Assembly: GCA_029258925.1 (NCBI GenBank) | Contig: JAPDJV010000001.1 | Span: forward strand, 73,885-124,115 | From: Thermoproteota archaeon | GTDB lineage: Archaea; Thermoproteota; Thermoprotei_A; EX4484-217-1; JAPDJV01 | Direction of reading: 5' to 3' | DNA: 50,231 nt | In this document: one piece after another, positions 1-50,231 of the stretch | Layout of the letters: every line of letters starts with the position of its first letter | Position numbering within the stretch: the stretch's first letter is position 1 | Translations under genes and position numbers: made by a program | The notes under the pieces: generated by a model | What the model was told of the DNA's origin: nothing | Databases searched by the model: none | Seen by the model: the letters and a program-made list of their open reading frames with translations, nothing else

Positions 1-3000
1 CTTGAGCAACTGCACTATTGGCTCCTCTCTTAACGAGACGTTGAATGATATCGAATAGTATTCTGGGAGCGTTAAGAAGCCTCCTATGAGTGGTATGTGG
101 ACTATGACTATGTATGTTCTATTTGTTACTATAGGTGCACTGATATTGGTTCCATAACATGGCATTGCTGGTGGGAGATATAGTCCTTCGAAAATGTAGC
201 CTGTGTAACCGGAGATCACGTAGTCCCCTGTCTCGGCATCGTAGACTTGTATGTAGCCGAATGTAAGCGGGTCGTTCCAGCTAGCCGATATGTTTAGCCA
301 TGCAGGTCTGCTCGTGGAGTCCTCTACTTTAACGTAGAATATTCTCCACTCTCCTACCTCAGGCCTCCAGTACCAATTGTATCCAAGCATTACGTAGAAG
401 TTTTCAAAGGGCTCGTCTTGGTCCTCAAACATTCCGGAATAATACGATGAATCATTTACTCCAAGTATTTCAACAATGTTTATCACCACTGGCACTAATT
501 GCTTATGGTCGCTGTTTGAGAACACTAGGTATCTCTCATAGAATCCTGGCTTCGAAACGTTGAAGTCCAAGGTAACGTTAAAGTACTTTGTAACTCCATC
601 CTCTACTTTGGGCACTATCGTGAAGGACTCATCTTCCACGCAGTTATAGAACTGCAGTACTATGTTAAATGTTATGTTTTGAGTAGCGTATTTGAATGCT
701 CCGAGGAAGAATCCTATAAGCGGATTCTTGTATTTTGCAGGATACCCTACCTCCACCGTCAATATGTTCCCTATATTCGTGTCTCTATTCACTAGGTGGA
801 CTTCACTCCTATTGTCCGCAATACCGTCGCCATCGTAATCGGTCCAATTCCACATAGCGAAATATATTCCCAGTATGTTCTGGAGCGATGTTAGTGCATC
901 GGTATACGCTATGATCCTAACATATGTTGCATTAGCAACTATTTCAGGAGTCACGTCTGGGAACAGTATTTCCGGCTTAAACCACACGTAGTAGTATGGT
1001 TCACTCGTATAGTTTGCTACTTCATCTATTGTCGCAGGGCTAAATGTTAGCGAACACGTTGACTCGTAGTATTTAACTATTTTAACGGCCTCATAGTTAT
1101 CGATTGTAGTGTTCCCGTATACTTTTAGGCTGACTGTTTCATTAATCGGATCTACAGTAGTTCCCTCGAAGTATAGGGCTGGGTAGACTATAGAGTCTTC
1201 TGGTGGCGTGGCTGGAGGTGTTCCAAGGATTCTCCAAGCTAACTTCTCGAAGAGCTCTGTGCCAAGGACAGCGAATCTATTGTTTGTGCACTCAACAACT
1301 TCAACAGCCTTTCTGACATTTATTCTTCCCGCACCCTGCGAGAAAGCATCGTACCCTAAGTCGTCTGCTCCAGCCATGAGGAATGACTTGACTAGTGCTG
1401 GATACGGGGTCACACCATACTTTTCCTTATATGCTTCAATGACTATTGCTGCAGCTCCAGCTGTGTACGGCGTGGCCTGGCTTGTTCCTCCGAACAGCTG
1501 GTACGCGTATTCTCCGCTGGGAACACCGAAGACTCCTCCTGAAGATATTGGTGCCGAGGCGAAGGCGAATGCACCTATGGAGACGACGTCTGGTGATGGC
1601 TGACCTGTTACAAATGGCCCCCTATTGCTCCAAGGTATTATCTGGTCGTAGTAGCCCTCTGGCTCGATACTGAAGAAGGGTCTCCAATGATATGTTGTTG
1701 AGGCACCTACTTGAACAGCCATGAAGCCCAGTGGGCCAGTATTTGCTGTTCCATAAGAGGGGCCTCCATTGCCCACAGCGTGAGTGAATAGAGTTCCATT
1801 ATATTCTTCGAACATCATCATCCAGTCAAGTAGTGGCAGAACGCCTGGATAATACGGGTCTGTGAAGTCTGTTATATTCCATGCTGACCCAGGTATGCTT
1901 AGAAACGTTTCCACAAGGCTTAATATGTCCATTCCGAAGAGCTTGCCAAAGTAGTCTAGGACGTCGGAGCTTATCCCCCAGCTATTACTTATTACGTCAG
2001 CTTTATGGTTGCCAGTATAGTACCACAAGCTTAATACTACTTGCACCCCGAATAAGTCTATTACTTGGGATATTGGGTCGAAGCCTGAAGCGTAAAGCCA
2101 TCCCTCGACAACGTTTCCCATCCATAATGAGACAACACTCATCACTTTAGCCTTCGGAGCAATTCCAGGAAGGGTGGTTTCAATCCATGTTCCGTTAGAT
2201 ACGAAGTACATGTAGAAGGTTGTATTATCGTCTCCGGCAGCGGAGCCAGCGCATCCGGTTCCGTGACCGTAGTAGTCTAGTGCGAAGTTGACCCACCTAC
2301 CCTCACTGTCGAGTCCTGGATAAACCAGCTCTCCTAAACCATACATGAATCTAATGGCGCCTTGAATGTCGGCGAATGGAGCACCCATAGCCCCTATACT
2401 GAAATCGAATCTCCCGTCTCCATCGAAATCTCTTGCCGCAATGGCCTTAGTCGGATCGTTTTGGTCGAGTACCAGAGCAGGCTCGTCGACTATTGAGAAG
2501 TCCATTAGAGAAGGATCTAGCCACCAAACGTACATTCCTTCATATACTGTAACGTACATGCCATAGATGAAGGCTGCTGTAGACAGGTCTGCGTAAACGG
2601 TGTCAAATACCCCGTCGATGTCTGAGTCAACTGCAACCACTGTAACTGGAATTATGTAAATGTAGTATGAGCCCGGTATTGTTGCTAGAAATATTCCAAA
2701 GCTTACTGGTGTGGATGCGTTAACTTTCCCCGTTACCTCGATATCGGATTCCATCTGTAATTCGACGAAGCCTCCCGTGTATGAGAGGAACGAGTACCAT
2801 GCTCCTTTCACTGCCAGGTATGTTCCACTGGCGTTCTCGTAGACTCTCGAAGGAGATAGTCTGTACAGAATTGTTAAGCCAAGTTCATCCGCGTCGAATG
2901 CCTTCAAACTACCGTACTCGTCTACGCTCACCGAGTGTACTAGGTTTGGAACGGCGTAGTCTACACCGGTGTCAACTATGGCTATCGTAATGTTTTCTCC

Positions 3001-3633
3001 CTTATACCCTAAATCCCACGCTTCTGGAGCACCCATAATCCTAGTTGCAACATATGATGTTATAGCAGGAGTTGCCTCGTCTTCGAGTGGAGGAGTCAGA
3101 CTAGCATTAGGCGTTGTTGCAATTATGCTTCCTGTCTCGGCGAAAACAATCTTCTTAGACTTCCCATATGCTAGTGCGTAATCTGCTGAAACCTTGATTA
3201 AACCGTTTACTCCGAGAAGCTCCGATAGCGCTCCGACATCTTTTTCCAAGAGGCAGGAGGCCAATAACATTCTCTTCGGTAAAGGCAGAACCCACAATAT
3301 CTCCAGGACACCCTCTTGAACCAATTCTAGTAAACTCTCTAAGGCGCTGTTCTCAGCTAACACGAATATCCTAGGCCTCCCCATGGAGTCCACGAATATC
3401 CTGTTTTCGGGGGAAATCTTCCCTAGAACGTAGTCTAATAGTATGGAGTCGACTCTCATATCAGACTTCAATGATGTAATTGCTTCCTCCTCCTTAGGTT
3501 GGGGCAACGTTGTACTAGTGCCCAGAGATATTCTAGCTGTTGCCGGATAAGCCATCGACGATAGAGTGAGCAATATTACAACTATCAACACCATTATGAC
3601 ATACTTTCTCGATAATATCATGTCGAATCACCT
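1..3633 (-). CDS. Secreted subtilisin-like (S8) serine protease, C-terminus beyond window
   Basis: Open reading frame continuing past base 1, so at least 1211 codons are present. From a GTG at 3633 there is a hydrophobic signal-like segment (about residues 13-30), a pro-region, then the S8 triad: Asp221 in AIVDTGVDY, His457 in YGHGTGCAG and Ser718 in GGTSQATP, with oxyanion Asn in HAVGNGG. The long D-H and H-S spacings and the large beta-rich C-terminal part fit the pyrolysin/STABLE group of archaeal cell-surface proteases (family knowledge). Likely role: extracellular protein degradation to feed peptide fermentation. The start is uncertain. An ATG at 3623 has a good Shine-Dalgarno (AGGTG) and encodes MILSRKY, but it is out of frame with the rest and stops after nine codons. 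ATG 3594 is a third option. The gene diverges from the one at 3823. Confidence 0.9.
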
Positions 3634-3822
3634 TAAATCTAATTCAAACTACATATTTATCATATTTTGTACTTTGTCGTCCTTATATTTTTATTGTATA
3701 AGTTTATGATTTAAATTTAAAATTTCATATTCGAATTTACCGATAATCCTGCAAAACGTTTGCAAAAATCTAATTTCTTCTATTGAAATAGCACTCCATA
3801 ACAACATAATAATATATATGTA

Positions 3823-4248
3823 ATGGTTAATTACGTATATAGAGTTGGGCGAGATGCTTTGAAGAAGCTACTGGAATTCCTAAAGGCGATCCCCGAAAGC
3901 ACAGAGGGGATTGCCGGGGATGCGATCAGAGTATTAGGTTTATTTTACGGAGTTCTCTGGCAAAGCGAGTTACTGAGTGAGATGATTGCTCTGAGAGTAA
4001 CTCTCGGAGAGCCCGAGGAGAGCGTCTCCTTTAGGGACGTTGAGAGAGCTGTGAAAATGTTGGAGGAGAGGGGAATAGTGTCTGTCGAGGACAGATTGAG
4101 GGCTTCACTCTCCAATGTGAGGGGGGTTCCTGACAAACTTGTAAAACTAGTCGGGTATCCTGAGCTTTTGAAAGTATTAGTCGTGGACGAGAGAATGCAG
4201 AGGTACCTTATTGCTAGACGTGGAATTCTTAGAAGAGGTAACAGTTGA
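3823..4248 (+). CDS. Hypothetical protein, 141 aa
   Basis: I do not recognise this family. The protein is predicted mostly helical and charged, with no signal peptide, membrane segment or Cys motif. Residues about 65-125 (VSFRDVERAVKMLEERGIVS and following) resemble the helix-turn-helix rhythm of a winged-helix domain, but I see no diagnostic motif. ATG start at 3823, preceded by an AT-rich region with no clear Shine-Dalgarno, so a leaderless transcript is possible. It stands alone between the divergent subtilase and the MoaD-like gene. The reading frame is well supported by codon character; function is unknown. Confidence 0.7.
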   Translation: MVNYVYRVGRDALKKLLEFLKAIPESTEGIAGDAIRVLGLFYGVLWQSELLSEMIALRVTLGEPEESVSFRDVERAVKMLEERGIVSVEDRLRASLSNVRGVPDKLVKLVGYPELLKVLVVDERMQRYLIARRGILRRGNS

Positions 4249-4368
4249 CTTCATAGTTGCCTATATTGGGGGTTTCATTCTCTCAATACGCAATTCCGTT
4301 GTTAGCGTCAGCTGGCCATCACTATTATTGCCACTCATTATCCTTTAAATACGCGTAGTTTCATACAC

Positions 4369-4376
4369 TTATAAAA
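4369..4376 (+). promoter_or_regulatory. TATA box of the MoaD-like gene
   Basis: TTATAAAA centred about 25-26 bases upstream of the ATG at 4398. Archaeal box A normally lies about 25 bases before the transcription start, so transcription would begin at or next to the start codon, predicting a leaderless mRNA. Inference from spacing only. Confidence 0.5.
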
Positions 4377-4397
4377 AGCGTGTTGAAGTGATGTTCT

Positions 4398-4676
4398 ATG
4401 CGTATTAGAGTTAAAGTAGAGCTCTTAGGAGAGTTCAGAGATTACGTTGGTAATAAGAAGGTTGTAGAGGTAGAAGTAGAAGCTGGATCCAAAATTATTG
4501 AAGTTTTAGAGAAAGTGAGCAAGAAACTTGTTGAAAGAGTTGTAGAGACAGCTCGCAAGGACGCATTTGAGGGAGGAAGCGTAATAATACTGAAGGGCGG
4601 AACGGGGTCGACTATTGACGCTAGCGTTAACGATGGTGACACTATATCTATTCTCCCAACAATATCGGGAGGCTAA
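4398..4676 (+). CDS. MoaD/ThiS-type beta-grasp (ubiquitin-like) protein
   Basis: 92-residue beta-grasp protein ending in ISGG. The C-terminal Gly-Gly is the adenylation and thiocarboxylation site of MoaD, ThiS and archaeal SAMP proteins. Residues 1-30 form the first hairpin (RIRVKVELLGEFRDYVGNKK), followed by a helix and an acidic strand (VNDGDTISILP). It is a second copy in this window: a MoaD directly upstream of MoaE lies at 8969. This one is monocistronic and faces asnS tail to tail with 27 bases between them. It could serve tungsten/molybdopterin synthesis, tRNA thiolation or protein conjugation; the sequence does not decide. No E1-like (MoeB) gene is in the window. Confidence 0.85.
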   Translation: MRIRVKVELLGEFRDYVGNKKVVEVEVEAGSKIIEVLEKVSKKLVERVVETARKDAFEGGSVIILKGGTGSTIDASVNDGDTISILPTISGG

Positions 4677-4703
4677 CATAATTTATTATGATTATGTGTG
4701 AAG

Positions 4704-6008
4704 TTATGGATATGCTCTCTCCCTGAATCTGGGGAATGGAGTCGCGTCTCTTATATGATCTAGGCCCGTAATCCACATGACAAGTCTTTCCACTCCTAAG
4801 CCGAAGCCTGAATGAGGAACACTTCCATATTTCCTTAAGTCCAAGTACCATTTGTATTCTTCGGGATTTAAGCCCGCCTCAATGATTCTAGCCAATAGGT
4901 TATCGTAGTCATCCTCCCTTTGACTACCACCAATAATCTCCCCATAACCCTCGGGAGCCAACATGTCAAAGCCTAAAACTAGCTCCGGGTTGCTTGGACA
5001 CAATTTCATGTAGAATGCTTTTATTTTCTTCGGGAAAAGCGTTATGAAGAACGGTGTGTCGAAGTTCTCCGTTAACTTCCTCTCCTCGTCTGCACCTAAA
5101 TCTTCACCCCAATCTATGGGAAGCCCCTGTCTTCTCAATACATCTATCGCCTCGTCATAAGTTATTCTGGGGAAAGGTGGCTTCAAGTCTTCGAGCAACT
5201 CTGTTTTACGTCCGAGAAATTCTAGTTCTTCCAGTCTCTCCTCTAGAACTCTCTTAACCACGTGGTGTATGAGATCCTCTGTTACCCTCATCATGTCCTC
5301 CATGTTATACCATGAGGCCTCTGCCTCCAGATGGGTATACTCGGATAAATGTCTCCTAGTCCTCGACTTCTCAGCTCTAAATGACGGCGTTATTGCCCAG
5401 ACTTTTTCAAGAGAGTATATGAGTACTTCGAGGTAAAGCTGTGCACTTTGGCTTAAGTATGCTTTTTCCCCAAAGTAGTTTAATTCAAATAGTGTAGCTC
5501 CGCCCTCACATGCAGACATAGTAATTATTGGCGGTGTGACCTCCCACCACCCTCTCTTCAAAAAGAACTCTCTGCAGGCATCGAGCACCGTGTGTTTCAC
5601 TTTAAATACTGCCGTAAGCTTCCTCGATCTAATCCATAAATGTCTGTTATCTAGTAAGTACTCAACGCTTTCTCTACCAAATATTGGAAAGATGCTTGAA
5701 ATCCCCACTATTTCGATGTTTGAAACAGTTATTTCCAAGCCTCCTGGAGCCCTTTTATCCGGTTTCACCACTCCTTCAACTATGAAGCTACTCTCTCTAG
5801 TTATGGCCTTGGCTTTACTCCATACGCTTTCCGGAACACTATCTTTATGAACAACGCATTGAATAGTGCCTGTCGAATCTCTTAAGACTAGGAATACTCT
5901 GTTTTTGACCTCCATTTTCCTATGAACCCATCCTCTGAGCAAAACTTTTTCTCCCGGAGCACCGTTCTTGAAAACTTCTCTAACCTTAGTAAAGGTATTA
6001 TTAGTCAT
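4704..6008 (-). CDS. asnS: Asparaginyl-tRNA synthetase
   Basis: Class IIb aminoacyl-tRNA synthetase that charges tRNA-Asn. The N-terminal OB-fold anticodon-binding domain spans about residues 10-105 (VLLRGWVHRKMEVKNRVFLVLRD). The catalytic domain carries motif 2 (PSFRAEKSRTRRHLSEYTHLE) and motif 3 (GFGLGVERLVMW). The stretch GEIIGGSQREDDYD is typical of AsnRS rather than AspRS, which usually has a SSGxQR form there. Length of 434 residues is normal for the archaeal enzyme. I chose ATG 6008, which has AAGGTG nine bases upstream; an upstream in-frame GTG at 6020 lies inside that Shine-Dalgarno. It diverges from nrdD. Confidence 0.93.
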   Translation of the reverse strand: MTNNTFTKVREVFKNGAPGEKVLLRGWVHRKMEVKNRVFLVLRDSTGTIQCVVHKDSVPESVWSKAKAITRESSFIVEGVVKPDKRAPGGLEITVSNIEIVGISSIFPIFGRESVEYLLDNRHLWIRSRKLTAVFKVKHTVLDACREFFLKRGWWEVTPPIITMSACEGGATLFELNYFGEKAYLSQSAQLYLEVLIYSLEKVWAITPSFRAEKSRTRRHLSEYTHLEAEASWYNMEDMMRVTEDLIHHVVKRVLEERLEELEFLGRKTELLEDLKPPFPRITYDEAIDVLRRQGLPIDWGEDLGADEERKLTENFDTPFFITLFPKKIKAFYMKLCPSNPELVLGFDMLAPEGYGEIIGGSQREDDYDNLLARIIEAGLNPEEYKWYLDLRKYGSVPHSGFGLGVERLVMWITGLDHIRDATPFPRFRERAYP

Positions 6009-6213
6009 GAGTATGAGCACCTTGAATTACCTACTTTAATCCCATTGGATTTATTAAATTACATGATATAAAAATTTAACACGATTTCCTCGAGCTTACG
6101 CCTACATTAAACTTTTCATTTTTGACCATGATGAGTATTACCGTTTTAGCAATATAAGAAAACATTTTTCTAACTAGCAGTAAAGATAGACTATTACGAG
6201 AGGTGGAAACTCC

Positions 6214-8154
6214 GTGGGTAAAAAGACGACTGTGGACGTCGTGAAGCTGGTAGAGGAATACATTGGTGAAAGCAATTGGCTTGTGAGGGAAAATGCAAAT
6301 ACCAACAAGACCTTCACAGGCCTATTCCACTACGTAGCTCAGGAGGCTATGAAGAAGTATTCTCAAATAGTTTACGAGAGTGAGGCGAGTTTCCACGAAA
6401 ATGGTTGGATACACTTACATGACCTACCCTTTGCCGCATGGATAGGTTATTGTGCTGGATGGAGCATGCAGAAGCTCTTCAAAATAGGTCTAGTAACCCA
6501 TACTATCAGAGCTAGACCTGCTAAACATCTAGACTCAGCAGTAGACCATGTAGCAAACTTCCTAATGTCATCTCAACATGAGTGGGCTGGCGCCCAAGCA
6601 TTTAGTGGTGTAGACCTTTACTTGGGAGCATTTGTTAGTGCAGACTGTTTGGTTAGAGACGTTAAGAGGGTTGAACAACAAGTACAGAGACTCGTATACA
6701 ACCTTAACTTTCCATCGAGAATAGGGGCTCAAACCCCTTTCACAAACTTCACTATCCTTCTTGACACGGTCAAGACCACTTTAGATGATGAAGCCTACGT
6801 TGGGGGGAAGGCCATCGGAAAACTAGGGGATTTCGTGGACGAGGCAATAATAGTATCAAAGGCGCTTATAAGAGTGTTGGAGGAGGGGGATGCAGCCGGG
6901 CAGCCGTTTACTTTTCCTATTCCTACTGTTATGATTACTGATAGGTTTGATTGGAGTGGGAGGAGGTGGGGTGACCTAACCTACGAGATATTCAAGCTGA
7001 CTGCAACCAAGGGAAGCTTCTACTTCCTAAACGCCCAGAGCGGAGCATTTGATCCAGATATGGCTTACGCTATGTGCTGCAGACTTACTATAGACAAAAC
7101 TAAGCTTTTGTTGATGAACGGCGGCGGCCTGCTCTCCCTCCCACTCAAAGATGTAGATAGTGTTTCCACGAGGCACTTAGGTGGGGTTTGGAGCATTCCC
7201 GATGAAACGGGTAGCATAGGTGTTGCAACACTGAACATGCCGAGGATAGGCTTTGAAGCCAGGGGTAATATCAACTTGTTGCACGATTTACTCGACTACT
7301 ATATGGATGTAGCAAGAGCCCATTTAATGAATAAAAGGAGGAGGCTTGAGAAAATCCTCAAAAATAAACCCATAGAGTTACCCATAACTAGAACATACTT
7401 AGGCACATACTCCTACCACTACAATACTATTGGTGTTCTAGGATTGCCGGAATTTGCTGCAAACTTTATCGGAGACCCTCAACTATGGATAGAGCTAAAT
7501 AGGTCGAGTATTAGGGATGCAATTAATGTGATGAAGGAGGCCTTGGAGTACATGCATAAAAAAGTCAGGGAGTTTGAGGCAGAGGATCATGTAATGTACA
7601 ATATTGAGGAGGTTCCGGGAGAAGGAGCATCGTATAGGCTAGCCCTCCTAGACTATAGGATGTATAGGAAATTTGTTGAGTTGGGCGAGTTCTTCATTCC
7701 AATAGTTGGGGGTGAACCCTTCTATAGCAATAGTATCATACCATACTATGCTGATCTCCCCCTCCCGAAGAGAATAGAGCTGGAGGCTCAAGTGCAACAC
7801 TTGTTTACTGGAGGAGTAATGATGCATATGCACATGTACGAGGCCATGGATCCAGAGGCTTTGATGAAGATGGTGTACAACATTTCTAAATCCTACAAGA
7901 TAGTGTACTTCAGTATAACGCCAGCAATAACGGTCTGCATTAAATGTGGATGGAGTTCCCCAGGCATATTCAGCGAGTGTCCTAAGTGTGGATCCGAAGA
8001 AGTGGATTGGTGGAGTAGGATAGTGGGATACTATAGGCCTATTAAGAATTGGAATCCTGGGAAGAAAGCGGAGTTCGCTAGTAGAATAGGATATGGGAGC
8101 AGGGGTAGAATAAGGCTTGGAGAGCTTTCTAAGAGGATGAACTTACTCGATTAG
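6214..8154 (+). CDS. nrdD: Anaerobic (class III) ribonucleoside-triphosphate reductase
   Basis: Glycyl-radical enzyme that makes deoxyribonucleotides without oxygen. The 10-stranded barrel domain includes AMCCRL near residue 290, a region that carries the catalytic thiyl cysteine in this family. A C-terminal zinc ribbon has Cys575, Cys578, Cys589 and Cys592 (CIKCGW...CPKCG). The glycyl radical loop SRIGYGS gives Gly626 as the likely radical site. No N-terminal ATP-cone is visible. GTG start at 6214, with AGAGGTGG about 12 bases upstream. The radical-SAM activase NrdG is not in this window and must lie elsewhere. Functionally tied to dcd at 44858 through dNTP supply. Confidence 0.95.
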   Translation: MGKKTTVDVVKLVEEYIGESNWLVRENANTNKTFTGLFHYVAQEAMKKYSQIVYESEASFHENGWIHLHDLPFAAWIGYCAGWSMQKLFKIGLVTHTIRARPAKHLDSAVDHVANFLMSSQHEWAGAQAFSGVDLYLGAFVSADCLVRDVKRVEQQVQRLVYNLNFPSRIGAQTPFTNFTILLDTVKTTLDDEAYVGGKAIGKLGDFVDEAIIVSKALIRVLEEGDAAGQPFTFPIPTVMITDRFDWSGRRWGDLTYEIFKLTATKGSFYFLNAQSGAFDPDMAYAMCCRLTIDKTKLLLMNGGGLLSLPLKDVDSVSTRHLGGVWSIPDETGSIGVATLNMPRIGFEARGNINLLHDLLDYYMDVARAHLMNKRRRLEKILKNKPIELPITRTYLGTYSYHYNTIGVLGLPEFAANFIGDPQLWIELNRSSIRDAINVMKEALEYMHKKVREFEAEDHVMYNIEEVPGEGASYRLALLDYRMYRKFVELGEFFIPIVGGEPFYSNSIIPYYADLPLPKRIELEAQVQHLFTGGVMMHMHMYEAMDPEALMKMVYNISKSYKIVYFSITPAITVCIKCGWSSPGIFSECPKCGSEEVDWWSRIVGYYRPIKNWNPGKKAEFASRIGYGSRGRIRLGELSKRMNLLD

Positions 8155-8191
8155 GAGGCCGTGGGTTCATATTTTTGCAAAATCGTGAACC

Positions 8192-8875
8192 CTATTTAAT
8201 ACCTGCATCAATAACCTCAAGCCTCCAGCAATATTCCTCGATTTTTACGGGTCTACCCTTCAAGAATATGCTTTTCTCAAATAAGGGGGCATCTAGTACG
8301 AAGGTTTCCGCCTCACCACCCTCGAATGCAGGGTTAAACCCGTATTTCTTAGCTCTCTCTATTATGAGTTCTACATCTCTCCTTGACAACTCTCTTCCAA
8401 GCAACGTGGGGGGTATTCCCATGCAGGCTATAGTCGTTATAATGAATTTAAATCCTATTTCCACAAGTAGGCGCATATATTTGTCTTGAGGAATTCTCCA
8501 CAGGGGAGAGAGCACCCTTAGCCCTAGTTCTTCAGCAACATTATTTATTATCATCCTCTGATAATCGCTTAGAAGAGCACCAGTAACTATGGAATTGATC
8601 TTATATTTCTCTATCACATTACCTAGTACCGAATGCAATTCCTCTTCCTCTTTATACTTCAAACCGCTGGAATAGAATGTTTCCAAGGGAATGCCTAATA
8701 CCTTCGAGTGCAACCCTACCAAGTGCGTTGTTGGATAGTGGAATAGCCATGAATCCTCTCTACTAGGTCTAACAGTGATCAAGCACTTGACATCTACTCC
8801 GTGGAGGATAGCCCAATGTAATGCGAAACAGCTATCTTTCCCCCCACTATAGAGAGACGCTGCTGTAATCACCAC
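8192..8875 (-). CDS. dph6: Diphthine--ammonia ligase family (Dph6) ATP pyrophosphatase
   Basis: Adenine-nucleotide alpha-hydrolase-like protein. The PP-loop SGGKDSCFALHWA near residue 11 binds ATP; the second conserved region GFNPAFEGGEAETFVLDAPLF is the Dph6 signature. It would carry out the last amidation of diphthamide on elongation factor 2. At 227 residues it matches the archaeal single-domain form, without the C-terminal RidA-like domains of the yeast protein. It converges with nrdD (37-base gap) and diverges from moaD-moaE. Confidence 0.88.
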   Translation of the reverse strand: MVITAASLYSGGKDSCFALHWAILHGVDVKCLITVRPSREDSWLFHYPTTHLVGLHSKVLGIPLETFYSSGLKYKEEEELHSVLGNVIEKYKINSIVTGALLSDYQRMIINNVAEELGLRVLSPLWRIPQDKYMRLLVEIGFKFIITTIACMGIPPTLLGRELSRRDVELIIERAKKYGFNPAFEGGEAETFVLDAPLFEKSIFLKGRPVKIEEYCWRLEVIDAGIK

Positions 8876-8968
8876 ACATCACCAGCATTGGACTCTTAGA
8901 ATTTACATTTAAATATTAACTATCAAATATATGTGGTGAAACCCGTGTCAATAGGGTTGAGGAAATGC

Positions 8969-9223
8969 ATGTCGCCTAAGATCGTCTTGAAATTCTACGC
9001 CATGTACAGGGATGCGATTGGCGTAGGAGAGAAGGTATTGAAAGTAGGCAATGAGCTTAGTGTTAGAGAGCTTCTGGAGTACTTGTCTAGAGTCGAGAAG
9101 TTAGGGGAGACTATGGAGAAATATAAGCCTGTGATAATAGTTAACGGGGAAATCGTTGGAGAAGACTACACAATAAGAGGAGAGGCAGTTGTCGAAATAG
9201 CACCTGGATTCTCAGGTGGCTAA
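8969..9223 (+). CDS. moaD: Molybdopterin synthase small subunit MoaD
   Basis: Beta-grasp protein ending in GFSGG, the Gly-Gly that carries the thiocarboxylate sulfur donated to precursor Z. The core begins PKIVLKFYAMYRD, a typical MoaD first strand. I place the start at ATG 8969, preceded by TTGAGGA at good spacing; GTG codons at 8945 and 8933 are possible longer starts. A TATA-like TTTAAATATT lies at 8909-8918. The MoaE gene begins two bases after this stop codon, so the two synthase subunits are co-translated. In such archaea the product is probably tungstopterin for aldehyde:ferredoxin oxidoreductases (inference). Confidence 0.88.
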   Translation: MSPKIVLKFYAMYRDAIGVGEKVLKVGNELSVRELLEYLSRVEKLGETMEKYKPVIIVNGEIVGEDYTIRGEAVVEIAPGFSGG

Positions 9224-9224
9224 A

Positions 9225-9683
9225 ATGAAGGCTAAAATAATCTACGATAAAAAAATCAATATATCGTCTGAACTGGAGGAGATGATAAGTTTAGGAGGTG
9301 AAGGTTACGGAGCAATCATGGTATACATAGGGGTCGTAAAAGGGGTAGTCGAGGGAAAGAAAGTTCTTGAATTAAAATACGAGTGCATTCCAAACTTGGC
9401 CGAGAAGAAGATAAGGGAGCTAGCGGAGGAGGCCTTAAACAGTGATGGCATAGGAGATGTGAGAATATACCATAGAATAGGCTCATTTAAGCCTGGAGAG
9501 CCCGTTCTATACATTCTCGTAGCGGGAGTGAGTAGGAAGAACGTGTACAATGTGATGAAGGATCTTGTAGAAAAAGTAAAACACGAGCTCCCAGTATGGA
9601 AGATGGAGGTTAGAGAGGACGGAGTCTACTGGGTTGTCTCAGATGGATTAAGAGTGAGAAGAGAATTTAAAGGGAAGATTTAA
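9225..9683 (+). CDS. moaE: Molybdopterin synthase catalytic subunit MoaE
   Basis: Large subunit of molybdopterin synthase, which inserts two sulfurs from MoaD thiocarboxylate into precursor Z. Recognised from GAIMVYIGVVKGVVEGKKV, the helix LKYECIPNLAEKKIRELAEEA, and the C-terminal KHELPVWKMEVREDG, which contains the conserved active-site lysines. Start at ATG 9225, with AGGTGG just upstream, chosen over a GTG at 9216 inside moaD. Length of 152 residues is normal. Confidence 0.92.
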   Translation: MKAKIIYDKKINISSELEEMISLGGEGYGAIMVYIGVVKGVVEGKKVLELKYECIPNLAEKKIRELAEEALNSDGIGDVRIYHRIGSFKPGEPVLYILVAGVSRKNVYNVMKDLVEKVKHELPVWKMEVREDGVYWVVSDGLRVRREFKGKI

Positions 9684-9764
9684 GCCATTGAGATCTTAAT
9701 ATAAGAAAAATAAAGAAATAAAAATAAAATAATATACTATCCTCAATATGAGGTGTTAAATTAG

Positions 9765-10550
9765 TTGAGACTTTCTATAATAGGATTTGGCAAAATGGGA
9801 GGAGCGCTTGCCAAGTCCTTTCTCAGGAAGAAAGTTGTAGAATCGATAACAGTGTTTGATATAGTTGATGAAAAAATGAGTGTAGCTGGAAAACTAGGAT
9901 TAGACACAGCAGCCTCGGAGCTCGACGCAGTAAAAGCTGGGGATGCTATTTTGCTAGCTGTGAAACCTGGAGATATTGAGAGTCTAGCAAAGAAGATAGG
10001 CGGACACGTTAAAAACAAGCTTGTAATATCTATTCTAGCTGGAGTATCAACATCTATTCTCGAGAAGCTACTACCCGGCGCTAGAGTTGTAAGAGTTATG
10101 CCTAACATAAACGTGGCAGTGGAGGCGGCCATTAGTGCAGTGTGCGGAGGCAAGCTGGCCAGCGAAGAAGACATCAACTTCACTAAGAAGCTATTCTCAG
10201 CAGTCGGAGAAGTAGTAGTTGTCGAAGAGGCATTAATGGATGCTATCACAGCTCTATCCGGTTGCGGACCAGCATTCATAGCGATGATAATCGACGGGCT
10301 CTCACTAGCAGGTGTTAGAATGGGGCTTCCCAAGAAGCTGGCGTTAAGAATAACATGTAAAGTAGTTGCTGGAACAGCGGAACACGTGAAATTATTGGAG
10401 TCAACGGAGAAGCTTGTTGAGAAAGTTTCAACACCAGCAGGCGCAACTATTGAAGGCGTACAGTTACTTGAAAGTAAGGGTATACGGGGAATATTGATGG
10501 AAGCTGTTTGGAATAGTTACGTAAAAAGCTCTAAACTATTGAGAAGATGA
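9765..10550 (+). CDS. proC: Pyrroline-5-carboxylate reductase
   Basis: NAD(P)H-dependent enzyme of the last step of proline synthesis. The N-terminal Rossmann fold starts at once (SIIGFGKMGGALA). The dimerisation domain carries ALSGCGPAFIAMIIDGLSLAG and STPAGATIEGVQLLE, both family hallmarks. TTG start at 9765, with AGGTG ten bases upstream and an AT-rich promoter (9706-9740). No proA or proB is adjacent. The gene ends 31 bases before the stop of the convergent tnpB-like gene, so the accessory island begins immediately after it. Confidence 0.93.
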   Translation: MRLSIIGFGKMGGALAKSFLRKKVVESITVFDIVDEKMSVAGKLGLDTAASELDAVKAGDAILLAVKPGDIESLAKKIGGHVKNKLVISILAGVSTSILEKLLPGARVVRVMPNINVAVEAAISAVCGGKLASEEDINFTKKLFSAVGEVVVVEEALMDAITALSGCGPAFIAMIIDGLSLAGVRMGLPKKLALRITCKVVAGTAEHVKLLESTEKLVEKVSTPAGATIEGVQLLESKGIRGILMEAVWNSYVKSSKLLRR

Positions 10551-10581
10551 TAGCAAAGACTATTTAATCATTGATGATACT

Positions 10582-11661
10582 TTAGCTTCTTTGGCTACTA
10601 TAGCTACTTATCAATACTTTGATTACTCCTAAGTATTTAAGTGCTAGTATATATGCCGATGCCGTGTGTCTGTCAAGCCCTAGCTTCCTTCTCAGTTTTT
10701 CTCCTAGTTTTGACGTGTATGCTGGGTTTACCAAGTATATTTTAAACCCGTATTTCAAAGCCATGATTATAGCATGTTCCAGTAGCCTTTTCTTCGGGAA
10801 CCGTGTTATTTTACGGTTAGCTGTTCTATTCTTAGTGTATTTACGTCTTTTAATCCTATCCAAGTCCTCAAACAATACTATCCTTGCACCATGGCGATAA
10901 GAGTAATGAAGTAGTCTAGTGAGTGCCTGTAACCTCATAGTATGAGCTTTACTCCTAGGGAAACCATGCGATGTTACTTCTGGAAACCACTCTGTCCTAA
11001 CATCCCTTATAATGCCGTGTTTATCCACTATGACCATGTTTATCCTATCGCTATTAAGGTCGAAGCTAGCTATTAAATCACCATTAGCTTTCCCTATGCT
11101 GAAGTACTTTAGGTATAGTTCAACTGGAACAGATATGTGGAGATATACCTTACCATTCCTAAATACTATCTTAGCGGTATAGCTTAGCTTCTTGGATAAT
11201 GCCCTCTCTACAAGCTCATTCACTAGAGGAATGTATCGTTCACCAAACAACACTCTATACTTAACCCATCCCTTCCAAGAAATATTGACTTGTATCTCAT
11301 TTGATGATAACAACCTTATGTTGCGGTTACCTTTATTTGCTGCAAATCCCCTACTTGCCATGAATATCTTCCTTATCCTTATCCTCAACGGGTTTGAGCC
11401 GTTATGTCTCGTCCCCTCTACTACTAGCTTAGCTAATTTATAGATAGTGTCAGCATAGCCAAGGTTTAGCTCTTTGGTTATTTCTTTGACTATGGTGTTT
11501 CTACCTATTCCTTTAGCATGCATTTTAATTGCTTTAACTAATGCTCTCCTAAACCTATGTGCTAGAAGTACTAGCTCCATGCAGCTATTATTATCCAATG
11601 GTATTATCCTACCAGTTATCGTTATGTGTGTTAACTCTGGTTCCCGTACTTCTTCAACCAT
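10582..11661 (-). CDS. TnpB-like (IS605 OrfB family) RuvC nuclease lacking the zinc ribbon
   Basis: 359-residue TnpB-type protein. The split RuvC triad is intact: Asp201 (IASFDLNSDRINM), Glu265 (IVLFEDLDRIKRR) and Asp330 (LGLDRHTASAY). The conserved NPAYTSK motif is present at 312-318. The four-cysteine zinc ribbon that normally follows NPAYTS is absent; only a short basic linker joins it to the last RuvC motif. TnpB proteins are RNA-guided DNA nucleases of IS200/IS605 elements (family knowledge). No TnpA is nearby, and I see no hairpin-rich guide scaffold downstream, where proC follows after 31 bases. Its start lies inside the small RHH-like gene at 11631-11783. It may be an immobile, domesticated copy. 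Confidence 0.85.
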   Translation of the reverse strand: MVEEVREPELTHITITGRIIPLDNNSCMELVLLAHRFRRALVKAIKMHAKGIGRNTIVKEITKELNLGYADTIYKLAKLVVEGTRHNGSNPLRIRIRKIFMASRGFAANKGNRNIRLLSSNEIQVNISWKGWVKYRVLFGERYIPLVNELVERALSKKLSYTAKIVFRNGKVYLHISVPVELYLKYFSIGKANGDLIASFDLNSDRINMVIVDKHGIIRDVRTEWFPEVTSHGFPRSKAHTMRLQALTRLLHYSYRHGARIVLFEDLDRIKRRKYTKNRTANRKITRFPKKRLLEHAIIMALKYGFKIYLVNPAYTSKLGEKLRRKLGLDRHTASAYILALKYLGVIKVLISSYSSQRS

Positions 11662-11783
11662 AGCTTAATCGCCTCCTCTAAAGCTTCCTTTAATGCACCT
11701 CTACGATACCCTTTCACTTTGAATACAGTCTCTCTAAACTTCCTATCAAGCTCCTCATCAATATTTACTGTCCACTTAACCAT
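11631..11783 (-). CDS. 50-aa ribbon-helix-helix-like protein overlapping tnpB-like start
   Basis: ATG at 11783, TAA at 11633-11631. The sequence begins MVKWTVNIDEELDRKF, a short strand followed by two charged helices (RRGALKEALEEAIKLWLKKY), the layout of a small RHH DNA-binding protein of the CopG/Arc kind. It overlaps the tnpB-like gene by 31 bases in another frame, so translation may be coupled. Possible roles are repression of the element or an antitoxin-like partner of the nuclease; neither is shown. It is short, so confidence rests on the clear pattern, the ATG and the position. Confidence 0.6.
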   Translation of the reverse strand: MVKWTVNIDEELDRKFRETVFKVKGYRRGALKEALEEAIKLWLKKYGNQS

Positions 11784-11829
11784 ATAACCACCAAAACATA
11801 TATAAGGCAAAACACCTAAATATAAATTA

Positions 11830-12030
11830 CGGAGCCGATGAGCTGATGAGGCGTAGAGGAGGGACGAGGCAGGCCTCTAGTTCGCCGATGGGAGTGCCGA
11901 AGTAGCGCGCAGGTGCTCCCGTAGGCGGGCTAGGGGCAAGAAAAGGTGGGATGAATCCGTGCCCGAAGTAAATACAGGTATCATAAGTACCTGAAGTGCC
12001 AAACTAACGGGCACGGGCAACCACTACAGC
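11830..12030 (+). ncRNA. GC-rich, highly structured RNA candidate beside the TnpB-like gene
   Basis: An intergenic stretch clearly more GC-rich than its surroundings, with no convincing open frame. Stems seen: 11850-11859 with 11874-11886 (GGCG and TAGAGG against CCTCTA and CGCC); 11890-11898 with 11912-11920 (nine pairs, two of them G-U); 11957-11965 with 12008-12016 (nine perfect pairs), enclosing a six-pair hairpin 11975-11980/11988-11993. The two G-U pairs would become A-C mismatches on the other strand, favouring a plus-strand transcript. A TATA-like AAATATAAAT lies at 11817-11826. GTGCC(C)GAAGTA occurs twice. I cannot assign it to RNase P, SRP or a known guide RNA. Ends are approximate. 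Confidence 0.6.
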
Positions 12031-12100
12031 TAATTATTTATCTTAGAATTTTAAAGTATAGTGCTTAGTAGATAGACTAGTTTATCGGAGAGTGCTTCTC

Positions 12101-12253
12101 ATGCCATGGTTAATGGTTATTGTTGAGGATGATCTTGCGGATGATCTTGAAACCCTAGTGAGGACGGGATGCTATGGTAGTATCAGTGAAGCTGTAAGGG
12201 ATGCAATTATGCTATATTTATTCTCTAGCAATAAGATAAAAATAATAAGATAA
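12101..12253 (+). CDS. 50-aa ribbon-helix-helix (CopG-like) protein
   Basis: ATG at 12101, TAA at 12251-12253. The N-terminal strand MPWLMVIVEDDLADDL is followed by a helix, a GCYGSISEAVRDAI turn and second helix, and a hydrophobic end. The pattern [GY]xS[IR]SEAVRDA is classic for RHH antitoxins and regulators. A TATA-like TTTTAAAGTATA lies at 12049-12060 and GGAGAG about ten bases before the ATG. No toxin gene (VapC, RelE or MazF type) follows; the next gene is convergent. It sits across the structured RNA from the other mini RHH-like gene, so it may regulate this locus or be an orphan antitoxin. Confidence 0.7.
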   Translation: MPWLMVIVEDDLADDLETLVRTGCYGSISEAVRDAIMLYLFSSNKIKIIR

Positions 12254-12374
12254 AAATGCTTAGATTGAAGATTCTTGATTTTTCCAAATGACTCCTATTG
12301 TATTTTAGTTATAATAATAAATTCGAAGATTCTTCCGACCTATTATTTAGCTCCAGGATCTCAGAAGTTCTTCT

Positions 12375-12677
12375 CTATCCCACGCTAGGTTTCTCGATAT
12401 TTACTAGACCGTTTTCGGCAAGAGTTTTAATTATTGTGATCACGGGCTCTTCTACATCAGACCTAGCAAGCCCTGTCTCACTACATATATCATCTATTAT
12501 CTGAGATACTGTGTGCTCTCCGTCGCATAGGGCCCACACATAGAATGCCCCAGGTGAGAGTTTAAATGCTCTATCGTCAGACACCATTACAACGAAGCTC
12601 TCTTCATCTGCTTGTCCTCCAACTCCTACTCTGGTGGGCTTAGTTTCACCGATGTCTGTGTCCTCTGAAATATTCAT
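12375..12677 (-). CDS. PqqD-like peptide-binding winged-helix protein
   Basis: 100 residues. Residues about 25-95 match the PqqD fold: a hydrophobic strand, then KLSPGAFYVWALCDGEHTVS, an acidic helix (IIDDICSETG), and a C-terminal ITIIKTLAENGLV winged-helix end. PqqD domains usually bind a precursor peptide and deliver it to a radical-SAM enzyme (family knowledge), but no such enzyme or precursor is seen here. ATG 12677 has a strong AGGAGGG upstream. It lies 21 bases after ssb on the same strand, suggesting a two-gene operon. The link to SSB is unexplained. Confidence 0.75.
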   Translation of the reverse strand: MNISEDTDIGETKPTRVGVGGQADEESFVVMVSDDRAFKLSPGAFYVWALCDGEHTVSQIIDDICSETGLARSDVEEPVITIIKTLAENGLVNIEKPSVG

Positions 12678-12698
12678 ATAAGTCCCTCCTGGAAAATT

Positions 12699-13085
12699 CT
12701 AGAACCTTGGTTTTCTGAATCTTGGAGGGGCTCTTGGAACATTTTCCGGAATATCCTCTATTTCTGGCACATCGTCGCCGCTTATTTCAGTGATTTTACC
12801 AAATTTGCCCACGTTTAGTTGTGATTCTCCCCTATATGATGTTACGAAGGCGTTTTCTATAATAACGGCTTTTCCTTCTACTAATTGACCTGCTTTTTGA
12901 CCCCATAAAGTCACTTTGACTCTGCCGCTTTCATCTCCAATTATTGCCTCTGACAGAGTTCTAGGACCTCTTCTTGTTTGAACCGTTTTGGGCGAGTGCG
13001 CTTCCAAAACTCTTACTTTTACACTTACTCTATCCATTCCAGGTTTTAGATCCATTATTCTTAATATTCTGCTACTTTTGGACAA
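12699..13085 (-). CDS. ssb: Crenarchaeal single-stranded DNA-binding protein
   Basis: 128-residue single OB-fold protein of the Sulfolobus SSB type. The N-terminal part IMDLKPGMDRVSVKVRVLEA and the strand RVKVTLWGQKAGQLVEGKAVII are the OB core, with the aromatic Trp typical of the DNA-binding face. The C-terminal tail is short, proline- and arginine-rich (RAPPRFRKPRF), unlike the long glycine-rich tail of Sulfolobus SSB. TTG start at 13085; an internal ATG at 13055 is possible. It leads the operon with the PqqD-like gene and diverges from the Cas4-like gene. Confidence 0.88.
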   Translation of the reverse strand: MSKSSRILRIMDLKPGMDRVSVKVRVLEAHSPKTVQTRRGPRTLSEAIIGDESGRVKVTLWGQKAGQLVEGKAVIIENAFVTSYRGESQLNVGKFGKITEISGDDVPEIEDIPENVPRAPPRFRKPRF

Positions 13086-13293
13086 TTTTTACACATCCAA
13101 TTTTTACTTAAACTGGAATTTAAGAGAAGTTTTTCATACGAAAAACTTCCCCCAAACTCCAGCCTGCTACTACTATCAAAATTCCCTTATTTAAATTTAC
13201 ATGAAACATTGTGGTGTTTTAAACTCTGAGCTATAAAAGCTTAAGAAGTAAATTCGTTAAGGTTGAAATTGAGGATCTACGAGGAGTCGGATT

Positions 13294-13869
13294 ATGGTAG
13301 CTGAGGAGAAATTTAAGGTTCTACCGAGCAAGCTACACTCTCATGTATATTGTCCAAGAATTACCGTATTTGAAACTATATTTAAGCCCTCTTTGAAACA
13401 GAGGATTAGAATGATTTTAGGAAGAATATATCACGTGTTTTTTGAGATCTTGAAGCTCAGGGGTTATAGAAGAGAAGAGCTTTTGGAAATAGAGTTAGGC
13501 GGAAACATTGTTTTGAGGGGGAGACCAGACGGATACTTGGAGAAAGAGGACGAGATTTCCGTGGTTGAAGTGAAAAGCTATAGAGCGCCTAAGTGGGGAG
13601 ATGCTTGGGATAGTGATAAAGCTCAGATTCTAGCCTATGGATTAATTCTTCACAAATTGAAGGGTAAGAATATTGTCCTAAAAATTAGGTATATTGACAG
13701 GGAGGTAGAGGTACCCTTTAACACCGAAAATGTTTCTTGGCTCTTCGAGGTCATAGAAGACTACAAGAGAACTGTGCAAAGTTCCTGGATAAAGGATGTA
13801 AGGAGAGGAGTTAAGTGCAGTAAGTGTCCGTTCAAGGAGTTATGTGATTTAATAGATAGCCTAAGCTAA
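13294..13869 (+). CDS. Solo Cas4-like Fe-S PD-(D/E)xK exonuclease
   Basis: 191 residues. Cas4/RecB-type nuclease with Asp79 (GRPDGY), Glu92 and Lys94 (VEVKSY) and the QILAYG motif at 111-116. Four cysteines, Cys20 (YCPR) and Cys175, Cys178 and Cys184 (CSKCPFKELC), are placed as the [4Fe-4S] ligands of Cas4. No CRISPR array or other cas gene is in the window, so it is a stand-alone Cas4-like nuclease, perhaps in DNA repair. It diverges from ssb, with a TATA-like CTATAAAAG at about 13231-13240. Start ATG 13294. Confidence 0.85.
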   Translation: MVAEEKFKVLPSKLHSHVYCPRITVFETIFKPSLKQRIRMILGRIYHVFFEILKLRGYRREELLEIELGGNIVLRGRPDGYLEKEDEISVVEVKSYRAPKWGDAWDSDKAQILAYGLILHKLKGKNIVLKIRYIDREVEVPFNTENVSWLFEVIEDYKRTVQSSWIKDVRRGVKCSKCPFKELCDLIDSLS

Positions 13870-13928
13870 ATATAATAGGAAAGAACGCTATCTTATCTGC
13901 AGTAATTAGGATCTAGAAGGTGTAGTTA

Positions 13929-15125
13929 ATGTTTTGGATCCATAGTCCTAGAACAATAGTATTTGGCGAGAATGCCGTAATGGAGGTTTCCAAGTACGCT
14001 GAGAGCCCCATATTAATTGTTACAGGAGGGAGAAGGACTAGGGAAATAGTTTCGAAAATGGTTGAACCAGTACTGGAGGAGAGGGGATTCGATTACCAAG
14101 TAGTCGGTATTCCAAGTGGTGAGCCAAACATGGAGGTTGTAGAGGAGCTGTCAAAACAGATGATAAAGTACTCGCCTAAAACAATACTAGCGGTGGGTGG
14201 GGGATCAGTTATTGATGCGGCTAAGGCTTCATGGATATTCTACGAGCATCCAGAACTGGAGGTGGTATCAGAACTTAGGAGATTTTACGAGAATCCTTTC
14301 ACTCTCCCTACTCTAAGGAGCAAAGCATTGTTGATTGCAGCCGAGACAACCAGTGGAACTGGTAGTAGTGTGAGTAGGGCAGCTGTGATAAGAGATGATG
14401 AGAGAAGGGTGAAAATGCCAATTTTAGACTATAAGCTTTGCCCGGATGTAGCGATATTCGACCCGCAATTAACAATTACTATGCCTAAAGATATAACAGC
14501 TTATTCAGGTATGGACGCCTTAACTCATGCCATTGAAGCCTACGTTGGGATCAAAAACAACGATTTCGCAGAGTACTGTGCTATAAGAGCAGTAGACATT
14601 GCTGTAGAGAATCTGCCCAAAGCATATGCTAACGGCGATAACCTAGAAGCTAGGAAAATGATGCATTTAGCAAACATGTACGCAGGTCTCGCATTTTCCC
14701 AGAAGGGTACAGGTCTAGCACATTCGATATCACATGTTTTAGGAGCAAGATACGGTTACCCGCATGGTTTACTCAATGCAAGTCTCCTACCATATGTCAT
14801 TGACTTCAACGCTATTTCAGCTGAAGAAAAATATGCTGAAATAGCAACGATAATAGGACTTGAAGCCTCAACAATGGAGGACTTAATAGTAGAGTTAATA
14901 TTCTACTTAAATAGATTGAATGAGAGGCTTGCAATACCATCAATAGACGACTTATTAGAGGAACATGAAGATGATTTAAATAGGAACATTGACGATATAG
15001 TTAGGGACATAATGAGAGACCCAACTATTAGAAGTAATCCGAGAAAACCCTCCATAGAAGACTTAAAGAAGTTGCTTAGATCGGCTGCTGAGGGCGAATT
15101 CAATTTCTACTCGCTTACAATGTAG
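13929..15125 (+). CDS. Iron-containing (group III) alcohol dehydrogenase
   Basis: 398 residues. N-terminal nucleotide-binding domain with AVGGGSVIDAAKA (about residues 94-106), then AAETTSGTGSSVSRAAVI and the helical metal domain with Asp-His ligands in GMDALTHAIEAYV and HSISHVLGARYGYPHGLLNA. This is the Fe-ADH superfamily, which interconverts alcohols and aldehydes or ketones with NAD(P)H; related members include glycerol and butanol dehydrogenases. The exact substrate cannot be read from sequence. In a peptide fermenter it may discard reductant by reducing aldehydes (inference). Monocistronic, ATG start at 13929. Confidence 0.9.
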   Translation: MFWIHSPRTIVFGENAVMEVSKYAESPILIVTGGRRTREIVSKMVEPVLEERGFDYQVVGIPSGEPNMEVVEELSKQMIKYSPKTILAVGGGSVIDAAKASWIFYEHPELEVVSELRRFYENPFTLPTLRSKALLIAAETTSGTGSSVSRAAVIRDDERRVKMPILDYKLCPDVAIFDPQLTITMPKDITAYSGMDALTHAIEAYVGIKNNDFAEYCAIRAVDIAVENLPKAYANGDNLEARKMMHLANMYAGLAFSQKGTGLAHSISHVLGARYGYPHGLLNASLLPYVIDFNAISAEEKYAEIATIIGLEASTMEDLIVELIFYLNRLNERLAIPSIDDLLEEHEDDLNRNIDDIVRDIMRDPTIRSNPRKPSIEDLKKLLRSAAEGEFNFYSLTM

Positions 15126-15338
15126 AGGAGTCTTAGTAAAACACCTATTTTTATAATGCTCACTTCCTTATACCCTCACAAGTTCCATTTGAACGCTATA
15201 TATTTAATGCACCAGACGACTGAACTGACCGGATCTCTGCTCTAAGCTTTATGTTCCGGAGGATTTCTCAGTCACTTTGAAAACATTATTATATTAGTTC
15301 CTAGCTCATCTACCACTCGAATTATGTAAGTGAGAGAA

Positions 15339-16061
15339 ATGTGGGATTTAATTAGTTTCACTAACGATTCAGAAATATTAGATGGATGTGAAGGAAGGAA
15401 AAGCTACAGAAAATATGTGAGGAGAGAGTCACTTTTTCTTTTGAGGACAATCTTAACAGGGTTTCCTGTGATAGTTTTTAGTGTAGGGAGACCCTTGCCA
15501 GCTGCAGTCAAAGTTGCATGGAAGCTGAGGTTATTTGAAATATGCAAGATTATTGCGGTTGATGGAGCGGCTATAGCCCTTGCCTCCTCAAATATAGTCC
15601 CTGATGTAGTAGTATCTGATCTTGATGCCGACATCAATGATCTAATACATGTTGGAAAACAGGGCTCAATAATCGTATTGAGGAGGAAAATGGAGGGTAC
15701 TGAGAAAGTGTTGAGGTTTTTTAAGAAGTGCATAGGACCCATAGTATTCTACGATTCCGTTGCAAAATACGATGCAAACAGCGATCTTGATGCCGCGGTT
15801 TACTTAGCATGCAAGTTTCACTGTAGAAAAGTAGTTCTATTGGGATTCGATGTCTCGGGAAACGTCAGCATCTACTATAAACATGGACTCAGACACACTG
15901 GAAGCAGGCTGGCTGACCAGAAAAGGTTTACAGAAACTTTGAGGCGCATATCTTGGATTCTCGAAAAGTTCGATATGGAAGCATATGGAGTATTAGAGGA
16001 GAACTTATCGTTGAAGGGAGTTAGCCTAGTGTCTTATCTTGACTTACCCAATATATTATAG
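15339..16061 (+). CDS. mptE: 6-hydroxymethylpterin diphosphokinase MptE-like (DUF115)
   Basis: About 240 residues. Recognised by FSVGRPLPAA, then IIAVDGAAIAL, PDVVVSDLDAD, and VVLLGFDVSGN, the nucleotide- and metal-binding loops of archaeal MptE, which diphosphorylates 6-hydroxymethyl-dihydropterin for (methano)pterin-type cofactors. ATG 15339 is preferred, with GTGAG just upstream; GTG 15330 is possible. A TATA-like ATTATTATATTA at 15285-15296 would place the mRNA start near 15317. A paired structure lies further upstream (see findings). Convergent with the following small gene. Confidence 0.82.
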   Translation: MWDLISFTNDSEILDGCEGRKSYRKYVRRESLFLLRTILTGFPVIVFSVGRPLPAAVKVAWKLRLFEICKIIAVDGAAIALASSNIVPDVVVSDLDADINDLIHVGKQGSIIVLRRKMEGTEKVLRFFKKCIGPIVFYDSVAKYDANSDLDAAVYLACKFHCRKVVLLGFDVSGNVSIYYKHGLRHTGSRLADQKRFTETLRRISWILEKFDMEAYGVLEENLSLKGVSLVSYLDLPNIL

Positions 16062-16085
16062 TCCACAGTCCTCTCCTATTATAGT

Positions 16086-16298
16086 TTAAAACCGCATCCA
16101 TTCATCAAGACTTCTGTATGCAGACTTACCTAATTCATGGATTATGAGGGCCTTGTTTTTCAACACTTTAATCCTCCTAATGAAGTGACCAGATGATCTA
16201 AGTTCTCTACTGTAGGATTCTAGATATTCTAGGGGAACGTATTCGACAAAAACAATTTTATCGTCTACAACTATAGCATAGCCTTTAACGTGCTCCAA
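16086..16298 (-). CDS. Hypothetical small protein, 70 aa
   Basis: I do not recognise it. Sequence MEHVKGYAIVVDDKIVFVEY starts with two hydrophobic strands, followed by an Arg- and Lys-rich helical part (YSRELRSSGHFIRRIKVLK) and a basic, aromatic C-terminus. No cysteines. TTG start at 16298, with AGGTG eight bases upstream, which supports translation. Convergent with mptE (24-base gap). Confidence 0.6.
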   Translation of the reverse strand: MEHVKGYAIVVDDKIVFVEYVPLEYLESYSRELRSSGHFIRRIKVLKNKALIIHELGKSAYRSLDEWMRF

Positions 16299-16780
16299 TC
16301 ACATGCACCTATGCGTATTTTAGAGATCCATCATAGTTATCACATATAGTTATCTTAAACTATTACTAATAAATTAGATTATTTTAAAATAGTTCAGATA
16401 ATTTGTGGAGACTGCTGAGGAATCTTCCAATTCATCACAGTTCACTGCGTTTGTCATCGTTCAAATTCATTCCCTTGTCCTCCTCCCTTCAGCCTATATA
16501 ATAAGCTCTAAGGGGATTAAAGAATTACAACAAATGTAATAAGTTTATTATAAAATCCAAAGCAGTTTGTTGAGGCTTCTTGAATAACAATGCTATGCTA
16601 GTTCTAGAGATCACTTGTTTAAGTACTTTCCATGATGTTTTTCACCTAGGAACCATAATTCACTATATTTAATATAATGGTGCCTGTATCATAGCATAAA
16701 GTATGGGTTTCTATGGCGCTCTAGAATTAAGAGCAAAAATATAATATTCTGCGACTAACTTCAATTTTGAAGGTGCTAGA
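16299..16780. other. 482-base intergenic region, no gene recognised
   Basis: AT-rich stretch between divergent small genes. I see no open frame of convincing length, no strong inverted repeat and no GC-rich island. An AAAATATAATATT at about 16735-16748 is a plausible TATA box for the gene at 16781, which also has GAAGGTG before its ATG. A weak C/D-box-like pattern on the minus strand near 16425-16465 was judged insufficient. Confidence 0.5.
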
Positions 16781-17206
16781 ATGCCCAAGAGAAAAGTCGA
16801 AAAAATACAGAAGATAATTAGTGTTCTGGAGAGGACTATTAGGGATAACCCAGGCTTAGAAGAAGAACTTATCGAATACTCAGCGTCTGCGTATCCTGAT
16901 ATTTTCGGTTCATGCCTTAATCTCAGCGATTTCATTAAGATCTGTGAAAAACATCCTGATACTTGCACACGGCTCATCTTAGAGTTCATATATAGAAGGG
17001 TGGTTGACCCAATATTGGAGGCCTATCTGAGGATTTCCTCAATAGGAGTTCCAGGTGTTGAAGACTATATTGTGTCTTTAGCTAGTCAAACATATGTTCA
17101 TGAGAGAGCCAGAGATGTTCGGAGGAGAGCTATTGAAGTTCTTTTAATGTTTAAGAAACTATGTAACGAGTTTGGTTATGACTACAGGGATTTCCTAAGA
17201 AAGTGA
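16781..17206 (+). CDS. Hypothetical helical protein, 141 aa
   Basis: I do not recognise the family. It is predicted almost entirely alpha-helical, with a basic N-terminus (PKRKVEKIQKIISVLERTI), three cysteines scattered around 54-77 and a long C-terminal helix. No membrane segment or signal. ATG 16781 preceded by GAAGGTG and a TATA-like AAAATATAATA. It converges with the nucleotidyltransferase-like gene, four bases apart. A role in nucleic acid binding is a guess from charge only. Confidence 0.65.
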   Translation: MPKRKVEKIQKIISVLERTIRDNPGLEEELIEYSASAYPDIFGSCLNLSDFIKICEKHPDTCTRLILEFIYRRVVDPILEAYLRISSIGVPGVEDYIVSLASQTYVHERARDVRRRAIEVLLMFKKLCNEFGYDYRDFLRK

Positions 17207-17210
17207 ACTA

Positions 17211-17723
17211 TTATGTCTCTCTAAATTTCTCAACATCTCCAGCATTCCTCTTCCTTACCCATATGGGTATTGCAGGTGTGAAATAGCTGAATATGAGGTT
17301 TCCATAAGGTTCTCTCCTAGGATCTCTCACTACATGCAACTCTAAAATGCAGGGACCTGTTAGTTCATGGTAATTGACTCCCAAATATCTTTCAAAGAGC
17401 TTCGATAGAGCCGCATCTATTACTTCTTCAAGCCTCTCTATATCGATGTTAGTATCCTTTTCAACCCAAACTATTATATCTACATCTCTACCATAGAACG
17501 GCGACGTTGCTGCATTTTCTCCTCCAACTAAGTCAGTGTAGTATATTCCCCTTATCTTTTCATGTCCTACCCAGGCCAATATTATTGAAGTAGCTATGTC
17601 GGCTATTTCCCTCTTCAATCTAGCCCATAAATGGGGCTGCCTGTATCGGAGATACTCTTTTATTAGTTTTTTCAGCACGCTTATCTTTATAGTTCTTTTA
17701 GCGTGTTCCAAAACCCAGTCCAT
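17211..17723 (-). CDS. Nucleotidyltransferase-fold protein (pol beta-like)
   Basis: 170 residues. After a basic helical N-terminus comes YYTDLVGGENAATSPFYGRDVDIIVWVE, which fits the GG/GS...DxD metal-binding signature of the pol beta nucleotidyltransferase superfamily (Asp-Val-Asp near residue 80). A later acidic strand with ILELHVV could carry the third carboxylate. The gap between GG and DxD is longer than in MNT antitoxins, and no HEPN partner is next door. Substrate unknown. ATG start at 17723. Confidence 0.6.
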   Translation of the reverse strand: MDWVLEHAKRTIKISVLKKLIKEYLRYRQPHLWARLKREIADIATSIILAWVGHEKIRGIYYTDLVGGENAATSPFYGRDVDIIVWVEKDTNIDIERLEEVIDAALSKLFERYLGVNYHELTGPCILELHVVRDPRREPYGNLIFSYFTPAIPIWVRKRNAGDVEKFRET

Positions 17724-17916
17724 ACTCTTTTCTCCGGCTCTCTTCTTGTGATTAATCTGTGGGAAATTTTAATTATTGTTTTTTATCTAACAACCTGTTA
17801 TGTTTGTTACACAGGTATAAAAATTTAAATGTCTTACGCAAGTTTACTTTAAAATAATGCTATTTCTCATAAAAATGAGAGATGATGTTTTGATTATATT
17901 TTGGTTTCGCATAGCT

Positions 17917-18423
17917 TTATGTTTTCTTAAGGAGTTTTATGAACTCCCTCATGAAGTATGGGAGGTCGAATGGATTTCTAGATGTGACGATATTCCCGTC
18001 GACTACTACTTCCTTATCTTCATACTTTCCGCCTGCTACTATCACATCGTCTCTTATACCTATGTAGCATGTTACTCTTCTCCCCTTAATAATGCCCGCG
18101 GATATTAGGACTTGTGGTCCATGGCAGATTGCTCCAATAGGTTTGCCTGTATTAGAGAAGTGCTTTACTATTTCAATTGTCTTAGCGTATATCCTTATTC
18201 TTTCAGGAGCTTTTCCTCCCGGTAATATTAATCCATCATATTCCTCTGGTTTTACGTCATTGATGCTTAGGTCTACTTTAAACTGGTAGCCATACTTACA
18301 TTTGATTACACCTTTTTCTGGAGCAGCTACATCCACATCTACGCCTTCTTCTAGGAGTCTGAGGTAGGGATAGTACAGTTCGAGGTCTTCAACACCATTT
18401 GCTGCAAGTATTAGAACACGCAT
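17917..18423 (-). CDS. pfpI: PfpI/DJ-1 family protein (intracellular protease or deglycase)
   Basis: 168 residues, the length of Pyrococcus PfpI. The nucleophile elbow GAICHGPQ places Cys100 and His101, the same numbering as in PH1704, with Glu12 (GVEDLE) as the acidic partner near the cysteine. LILPGGKAPERIR is the family's second motif. Known members form hexamers and have been described as an ATP-independent protease and as a glyoxal or protein deglycase. ATG start at 18423 with GGGGGAT upstream. Diverges from the hydrogenase operon, sharing a 147-base promoter region. Confidence 0.92.
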   Translation of the reverse strand: MRVLILAANGVEDLELYYPYLRLLEEGVDVDVAAPEKGVIKCKYGYQFKVDLSINDVKPEEYDGLILPGGKAPERIRIYAKTIEIVKHFSNTGKPIGAICHGPQVLISAGIIKGRRVTCYIGIRDDVIVAGGKYEDKEVVVDGNIVTSRNPFDLPYFMREFIKLLKKT

Positions 18424-18510
18424 AATATCCCCCTAATTCAATTCTACCCCACACATTATCATATATAGTTGTTCTCAAATGTTTAAAGTTAATGTTAGCG
18501 ATGTTACGAA

Positions 18511-18547
18511 AAATTTTTAGACTAGTCAGAATATCACTACTCTGACT
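18511..18547 (+). promoter_or_regulatory. TATA-like box and inverted repeat before the hydrogenase operon
   Basis: AAATTTTTAG (18511-18520) is a box A candidate, placing the mRNA start near 18541. A perfect seven-base inverted repeat, AGTCAGA at 18524-18530 and TCTGACT at 18541-18547, straddles that point with a ten-base spacer, the geometry of a repressor operator or a short leader hairpin. The regulator is unknown. Confidence 0.4.
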
Positions 18548-18570
18548 GTTAATTGTTGGGATGATTAGCG

Positions 18571-18879
18571 ATGACGCCCCTCCTAGCTATCCCCATAATC
18601 ATATGCTTTCTAGCCGCCTTATACGTGGTACCTTCTTGGTATACCAAGAAGGTTGCTAGCCCTGATAAAATTGATGTTTATGCCTGTGGAGAGAAAGGTT
18701 ATCCTATAAAGAGTAATATTAGGCTTAGATATATCAGGTTTGTATCATTCTTCTTACTCATAGAACTCTCTCCTCTACTCGTAGGCGTATATTTCATTCT
18801 AAATATTCCCTGGACAAGTATTCTTCCAATATATCTGGCAATAATAGCCCTAGCTGCTCTAATGCTGACCTCAAGGTGA
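18571..18879 (+). CDS. nuoA: NuoA-like membrane subunit of hydrogenase/complex I
   Basis: 102 residues, three predicted membrane helices (about 3-20, 52-75 and 80-99). Between helices 1 and 2 lies DKIDVYACGEKGYP, corresponding to the YECG loop of complex I subunit A, which lines the quinone or electron-input cavity beside subunit H. Most energy-converting hydrogenases lack a recognisable subunit A, so its presence at the head of this operon makes the complex unusually Nuo-like. ATG 18571 has GGGATGA upstream; an earlier ATG at 18561 is out of frame. Confidence 0.75.
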   Translation: MTPLLAIPIIICFLAALYVVPSWYTKKVASPDKIDVYACGEKGYPIKSNIRLRYIRFVSFFLLIELSPLLVGVYFILNIPWTSILPIYLAIIALAALMLTSR

Positions 18880-18883
18880 TGGA

Positions 18884-19327
18884 ATGAGCAGTTTTCTAGG
18901 TAAAATAATAAGATGGAGCCTTAGGAGGTCGCCATGGATACTTCACTTTAACTCAGGTTCGTGTAACGCATGTGACATAGAGATACTAGCCGCCTTGACA
19001 CCTCGCTTTGACGTCGAGAGGTTTGGTATTAAGATTAAGGCTAGTCCTAGACATGCTGACATACTGGTTGTAACAGGTCCTGTTACGAAGCAGCAGGAGC
19101 CCAGACTTAAGAGAATATATGAGCAAATGCCTGAGCCTAAATATGTGATAGCCGTAGGCACTTGTACTACTTGGGGAAGCGTGTTCCACGGCTCGTATTC
19201 AACTCTCGATGGGGTATACAAGGCAATACCGGTAGACGTCTACGTGCCCGGATGCCCGCCTAGACCAGAGGCTATAATCCTTGGATTTGCTAAGCTGTTT
19301 GAGAAAATAGAGAGGGGAGAAGATTGA
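18884..19327 (+). CDS. nuoB: Group 4 [NiFe]-hydrogenase small subunit (NuoB-like)
   Basis: 147 residues. Carries one [4Fe-4S] cluster by Cys27 and Cys30 (GSCNACDIEI), Cys94 (VGTCTTWG) and Cys124 (PGCPPRPE). The CxxCDIE form is that of Ech/Mbh hydrogenases rather than the adjacent Cys-Cys of complex I NuoB. It would pass electrons from the ferredoxin-like subunit I to the [NiFe] site of subunit D. Starts four bases after the NuoA stop. Confidence 0.92.
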   Translation: MSSFLGKIIRWSLRRSPWILHFNSGSCNACDIEILAALTPRFDVERFGIKIKASPRHADILVVTGPVTKQQEPRLKRIYEQMPEPKYVIAVGTCTTWGSVFHGSYSTLDGVYKAIPVDVYVPGCPPRPEAIILGFAKLFEKIERGED

Positions 19328-19746
19328 AGAGTGTAAAGGAGTTATTCAGCGAACAAGAAATAGTCGCGGAGAGAGCTAGGAGAGTCTATGTTAAAATAAG
19401 TAAGGATAAACTGAGAGATGTAGTTAAGAAAATGGTGGAACTGCATGATGGACAAGTTTACTTAAGTTGTATAACTGGTGTGGATTGGATCGATAGGATG
19501 GAGGTTGCATACAACATATGGGTTCTCCCGGAGAGTTGCAATTACACGCTGAAAGTGGATTTACCTAGAGATAACCCGGAGATTACCAGCATCTCAGACA
19601 TTATTCCAGGAGCTCTTTTCCACGAGTGTGAAGTATATGATTTACTTGGGATAGTGTTCAAGGGGAATCCTATCCTAAAGAAACCATTCATACTCCCGGA
19701 GGGTATGAAAAAAGAGTTCCCTCTAAGAAAAGATTACAAGATTTAA
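19324..19746 (+). CDS. nuoC: NuoC-like 30-kDa subunit
   Basis: 140 residues. The C-terminal HECEVYDLLGIVFKGNPILKKPFILPEGMKKEFPLRKDY is the conserved 30-kDa subunit signature (split here only by my reading: ECEVYDLLGI then LPEGMKKEFPLRKDY). It is a structural partner of subunit D. TTG start overlaps the NuoB stop as ATTGA, indicating translational coupling. Separate C and D genes are as in Mbh-type hydrogenases and many complex I operons. Confidence 0.88.
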   Translation: MKSVKELFSEQEIVAERARRVYVKISKDKLRDVVKKMVELHDGQVYLSCITGVDWIDRMEVAYNIWVLPESCNYTLKVDLPRDNPEITSISDIIPGALFHECEVYDLLGIVFKGNPILKKPFILPEGMKKEFPLRKDYKI

Positions 19747-19767
19747 TACTACTGGAGGCGCCATAAC

Positions 19768-20937
19768 ATGTCAATTATAGAATTAATATTCGGCCCGCAA
19801 CATCCGGCACTACATGAACCCGAAATGTTCAGATTCCACGTTGATGGGGAGAAAGTGATAGAGGCGATACCTAGAATAGGCTATGTTCATAGGGGTATTG
19901 AGAAGTTATTTGAGCAGAAAACACATGTTCAAAATATTTACCTATCTGAAAGAATATGTGGAATATGTAATGTAGCCCACACTCTAACATATGTAAATGT
20001 TATCGAGAGAGCTGGAGACATTGATGTTCCTCCGAGAGCAAAATATCTAAGAGTCATAGTGGCTGAATTAAACCGTCTCCATAGTCACATGCTCCTTTTG
20101 GGTGCTGTAGCAGAACTTATGGGGTTTACAACACTATTCATGCTCATATGGAGAGACAGGGAGAAGATAATGGACTTAGTGGAGTTGATCACAGGCAATA
20201 GAGTGATTTCAGCATATAATACTATTGGTGGAGTTAGGAGAGACATAGACTCTGATAAAGCGGATAAGATAAGGAAGGTCCTGCTTAAGGTTGAAGAGGA
20301 GTGGAAGGAGTATAAGAAAACTTGGATGGAAGATCCCACCATAACTAGGAGAACCATGGGGGTAGGAATACTTAAACCAAGAGATGCGCTGAAATACTGT
20401 GTTGTAGGACCTGTTCTGAGAGGTTCAGGTGTAAAATCGGATGTGAGAAAAGACGACCCCTATGAAGTCTACGGTGATATACCGTTTAACGTGGTAACCT
20501 ACGATACATGCGATTCTTGGGCAAGATATATGGTTAGAGTTGATGAAATACTTGAGTCAATAAATATAATACTCTACGCTCTCGACAACCTTCCCCAAGG
20601 AGAGATAAGGAGGCCTTTAGTGAGAAGATTGCCTGAAGCAGAGGCATTTGCAAAAACAGAGGCTCCCAGAGGAGAATTAGTATATCATCTTTACAGTAAA
20701 GGCGGATTTAAACCCTATAGACTCAAAGTTAGAACCCCCACTTTCGCAAACATCTTGGGAGCCACTATAATGTTTAAAGGTGAGAGAATAGCAGACATAC
20801 CCGTAATACTTGGAAGCATAGACCCCTGTTTTGCCTGTGAGGACCGGCACACAATAGTAGATCTACGTAGTGGTAAAAGCTTTATGTTAAGTAGTAGAGA
20901 GATTACAAGAAAATTCTCCAGGGGGAGTAAACCGTGA
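19768..20937 (+). CDS. nuoD: Group 4 [NiFe]-hydrogenase large subunit (NuoD-like)
   Basis: 389 residues. All four nickel-iron cysteines are present: Cys64 and Cys67 (RICGICNVAH) and Cys354 and Cys357 (DPCFACEDR). Complex I and F420H2 dehydrogenase D subunits have lost them, so this protein should bind a real [NiFe] centre. After Arg360 there is a 29-residue tail beginning HTIVD, placed like the propeptide removed from HycE by its maturation protease; a HycI-like protease lies at 28257. Reaction: 2 H+ + reduced ferredoxin to H2, coupled to ion pumping (inference from family). Start ATG 19768. Confidence 0.93.
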   Translation: MSIIELIFGPQHPALHEPEMFRFHVDGEKVIEAIPRIGYVHRGIEKLFEQKTHVQNIYLSERICGICNVAHTLTYVNVIERAGDIDVPPRAKYLRVIVAELNRLHSHMLLLGAVAELMGFTTLFMLIWRDREKIMDLVELITGNRVISAYNTIGGVRRDIDSDKADKIRKVLLKVEEEWKEYKKTWMEDPTITRRTMGVGILKPRDALKYCVVGPVLRGSGVKSDVRKDDPYEVYGDIPFNVVTYDTCDSWARYMVRVDEILESINIILYALDNLPQGEIRRPLVRRLPEAEAFAKTEAPRGELVYHLYSKGGFKPYRLKVRTPTFANILGATIMFKGERIADIPVILGSIDPCFACEDRHTIVDLRSGKSFMLSSREITRKFSRGSKP

Positions 20938-21935
20938 CTCCACTAGAATTATTAATATTCATTACACAAACACTAGTGTTCCCAGGCTTCGCATACCTCT
21001 TCCTACTGGCATTGTTTACTGAATGGTACGTTAGAAAACTTGCAGCAAGATTTGAGAACAGGCTTGGCCCAACATACACTGGACCGCACGGACTCTTACA
21101 GCCTCTAGCAGACTTCGTGAAACTTTTATTCAAGGAGGAAATTGAATTAAAGTATGCCGATAACGCTCTGATAAATGGAACTCTCATAATACTCCCAGCT
21201 CTATTCATAGCAGCGCTATTCGTTATACCTTGGCTAGGCTTTTCCCTTGTGAGCTTTGAAGGAGACCTAATACTTGTAATATTACTTACAGGTATAAGCT
21301 CGGGATTACTGTATGCAATTGGATGGTTCTCCAAGAACCCGTATAGCGTTGTTGGGGCTGTAAGAGCTATTTCACAGTACCTCGCATTCGACATACCTCT
21401 ATTCATTCTCCTCCTAGTTCCCGCCGTCATAACCAATAGCCTAAGTATCTCCACCATATCGCATAAGTTATGGCCTAGCTTACTGGCCAACCCCTGGCTA
21501 ATACCAGTCTGGGCACTTTCTCTAGGCTTAGTAATATTGGTTGAGCAAGCTGAGCTCGAGGAAAACCCATTCAGCATACCCCACGCAGAACAGGAAATAG
21601 TTGCAGGATACTTTGTCGAAATCTCTGGGAGAAGGCTTGCCTTCTACGATCTTGCGAGAGACATGCAGATATTGCTGGCGGGATCCCTAATAGGAGTCAC
21701 ATTCCTAGGATTAACGTGGAATCCAAGAAGCCCGTTGGAAGCTGCATTAAACTTCATAATAGTTCTCGCGGAAACCCTTCTCGTAATCTTCGAGCTCGTC
21801 TTAATAAAGTGTGTAACAGCCCGTCTCCGAATAGACCAAGTTTTAGAGGCTTTCTGGACCTACGTAATACCACTCTCAATATTCATACTCTCAATAGCAA
21901 TAATAGTTAAGGGAGGCTTATTCCCATGGGTCTAA
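20934..21935 (+). CDS. nuoH: NuoH-like membrane subunit
   Basis: 333 residues, about eight membrane helices. It anchors the catalytic arm and forms the proton path to the cavity. Signature ENPFSIPHAEQEIVAGYFVE in a cytoplasmic loop matches the NuoH PFD(L)PEAExELVAGYxTE motif, with most acidic residues kept. Also KLLFKEE near residue 62 as in the family. GTG start overlaps the nuoD stop (GTGA). Confidence 0.92.
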   Translation: MTPLELLIFITQTLVFPGFAYLFLLALFTEWYVRKLAARFENRLGPTYTGPHGLLQPLADFVKLLFKEEIELKYADNALINGTLIILPALFIAALFVIPWLGFSLVSFEGDLILVILLTGISSGLLYAIGWFSKNPYSVVGAVRAISQYLAFDIPLFILLLVPAVITNSLSISTISHKLWPSLLANPWLIPVWALSLGLVILVEQAELEENPFSIPHAEQEIVAGYFVEISGRRLAFYDLARDMQILLAGSLIGVTFLGLTWNPRSPLEAALNFIIVLAETLLVIFELVLIKCVTARLRIDQVLEAFWTYVIPLSIFILSIAIIVKGGLFPWV

Positions 21936-22318
21936 AACCTAAGATAGTGGAGAAAGTACTATCGAACCTACTTAAGAGGCCGTTCACCGAGCAGTACCCA
22001 TTTGAGAAGCCAGTTATTCCAGATGGATTTAGGGGTGTCATGAAGCTCGATGTCGACAAATGTATTGGTTGCGGCTTATGTTCTAGGGATTGCCCCTCGG
22101 GAGCGATAGAGATGAAGAAATATGAGCATGCCAATAGAAGCGTGCCTGTGTTCCACTTATATAGGTGTACTTTCTGCTATCAGTGCGCAGATAGTTGCCC
22201 AGTTAAAGCAATTTCTATGACACCTGTTTATGAGCTCTCAACTCCAGATCCATTTAAATTAATATTAGAGCCAAAGCCCGAAGAGGTGAAGCCAAGGCCT
22301 AGGGGTGTAAGGAAATGA
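21926..22318 (+). CDS. nuoI: NuoI-like 2x[4Fe-4S] ferredoxin subunit
   Basis: 130 residues. Two classical cluster motifs, CIGCGLCSRDCP and CTFCYQCADSCP, bind two [4Fe-4S] clusters that relay electrons to subunit B. Rest of the chain packs on subunits B and H. Start ATG 21926 lies ten bases inside the nuoH end. As there is no NADH-binding module (NuoEFG) nearby, soluble ferredoxin is the probable electron donor. Confidence 0.93.
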   Translation: MGLKPKIVEKVLSNLLKRPFTEQYPFEKPVIPDGFRGVMKLDVDKCIGCGLCSRDCPSGAIEMKKYEHANRSVPVFHLYRCTFCYQCADSCPVKAISMTPVYELSTPDPFKLILEPKPEEVKPRPRGVRK

Positions 22319-22764
22319 TAGATGTGCTCATATGGATTGTGTCAATATGTATAATAGGTCTCTCAATATATTTTGCTACTTCCAGAAGTGATAGTAGGTC
22401 TATTATAGCTGCTTCAATAGCTATGGCATTTCTCTCAGTAGGGTACGCTATTCTAGACCTATATATCATCGCTTTAGTTCAATTAGGGTTGGTTGCGGGA
22501 TTAATAACGGTTATACTTCTCACATCCGCGGGGATAGGATTAGACGAGCCCATAACACTGCATGCACACGCAGCAATACTGTCTCTAGTAATGTTACTAT
22601 TACTGGTCTTAACAATACCTTTACTATCCAGGAGCATAGCCCCGACATATCCTCTAATTAACCCGGTGAGCGAGACATTCATGTACATGCTGTTACTTCA
22701 GGGTATAGTTGTTCTTGCAGCTGCATTCGGAATAAAAAAGGTGTTGGAAGGTGATGAAGATTGA
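22315..22764 (+). CDS. nuoJ: NuoJ-like membrane subunit
   Basis: 149 residues, five predicted helices. The segment YIIALVQLGLVAGLITVILLTS corresponds to the NuoJ helix that carries the functionally important pi-bulge; here the usual Tyr/Glu context is only partly kept. ATG overlaps the nuoI stop (ATGA). Identification relies on position between I and K and on the helix pattern. Confidence 0.8.
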   Translation: MIDVLIWIVSICIIGLSIYFATSRSDSRSIIAASIAMAFLSVGYAILDLYIIALVQLGLVAGLITVILLTSAGIGLDEPITLHAHAAILSLVMLLLLVLTIPLLSRSIAPTYPLINPVSETFMYMLLLQGIVVLAAAFGIKKVLEGDED

Positions 22765-23060
22765 TCGAGTCATTATTCCTATCTTGTTTCGTGATGATAA
22801 CTGTGGGAATCTATATCCTCATGAGTAGGCCAACTGGTGCCAGAATGATAGCCTCACTGGACTTAATTCTTACCGGAGTTATAGGAATACTCGTGCTCTC
22901 ACCATACGCTCTAGCAGGACTCAAATCTGGGGAGGCCGTTGGCTCTATACTTATTGGAGTGGATGCAGCAGTACTGGCAGTAGCCATAGCGTTACTACTG
23001 GTCTTGTTTAGGAGAACTGGTTTAACAGATTTGAATAAACTGGACGAGTTAAAGGGGTGA
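22761..23060 (+). CDS. nuoK: NuoK/MrpC-like membrane subunit
   Basis: 99 residues, three helices. The two intramembrane acidic sites of NuoK are occupied by aspartates, Asp34 (ASLDLILTGV) and Asp68 (IGVDAAVLAVAI), where complex I has glutamates. The end LVLFRRTGLTDLNKLDELKG is the usual cytoplasmic tail. TTG start overlaps the nuoJ stop (TTGA). Confidence 0.85.
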   Translation: MIESLFLSCFVMITVGIYILMSRPTGARMIASLDLILTGVIGILVLSPYALAGLKSGEAVGSILIGVDAAVLAVAIALLLVLFRRTGLTDLNKLDELKG

Positions 23061-23064
23061 AAAA

Positions 23065-25047
23065 ATGGAGATTGGAGTAGATTATCTAGCTTGGCTAGCT
23101 GTATTAATCCCAATACTATCCTCTCCAGTCCCATTAATATTGAGAAAGTACGGGAGCAGAGTTGTGGAATTATTCTCTATTGTCAGCGGACTGGTTACTC
23201 TGGGAGTCTCAACTATGCTAATATTGGAGTACTTAGGACTTGGAGAGGAGAGAGTTGTTTGTCCTAGCATATGGCCAGGAGTGTTCTCGGCTGCACCCTT
23301 CATTAAAGCAGAGCTTTTCGTCGACTTCCTCTCCGCTCTAATGGTTTTCATAGTATCCTTCATAGGGTTCCTAGTAATCGTATTCTCACTGGGATATATG
23401 CACGGTGATGAAGGCTATGGGAGATATTATGCTTTCATCCTGTTGTTCATAGGAGGCATGCTTGGGGTAGTGCTAGCCGGGAATCTAGTGCTACTATACT
23501 TGTTTTGGGAGATAGTCGGTTTATGCTCATGTTCTCTAATAGCACATTGGTACGATAAACCCGAGGCTTCTAGAGCCGGGATAAAAGCATTCATAGTCAC
23601 CAGAGTGGGCGATGCAATGTTGCTAGTTGGAATAGCACTAGCATATCTAAATACCGGAACACTAAGCTATAGCCAGCTTCCAGAAGCCTTTGCTAGATTG
23701 CCTAGTAGCACGCTGACTCTAATACTCCTACTCTCATTGGGTGGAGCGATAGGCAAGAGCGCACAGCTACCATTACATGTATGGCTTCCGGATGCTATGG
23801 AAGGACCTACAACTGTTTCAGCTCTCATACATGCAGCGACAATGGTTAAAGCAGGAGTGTATCTTGTGGCAAGGCTTGAAACACTTACAGTATTCTATGG
23901 GCATATAGCCAGTCATAGCGTGTTTCCGTTCTTGGAGACAACAGCTATTATAGGCGCAATTACAGCCCTTGTTGCTGCAACCATGGCTGTCGTCTCCAAC
24001 GACATTAAAAGAGTCCTAGCATACTCCACTATTAGCCAGCTAGGTTACATGTTCCTAGGTTTAGGACTTGCAGGATTTGTTGAGTCGACACACGCCCTGT
24101 TTTCAGGCCTATACCACCTGTCAAGCCATGCATTCTTCAAAGCTCTCCTCTTCCTATCCGCAGGAAGTATAATACATGCTCTTGAAACAAGAGACATGAG
24201 GCTTATGGGAGGCCTATGGAAGAGGATGCCAATTACTAGCATAGGCCTTCTAATAGGTGGCTTAAGTTTAATGGGCATACCTCCATTAAACGGGTTCTGG
24301 AGTAAAGATGCAATAATACACTTGTCGATGGAGGCTTTAGGTGAGAATCCCTTACTTGCAATATTAAGTCTAACAGGCGCTCTATTAACGGCGCTATATA
24401 CAGCTAGAATGTTCTACTACACGATACTGAGGCCGGAAACCGATTACGTAGCCAAGCATCACCCTCACGAGGCTCCAATAGTCATGGCTCTACCTCTAAT
24501 AATACTTTCCGCAATGTGCTTTTTGAGTCCAATATCCTTCATGTATATTTCCAAGGCACTTCCGGAAATAGGTGAAATACCATTATTCCACGTAGAAGCC
24601 ATTACGCTAATAACAAGTCTGACTATGATTGGAATAGGCTTAGGAATATTCTATTCCTCCTATTACATAAAGTCTCCAAGCGATATAATGAAGTATAAGA
24701 CTGTTGTGGTGCTTAGAAAAGTATTGGAGAAAGGATACTACTTCGACGACTTCTATAACAAGGTTATCGTGGGCGGAGTTGTATATGGTTTAGCTTTCAT
24801 CTTGAAAGTTGTGGATAGAGCTCTTGACGGCTTAAATATGGGACTGGCGTTACTAACGTTAGCACTAAGTGCTATTGCTAAGGGACTAGACATTTTAATA
24901 GACAGGATTAACGATGTAATAGCTATCTCAGCCATTAGAGCAGGTTTATGGATGACTAAAAGCCACACTGGTAAGATAGCCAGGTACCTCACCGCATTCA
25001 CCCTAGGCCTAATAATTATGTTAATAATAGTGGTTTACGGGTGGTAG
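23065..25047 (+). CDS. nuoL: NuoL-like antiporter subunit with lateral helix
   Basis: 660 residues, about 16 helices. Conserved charge set is intact: Glu in YLFWEIVGLCSCSLI (TM5), Lys in GAIGKSAQLPLHVWLPDAMEGPT (TM7), Lys in AATMVKAGVYLVARL (TM8) and Lys in GIPPLNGFWSKDAII (TM12). The C-terminal extension with KGYYFDDFYNKVIVGG and a final helix fits the NuoL lateral helix HL, so this is the distal pump. ATG start with GGGGTG upstream. Confidence 0.93.
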   Translation: MEIGVDYLAWLAVLIPILSSPVPLILRKYGSRVVELFSIVSGLVTLGVSTMLILEYLGLGEERVVCPSIWPGVFSAAPFIKAELFVDFLSALMVFIVSFIGFLVIVFSLGYMHGDEGYGRYYAFILLFIGGMLGVVLAGNLVLLYLFWEIVGLCSCSLIAHWYDKPEASRAGIKAFIVTRVGDAMLLVGIALAYLNTGTLSYSQLPEAFARLPSSTLTLILLLSLGGAIGKSAQLPLHVWLPDAMEGPTTVSALIHAATMVKAGVYLVARLETLTVFYGHIASHSVFPFLETTAIIGAITALVAATMAVVSNDIKRVLAYSTISQLGYMFLGLGLAGFVESTHALFSGLYHLSSHAFFKALLFLSAGSIIHALETRDMRLMGGLWKRMPITSIGLLIGGLSLMGIPPLNGFWSKDAIIHLSMEALGENPLLAILSLTGALLTALYTARMFYYTILRPETDYVAKHHPHEAPIVMALPLIILSAMCFLSPISFMYISKALPEIGEIPLFHVEAITLITSLTMIGIGLGIFYSSYYIKSPSDIMKYKTVVVLRKVLEKGYYFDDFYNKVIVGGVVYGLAFILKVVDRALDGLNMGLALLTLALSAIAKGLDILIDRINDVIAISAIRAGLWMTKSHTGKIARYLTAFTLGLIIMLIIVVYGW

Positions 25048-25049
25048 AC

Positions 25050-26567
25050 ATGGATGGAGGTCAAATATTGCTTGAAATAATGCTTCAAATATCAATATTC
25101 TTCATCGCAGCTGGAGTACTATACTCTACGAAAAGTGTCTTGGGGAAAAAGGGGTCTCTTATAGTATGTGCTTTAACTTACATAGCATCTTACATAATAT
25201 TCTACGATCTATTTAGGGAGGTATACAGAGCTCCGGGATATACTTTAGGTTTTGGAGTTAAAGGTTTAGGTGGAGACGCCATTCTGTTGAATATTATGAC
25301 ACTATATGTAGCTCTCATGGGAATCTTCATATCAAATATGATAATGTTCCATGCAATACTATTCGAGAAGCAGCCAAATACACTAACATATGCTTCAATG
25401 CTCGCTGCAGCTGGTTCTACACTAGGCGTCTTCTACTCAAACAATCTGATCATGATAGCCATATTCTGGGAAGCTCTCGTGGTATCAATAGTAGGTATTC
25501 TATATGATAGAGATTACGCGACGAGCACTGAGGCGGTAATAAAAATGTTATTTATGAGTCTACTTGGGAGCACTATGTTCTTCCTAGGCATAGGCTTACT
25601 CTACGTGTCTGTTGCACAAATCGTTCCCACTCTCGCATCACTAAATCTCTCAACATTAACTGACATACTTGGAAGTGTGGATGAAGTAGGAGCCGACATA
25701 GCTCTTCTAAGCCTAGCATTCATGGTTTCGGGGATAGGTGTCGAAGTAGGGTTAGCACCATTCCACATGTGGCTCCCAGACGTGTATTCAGGGACGAGAG
25801 CATGTTCCGCTGCATTTGTCTTCTCTCTAGAGGATACAGCTGGCTTATGGCTTCTACTAAGAGTACTATCAGCATATTCTAGAGTGCCTATAGGGCCAGT
25901 ATTCTACGCTCTCACCCCGGCATTCGTAATTTTAGCAGTATTCTCTGTCTTATCAATAAGTATTGGCGAGCTGTCAGCGCTAAGCCAGAACGCTATCAGA
26001 AGACTTCTGGGATATAGTAGTATAGCTGATGCTGGATATGTTCTGCTATTAATCTCGTACATAGTTTACTCGAAGACCAACATATTCACTGGAGCTGGAA
26101 TGGTGTATGCTGCCCCAGCAGCATATTTCATAGTATTCAGCATAATGTCATTAACCACGAGTTTAGCTTTAATGGGGGTAATGGAGGAAGTAGGTATAAA
26201 GAGCTTAGACACTATTAGGGGGGCAGTTGCCAGGGTACCTCTACTAACACTACTGTTGCTAATATCAATCTTATCGGTTGCAGGTGTCCCACCGCTTTCA
26301 GGATTCATCGCTAAATTAATGATGCTATCATTTCTGACAGCTAGCAGAGAGGTGGTGAGTATTCTGCTAGCAATTACAGCTACATTATTCTTCGTTGTAT
26401 GCGCAGCGTATATGCTGAGAGTTGTACAAAGAGCAACACTAGAGAAATCAGAGAAAATGGAAAGGGAGGAGATCTGTGTAACCCCGCTTGTCCCATTAAT
26501 AGTTCTCGTCTCAATAATAGTCCTTGCAGGATGTGTCCCAACACTATTCATACCCCCAATACCATAG
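25050..26567 (+). CDS. nuoN: NuoN-like antiporter subunit with altered TM7/TM8 charges
   Basis: 505 residues counted from ATG 25050; a GTG at 25041 inside nuoL is the longer option. NuoN-like by LAPFHMWLPDVYSGTRACS and RRLLGYSSIADAGYVLL. TM5 Glu141 (IFWEALVV) and the TM12 Lys (VPPLSGFIAKLMML) are present. The TM7 lysine position is Glu232 (GVEVGLAPFH) and the TM8 lysine position is acidic (Glu261/Asp262, FSLEDTAGLW). Such swaps would change the proton path (see findings). Confidence 0.88.
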   Translation: MDGGQILLEIMLQISIFFIAAGVLYSTKSVLGKKGSLIVCALTYIASYIIFYDLFREVYRAPGYTLGFGVKGLGGDAILLNIMTLYVALMGIFISNMIMFHAILFEKQPNTLTYASMLAAAGSTLGVFYSNNLIMIAIFWEALVVSIVGILYDRDYATSTEAVIKMLFMSLLGSTMFFLGIGLLYVSVAQIVPTLASLNLSTLTDILGSVDEVGADIALLSLAFMVSGIGVEVGLAPFHMWLPDVYSGTRACSAAFVFSLEDTAGLWLLLRVLSAYSRVPIGPVFYALTPAFVILAVFSVLSISIGELSALSQNAIRRLLGYSSIADAGYVLLLISYIVYSKTNIFTGAGMVYAAPAAYFIVFSIMSLTTSLALMGVMEEVGIKSLDTIRGAVARVPLLTLLLLISILSVAGVPPLSGFIAKLMMLSFLTASREVVSILLAITATLFFVVCAAYMLRVVQRATLEKSEKMEREEICVTPLVPLIVLVSIIVLAGCVPTLFIPPIP

Positions 26568-26675
26568 GTGATGGATTATGGTATTGAATAATTGTGTGAG
26601 AAATCAATATATTAGTGTGTTAGGTGGTAAAAAGTGTGTGTCTACTTTAATGGAGCTAAGGAGGTCTGGTAGGCA

Positions 26676-28226
26676 ATGATAGGCGTAACAATTTTACCTT
26701 CAATAATAATACCCGCAATCTCGGCGCCGTTAGCCTACTTCGTCTCGAAGAAGAGTGGTAAAGCAGGTTGTATAGTATGTTTGCTAGCATCTATCGTTAG
26801 CCTACTACTTTTAACAATAGGGTTTGCAACCAATCAGCCACTCTACAGGGAGGTATATAAGGCGTGGATGCCTAGTCCCGTTGGAGGATACTTTGAAGCA
26901 GGGTTCTTCGTTGACGGAGTAAGCTACTTAATGTCGATGGCTACGCTGATACTCTTTGCTCTATCAATGATATACTCGGAGGCGTACATAGGCAGAAGTA
27001 AGCCGTCGTATTATGCTATAATGCTGATGCTATTGACAGGGCTCTTAGGAGTGTTCCTATCGTCAAACCTGATACTGTTCTACATATTCTGGGAATTCAT
27101 GCTACTGCCGTCATACTTTATAATAGGAGAATGGGGCTATAGAGATCCTAAGAAAGTCGCATTCAAGTTCTTCATATTCACTCACGCAGGAGCACTAGTA
27201 ACTTTAGTGGGCATAGCGATAGCCTATGCTACATTACTGGGTAATCTAGACATATTCCAGATGGCCCAGGCTGCAGCAGTTTCAGAAGAGTGGAAGAATA
27301 TCTGGGTTCTACCATTCACATTGGTAGTGATAGGTTTCATTGTAAAGTTAGGTGCCTTCCCATTTTACACATGGCTTCCAGACGCTCACGGCGAAGCTCC
27401 AGCACCCATGTCAGCTTTGCTTAGCGGGATAATCATCGAGACAGGAGCTTACGCAATATATAGAATAGGTATTCAAACATTTGTTGTCCCAGTAATGGGG
27501 TTGGAGAATGTTCCAACAGTACTCCAATGGTTAGCAATACTCGGCATAACTTCAGCTATTTACGGCGGATTTCTGGCTTTAAGAGAGACCGACATTAAGA
27601 GACTTGTCGCGTACTCAAGTGTTAGTCAAGCAGGATACATGATTGCAGGTCTAGGTGTTGGAGCAGCAGCTCTAGCGCCATACGTATCGGGGCAGGGTCC
27701 TCTCGACCCAGGGGGAGTTTTGGCCTTAGCGGGAGTACTATTCCATCTAGTTGCGCACTCGTGGAGTAAGGGACTCCTCTTCCTTGTAAGTGGATCGGTA
27801 ATGCATCAGACACATAAGAGAGACATAACTGAGATGGGCATGCTCTTACATAAGATGCCTGCAACCGGTTTCGCAGGATTTGTTTCGTCGTTCAGCATTG
27901 CCGGCGCGCCACCTTTCCCAGTATTCTGGGGAGAGATAATGATGATTATAGGAGCTGCCATGTCTAACATAACTTATGCTAAATTGATAGCGGGATTGCT
28001 GGCACTCGCAACAGTGTTTAGCGCAGCATACATGTTAAGATTCTGGCTATACGTTTTCTGGAGAAGGAAGCCTGAGGCGGGTAGCGTGGATGAAGTTAAA
28101 GAGGCGCCGCTTGCCATGTCTGGTTCCATGGTTCTACTAGCAGTGCTATTGATATTAATAGGTATTCTACCAGGGCTGCTATTCACATACATATATCAGA
28201 CAATAAATATTCTTCTAGGAATGTAA
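26676..28226 (+). CDS. nuoM: NuoM-like antiporter subunit with TM8 Lys-to-Glu
   Basis: 516 residues, about 14 helices. NuoM-like by FYIFWEFMLLPSYFII (Glu140), VKLGAFPFYTWLPDAHGEAP (Lys224) and RLVAYSSVSQAGYM. The TM8 lysine of the family is replaced by Glu255 (GIIIETGAYAIYRIG). ATG 26676 has AAGGAGGT upstream. A 108-base gap separates it from nuoN, longer than other gaps in the operon but with no promoter I can be sure of. Last gene of the cluster; the maturation protease converges on it. Confidence 0.9.
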   Translation: MIGVTILPSIIIPAISAPLAYFVSKKSGKAGCIVCLLASIVSLLLLTIGFATNQPLYREVYKAWMPSPVGGYFEAGFFVDGVSYLMSMATLILFALSMIYSEAYIGRSKPSYYAIMLMLLTGLLGVFLSSNLILFYIFWEFMLLPSYFIIGEWGYRDPKKVAFKFFIFTHAGALVTLVGIAIAYATLLGNLDIFQMAQAAAVSEEWKNIWVLPFTLVVIGFIVKLGAFPFYTWLPDAHGEAPAPMSALLSGIIIETGAYAIYRIGIQTFVVPVMGLENVPTVLQWLAILGITSAIYGGFLALRETDIKRLVAYSSVSQAGYMIAGLGVGAAALAPYVSGQGPLDPGGVLALAGVLFHLVAHSWSKGLLFLVSGSVMHQTHKRDITEMGMLLHKMPATGFAGFVSSFSIAGAPPFPVFWGEIMMIIGAAMSNITYAKLIAGLLALATVFSAAYMLRFWLYVFWRRKPEAGSVDEVKEAPLAMSGSMVLLAVLLILIGILPGLLFTYIYQTINILLGM

Positions 28227-28256
28227 GAGACCACTTTTTACATTTTACCTCTTTTA

Positions 28257-28760
28257 TTAGAAGCAATTTTTGTTAGAAGCAATAAAGTCGCTAATGGCTT
28301 TCGCTATAATTTTAGCTGCGTCAACAACCTCCAAGCTCATCTCAGCGCCAATATCGAGAGTCCTGGCTTGAACGCCTATCAAAACAAATTCTACTTTCTT
28401 CTGCACGAAAGACTCGATAAAGTTTGCAATTAATGATAGAGGGAGAGAATGTGTTGTTAGAATCGACAGCTTCTTCTCCAATTCTAGGAGGTCTCCAATA
28501 ATTATTGATCCGGGCTCAAGCCCGGCGTCAATAGAGTCGACGAAGACCACTACTTGGGGTGACATATCGCATATTCTATGAATGAAGTTTTCTGGGGCCA
28601 TGCCAGCATTTATAACAGTTTCATCTTTTAAATTCAGAATTCTATATATGAGGGGACCTAAGCCATCATCTCCTCTAAGCTCGTTGCCTACGAGAATGAA
28701 GACCACTCTCTTACCTCTCAGCTTAAGCAAATATTCTCTTACGGCATTCAATTTCTCCAC
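28257..28760 (-). CDS. Hydrogenase maturation endopeptidase (HycI/HyaD family)
   Basis: 167 residues. The nickel-sensing acidic residues are in GNELRGDDGLGPLIY and VFVDSIDAG, and the histidine in LTTHSLPLSLI. This family removes the C-terminal peptide of [NiFe]-hydrogenase large subunits after nickel insertion. Its placement 30 bases from the end of the hydrogenase operon, together with the 29-residue tail on the large subunit, supports a functional [NiFe] centre there. Transcribed opposite to the operon. ATG 28760. Confidence 0.9.
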   Translation of the reverse strand: MEKLNAVREYLLKLRGKRVVFILVGNELRGDDGLGPLIYRILNLKDETVINAGMAPENFIHRICDMSPQVVVFVDSIDAGLEPGSIIIGDLLELEKKLSILTTHSLPLSLIANFIESFVQKKVEFVLIGVQARTLDIGAEMSLEVVDAAKIIAKAISDFIASNKNCF

Positions 28761-28983
28761 CTATCAACGATTAGATTAAGTTTGGAAATATTAAATTGTC
28801 TTAGTGCATTAAAACATGGTTTAGATCATAGATCCGTTTACATAATTTAAAATAATTATTAAGTATTTTAAATCCTACACATTTTTCACAAAAAATACGT
28901 TTAGAAGATAAAAATTTAAGTTCTAATATTAAATATAGAGTTCATACGCAATTAAAGTGCCCGTTTAGGAGGAGGTGGCTGCC

Positions 28984-30342
28984 ATGGAGAACATCGAAGA
29001 AGGGAGAGAGTTAAAAAGAGTCATGGGACTATTTGATGCAGTAATATATGGAATTGGGGGTATGATTGGAGCAGGAATATTCGTATTGTCAGGCTATGCT
29101 ATAGAAGTGGCAGGTCCATCAGCTATTTTATCATTCCTTTTATGCGGCTTAGTCGCCTCCTTCACAGGTCTAGTATACGCTGAGCTTTCATCAATGTTCC
29201 CAGAAGCAGGCGGAGGATATAGTTTCATTAAGAGAGTTTTCAGCGGATATTTAGGATTCCTTTCAGGATGGCTTCTTTGGGCAGCCTACACTATTTCAGC
29301 AGCTTTCTACGCTTTTGGCTTCGGGGCTTTCTTAAGCCTGCTCGTCGAAGGAGATATATGGAGCATGGCGTTGGCAATAGCTGTCCTCTTTACGGCTCTA
29401 AATATTGTTGGAACAAAGAGCTCGAGTAGAACTCAGCGAGTAATTGTCGTGGGAAAAATATTAATACTAATATTATTTGCTCTACTAAGTCTTCCTAAAA
29501 TTAAGTTAAATGCTTTTGAAAACTTCTTCTCTAATGGTATTCTAGCAACGTTAATTGCAAGCTCCCAAATATTCATAGCATTCCAGGGCTACGACATTAT
29601 TTCAACTACCTCCGAGGAGTTAAAGGACCCTAGGAGAAATCTGCCCAAAGCAATTATTCTATCAATAATCATCACTACAACAATATACATAGGCGTTGTA
29701 GTAGCACTCGTAGGATTACAGGACTATTGGATTGGCAAGGGTTTAACGGAGACAGCAATAGCTGTAGCAACCAGCGAGGCCATAGGTCCCTGGATGTACA
29801 TGGTTATAATAATTGGAGCATTGATAGCGACTTCTTCAGCCCTTAACTCGGCGGTTTTCGCAGCATCAAGGGTACTCTACGCTATGGGGAGGCAAGGTGA
29901 TGCACCTAGAAGCTTTTCTAAAATATCGAGGAGACATGGAACTCCGACAATGTCACTATTGGGAACATTCATCGTAATAGCATTCATCATATTGTTATTT
30001 GGAAAATCCGAGGAAATTATTGAAACACTGGGAGCTTTCTCGAGCATTGTGTTTCTACTATGTTTTGCACTAGTTGACTTAAGTTACATAAAGCTCAAAA
30101 CTACCCCATCTAAAGCGTTGAGCTTCAATGGAGGTGAGAAGTTATTTAAAGCGCCACTATTCTCCCTTACCCCAATATTGGGGATAATATCATCAATAAT
30201 TTTGATAGCTAGTTGCAACATAAATATCTCGATCGGGCTGTTCTTATTCATAGTTTTAACATCATGTTTCTACATATTGAAAAAACTGTGGTTAAGTAGA
30301 GTAGAGGAAAGTTTTACACATGGTAGTAAAAACTCCTTCTAA
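28984..30342 (+). CDS. APC-superfamily amino-acid permease
   Basis: 452 residues with about 12 membrane helices. The first helix has IYGIGGMIGAGIFVLSGYA, the substrate-binding unwound glycine motif of APC transporters, and SEELKDPRRNLPKAI is the conserved cytoplasmic loop of cationic amino-acid/LAT-type members. Imports an amino acid, likely by proton symport or exchange; specificity unknown. Start ATG 28984 follows a near-perfect Shine-Dalgarno, AGGAGGTG; a GTG at 28975 lies inside that site. Confidence 0.9.
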   Translation: MENIEEGRELKRVMGLFDAVIYGIGGMIGAGIFVLSGYAIEVAGPSAILSFLLCGLVASFTGLVYAELSSMFPEAGGGYSFIKRVFSGYLGFLSGWLLWAAYTISAAFYAFGFGAFLSLLVEGDIWSMALAIAVLFTALNIVGTKSSSRTQRVIVVGKILILILFALLSLPKIKLNAFENFFSNGILATLIASSQIFIAFQGYDIISTTSEELKDPRRNLPKAIILSIIITTTIYIGVVVALVGLQDYWIGKGLTETAIAVATSEAIGPWMYMVIIIGALIATSSALNSAVFAASRVLYAMGRQGDAPRSFSKISRRHGTPTMSLLGTFIVIAFIILLFGKSEEIIETLGAFSSIVFLLCFALVDLSYIKLKTTPSKALSFNGGEKLFKAPLFSLTPILGIISSIILIASCNINISIGLFLFIVLTSCFYILKKLWLSRVEESFTHGSKNSF

Positions 30343-30516
30343 CATTACGTAATGTTTATATGGAGATAGGCTATTTTCGAAAGATTCTTGGAGTAGTTTT
30401 GGGTTGGAGTTACACATTTTCCCTCAAAGTTTTCTCTAACTCTATTCCATATCTATTACTAAATTTTTCCAAAGCGGCATAAAAATCCTGTACTTCTGCC
30501 TTAATTTAGTGATGAG

Positions 30517-30936
30517 TTAGCTTAAATAGGTCTCCACGTAGTATTGGAGTCTATCTTCTGGAATAACACCGACAATTCTTTGAACAGGTTTTCCATTAAC
30601 GAATATTATTGTCGTTGGAACGCTCATCACGTAAAATCTTTGAGCTACTATAGGAGTTGCATCTACATCTATTTTCACGAAAACAGCCTTCCCTGCAACA
30701 TTCTTAGCTACTTGTTCAAATATGGGTGCATATACATAGCATGGACCACACCAGGATGCAGAGAATTCTGCAACAACGATTTTATTAGTTTTTAAGATTT
30801 CGTAGAATTCCTCTTCGCTATTAACATGTATTACGGCATCCTTTACTTTCCTAACGGCCGGTGGTCTAGTGGACTTAGTGAGTATTTTCTTAACATATTT
30901 TTCCAATAGTATTTTAATTTCTTCATCGTTCTCCAC
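30517..30936 (-). CDS. Thioredoxin-family protein
   Basis: 139 residues. Thioredoxin fold with active site SWCGPC (Cys63, Cys66) and cis-proline in MSVPTTIIFVNGKPV. A roughly 35-residue basic N-terminal extension (KKILTKSTRPPAVRKVKDAV) precedes the fold, as in several archaeal thioredoxins. Function: disulfide reduction in the cytosol. No thioredoxin reductase nearby. ATG 30936; diverges from tldD. Confidence 0.9.
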   Translation of the reverse strand: MENDEEIKILLEKYVKKILTKSTRPPAVRKVKDAVIHVNSEEEFYEILKTNKIVVAEFSASWCGPCYVYAPIFEQVAKNVAGKAVFVKIDVDATPIVAQRFYVMSVPTTIIFVNGKPVQRIVGVIPEDRLQYYVETYLS

Positions 30937-31040
30937 GCTTTACCCTCCCCAAATTTTTCTTAGTATATATTTTTCTCCGTTAATATTAATTTTGGAACAT
31001 AACGTTCAGTAATCCTCATGTATGAAAGGAAATTTAAGTT

Positions 31041-32459
31041 ATGAGTTCTAAAATGGTTCCGGGTGTAATAATGGATTATATAGATGAAATGAGAAAAGTA
31101 ATCGACCTAGTTATGAGGGAGGGGGCATCCTTTATTGATATAAGATTGGAGAGATCGGTGAAAAACTATTTCGAAATTAGAAATGATGTAGTCGAGTACT
31201 TAGGTATGGGCGTTGATGAAGGAGCATTCATCAGAGTATTATACAATAATCATGTAGGTCACTGTGTTTGTTCTAAAATTAACTATAGAGATATAAGTAA
31301 TGCTGCATTGAATGCTTTAAAAATAGCTAAATTGTCTTCTAAAAGAGTTGGTGGGAAAAAAGGGTTCTACGAGCTATCTAGTAGAACTGATAGGATTCAA
31401 GCTTATTTGAGAGTTGACCCAAGCGATATCAGTCCTGAAGAAAAAGTTAACGACTTGCTGAATATATGTAAGGGAGCATTCGGATACAGTAGTTCCATTA
31501 AGTCGGTGACTGTGAAGTATATGGATTTGAAAACCAATAAACAGTACTACTCTAGCGAGGAGAGATTCATAGAACAGGAACAAAACATTGTATGGTTGTA
31601 CGTGTGGATTTCAGGGAGAGAAGTAGACATTGCTACATCTGCAAGAGAAGAGCTGGGTAGTATTGAAGGATACACTATATTCAAAAATAATGATCCATAC
31701 GAGCTTGGATCACGTGTTGCAGAGAGAGTAGTAAAGCAGCTAGGCGCTAAGACACCTAAAGGTGGAAGAATGCCTGTAGTTATGGCGCCGAACGTTGTTG
31801 GAGTTTTTGCACACGAGGCATTCGGGCATTTGGCTGAAGCAGACCTAGCTTTATCCGGCTCCATAATTATGGATAGAGTGGGCTCGAAAATAGGGTCGGA
31901 GGAGTTGACAATAATCGATGACCCCACTATACCTGGAGGATTCGGTACGATGAAGTATGATGATGAGGGGGTTGAAGCGATTAAAGTATATTTGATAAAG
32001 AACGGGGTAATAAAGGGGTTAATGCATAGTAGGGAAACAGCCTTAATGACGGGGACGAGACCTACTGGTAATGCTAGAGCCGAGAACTATAGGTTTAAGC
32101 CGATAATAAGAATGAGGAACACTATCATAGAGCCGGGTAGTCATGAAGTAGAGGAGCTTTTTGAGGGAATAAAATTTGGATACTATTTAAAGAGCTTTAG
32201 AGGAGGACAAGCAAACTTGGATGGAACATTCCAGGTTGGAATCCAAGAGGCCTATGAAATAGTGAATGGAGAAGTAGGAGATCCTGTGAGGAATATGAGT
32301 ATTTGCGGAAACACTCTCGAAACCCTATCTCTTATAGACGCTATCGCTAAGGACTTCGAACTGGAATATGGCAGATGTGGTAAGGGGCAGCTTGCATTTG
32401 TCTCCGACGGTGGTCCCCATATTAGAGTAAGAGAGATCATGGTGGGAGGTGAGGCTTAA
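31041..32459 (+). CDS. tldD: TldD-type metallopeptidase subunit
   Basis: 472 residues. The zinc site HExxxH is FAHEAFGHLAEADL near residue 260, in the C-terminal U62 domain; a later Cys (NMSICGNT) is the probable third ligand. TldD and TldE form a heterodimeric peptidase that degrades unfolded or short peptides and processes RiPP leaders (family knowledge). Stop and the tldE start overlap (TAATG), so the two subunits are translationally coupled. The start could be ATG 31041 or an internal ATG such as 31053. Confidence 0.93.
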   Translation: MSSKMVPGVIMDYIDEMRKVIDLVMREGASFIDIRLERSVKNYFEIRNDVVEYLGMGVDEGAFIRVLYNNHVGHCVCSKINYRDISNAALNALKIAKLSSKRVGGKKGFYELSSRTDRIQAYLRVDPSDISPEEKVNDLLNICKGAFGYSSSIKSVTVKYMDLKTNKQYYSSEERFIEQEQNIVWLYVWISGREVDIATSAREELGSIEGYTIFKNNDPYELGSRVAERVVKQLGAKTPKGGRMPVVMAPNVVGVFAHEAFGHLAEADLALSGSIIMDRVGSKIGSEELTIIDDPTIPGGFGTMKYDDEGVEAIKVYLIKNGVIKGLMHSRETALMTGTRPTGNARAENYRFKPIIRMRNTIIEPGSHEVEELFEGIKFGYYLKSFRGGQANLDGTFQVGIQEAYEIVNGEVGDPVRNMSICGNTLETLSLIDAIAKDFELEYGRCGKGQLAFVSDGGPHIRVREIMVGGEA

Positions 32460-33820
32460 TGGAGAGGAAACCAGGCCTACTTGAAATAGCTTCAATATGT
32501 GTCAAGAGAGCTCTTTCGATGGGAGCAGAAGAGGTTGAAGCATATGTTTGGAGGGGAAGGGGATGTATTGCCCATATTAAAATGAACGAGTTCTCAGATG
32601 TGTCTTCACTTCACGATGAAGGTGTAGGGCTCAGAATATTGGTTGAGGGGAAAATGGGGTTCGTATATTGTAGTAATCTGAGCTTAGAGTCTCTCGACGA
32701 AATCGTTAGAAATGGCATTAAGCTCGCGAAAGCTTCCAAGACTATTCAAGACTGGCTTGGATTCAAGGAACCCGATGAAAAGTATCCTCCAATACCTAAA
32801 ATATTCGATAGTAAGATAGATACTATCGGTTCATCAAAAATAGTTGAAATGGCGCTTGAAGCATTGGATTCAGCCATAAGTATTGATAAGAGAGTTGTTG
32901 TAGTGAACGGTAAAGTCCTTGCATTAAAGGAGACTAAAGCTATTGTCAATACAAACGGCATATACAATATTGATCATGGAACTATTATAGGTGTTGGCAT
33001 GGGAGCTGTTGTCCACGAAGCAGGCATGGCCACTCCAGTAGTTTCGGAGTACGATTATAGTAGGATGATGACTATTTCCCCTGGAAAAATTGGCAGATCT
33101 GTTGGTGAGAAGGCACTGTCGTGTTTAAATCCCATTAGCATTAGGGTAAGACAAATGCCTGTTATAATGACTGAAAAGGCACTTTACTACTTGTTAAAGT
33201 ATACTCTATTCGAAGCCTTGAAAGCAGACAATGTTGTTAAAGGTAGGAGTCCTTTAATCAACAAAATAGGGAAGCCCATAGCATCTGAGAAGCTCACAAT
33301 ACTAGACGATGGAAGTCTTCCAGGAGGTCTTAACTCGTGGAGCTTCGACGATGAGGGAGCTAGAACGAGAAGAACGATCATAGTTGGGGAGGGAGAGTTA
33401 AAGGGATTTTTAACAGACAATTACTACGCACATAAAATTAACTTAAAGAATACTGCTAATGCCTTAAGGAGTAGCTTTAGCCGCTACATAAAGCCTCCTC
33501 AAATAGCTCCTCTAAACGCGATCATACTGCCAGGTGATTGGAGTAAAGAGGAAATGCTTAGTGAGAGCAATGGTTCTCTTCTAGTAGACGGATTACAAGG
33601 AGCTCACAGCAGTAATCCGGAGACAGGGGAATTTAGCGTTGTTGCAACACCTGCTTGGCTTATAAGAGAAGGAGAACTGAAACCTGTTAAAAACGTTATG
33701 ATGGCAGGAAACATATATAATATAATCAAGGATATAGAGGCTTTATCTAAGGAGACAAGACAAGTGGACTTCTTGATAGCTCCATGGATAAAATTCGAGA
33801 AAATGAGAATTATAACCTGA
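32459..33820 (+). CDS. tldE: TldE/PmbA non-catalytic partner subunit
   Basis: 453 residues. Same U62 fold as TldD but without the HExxxH motif, as is usual for TldE/PmbA. Recognised by HDEGVGLRILVEGKMGFVY, LDDGSLPGGLNSWSFDDEG and VDGLQGAHSSNPETGEFSV. Partner of tldD in the same operon. In this peptide-fermenting context it probably helps degrade cytosolic peptides. No RiPP precursor is evident nearby, though a PqqD-like gene occurs at 12375. Confidence 0.92.
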   Translation: MERKPGLLEIASICVKRALSMGAEEVEAYVWRGRGCIAHIKMNEFSDVSSLHDEGVGLRILVEGKMGFVYCSNLSLESLDEIVRNGIKLAKASKTIQDWLGFKEPDEKYPPIPKIFDSKIDTIGSSKIVEMALEALDSAISIDKRVVVVNGKVLALKETKAIVNTNGIYNIDHGTIIGVGMGAVVHEAGMATPVVSEYDYSRMMTISPGKIGRSVGEKALSCLNPISIRVRQMPVIMTEKALYYLLKYTLFEALKADNVVKGRSPLINKIGKPIASEKLTILDDGSLPGGLNSWSFDDEGARTRRTIIVGEGELKGFLTDNYYAHKINLKNTANALRSSFSRYIKPPQIAPLNAIILPGDWSKEEMLSESNGSLLVDGLQGAHSSNPETGEFSVVATPAWLIREGELKPVKNVMMAGNIYNIIKDIEALSKETRQVDFLIAPWIKFEKMRIIT

Positions 33821-33849
33821 ACAATCTAGAGGAGGACTACCAGGTATTT

Positions 33850-34497
33850 TTAGATATTATAGAAGAAGTCTTCTAAAGTCCTCCTCTTACTCACTTGCTT
33901 AATATTCTCGTCTACCACTTTCTTAAGAATGTCGAAGTCTGCTTCCAAATTTTTCTTAAGCCTTGGATTATAAAGAGCTGCTGCGGGATGATATGTCACG
34001 AAGATGATTACGGGCACTCCGTACAAGTCGCCTTTAATTATTCTCCCGTGGCTTTTCCTCATGGATTTGAAGCCTACTCCAATACTGTTTAGAATAAAAC
34101 TAGTAGCATGCCTGCCTAGGGTAACAATTATCTTAGGCTTTATTATTTTTATTTGCTTAATCAAGTAGTCCTTGCACGCCTCTACTTCTTGTGGAGCTGG
34201 ATCCCTGTTTCCGGGAGGCCTACATTTAAGGATGTTCGTTATGAAAACTTGACTTCGCTTTAAACCTCTCTCCTCTAATAGATTTGTAAGTAGTTTACCT
34301 GCCGCTCCAACAAATGGTCTACCCATTTCATCTTCTTTCTCTCCAGGCGCCTCCCCTATAATCATTATTTTTGCATTTGCCGGACCCTCTCCAGGAACCG
34401 AGTTCTTCCTACTTTTATATAAGTTGCATTTCTTGCAATTCTTAATTGCTTCGTGTAATTTCTCTAGCTCCCTTTTCACATCAACTTGACTATCCAT
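33850..34497 (-). CDS. Family 4 uracil-DNA glycosylase
   Basis: 215 residues. Thermostable Fe-S UDG: Cys21, Cys24, Cys92 and Cys108 are spaced for a [4Fe-4S] cluster. Motif A is GEAPGEKEDEMGRPFVG and motif B is TYHPAAAL. Removes uracil from DNA, important at high temperature where cytosine deaminates. The start overlaps the end of the HDAC-fold gene by eight bases, so the two are probably co-transcribed. Confidence 0.95.
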   Translation of the reverse strand: MDSQVDVKRELEKLHEAIKNCKKCNLYKSRKNSVPGEGPANAKIMIIGEAPGEKEDEMGRPFVGAAGKLLTNLLEERGLKRSQVFITNILKCRPPGNRDPAPQEVEACKDYLIKQIKIIKPKIIVTLGRHATSFILNSIGVGFKSMRKSHGRIIKGDLYGVPVIIFVTYHPAAALYNPRLKKNLEADFDILKKVVDENIKQVSKRRTLEDFFYNI

Positions 34498-35581
34498 AGC
34501 CCATTATCTCCCTTATCAAGTTCTTTATCTTTACCATTATGTATCTAACTTTTTTATATATAGCTGGATTAGTTGTTGTAGGCTCCCATCTCCCTATAAT
34601 TGCATTAATGTTTTCCTCCAACTCTTCTGGAAGAGGTTTACATAGTTCAGCTAGTGTGAACAGCCATCCCATGGCAGTGGACCATGGGTTTAGTCCATCT
34701 CCACCTAGACAAATGAGTCTTCCAGCAGAATACTTGTGCGATAGTTCATGGACCTTTTTAGCTATGTTAATGTAAGAGTAATAGGTGAGCTCCCAGCCAA
34801 CTATGGGGTCGTTCATGTTTCCTCCTTGACCTGCAACGAAGATTATTATTTGAGGCCTAAACGATTCAACTATTGGTACAACCAATTCGTCGAAAACTTC
34901 GATAAAGCAGTCGTCTCCTATTTCATATGGAAGAGGTATATTAATATTGTATCCATACCCTCTACCGTCGCCAATTTCATAAAATCCGCCTCTCGCTGAA
35001 CCATAAATCCTGTCTCTTCTGTGAATGGATATCTTCAATATCGGATCACTATATAATATTTCCTGGGTTCCATCTGCATGAGTACCACTAATGTCAAGTA
35101 TGAGTATTCTCCACTTATACTTCCTAAACAGAGTTTTAGCTAGAATTGCTACATCGTTGAAAATATTATAGTTTGATGCACAGAGATATTTTGCATGACA
35201 GTGGCCTCCGTTTGGATTAAAAACGTGATCATATTTCCCGCTAACGACGATACTTCCAGCAGTCATAGTTGCGCCTACAATGTAAAGCGAGTCTTCGAAC
35301 ATTCCTCTATATATGGGGGTTTCTCCTTTATCAACATAGCCTATTCCAATTGCATTTGCCATCTTGATGAAATCTATGTAATCTAAGTGATGTGCTTCTC
35401 TTAAAATAATCTCATTAGCGACTTCAGGTTTCACAAAGTCTACTCTCTCAATCAAACTTGTCTTTTCCAGCAATTCCATTAATATCTTGTATCGTTTCAT
35501 AAGCTTGCTTTTTAATGGATGAGGTGCGAAAGATATTGCAGTCAATCTATCATCAATAACTAAAGCTACACGCCCAGGCAA
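34490..35581 (-). CDS. Histone-deacetylase-fold protein with lost zinc ligands
   Basis: 363 residues. The HDAC/AcuC family is recognised by the N-terminal HPLKSK, NPNGGHCHAKY (His127, Cys128, His129), FNDVAILA, LDISGTHADGTQEILYSD and the terminal LGGDGLNP. In active deacetylases the DxDxHH region supplies Asp and His zinc ligands; here it reads D163-I-S165-G-T167-H168. The third ligand in the AGxD...DPL region is also missing (VAGQGGNMNDPIVG). The fold is likely kept while zinc catalysis is lost or changed. Co-transcribed with UDG. Start ATG 35581. Confidence 0.8.
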   Translation of the reverse strand: MPGRVALVIDDRLTAISFAPHPLKSKLMKRYKILMELLEKTSLIERVDFVKPEVANEIILREAHHLDYIDFIKMANAIGIGYVDKGETPIYRGMFEDSLYIVGATMTAGSIVVSGKYDHVFNPNGGHCHAKYLCASNYNIFNDVAILAKTLFRKYKWRILILDISGTHADGTQEILYSDPILKISIHRRDRIYGSARGGFYEIGDGRGYGYNINIPLPYEIGDDCFIEVFDELVVPIVESFRPQIIIFVAGQGGNMNDPIVGWELTYYSYINIAKKVHELSHKYSAGRLICLGGDGLNPWSTAMGWLFTLAELCKPLPEELEENINAIIGRWEPTTTNPAIYKKVRYIMVKIKNLIREIMGYG

Positions 35582-35692
35582 TCACCTGCAACCTCCATAT
35601 ATAGCGTTAGACCACTATAATAATAGCTCTTCCCTAACTTTAAAAAATAGTAAAAAAGCCTTTTTACGCTATGCTCACTAAGCGAGTTAATG

Positions 35693-37699
35693 CTATCTCC
35701 TCCTAACTAATATAATGATTACGGCAGCTACCATCACTATTGCTATTACTCCTATTATTAGTGTCCAGTCTACTCCTGGTGGTGGAGCTGGGGTTGTAGG
35801 CGTGGTTGGAGTTGTAGGCGTGGTCGGCGTAGTCGGAGTCGTGGGTGTGGTTGGAGTTGTAGGAGTTGTGGGTGTAACTATTTGAAGAGTCTTCTCAGAT
35901 TCATTACTGTTTCCAGCGAAATCTGTGACGCTCGCATGAATCGTAATAGACAGCATGTTCTCTGTCCTCTCGATCCAAGCAACATATTCTAAGCTATTTC
36001 CACTAACACTAATTAGATCCATTAATTTGGGACTGAGAGGACCTTCTCCATTCACCATGTATTCCACGGATACGTTGTCGACTCCCCAACCATCGTCCTC
36101 AGCTTCCACGAATACTTTAATCCAACTCTCTCCAACAATACAATCCTTTATTACTATGCTTGGGGGTTCCTGGTCCGCTTCTGAAACCAGGAGGTATTTT
36201 ATGGAGGAGTTTGCCGGAAGCACTATATTCTTTAATACCACGTATGTTATGTTTCCAGCAGTCACCAGCTCGTAGGACGGTGTTGATGGAAGCCAAGTGT
36301 ACTCATCTATCCCTTTATCTGCTGGGATCTTGAAAATAACCCTTATGTCACTAAAAGTCTGAAGCAACTCGTTCTTCGCTTTGAAGGCTACATTATAGTG
36401 GGTTCCATCATTATTCACGTAGTAATACTCTACGAATCCAAGCTTGTAGGGAGTCACTTGCTCTCCTGAATCTATGGGTATAGAGTTAGGATATCTTCCT
36501 ATTCCAACCTCATCATAGTATAGGGTTGACTCATCTATAGTCCCATTACTCCACAATTTTATCAGCTTTATACCCCTAATCTCGCCCTTATATTTCGCAG
36601 GTGCGATAGTGGCGCTTGTAATGAAGTAGTGTCTTAATCCCCTGTCATCCTCCACAACCACGTTTAAATCCGTATGAATGTGCCCGCTTAATATTAGTCT
36701 AACGTCATATTCTAGAACTAGCTCAAATATTTTCCTGCCCTCCTCCCTGTTCTCCCAACTATAATATATTAGGCCTTGGCCTCTAAGATTGTCATAGTCC
36801 TGGGGTCCATGAACTCTATAAAGCCATCCTCTTTCCTTTGCAGATCTCGAGAATAGTGGATGGTGGAATTGTATTATTTTAGTCTTATTGGGATGTGATG
36901 CCAGAACTTTCTCCGCCCAATTCAATTGATCCATGCTTACATATCCCTCGTAGCCGGAGTCCAGTGTTATGATGAGGAAGTTTCCTATAATTACGCTGTA
37001 ATTGAACGGGCCAACTATTTTCCCATAGTTTTTGCCTCCATCACCTGCATGGTCATGGTTTCCAGGTCCCACGTATAATGGATCTTTGAGAGATAACAGG
37101 AAGTTGTTGAAATCCATCCATCCACTCATGAGAGTGCCAGTATCGACAACGTCGCCTGGCAACATGATGATATCGGGGTCTATTAAATTCAAGAAGTTAG
37201 CTACTTCAGCGGCATACTTAGTTCCTCCAGGGAAATGTATGTCGCTTACTAATGCTATTTCTAGCATTTCCGGATACTTCTCAATAACCCACACGCTGTG
37301 AGGCTGATAACAAGACTTTGCCTCCCCTTCATCAACATATTCTACATTCAAATCGTATAATCCTTCTCTCAATACTCCACTAGGTACCCTCGAAGATATT
37401 ATCCACTCACCCGTCTCATTATTGTATGTTGAAGAATATACTTCTAAACCTGAACTACACATTTCAGATATTAGTGATATCGACCACCCAGTCGCATTAA
37501 TCGACGCTTTAATAGTTACGTTAAGCAAACCTCCCATAACTACAGCTTCAGGCATTGAAGGGAGAGGGTATTTAACAGGCTTTGATGCATAATAGGAAAT
37601 AGATAATGCCCTCCCTGGGGTAGCTGAGGATATTATAGGTAGTACCAAGAGTAACATGGCGAGGATCACTACCAGAATTCTCTTATTATCGCTCGGCAT
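35693..37699 (-). CDS. Cell-surface calcineurin-like metallophosphoesterase with C-terminal anchor
   Basis: 668 residues. Signal segment about 7-27 (RILVVILAMLLLVLPIISS). Metallophosphoesterase domain at about 150-360: LVSDIHFPGG, LPGDVVD, GPGNHDH, FHHPLFS and LSGHIHTD, the full two-metal ligand set. Then Ig-like beta domains, a Thr-Pro repeat linker (TPTTP units), and a terminal membrane helix followed by VRRR. Exported and anchored outside the cell. The last part is nearly identical to the protein at 42796. Substrate unknown; possibly organophosphate scavenging. Confidence 0.9.
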   Translation of the reverse strand: MPSDNKRILVVILAMLLLVLPIISSATPGRALSISYYASKPVKYPLPSMPEAVVMGGLLNVTIKASINATGWSISLISEMCSSGLEVYSSTYNNETGEWIISSRVPSGVLREGLYDLNVEYVDEGEAKSCYQPHSVWVIEKYPEMLEIALVSDIHFPGGTKYAAEVANFLNLIDPDIIMLPGDVVDTGTLMSGWMDFNNFLLSLKDPLYVGPGNHDHAGDGGKNYGKIVGPFNYSVIIGNFLIITLDSGYEGYVSMDQLNWAEKVLASHPNKTKIIQFHHPLFSRSAKERGWLYRVHGPQDYDNLRGQGLIYYSWENREEGRKIFELVLEYDVRLILSGHIHTDLNVVVEDDRGLRHYFITSATIAPAKYKGEIRGIKLIKLWSNGTIDESTLYYDEVGIGRYPNSIPIDSGEQVTPYKLGFVEYYYVNNDGTHYNVAFKAKNELLQTFSDIRVIFKIPADKGIDEYTWLPSTPSYELVTAGNITYVVLKNIVLPANSSIKYLLVSEADQEPPSIVIKDCIVGESWIKVFVEAEDDGWGVDNVSVEYMVNGEGPLSPKLMDLISVSGNSLEYVAWIERTENMLSITIHASVTDFAGNSNESEKTLQIVTPTTPTTPTTPTTPTTPTTPTTPTTPTTPAPPPGVDWTLIIGVIAIVMVAAVIIILVRRR
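35733..35806 (-). repeat. 74-base inverted copy of the surface-anchor coding sequence (copy 1)
   Basis: Bases 35733-35806 are the exact reverse complement of 43762-43835. They encode the end of the Thr-Pro linker, the APPPGVDWTLIIGVIAIV hinge and the start of the membrane helix. Identity at the DNA level, not just the protein level, implies recent duplication or gene conversion. Confidence 0.9.
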
Positions 37700-37739
37700 G
37701 TTACCACCAGAACCTACATGCTAACTTCTTCAAATATTA

Positions 37740-37886
37740 ATGTTACTACTCTTGGCAATAGCGTTCTCGTGGTTGCCCTGCCCTATGCTTAGCTACTCTA
37801 CTACACGCGATGTGTGGTGTTCCATGGAACTTGCTTTAAAGGGATTAAAGCAGACGAAGGGGTTTAAGTGGCACGTAGAGCCCTGA
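37740..37886 (+). pseudogene. Remnant of a TnpB C-terminus
   Basis: A 48-codon frame ends TTRDVWCSMELALKGLKQTK and then GFKWHVEP, stop at 37884-37886. The RDVxxxxxLALKG pattern resembles the last RuvC motif region and C-terminal tail of IS605 OrfB/TnpB proteins, and the stop is embedded in a hairpin containing CTGACATCCTCTCC, a sequence I associate with TnpB 3' ends. Upstream codons are unrelated hydrophobic sequence, so the rest of the gene appears deleted. Identification is from memory of the family and moderate. Confidence 0.4.
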
Positions 37887-37939
37887 CATCCTCTCCAATG
37901 GGCTGATGAAAACCCGAAGCAGGAAGAGGGGCTCGTGCC
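37870..37939 (+). ncRNA. omegaRNA-like hairpin / IS605 right-end remnant
   Basis: Nested hairpin: GGCAC (37870-37874) with GTGCC (37935-37939); GAGCCC (37878-37883) with GGGCTC (37929-37934); CCTCT with AGAGG; and an inner GGG/CCC stem around CTGATGAAAA. It begins inside the last TnpB-like codons and runs past the stop, exactly where TnpB elements encode their guide scaffold and transposon right end. GGGCTGATGAA..CCCGAAG echoes GGGATGAA..CCCGAAG in the RNA candidate at 11949-11967. No intact tnpB is adjacent. Confidence 0.45.
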
Positions 37940-38188
37940 TAAAGTAGTTCAGATATCAGAGTGGCTTATCCTTCGGTAACTTTACCGTCTATAGTTAATG
38001 AAATCCTAGCTTGCCGCGATAGGTGATGTCTTGAATGTTCCCTTGGGAATAGTATATGCTACCTGCAATCCTTCTAGCAATGCCTTGTAATGTATATGGT
38101 TCCGTATTTTATGGTATGTCCATAATGGATGGAACTAGTGGTTCTAAAATTCAGCTGGAAGGTCAATTCCTTAACATTATAAGGTCTT
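37940..38188. other. Intergenic remainder, nothing recognised
   Basis: Sequence between the TnpB-like remnant and the end of the ABC ATPase gene. No convincing frame or repeat. The T-rich stretches near 38186-38195 lie at the ATPase stop codon. Confidence 0.4.
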
Positions 38189-39289
38189 TTAACTTTCCTC
38201 CATGTATGTTATTTCTCTCCCCTCTTCAAATGGGAGAATTATTGTATCGCTATAAGGTATATAGCATTTGATTGTTGACCCAACTTTGATCTGAGAATCG
38301 GGGTCAATATCTAATAGGATTTTTATTTTATCCGAGACTTTCACCCTGAGCTGAGTATACGGACCTGTGAAGGCACTCCACTCAACTACTCCCTCAAATT
38401 CGTTTGAGGGGGTATGAGGCTTAACTAGTTCAAATTCTTCGGGTCTGAGAATGGCCACTGCTAGCGACCCCTCTCTTATATTCATATCGGTCGCTGATGG
38501 AACTCCTAGTATTTTTACACCATCAACAGATAGCTCTGTTATTTCACCACTCCTCCTAACAATTCCCTTTAGAATAGTGCATCTTCCCATAAAGCTTGCG
38601 ACGAATAGGTTTGCCGGCCTCTTATATACTTCTCTAGGATGTCCTATCTGCATTATTCTCCCCTGCCTCATGATTGCTACTCTATCTGAAATCACCATTG
38701 CCTCCTCTTGATCGTGTGTAACGTAGATTGTTGTTATTCCCAGTTCGCGCTGTAATCTCTTTATTTCTTCTCTCATTTCAATGCGTAGTTTTGCATCTAA
38801 ATTGCTAAGAGGCTCGTCCAATAATAAGACCTTGGGTTTAACGATTAGTGCTCTAGCTAATGCAACTCTCTGCTGCTGTCCTCCACTAAGTTGCGTAGGA
38901 TATCTGTTTTCAAGACCTCTCAACTTCACTAAATCAAGTACTCTATACACTCTCTCCTTTATCTCGTTCATGGGCAGTCTCCTTATTTTTAGTCCATAGG
39001 CTATATTATCAAAGACTGTCATGTGCGGCCAGAGAGCATAGTTTTGGAAGACCATTCCGGTATCTCTCATGTATGGAGGATACTCTGTTACATCTTCTTC
39101 ATCGAAGTATATTCTTCCCTCATCAGGATACTCCAGTCCAGCTATAATTCTCAGCGTAGTTGTCTTACCACAACCGCTTGGGCCTAGAAATGTAAAGAAC
39201 TCTCCATGTTTTATCGTCAACGTTATATGGTCTGCCGCAATCACTTTATCAAAGACTTTCACAACGTTGTCGAGTCTAACATTAACCAT
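38189..39289 (-). CDS. ABC importer ATPase (FbpC/PotA-type)
   Basis: 366 residues. Walker A GPSGCGKTTT, Q-loop in MVFQNYALWPHMT, signature LSGGQQQRVALARAL, Walker B LLLDEPLSNLD, and switch His in YVTHDQEEAM. The C-terminal 110 residues are a TOBE domain. It energises the import complex with the permease (five bases upstream) and the binding protein. ATPases of this group serve ferric iron, polyamine, thiamine or phosphonate importers. Confidence 0.93.
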   Translation of the reverse strand: MVNVRLDNVVKVFDKVIAADHITLTIKHGEFFTFLGPSGCGKTTTLRIIAGLEYPDEGRIYFDEEDVTEYPPYMRDTGMVFQNYALWPHMTVFDNIAYGLKIRRLPMNEIKERVYRVLDLVKLRGLENRYPTQLSGGQQQRVALARALIVKPKVLLLDEPLSNLDAKLRIEMREEIKRLQRELGITTIYVTHDQEEAMVISDRVAIMRQGRIMQIGHPREVYKRPANLFVASFMGRCTILKGIVRRSGEITELSVDGVKILGVPSATDMNIREGSLAVAILRPEEFELVKPHTPSNEFEGVVEWSAFTGPYTQLRVKVSDKIKILLDIDPDSQIKVGSTIKCYIPYSDTIILPFEEGREITYMEES

Positions 39290-39293
39290 TATA

Positions 39294-41138
39294 TCACACT
39301 CCTAAAAACGCTACCCTCTGCTTCAATATCCAATTAGATACGGCCATAGATATTATTTGAGCTGTCATCAATAATACTCCTAGCGAGGCAGCATATGATA
39401 TGACGCCCACTTTCCCCCCTCCAATAATGGAGCTCATGTAATGGGTTATTGGGCCCTGTTCAGGTCTAAATGAGGCCAAGGTTATGCTAGTACTTACTTC
39501 ACTCATACAGTACACGAATGAAAGTATTCCTCCTCCAATAATATTTGCAGCTATGAGAGGTATAACTATTCTGGCGAATGTTTGAACTCTTGATGCTCCA
39601 AGGCTTAGAGAAGCCTCTTCAAGACTTACATGAGTCTGCTGTAGTCCAGCAAAAACGGCTCTAGCTGTGAAAGGCAGCCTCCTAACAGTATACGAGAATA
39701 TTAAAAGTAGGCCTGGATTCTCGAATATGTCGAAGGGTGTTCCGGAAAATATTCCTTGACTAAACAATATGAAGTATCCTACTGCAACTATTATCCCTGG
39801 CACAGCGATCGGTATAGTAACTATTATGTCTAGTATATCTATACCTGGAAGCCTCTTTCTTGCTACTACATAGGCTGTGCTCGTACCAACTAGTACTATG
39901 ACGAAAACCGCTGCAGCCGAATAAGTTAAACTATTTCCAATAGCTCTTACTATGTCAGGTTCCTCTACGAGAGCCATGAGGTTTTTCATGGTGGTGGTTG
40001 ACGGAAATGCTCCGGAAGTAGCCCAATCGGTTACTGCTAGTAAAACCACACCTGCCTGGGGGAATGAAGCTATTATAACTACTGGAACTAGGAACATGTA
40101 TACTAAGATCAAGCCTTTCCATGACAACTTTCTAACTCTAGGACTCCACCTACCCCCCTTGCTTAACATGGCATAAGTTTTAAGGCTAACATACTTTTTA
40201 ATCGCTATGAACCCTATTGCAGCAAATAATAACATTATTACTGAGAGAGCGTATGTTGTAGGATCTATTTTCAGTATCCCCCCTTGAGTAGATATGATGT
40301 TCTGGTATATCCTATACGATATTACTCTTCCAGCTAAATCGTCTGCAAATGCTCCCTTCAAAGCTATTGGTGCGCCTAGGTCTTCTAGACTAAATATGAA
40401 CACTATTGTTGCCCCAGCTGCTAAGCCGGGTAGGGAGAGGGGGAAGGTTATTGTTCTGAAGAGCGTGAAACCTCTGGCACCTAGATTTTCAGCTTGTTCC
40501 TCCATGGAAGGATCTATGTTGATTAGGGAAGAAAGCATGTTTAAGTATATTATTGGGAAAAAACTCAGTGTCTGAATTATTACAATTCCAACTAATCCTC
40601 CCACGATAAAGGTGTAGGGAAGTCCTAGGATGTCGCGGAGAATAAAGTTTAGAACGCCCTGTCTCCCCAAGACTTTCCCGACAACGAAGGCGTTCACGAA
40701 AGGCGTTGCTAAGAGAGGTACTAGGATTAGTATTCTGAAGATGTTTTTACCCGGGAACTCGTATCTAGCTATTATAAGTGCCGAGATGAGGCCTATAATT
40801 GATGCGAAGATGGTTACGAAGAGGGCCACTAGAATAGAGTTTAATATTATGCCGTAATCATATCCTTCCATTATGAATAGAAGTACGCCTGCCCCTGTTC
40901 TCTCAATTTTAAATAAGGCTCCGCCCAGAGGCTCTAAGGAGACGTATTCTCTACTAGTTAATACCCTTTCGAACCACTTGAATGTTATAGTACCTCCACT
41001 ATAGAATGAATTAACTACTAAGAGAAATACTGGTAGTATTAGAAAAATAAATATTATTGACAGAGATATTGCTAGCTGTACTATGGTCAGCCAATCTAGC
41101 TCTCTCCTCAGCTTCCTTAGGATATTCTGAATGTTCAA
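39294..41138 (-). CDS. ABC importer permease, two fused MetI-type domains (FbpB-like)
   Basis: 614 residues, about 12 helices. Two tandem permease domains each carry an EAA loop: EEQAENLGARGFTLFRTITF and LEEASLSLGASRVQTFARIV, which bind the ATPase. Fusion of two permease halves is typical of the iron(III)/aminoethylphosphonate family. Middle gene of the three-gene operon, 19 bases after the binding-protein stop. Confidence 0.92.
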   Translation of the reverse strand: MNIQNILRKLRRELDWLTIVQLAISLSIIFIFLILPVFLLVVNSFYSGGTITFKWFERVLTSREYVSLEPLGGALFKIERTGAGVLLFIMEGYDYGIILNSILVALFVTIFASIIGLISALIIARYEFPGKNIFRILILVPLLATPFVNAFVVGKVLGRQGVLNFILRDILGLPYTFIVGGLVGIVIIQTLSFFPIIYLNMLSSLINIDPSMEEQAENLGARGFTLFRTITFPLSLPGLAAGATIVFIFSLEDLGAPIALKGAFADDLAGRVISYRIYQNIISTQGGILKIDPTTYALSVIMLLFAAIGFIAIKKYVSLKTYAMLSKGGRWSPRVRKLSWKGLILVYMFLVPVVIIASFPQAGVVLLAVTDWATSGAFPSTTTMKNLMALVEEPDIVRAIGNSLTYSAAAVFVIVLVGTSTAYVVARKRLPGIDILDIIVTIPIAVPGIIVAVGYFILFSQGIFSGTPFDIFENPGLLLIFSYTVRRLPFTARAVFAGLQQTHVSLEEASLSLGASRVQTFARIVIPLIAANIIGGGILSFVYCMSEVSTSITLASFRPEQGPITHYMSSIIGGGKVGVISYAASLGVLLMTAQIISMAVSNWILKQRVAFLGV

Positions 41139-41157
41139 CTCCCTAACTACTCCCTCA

Positions 41158-42591
41158 TCAACTACTTGCTAGTTGATTAATTACGAAGTTATATCTTTTT
41201 TCTGCTGCATCCCTCCATGCATCGACAATATTGGCATAGAACTCTGGATCGCTCTTTATTTTCTGATTTATGCTTTGGGCATATTCCTTAGTGAACACAA
41301 CTGTACTACCAGTTATGGGATCGGTAAATTCCAGCATTAAAGGATTAGTGAGTTTATCAACTAAGTTATTGAATTCCGCCTCGCTTATCCTACCTTCAAC
41401 AAATGCTTTTGTTAGCTCCTTCCACGCAGTTGAAAGCTTATAATGCATCGACTCTTCTCCTAGGACTGTATGCCAGAATATTTGCATTGCAGTCTCATAT
41501 GATAGTGCTTCTTCGTCGCTGAAAGGTATCACGGCACTCTCCAAAGTAGCATTATATGAAGCATAAAGATCCTGCCTCTGCTTTCCCTCATCCGTTAAGA
41601 AGACTTTGGGATTTGCCGGAAGTCTATTTATATCAGGGTCGAGCCAAACTTTTTGTCCTTCAACGCTAAGCACCCACGCTATAAACGCTTGAGCCTCTTC
41701 AGGGTGTTTAGATGTTTTTAGGAGGGCTATTGGATCCCCGTTAACTATTGAACCATCATTCGGAAGCACGTACTTGCAGGTATCTGGTTTCTCCACTTGG
41801 GCAGTATAGCCGTAGAAATCTATGGTAATGCCTACGCCAATGTCTCCCCTAATAACAGCATCCCTTACGGCACCGCTTTCCGTAAAAATCCTCGAATTAG
41901 CTGCCATTAACGTTATGATCTTCCAACCCTCCTCCCACCCGTATGCCTGTAATATTATTTCATACATTCTCGTGTTACTAGTAGAGGTTGTTGGATCAGC
42001 GACGCCAACTCCATATTGAGGAAGCATTAAGCCGTATTCTACACCTGCCAGGTCTCTCCATTCATCCGGCTCCGTCAGATTATATTCCTGGAGGACATCC
42101 TTGTTAATTGTAAAACCAAATGAGGATATGGCTGCAGCAATCCACATGATCTTCCCATCAACAATCCTCTTCATGGAGGCTCCAGAGATCTCGTCCGGTA
42201 TGTCCTGCGCTGCCTCAATGACTAGACTTGAATTTAGAGGAGAGAGTAGTCCGGCTTCCAGTAATGTATCGAAGAGAGTGGGGCCTCCTCCCCATGCTAC
42301 ATCTATTTCCTTCCCAGGTTTTTCTCCCGAAGACTTTATGACGTCGATCCAGAGGGTAGGACCAACGTCTAGGAACTCTACGTCAATAATGTTGTACTCC
42401 TTAGCTATGTTACTCTCTAGGAACCTTTGTTTAGCTTTCATTGTTATGTCGCTCGGATGCCTAGTTATTACCCTCAATTTTACAGGTGCTTTCTCAGGCG
42501 ATGGTTTGGGGAGCATGAAGTATACTCCTATTATTACTCCTATAGCTATCACTACGATAATTAGTGCTGCTAAGTACGTTTTGGAGGTCAA
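41158..42591 (-). CDS. ABC importer substrate-binding protein, membrane-anchored
   Basis: 477 residues. A single N-terminal helix (YLAALIIVVIAIGVIIGVYF) acts as signal-anchor, holding it on the outer face of the membrane. The rest is a type II periplasmic binding-protein fold (VKLRVITRHPSDITMKAKQRF, DVAWGGGPTLFDTLLEAGLL, ALLKTSKHPEEAQAFIAWVL) close to the iron/aminoethylphosphonate/thiamine group. Substrate uncertain. TTG start with GGTGAAAGGA upstream. First gene of the operon; diverges from the surface protein at 42796. Confidence 0.9.
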   Translation of the reverse strand: MTSKTYLAALIIVVIAIGVIIGVYFMLPKPSPEKAPVKLRVITRHPSDITMKAKQRFLESNIAKEYNIIDVEFLDVGPTLWIDVIKSSGEKPGKEIDVAWGGGPTLFDTLLEAGLLSPLNSSLVIEAAQDIPDEISGASMKRIVDGKIMWIAAAISSFGFTINKDVLQEYNLTEPDEWRDLAGVEYGLMLPQYGVGVADPTTSTSNTRMYEIILQAYGWEEGWKIITLMAANSRIFTESGAVRDAVIRGDIGVGITIDFYGYTAQVEKPDTCKYVLPNDGSIVNGDPIALLKTSKHPEEAQAFIAWVLSVEGQKVWLDPDINRLPANPKVFLTDEGKQRQDLYASYNATLESAVIPFSDEEALSYETAMQIFWHTVLGEESMHYKLSTAWKELTKAFVEGRISEAEFNNLVDKLTNPLMLEFTDPITGSTVVFTKEYAQSINQKIKSDPEFYANIVDAWRDAAEKRYNFVINQLASS

Positions 42592-42795
42592 GTCCTTTCA
42601 CCGATAATCCAAATTATGGTTTCCCACATAAAGGTTTTATCCAGACTATTAGAAATATTTTAACTTTGCCGCATATTACACGATAAAGACATGAATACCG
42701 ATTGCATTGGTTTATTCAATATTCATATATTTGATCGGGCAAGAAATTTATTAAGGAATATTATAGATACCGATTTTTGAAGGGGTTGATATAGC

Positions 42796-43878
42796 ATGAA
42801 TAGAAGATACTTAGTGACAATAATTATCTCCTTAATTATAGCTACAGCAATACTGGCATTACCGACATTACCGCTAGCAGAGGGGCAGGAGAAACCGGTT
42901 GTAGCTGTTTTCGCTAAGGGTATGGCTGGCATGGATAAGTTCCTAGCCTGGATGATGGACAATATTACGGAAGTCGACTGGCTAGTTTTCAACGAGACCA
43001 TAACTTATGATGATATTAGTGGTGCAGATATGCTTCTAGTCGTCCAAGTAGACTACTACATGAACTTCACAGACGATGAAATAGCTGCAATCCAGCAGTG
43101 GTTCAATGATGGAGGAAAAACACTTTGGCTATGTGGAGACGCAGATTATAATATAAACGAGTTCGTCAGAACACTGCAAGCAAATAGAATAGCTGAGGCA
43201 GTTGGAAGCGTACTAAGAGTGGATCTTGACGAAGTAAAAGATACTCAGAGTAATTGCCAAGCAAGCTATAGGGTAGCTGGCCTAATAGAGCCTGATAGCC
43301 CACTAGAATTCCTCGCAGACAATGTGGCTAAACCTGTATTATTCCATGGACCGGCACCAGTGATAGCATACAAGAATGGTGAGTGGCTCGCAATAGAAAA
43401 CGACACTCAGAAGCCGGAGAACGTTTATAGAATTGCCTGGACTAGTGAGGGAGGCGAAATAGCACTATACAATGAACCACCCTCACCAGTGCACGAAGTT
43501 GGAGAGACAGGAAGATTCGTTTTATTAGCTGCAGAAATATTCCCAGATAAGGAGAACATTGTGATAGTTAGTGGAGAGTCTCCAATAGACCACTATCATG
43601 GAATGTGGGAGACGGAATACCATGAGACAGCACTAGATGGACCCACATTCATAACAAACCTAGTGTTATGGGCAGTGGGATTAAAGGGTACAAGAATACC
43701 GGTTACCACAACACCAACAACCCCGACTACACCCACGACTCCTACGACTCCGACTACGCCGACCACGCCTACAACCCCAGCTCCACCACCAGGAGTAGAC
43801 TGGACACTAATAATAGGAGTAATAGCAATAGTGATAATAATAGTCGCTATTGCAGCTGTTATATTGGGAAGAAAATAA
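42796..43878 (+). CDS. Secreted, membrane-anchored protein with glutaminase-like (GATase1-type) fold
   Basis: 360 residues. Signal peptide about 5-30 (RYLVTIIISLIIATAILALP). Residues 32-295 alternate strands and helices (VVAVFAKGMAGMDKFL, ADMLLVVQVDYYMNFTDDEI, FNDGGKTLWLCGDADY) like GATase1/ThuA-type proteins that look for solute or cofactor, without a clear catalytic triad. Then a Thr-Pro linker and a C-terminal membrane helix ending GRK, shared with the surface phosphoesterase at 35693. Divergent from the ABC operon and may be a surface accessory of it (inference). ATG 42796. Confidence 0.8.
   Translation: MNRRYLVTIIISLIIATAILALPTLPLAEGQEKPVVAVFAKGMAGMDKFLAWMMDNITEVDWLVFNETITYDDISGADMLLVVQVDYYMNFTDDEIAAIQQWFNDGGKTLWLCGDADYNINEFVRTLQANRIAEAVGSVLRVDLDEVKDTQSNCQASYRVAGLIEPDSPLEFLADNVAKPVLFHGPAPVIAYKNGEWLAIENDTQKPENVYRIAWTSEGGEIALYNEPPSPVHEVGETGRFVLLAAEIFPDKENIVIVSGESPIDHYHGMWETEYHETALDGPTFITNLVLWAVGLKGTRIPVTTTPTTPTTPTTPTTPTTPTTPTTPAPPPGVDWTLIIGVIAIVIIIVAIAAVILGRK
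43762..43835 (+). repeat. 74-base inverted copy of the surface-anchor coding sequence (copy 2)
   Basis: Exact reverse complement of 35733-35806, about 8 kb away, in the other surface-protein gene. See the finding on the shared anchor. Confidence 0.9.
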
Positions 43879-43883
43879 CTTAA

Positions 43884-43899
43884 CTTTTTTCTTTCTTTT
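43884..43899 (+). terminator. T-rich terminator after the surface protein gene
   Basis: A run of T6 followed by CTTTCTTTT directly after the stop codon at 43878. Oligo-T stretches act as transcription terminators in archaea; no hairpin is needed. Confidence 0.5.
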
Positions 43900-44121
43900 A
43901 TTGCGTGTATTCCAGCATGGCACTTAAACCAATTCAATAAGTGATTTAGCAGGATTTTTGGGAATTCAATTACGAATTAAAGATGCATATGTTAGTTCTA
44001 AATTACTCCTATAAATTTTCTCAATAGGGAGAAGAAAAATTTAAAAAGGGATCTTCCATAAAAACTAGAACAGATATAAATCAATATTAACTGAGTTAAA
44101 GATGCTTAAGGTGGCAGAGGA

Positions 44122-44526
44122 ATGGTCGGGATAGATGGACTTGAAAACGTAAAAGTAAGACTCTCATCCGGAAGAAGCGTATCAATGATAGATTTATTTA
44201 GATTTGTCTATCAACTAAGTGAAATAGATATTATAATACTAAGATACCTGATAAAGAAGGGCAACTGCACTGTTGATGAACTAGCTGAAGAACTTAGCTT
44301 GAATAGAAGTAGTGTTAGTCGAAGTCTTTTGAGGCTTTTAAGAGCAGGGTTAATAGCAAGAGTAAGAGAGGTATCGATTAGAAGAGCGGGCAGACCTAAG
44401 TACATTTACAAGATACTCGATATGAATGAACTTGAGAATAAAGTAGTATCTGATGTATCAGAGTATGTGGATGCAGCAAGGAAGCTTGTAAGCACGCTCA
44501 GGGTGCAGGTTTCTTCTTCAAATTAA
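44122..44526 (+). CDS. Winged-helix transcriptional regulator (MarR/TrmB-like)
   Basis: 134 residues. The winged HTH covers about 30-95: IIILRYLIKKGNCTVDELAEELSLNRSSVSRSLLRLLRAGLIARV, then the wing RRAGRPKYIYKI. C-terminal helix (EYVDAARKLVSTLRVQV) for dimerisation. Lies downstream of the surface protein and may control the nearby transport or surface genes; the sequence does not say which. ATG 44122 with GGTGGCAGAGGA upstream. Confidence 0.85.
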   Translation: MVGIDGLENVKVRLSSGRSVSMIDLFRFVYQLSEIDIIILRYLIKKGNCTVDELAEELSLNRSSVSRSLLRLLRAGLIARVREVSIRRAGRPKYIYKILDMNELENKVVSDVSEYVDAARKLVSTLRVQVSSSN

Positions 44527-44570
44527 ATTACAACATGATTATTTATAGAAGGAGATATATTCTTAAAGTC

Positions 44571-44714
44571 TCAAACCACTCTATGCTTAGCGATTTCCTT
44601 AAGTTTATTCCTCGTACTCCTTCTAGTGAGATGTTTATAGGTGTATCCGCATACTTTACACACCCACTTATTGCTAATGGTGACCATCATATTCTGACAT
44701 TTTGGGCAGACCAT
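44571..44714 (-). CDS. Mini zinc-ribbon protein, 47 aa
   Basis: ATG 44714, TGA at 44573-44571. Sequence MVCPKCQNMMVTISNKWVCK then VCGYTYKHLTRRSTRNKLKE; four cysteines as CPKC and CKVCG make a classical zinc ribbon, followed by a very basic tail. Likely binds nucleic acid or the transcription machinery. An in-frame ATG at 44747 would add 11 residues. A TATA-like TATAATATT at about 44752-44760 (minus strand) fits a leaderless or short-leader mRNA. Confidence 0.7.
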   Translation of the reverse strand: MVCPKCQNMMVTISNKWVCKVCGYTYKHLTRRSTRNKLKEIAKHRVV

Positions 44715-44857
44715 GTAGGATATAGGACTTCGCAAGTATAACACCATAAGTAATATTATATACTGGGGGTAATATTGTTTTCTGTAAATTAATTTTATCC
44801 ATCTGAATTAAATAGTGATAGTTTCATGTTCTTACTACTATCCCACAAATGTTACTC

Positions 44858-45373
44858 TTACCTAGGTAGAGTCACACCTCTCTGCCCCTGATACTTCCCT
44901 GAATAAGGATTAACAACGGGACTTGTGAGCTTCGCAAATACTAAGTGAATAAATCTCTTTCCCGTCTTAATCTTGACTGGGAATGGCCCACCTATAAGCT
45001 CTATTGTTAATTGTCCTTCAAAGTTTGCATCAACTATTGTTGGAGGTATCATCAATCCAAGACGTGCATATGTACTCCTCAAGTTGACGAATGCCATTAG
45101 GTCTAGTGGAAGTTTTATGTATTCTACTGTATGAAGCAACAATCTTTCTGAGGGTCTAATTATGATTTCGTCTACTTCCTTTATTTCATAGTATTCTTCG
45201 GGCTCGTATCCCGCATCTAAGTCCAGTATTTTATCAACCTTCTTAAGTCTCGCTACCTGTCTCCCCAATCTCAGGTCTACTCCATTTTCTCTCACAATAC
45301 TTTCATCGAAGGGTTCGATATAGAGCCTTTTACTCCTAATGTAATTCCATAGATCAAAATCACTTAGTATCAA
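44858..45373 (-). CDS. dcd: dCTP deaminase
   Basis: 171 residues. Trimeric dUTPase-like fold; family motifs RSTYARLGLMIPPTIVDANF and EGQLTIELIGG, and C-terminal YSGKYQGQRGVTLPR that closes over the nucleotide. Converts dCTP to dUTP on the way to dTTP, complementing nrdD. ATG 45373. Downstream of tbp on the same strand but with a 63-base gap. Confidence 0.93.
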   Translation of the reverse strand: MILSDFDLWNYIRSKRLYIEPFDESIVRENGVDLRLGRQVARLKKVDKILDLDAGYEPEEYYEIKEVDEIIIRPSERLLLHTVEYIKLPLDLMAFVNLRSTYARLGLMIPPTIVDANFEGQLTIELIGGPFPVKIKTGKRFIHLVFAKLTSPVVNPYSGKYQGQRGVTLPR

Positions 45374-45436
45374 GCTACGGTCACCGTCGCTAAATAATTA
45401 AATAATATTATTGAAAGAGTTTTGACTTGCAATTAC

Positions 45437-46006
45437 CTATAAATATTCTTCCTCGAGTCTTAGACACTCCAGATTTTTAAGTTTTTTGAAGATGTTTAGA
45501 ACAGCCTTGTATATTTCCTCCTCCTTTTTAGCTCCGGTTATAACCATTTTGCCTGAACTAAATATTAGTAGAACAACTTTAGGATCATCCATTCTATATA
45601 TTAATCCTGGAAACTGTTCAGGCTCATACATGCAATTTTCCAGTAGAAAAGCTGCTTTCTCCAAGTTGACCTCTACTCCCAGGTTAGCCGAAGCGACAAT
45701 GTTTTGAACTTGTACCTTAGGTCTTCCAGTAATTATAATTCCATGGTTTCTGAGGGATTTTATGATTTTTTTAACTGCTTTAACCAGTTCGTCAACACTT
45801 TTAGCTCCGGTTACAACCATTTTGCCTGATTTGAATATTAATGCAGTAACTTTAGGTCTGTCTAGTCTGAAAACAAGACCTGGAAACTGTTCCGGATTAT
45901 ACTCTACTCCGGGAACACTTCTCTCAATAGCATATAAATCTAGTGCCTGATCTAAGGAGACTGTGGAAACTATGTTCTCAACTCTTAGCGTAGGTTTTCG
46001 AGCCAT
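45437..46006 (-). CDS. tbp: TATA-box binding protein
   Basis: 189 residues. Two direct repeats of about 90 residues form the saddle: [20 protein letters not shown]...[20 protein letters not shown] and [20 protein letters not shown]...[20 protein letters not shown]. Short acidic C-terminal tail (RLEEEYL), common in archaeal TBP. Basal transcription factor that recruits TFB and RNA polymerase to the box A elements noted in this window. ATG 46006 with GGGGGAT upstream. Confidence 0.97.
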
Positions 46007-46092
46007 AATAATCCCCCTACAAGGACTAGCTTAAATACTCCTTTTTATTAATACTTTATAAACCCTCCGATAGCTTATAAAGCTTCTTTAAA

Positions 46093-46431
46093 CTATTTTC
46101 CCTCTAAGAGTACTATTATGTTTAAGGCATTATTTAGCACTATGAACGAGTAAAAAACGTTGAGAAATACTAATAGATAGAGCATTAACTTCTTAAATTG
46201 GTTATATAAATTTATTGAAATAAGACATGTAGAGAGAACCCATAACAGCTTCACTACAATACCAATAGGGGATTCAACGATATTCTTCATCAATGGATTA
46301 TTTTCCTCGCCACCAAGAGATAAAACATAATATGTTGTTATAATGTCTCCTAATTGAAGTAGTAAAAGTATTTTGATTAGTGGAATTATTGAAATACATC
46401 GTTTTGTCATCAATACTTTCACCGAACTCAC
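46093..46431 (-). CDS. Small membrane protein, DUF5658-like
   Basis: 112 residues, three predicted membrane helices. The segment LLQLGDIITTYYVLSLGGEE followed by NNPLM is characteristic of the DUF5658 type (D-x-x-T-T ... GG-x-E-x-NP). Function unknown. ATG 46431. Same strand as tbp and the upstream phosphoesterase. Confidence 0.7.
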   Translation of the reverse strand: MSSVKVLMTKRCISIIPLIKILLLLQLGDIITTYYVLSLGGEENNPLMKNIVESPIGIVVKLLWVLSTCLISINLYNQFKKLMLYLLVFLNVFYSFIVLNNALNIIVLLEGK

Positions 46432-46536
46432 ACTACTGTTTAGTTATGGGGTCATCCCTGTAAGTTTTGGAATTAGTGATATTTTAAAATTATCTTAAGT
46501 TTGGTAAGGTGTTTTGTGAAACTAATATTGCCAGTC

Positions 46537-47289
46537 TTAAACTTTTAGTGAAGGCATTAATAGGGAAAGTTTAGGTAGCTCGAAGACTCCTATATCCTCG
46601 TCTACGATAAAGGGTATAGCCTCATTTATCAAACCAAACTTCCTTATTATTGGAGATAAATAGTTTTCTTTATCCAGTGAAATGTTGTTACCTGCCATGT
46701 AAACACTTAGCGCTGGAAGAACTATCAATGTTTTCCCAATGGCTAAAGGCATCTTTACTAGACAGGAGAATTTTGCTACGTAACCTACATCGTCTCGAAT
46801 TGAAATACTAGGATGTTCGTGACCTATTATTATAGTGTCAACATCGTCTAGCTTTTCACCTATCTCTTGATGACCATGAATTACTAGTATCTCGCCTAGT
46901 TGAAGGCTGTCGACATATCCAATACTTAAAGCTGAGGCAATTATCCCCAAATAATTGTCATGGTTTCCTCTTACGAAAACTATCTCACAATCATTGCTCC
47001 TTATCTTAGCCACAAGCTCTCTTATTTCCCCCCTTTCTTGGCGAGTTAATTTAGAAAAATCATTTTTAATGTCTCCATTCAGGATCACTCTGGAGGCTCC
47101 AGTATCTTTAATTGATTCAATTATACAATTAGATATCTTGGTAAATTGAATTTTTGGAAGAAACAACCCCTCGCTCATTGCAGATTCTTCAAATCCTAGA
47201 TGAAGATCTGAAACAACTAGTGTATCGTAGTCAGTCAAGTAGACAACCGGCCTTCCTGGAAGGACACGTATTCCTCTATGAATTTCCAT
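46537..47289 (-). CDS. Archaeal calcineurin-like metallophosphoesterase (SbcD-related)
   Basis: 250 residues. Motifs in order: LVVSDLHLGFE, ILNGDIKND, FVRGNHDNY, LVIHGHQEI and IIGHEHPS, a complete dimetal phosphoesterase site. The N-terminal RPVVYLTDYDTLVVSDLHLG form matches the archaeal SbcD-related family, often encoded near DNA repair helicases; no helicase is adjacent here. No signal peptide, so cytosolic. ATG 47289. Confidence 0.88.
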   Translation of the reverse strand: MEIHRGIRVLPGRPVVYLTDYDTLVVSDLHLGFEESAMSEGLFLPKIQFTKISNCIIESIKDTGASRVILNGDIKNDFSKLTRQERGEIRELVAKIRSNDCEIVFVRGNHDNYLGIIASALSIGYVDSLQLGEILVIHGHQEIGEKLDDVDTIIIGHEHPSISIRDDVGYVAKFSCLVKMPLAIGKTLIVLPALSVYMAGNNISLDKENYLSPIIRKFGLINEAIPFIVDEDIGVFELPKLSLLMPSLKV

Positions 47290-47342
47290 ATAGCACCACG
47301 AGATAAATTGCCAGTCCCCGAGAATTTTATATGAAGATGATG

Positions 47343-47388
47343 TGGCGGGCCCGCCGGGATTTGAACCCGGGACCTACGGGTTAAGAGC
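47343..47388 (-). tRNA. 3' half of trans-split tRNA-Lys(CUU)
   Basis: Read on the minus strand: G31, anticodon loop CTCTTAA with anticodon CUU, 3' anticodon stem CCCGT, variable AGGTC, T-arm CCGGG-TTCAAAT-CCCGG, acceptor CGGGCCC, discriminator G and encoded CCA. It lacks the acceptor 5' strand and D-arm. The missing part lies at 47772-47803. Upstream (47389-47409) is a leader containing 14 bases complementary to the trailer of the 5' half. TATA-like box at 47431-47441. Joined to the other half it gives a complete cloverleaf. Confidence 0.92.
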
Positions 47389-47395
47389 CTCGACT

Positions 47396-47409
47396 AGCTG
47401 GTCGACCCC
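47396..47409 (-). repeat. 14-base leader helix of the split tRNA (3' half)
   Basis: GGGGTCGACCAGCT on the minus strand, perfectly complementary to the minus-strand trailer at 47756-47769. The helix would bring the two half transcripts together and form the bulge-helix-bulge cut by tRNA splicing endonuclease. Confidence 0.9.
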
Positions 47410-47430
47410 GAGGGAGATATATGATTTATT

Positions 47431-47441
47431 GATTTAAAAAC
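47431..47441 (-). promoter_or_regulatory. TATA box of the tRNA 3' half
   Basis: GTTTTTAAATC on the minus strand, centred 26 bases before 47410. Transcription would start right at the 14-base leader helix, which supports independent transcription of this half. Confidence 0.65.
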
Positions 47442-47738
47442 TTTATGTAATATATGGGTTAGTTAAATTATCAAGTATTTTTATTTTTGAAATATGGTTC
47501 AGGGTAAGAAAACTAGATGAAATAGCAGGTTACATACTTTAACAAGGAAATAGTGGAGGGGATTTCTAATTTTAAGGGAGTCTCTACGTTAATCATTACG
47601 ATAGAATGAGTGTGGTCGGCTTCGAATTTTGTAACCTTAATGTTTTCTATCTAAAGTCTTAGTGTTTTGGTAATCAGCTATGCTGTTATGAGCAAAAATA
47701 TTGCTAATCGTTTAGAGTGGAGGGAACTACGATTTATT
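47442..47738. other. Spacer between the tRNA halves, no gene seen
   Basis: About 300 AT-rich bases. I find no open frame of note and no structured RNA. The 383-base distance between the exons is far longer than usual archaeal tRNA introns. Confidence 0.5.
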
Positions 47739-47743
47739 AAAAA
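47739..47743 (-). terminator. Oligo-T terminator after the tRNA 5' half
   Basis: TTTTT on the minus strand, 13 bases after the 14-base complementary trailer. Suggests that the 5' half transcript ends here and does not run into the 3' half. Confidence 0.5.
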
Positions 47744-47755
47744 TGATGTGGGAGA

Positions 47756-47769
47756 GGGGTCGACCAGCT
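47756..47769 (-). repeat. 14-base trailer helix of the split tRNA (5' half)
   Basis: AGCTGGTCGACCCC on the minus strand, the exact complement of the leader at 47396-47409, beginning two bases after position 30 of the 5' half. Confidence 0.9.
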
Positions 47770-47771
47770 GT

Positions 47772-47803
47772 CCGTCGCTCTATCCAGGCTGAGCTACGGG
47801 CCC
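47772..47803 (-). tRNA. 5' half of trans-split tRNA-Lys(CUU)
   Basis: Read on the minus strand: acceptor GGGCCCG, TA, D-arm GCTC-AGCCTGGATA-GAGC, G26 and ACGG (positions 27-30). It pairs with the 3' half in acceptor (GGGCCCG/CGGGCCC) and anticodon stem (ACGG plus G31 with CCCGT). Split at 30/31. TATA-like box at 47831-47840 predicts a start near 47809, six bases before the tRNA. A trans-split tRNA-Lys(CUU) is known from Staphylothermus. Confidence 0.92.
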
Positions 47804-47830
47804 TCTGGCCGTCTCGTCCACATTAAATAG

Positions 47831-47840
47831 TTTTTAAGTG
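47831..47840 (-). promoter_or_regulatory. TATA box of the tRNA 5' half
   Basis: CACTTAAAAA on the minus strand, centred about 26 bases before the predicted start near 47809. Confidence 0.55.
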
Positions 47841-47987
47841 ATATTTAATTTTATTCTTAATCAACACTAATCCTGAATATTACTGTAAATTTTAATTTAA
47901 TGTTCCTCACGGATTTGACCTAAAATGCCCAAAACGCTCTGTAGCGTTTAAATTCAAATGAAATGTATTAATAAAGCATTTTATAGT

Positions 47988-48542
47988 CTAATATTTCCAT
48001 AATTCTCTTATGTTGTGCTCCATGGACATTTGAATTCCTCTCTCAATTGCCATAATGTTTCCTTCATCAAGTTTTCCCAGGGACTTTAAAGACGATAGCA
48101 GAGAGTCTTTAGATACTACTCCTACTACACATAGTGTTGAAATAGCTATAATCGAAGAATATTGTAGGCCTCCTACGTCATAGGCGTTCTCCAGAATTGG
48201 TAAAAATATTCTATTACCAGTTGCAGGCAATATTTGCCGTAAAGTATTATCGGCTATGCATATGTTCACATGTTTAAGATTAATGTTGCTGAAATTAGAT
48301 TTAGAATGTATTATGTAAGCTACATTGGGGTGTTTAAAGTAGGGGTTCACTATATCCTCCTCTGAAATCACTATATCTCCTAGCACAGGCCCTCCCCTAA
48401 CTTCAGCACCATAAGAAGAATATGTCGAAGCATATTTGCCCTCTATTGTAGCTGCATAACCTAAAGTTTTGAGAGAGAACCGTATACCTTGTCCCCCAAT
48501 TCCAAATACTCTAATCTTTAACGTGTGCTCCTGGACACTCAT
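47988..48542 (-). CDS. 2-oxoacid:ferredoxin oxidoreductase gamma subunit
   Basis: 184 residues. Gamma-type domain with IRVFGIGGQGIRFSLKTLGYA and the GAEVRGGPVLGDIVIS loop of KorC/VorC-like subunits. Third gene of the alpha-beta-gamma operon. I place the start at ATG 48542, which overlaps the beta stop as ATGA and has AGGAGGTG upstream; a GTG at 48554 lies inside that site. Most similar in type to 2-oxoglutarate or branched-chain enzymes, which share this architecture. Confidence 0.88.
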   Translation of the reverse strand: MSVQEHTLKIRVFGIGGQGIRFSLKTLGYAATIEGKYASTYSSYGAEVRGGPVLGDIVISEEDIVNPYFKHPNVAYIIHSKSNFSNINLKHVNICIADNTLRQILPATGNRIFLPILENAYDVGGLQYSSIIAISTLCVVGVVSKDSLLSSLKSLGKLDEGNIMAIERGIQMSMEHNIRELWKY

Positions 48543-49321
48543 ATTCTCCCACACCTCCTTAAAAAGCCCGGATCATTCTTCTTTACGAAAACTCCTATAG
48601 AAGTAGTATCCTCCAATCCTCCGATCGAATACTCCCGCGAAAGCTTCTTTATCATCTCTCCAGGCGACGCATTTATTGCTCTCGCGATGCGAGTAGCACA
48701 AGTACTTATAACTTCTATAAATCTGAAGCCCTCGATCTTTAAGGCCTCCATAATTGATGTTCTCATGGGGAAATAGTGAGCAACAGTCCATCTAGCTACG
48801 TAGTTTGCTCCAGTTGACATAATCAACTTACATACATTAAGGGGTTTATCTATATTTCCATATGGCGAGCTAGGCGTTTTGAGTCCAAATGGACTCGTAG
48901 ACGATGTCTGCCCTCCTGTCATTGCGAAGACCATGTTGTTCACCATTATAGTTAAGAGGTCAAAGTTTCTCCTAGCTGCGTGAATTAAATGTCCTAGACC
49001 TATCCCAGCCAAGTCTCCATCTCCACCTATAACAATCACGTTCAAATCAGGCCTACACAGCTTGATCCCTGCCGCAACAGGTATTGCTCTACCATGTAAC
49101 ACGTGAATAGAGTCGGCCTTGAAATAGGGATTCGGAATCCAACCCGAACATCCTATACTGCTAACGAAGATGAACTTCATGAAGTTGCTATATCCAAGCT
49201 GGTATACGGCATCTGAAATAGCCCTCATAATAATCCCGTTTCCACATCCCGGACAAAATGCTGTTGGAAGTATGTTTTCTCTAAGAAAGTTTCGAACAAT
49301 AATTTCAGTAGGAGCATACAT
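48539..49321 (-). CDS. 2-oxoacid:ferredoxin oxidoreductase beta subunit (TPP-binding)
   Basis: 260 residues. Thiamine diphosphate motif GGDGDLAGIGLGHLIHAARR plus NNMVFAMTGGQTSSTSP; N-terminal FCPGCGNG and SSIGCSG cysteines belong to the family. Binds TPP and the 2-oxoacid. There is no delta ferredoxin gene adjacent, as in KorAB-type enzymes where electrons pass directly to external ferredoxin. ATG 49321 overlaps the alpha gene end by 17 bases. Confidence 0.92.
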   Translation of the reverse strand: MYAPTEIIVRNFLRENILPTAFCPGCGNGIIMRAISDAVYQLGYSNFMKFIFVSSIGCSGWIPNPYFKADSIHVLHGRAIPVAAGIKLCRPDLNVIVIGGDGDLAGIGLGHLIHAARRNFDLLTIMVNNMVFAMTGGQTSSTSPFGLKTPSSPYGNIDKPLNVCKLIMSTGANYVARWTVAHYFPMRTSIMEALKIEGFRFIEVISTCATRIARAINASPGEMIKKLSREYSIGGLEDTTSIGVFVKKNDPGFLRRCGRI

Positions 49322-50231
49322 TCAATATCCTCCCCACTATTTCCTCGGGGTAAATGGGCTCTCCTCCACCAATCTTATTTATGGGTACGACTTCCACTCC
49401 AACTGGAGCAAGCCTTTCAATATCAAGAACTAGTTGGCCTAAATTCATTTCAGGTACGAATACTTTTTCAAGGCTCTCCATGAAATTCTTCAATTCATCC
49501 TCCCGTAACGGCCACAGACACTTTAATTTCATCAACTTTGCCTTAACTCTATATTCTTGGAGAATTCTAAGTGCTTCCATGCTTGTCCTGGCCATCGAGC
49601 CAAAAGCTATTATACCTATTTTTGCATTAGGCTCCCCGTAAACCTCGCATTCATATATCCAATCGGCATTTAACATTATTTTTGACACTATTCTCCTCAC
49701 GAGCCTCTCGTGTACTTCTCTATTTTGAGTTCTTCTAAAGCCCCATTCATCGTGAGTGGAGGCTGTAACAATGACGTTGAAGCCCTCCCCCAAGGGTGGC
49801 ATTGGGGGAGCAATTCTAGGATCTTCTGAGTGGAAAGGAGGAACACGGAAGCTACTGGGTTTAGGTCTTTCGACAATCTCTACTTCACTGGGAACCACTA
49901 TAGTCTCCATAGTATGGGCGATAAGTTCATCAGATAATAACACCACTGGCGTCCTCAATTTCTCGGCTATATTGAAGGCTTTCACTGTGAGAGTTAGGCA
50001 TTCTCTTGGAGAAGAGGGCGATAGTACAACTATTGCTTGATCCCCATGTCTCCCCCACCTAGCCTGCATTAAATCCCCTTGTGCAGATTTTGTTGCCTGA
50101 CCTGTTCCAGGCCCTGCTCTCATTATGTTTGTTATTACTATTGGTGTTTCTGTTATTGTTGCTAGTCCTATTGCCTCCTGCATCAAGCTAAACCCAGGAC
50201 CACTAGTAGCAGTCATAGCCTTAAAACCAGC
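49305..50231 (-). CDS. 2-oxoacid:ferredoxin oxidoreductase alpha subunit, N-terminus beyond window
   Basis: The frame is open to the right edge, so the true start lies outside. The visible part begins AGFKAMTATSGPGFSLMQEA, the alpha pyrimidine-domain signature, then WGRHGDQAIVVLSPSSPREC and a C-terminal domain with IIAFGSMARTSMEALRIL and VPEMNLGQL. With the beta and gamma genes it forms a ferredoxin-dependent 2-oxoacid decarboxylating enzyme (2-oxoglutarate- or amino-acid-derived acids), the probable source of reduced ferredoxin for the hydrogenase. Confidence 0.92.
   Translation of the reverse strand, partial: AGFKAMTATSGPGFSLMQEAIGLATITETPIVITNIMRAGPGTGQATKSAQGDLMQARWGRHGDQAIVVLSPSSPRECLTLTVKAFNIAEKLRTPVVLLSDELIAHTMETIVVPSEVEIVERPKPSSFRVPPFHSEDPRIAPPMPPLGEGFNVIVTASTHDEWGFRRTQNREVHERLVRRIVSKIMLNADWIYECEVYGEPNAKIGIIAFGSMARTSMEALRILQEYRVKAKLMKLKCLWPLREDELKNFMESLEKVFVPEMNLGQLVLDIERLAPVGVEVVPINKIGGGEPIYPEEIVGRILNVCSY

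What the first reader, a model, noticed from the sequence alone, without database searches (positions are those of the whole stretch)
47343..47803. Trans-split tRNA-Lys(CUU) with separately promoted halves
Two tRNA pieces on the minus strand, split at 30/31, each carry one strand of a perfect 14-base helix. Each half has its own TATA-like box at the expected distance, and an oligo-T run follows the 5' half. This is seen directly. Trans-split tRNA-Lys(CUU) is known in Staphylothermus. The alternative is one gene with a 383-base intron, far longer than normal archaeal tRNA introns. The halves lying 383 bases apart in the right order makes this a useful intermediate between cis-intron and trans-splitting.
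Basis: partly seen in the sequence, partly recalled or inferred. Interest (0 to 1): 0.9.

Follow-up and report, generated by a model that had tools for sequence, protein, structure and literature searches.

The report
Split lysine tRNA opened from intron
This archaeon's only tRNA-Lys(CUU) gene is cut into two neighbouring pieces that look separately transcribed and then joined; a relative still has a short intron at the same spot of the same gene, and the genome has three more tRNAs cut up alike, so it is a snapshot of how intron-bearing tRNA genes can turn into split genes.

Summary
The minus strand carries a 32-nt 5' half (47772-47803) and a 43-nt 3' half plus encoded CCA (47343-47388) of tRNA-Lys(CUU). 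They are interrupted at 30/31, 383 nt apart, with a canonical bulge-helix-bulge and a 14-bp trailer/leader helix. No intact Lys(CUU) gene was found in the 98%-complete genome. The best promoter-like site in the gap lies 28 nt before the leader, and T5 follows the 5' trailer. The host is not Staphylothermus, which belongs to another order.

(1) The genome has three more interrupted tRNAs with adjacent, same-strand halves: Ile(GAU), initiator Met(CAU), Leu(CAA). (2) The orthologous, syntenic gene (tRNA - phosphoesterase - TBP) in the sister family has a 27-nt cis intron at 30/31 whose ends match this trailer and leader, and is itself broken at 37/38; two other relatives have an intact gene. So this looks like an ancestral intron opened up.

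Separate transcription is likely but not shown. One 383-nt cis intron remains the main rival, because relatives have homing-endonuclease-bearing tRNA insertions with equally long helices. A new variant of split tRNA and an unusually good intermediate.

The parts
47831..47844 (-). TATA/BRE-like promoter of the 5' half, ATATCACTTAAAAA, centre 34 nt upstream of the tRNA 5' end
   Evidence: Weight matrix from 41 tRNA genes of the same genome, score 6.5 (22nd percentile)
47772..47803 (-). 5' half of tRNA-Lys(CUU), up to position 30 (32 nt), ending at the splice point GG|A
   Evidence: Sequence; body matches the intact Lys(CUU) genes of G002/G003 except one D-loop base
47756..47769 (-). trailer strand of the 14-bp helix, AGCTGGTCGACCCC
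   Evidence: Perfect complement of 47396-47409; chance below 1 in 20,000; duplex z = -6.3
47736..47748 (-). CATCATTTTTAAT, holding the T5 run after the 5' half trailer, possible terminator
   Evidence: Sequence; T runs follow the 5' half in some but not all related cases
47410..47755 (-). spacer between trailer and leader helix strands, 346 nt, 31% GC, no recognisable gene
   Evidence: Read-through frames searched have no homing-endonuclease match in Pfam; no box C motif; not similar to the other three spacers
47431..47444 (-). internal TATA/BRE-like promoter of the 3' half, AAAGTTTTTAAATC, centre 28 nt before the leader helix
   Evidence: Best of 333 positions in the spacer; score 6.9 (27th percentile); p = 0.09 by score alone
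47396..47409 (-). leader strand of the 14-bp helix, GGGGTCGACCAGCT
47389..47395 (-). leader end AGTCGAG: A opposite C, then GTCG forming the BHB central helix with positions 25-28, then AG of the 3' bulge
   Evidence: Sequence; central helix CGAC/GTCG here versus CGGC/GCCG in Staphylothermus and many cis-intron genes
47346..47388 (-). 3' half of tRNA-Lys(CUU), positions 31-73, anticodon CTT
   Evidence: Sequence; the same stretch is found in G002/G003 and Staphylothermus
47343..47345 (-). genome-encoded CCA
   Evidence: Sequence
46537..47289 (-). calcineurin-like phosphoesterase gene, the syntenic neighbour that defines the orthologous locus
   Evidence: Pfam PF00149; the same gene directly follows tRNA-Lys(CUU) in G001, G002 and G003
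45437..46006 (-). TATA-binding protein gene, second syntenic marker
   Evidence: Pfam PF00352; same order in G001, G002 and G003

Best explanation
This is the genome's working tRNA-Lys(CUU) gene, split at 30/31 into two separately promoted halves lying side by side. Inferred steps: each half is transcribed from its own TATA box. The 5' transcript ends at or near the T run, carrying an about 20-30 nt trailer. The 3' transcript starts at or just before the GGGG leader. The 14-bp helix pairs the two, forming a bulge-helix-bulge that the tRNA splicing endonuclease cuts, and the halves are ligated at 30/31. Origin: an ancestral short BHB intron at 30/31, still present in the orthologous gene of a sister genome, was enlarged; its ends stayed as trailer and leader, its helix was lengthened, and the insert acquired a promoter. 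Shown: anatomy, BHB, helix, absence of an intact copy in the assembly, orthologous intron, two endonuclease paralogues. Inferred: two transcripts, and trans-splicing.
For: Two halves, BHB and 14-bp helix. No other Lys(CUU) gene among 43 covariance hits, 59 T-arm motif hits and a direct search. Promoter placement: of this genome's four interrupted tRNAs, three have the best site of the whole gap 28, 38 and 30 nt before the leader (P = 0.002 by position). Over ten such genes in this and other genomes, seven do (P = 5e-6; six of eight without the homing-endonuclease cases, P = 4e-5). Orthology: G001 has the same gene order and a 27-nt 30/31 cis intron, ATAGCTGG...CCGGCTAGTCGAG against window ACAGCTGG...ACCAGCTAGTCGAG, 7/8 and 13/14 identical, clearly the closest of 56 cis introns compared. 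The central-helix pair at position 27 is changed on both sides against Staphylothermus (CGAC/GTCG versus CGGC/GCCG). Two endonuclease paralogues. Precedents: the genome whose length fits Fervidicoccus fontis has Lys(CUU) halves 88 kb apart while a family member has them 111 nt apart; A. pernix tRNA-Asp halves with a 121-nt gap make separate transcripts on a northern blot (PMC3218864).
Against: No RNA evidence. The order and strand of the halves also suit a single gene with a 383-nt intron. The internal promoter score is middling (27th percentile; p = 0.09 by score alone). The Leu(CAA) gene of the same genome, built alike, lacks a well-placed internal promoter. Long perfect helices also occur in related tRNA insertions that carry homing-endonuclease frames and may be cis-spliced (G002 Phe, G020 iMet), so the helix does not discriminate. 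In G002 Phe the TATA-like site lies inside a decayed endonuclease frame, so such sites can be by-products of AT-rich coding. A T run follows only about half of the 5' halves examined.
Confidence: 0.68

Rival explanations
1. One gene with an unusually long, cis-spliced BHB intron of 383 nt, perhaps the decayed remains of an intron that once carried a homing endonuclease; the TATA-like site is incidental or weak.
For: Same order and strand of the halves. Related genomes carry very long tRNA insertions at 30/31 or 37/38 with LAGLIDADG-like frames and 11-16 bp helices: G002 Phe (decayed frame, 479-nt gap), G001 iMet and G020 iMet (open frames, about 1 kb). The sister's Lys(CUU) has a true short cis intron at 30/31.
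Against: Promoter-like sites cluster 25-38 nt before the leader more than chance allows (P = 5e-6 over ten genes). T5 follows the trailer. No endonuclease remnant was detected in this spacer. In a related family the same tRNA exists with halves 111 nt apart in one genus and 88 kb apart in another. A. pernix tRNA-Asp with the same layout was shown to be two transcripts (PMC3218864).
Confidence: 0.26
2. Both modes operate: a weak internal promoter plus read-through, so that cis- and trans-spliced tRNA coexist.
For: A low-abundance full-length RT-PCR product was seen for A. pernix tRNA-Asp (PMC3218864). The modest internal promoter score and a single T5 permit read-through.
Against: No direct evidence here; the northern blot in A. 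pernix showed no full-length precursor.
Confidence: 0.04
3. Dead relics or an assembly artefact.
For: The genome is a 56-contig assembly, 98.4% complete, so an intact copy could sit in a gap; tRNA 3' fragments do occur in it.
Against: Both halves are flawless and give a complete tRNA body with compensating BHB bases; no other Lys(CUU) gene exists in the assembly; the locus is syntenic with three relatives; three further essential tRNAs, including initiator Met, show the same design.
Confidence: 0.02

Closest known systems
Trans-spliced tRNA-Lys(CUU) of Staphylothermus marinus and S. hellenicus (Chan et al. 2011, PMC3218864)
   Same: Same tRNA, same 30/31 joint, canonical BHB, 13-bp versus 14-bp trailer/leader helix, near-identical 3' exon; both genomes were recovered here at the published coordinates
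   Different: There the halves are about 4.5 kb apart with genes between and the 3' half upstream; here they are 383 nt apart in gene order. The host is of another order and the 5' exon fits its own lineage, which speaks against transfer
[quoted passage not shown]
   Same: Halves adjacent in gene order, internal BRE/TATA, 14-bp helix, predicted start 20-25 nt before the end of the gap
   Different: Joint at 37/38, gap of 121 nt, one such gene per genome, and separate transcripts demonstrated by northern blot
Split tRNA-Lys(CUU) of Nanoarchaeum equitans
   Same: Same tRNA and the same 30/31 joint (PMC3218864 Table 1)
   Different: Halves far apart on opposite strands
Short cis introns at 30/31 of tRNA-Lys(CUU) in Desulfurococcales, Bathyarchaeota, Thermofilaceae and sister genome G001
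   Same: Same position and BHB; G001's intron ends are 7/8 and 13/14 identical to this trailer and leader
   Different: Nearly all 13-35 nt and spliced in cis; no room for an internal promoter
Caldivirga maquilingensis split and tri-split tRNAs
   Same: Several split tRNAs in one genome; their intervening sequences resemble introns of related species (PMC4390854)
   Different: Several genes share half-transcripts between isoacceptors; mostly other tRNAs and joints

Membership tests
Archaeal split (trans-spliced) tRNA | 5' and 3' parts of one tRNA encoded as separate pieces that together give a complete tRNA | tested here: met
Archaeal split (trans-spliced) tRNA | BHB at the joint plus an extended trailer/leader helix | tested here: met
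   Canonical hBHBh' and a 14-bp perfect helix
Archaeal split (trans-spliced) tRNA | No intact gene for the same tRNA in the genome | tested here: met
   genome 98.4% complete
Archaeal split (trans-spliced) tRNA | Own promoter for the 3' piece at the expected distance | tested here: inconclusive
   Best site of the spacer, 28 nt before the leader, but modest score (p = 0.09 by score alone); placement over ten such genes is significant
Archaeal split (trans-spliced) tRNA | Two separate precursor transcripts | not testable with these tools
   Needs RNA data
Archaeal split (trans-spliced) tRNA | Halves joined in trans to a mature tRNA | not testable with these tools
   Needs RNA data or in vitro splicing
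Archaeal split (trans-spliced) tRNA | Two-subunit (alpha2beta2) splicing endonuclease in the host | tested here: inconclusive
   Two PF01974 paralogues present; subunit assembly not tested
Cis-spliced BHB tRNA intron | BHB at both intron ends and exons in order on one strand | tested here: met
Cis-spliced BHB tRNA intron | Length within the published archaeal range (11-129 nt, PMC3218864) | tested here: not met
   383 nt; but insertions of about 0.5-1.1 kb occur in relatives, so the published range is not a strict limit
Cis-spliced BHB tRNA intron | Single precursor RNA | not testable with these tools
   Needs RNA data
Homing-endonuclease intron (intact or decayed) | LAGLIDADG frame in the insert | tested here: not met
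   No Pfam match in the Lys spacer frames searched; met in G001/G020 iMet and, decayed, in G002 Phe

The most novel reading that the evidence does not exclude
In this archaeal order tRNA genes are in transit from intron-bearing to split: short BHB introns are enlarged, sometimes by homing endonucleases, lengthen their closing helix, acquire an internal promoter, and so become adjacent split genes that can later scatter. The window's Lys(CUU), together with Ile(GAU), initiator Met and Leu(CAA) of the same genome, is a set of such intermediates, and the orthologous sister gene shows the starting state.
Probability: 0.45. Interest if true: 0.87.

Novelty: new variant of a known kind. Interest (0 to 1): 0.74.

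Why it matters
Whether split tRNAs are relics of ancestral half-genes or recent derivatives of intron-bearing genes is debated (the Di Giulio model versus late splitting, as set out in PMC3218864 and PMC4390854). Here one orthologous locus, fixed by the same neighbouring genes, is seen intact (two genomes), with a short 30/31 intron plus a 37/38 break (one genome), and opened at 30/31 with an internal promoter-like site (window). That favours intron first, split later for this gene and makes the steps testable. Four interrupted tRNAs with adjacent halves in one genome, including the initiator tRNA, also show that tRNA finders miss essential genes in such lineages (ARAGORN and Rfam saw none in this window).

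Tried and rejected
Known Staphylothermus locus: rejected. G037 and G016 sit at the published coordinates and the window genome is of another order. Lateral transfer of the Staphylothermus gene: disfavoured, because the 5' exon (..GGATAGAGCGACGG) fits the order's own intact genes (..GGTTAGAGCGACGG), not ..GGTAGAGCGGCGG. C/D-box RNA in the spacer: no box C. Homing-endonuclease remnant in the window spacer: none found in the frames searched. One insertion element shared by the four spacers: no mutual similarity. Rfam tmRNA, T-box and mascRNA matches: chance-level or tRNA-arm look-alikes below cut-off. MAFFT alignment of the whole locus misplaced the 3' exons and was not used. A split Pro(UGG) was looked for: only an unconvincing Pro-like 3' fragment (C26:21948). 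The opposite strand of the Lys spacer scores higher (11.3) with the promoter matrix; its position was not mapped, the TTTAAA core reads alike on both strands, and this weakens the strand specificity of the promoter evidence.

Full report
OBSERVATION. The minus strand of 47343-47803 holds two pieces of a tRNA-Lys(CUU). The 5' exon is 47803-47772, the 3' exon 47388-47346 with CCA at 47345-47343, and the intervening stretch is 383 nt. Joined at 30/31 they give a complete 78-nt tRNA. The joint forms a canonical bulge-helix-bulge: GAG22-24/CUC32-34, central helix C25-C28 (CGAC) with GUCG of the leader, bulges GG|A and AG|G. After one C.A mismatch comes a perfect 14-bp helix between trailer and leader. 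Such a helix is far beyond chance (11 matching bases in 0.02% of 20,000 null pairs, 14 in none). ARAGORN and Rfam at cut-off do not see the gene.

PROMOTERS. A 14-nt matrix was learned from the upstream regions of 41 tRNA genes of this genome (consensus AAAATATTTAAATA, motif centre a median 35 nt from the gene). It places a site 34 nt before the 5' half. In the gap its best site of 333 positions is AAAGTTTTTAAATC, 28 nt before the leader helix. Scores are modest, so this single case is suggestive only. The same test on other long-gap tRNAs gives the best site of the gap 25-38 nt before the leader in seven of ten informative genes, against an expected share of 3-27% each (P = 5e-6). The exceptions are Leu(CAA) of this genome, iMet of G001 and Lys of G033. 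The test reads one strand only; the opposite strand of the Lys gap also holds a high-scoring site.

NO INTACT COPY, AND THREE MORE CASES. The genome (G000, 1.75 Mb, 56 contigs, 98.4% complete) gives 43 covariance matches to tRNA, and the anticodons were read one by one. Lys(CUU), Ile(GAU), initiator Met(CAU) and Leu(CAA) are absent from that list. All four were found as halves, 5' half first, same strand, with trailer-leader gaps of 346, 319, 263 and 484 nt. Ile and Met join at 30/31, Leu at 37/38, and the Met 3' half appears to carry a further 20-nt intron at 37/38. Helices are 13-16 bp (Ile with one bulged base, Met and Leu with one wobble each); the Leu central helix has a U.U mismatch. The four gaps are not similar to each other. 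Lys(UUU) has an ordinary short cis intron at 30/31. Pro(UGG) was not found. Two splicing-endonuclease paralogues are present.

ORTHOLOGOUS LOCUS. In G001, G002 and G003 (same order, another family) tRNA-Lys(CUU) lies just upstream of the same phosphoesterase gene, with TBP beyond it, as in the window. In G002 and G003 the tRNA is intact and intronless. In G001 it has a 27-nt cis intron at 30/31, ATAGCTGGTTATTACCGGCTAGTCGAG, and is interrupted at 37/38 by another stretch with a 16-base complementary trailer/leader and a TATA-like site 30 nt before the 3' piece. The ends of G001's 30/31 intron match the window's trailer (7 of 8) and leader (13 of 14), clearly the best among 56 cis introns compared. 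The simplest reading is that the window's split is that intron opened up, while G001's gene was broken independently at 37/38. The intact genes of G002/G003 would then be losses, or the intron a gain shared by the other two; the order's four genomes do not decide this.

WIDER PICTURE. A scan of named genomes for GAGGCTCTTAACCCGTAGG found 70 loci. Most are short 30/31 cis introns in Desulfurococcales, Bathyarchaeota and Thermofilaceae, and a minority lack a nearby 5' half or have it kilobases away. G037 and G016 match S. marinus and S. hellenicus at the published coordinates (PMC3218864). G018 (1,319,206 bp; by its length probably Fervidicoccus fontis, from memory) has Lys halves 88 kb apart, while G033 of the same family has them 111 nt apart. 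Pyrobaculum sp. WP30 has them on one strand about 540 nt apart, with T6 and a well-placed TATA-like site. Chan et al. had found no split tRNA in five Pyrobaculum species.

HOMING ENDONUCLEASES. iMet of G001 is interrupted at 37/38 by about 1 kb holding an open LAGLIDADG-like frame (Pfam 22.1 bits against a cut-off of 22.5). A homologue in G020, another order (E = 7e-21), sits in iMet at the same place with a 14-bp perfect helix. Phe of G002 is interrupted at 30/31 by a 479-nt gap with a decayed LAGLIDADG-like frame (21.0 bits against a cut-off of 25) and a 16-bp helix, where G003 has a short cis intron. A search of the held library found homing endonucleases in archaeal rRNA introns but no report for archaeal tRNA introns; absence there is not proof. 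These cases suggest how a short intron may grow into a long gap. They also show that a long perfect helix can belong to a long insertion that may be cis-spliced, which weakens the helix as evidence for trans-splicing. No such remnant was found in the window's own gap.

VERDICT. A real, functional-looking, interrupted tRNA-Lys(CUU). Split with separate promoters is the more likely reading (about 0.68) and a long cis intron the main alternative (about 0.26). The sequence-level claim that it derives from an ancestral 30/31 intron is better supported than the claim about transcription. Split tRNA-Lys(CUU) at 30/31 and adjacent halves are each known; their combination, four such genes in one genome and an orthologous intron-bearing counterpart are new to me and to the papers found.

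Noticed in passing
L200 (G000:C8:44000-46500), halves near C8:45098 and 45483-45530: Second interrupted tRNA of this genome, Ile(GAU) at 30/31, gap 319 nt, strong internal promoter-like site (score 11.5) 38 nt before the leader; in G001 the same tRNA has a gap of only 42 nt with CTTAAATA inside.
   Followed up: yes
L199 (G000:C10:45500-48500), about C10:46964-47360: Initiator tRNA-Met(CAU) interrupted at 30/31, gap 263 nt, 16-bp helix with one wobble, plus an apparent 20-nt intron at 37/38 in the 3' half.
   Followed up: yes
L193 (G000:C8:11298-14508), about C8:13214-13820: tRNA-Leu(CAA) interrupted at 37/38, gap 484 nt, long helix, U.U mismatch in the central BHB helix, no well-placed internal promoter.
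   Followed up: yes
L290 (G001:C6:89800-94000) and L293 (G020:C7): LAGLIDADG-like homing endonuclease frames inside tRNA-iMet(CAU) at 37/38 in two different orders, likely a mobile tRNA intron.
   Followed up: partly
L276 (G002:C32): tRNA-Phe interrupted at 30/31 by a decayed LAGLIDADG-like frame with a 16-bp helix; G003 has a short cis intron there with matching ends.
   Followed up: partly
L260 (G003:C50): tRNA-Gln(UUG) interrupted at 37/38, gap 231 nt, T-rich run after the 5' half and AGAAAATTTAAAAG 32 nt before the leader.
   Followed up: partly
L117 (Pyrobaculum sp. WP30, CP012158.1): tRNA-Lys(CUU) halves at 30/31 on one strand about 540 nt apart, T6 after the 5' half, TATA-like site before the 3' half; its 3' half seems to have a further insertion in the T arm.
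   Followed up: partly
L288, L081 (G018) and L082 (G033): tRNA-Lys(CUU) halves 88 kb apart in G018 (length fits Fervidicoccus fontis) and 111 nt apart in a relative of the same family.
   Followed up: yes
G000 C10:38708, C10:40205, C33:4873, C33:8748, C23:6331, C9:54158, C10:15719, C26:21948 (L194, L197, L190, L188, L198, L196): tRNA fragments, mostly 3' ends of Arg, Val and Leu tRNAs without leaders, probably attachment-site remnants; some share an upstream motif with fragments in G002 (L281).
   Followed up: no
G000 genome: No Pro(UGG) tRNA found although Pro(GGG) and Pro(CGG) are present; it may lie in an assembly gap or be split with distant halves.
   Followed up: partly
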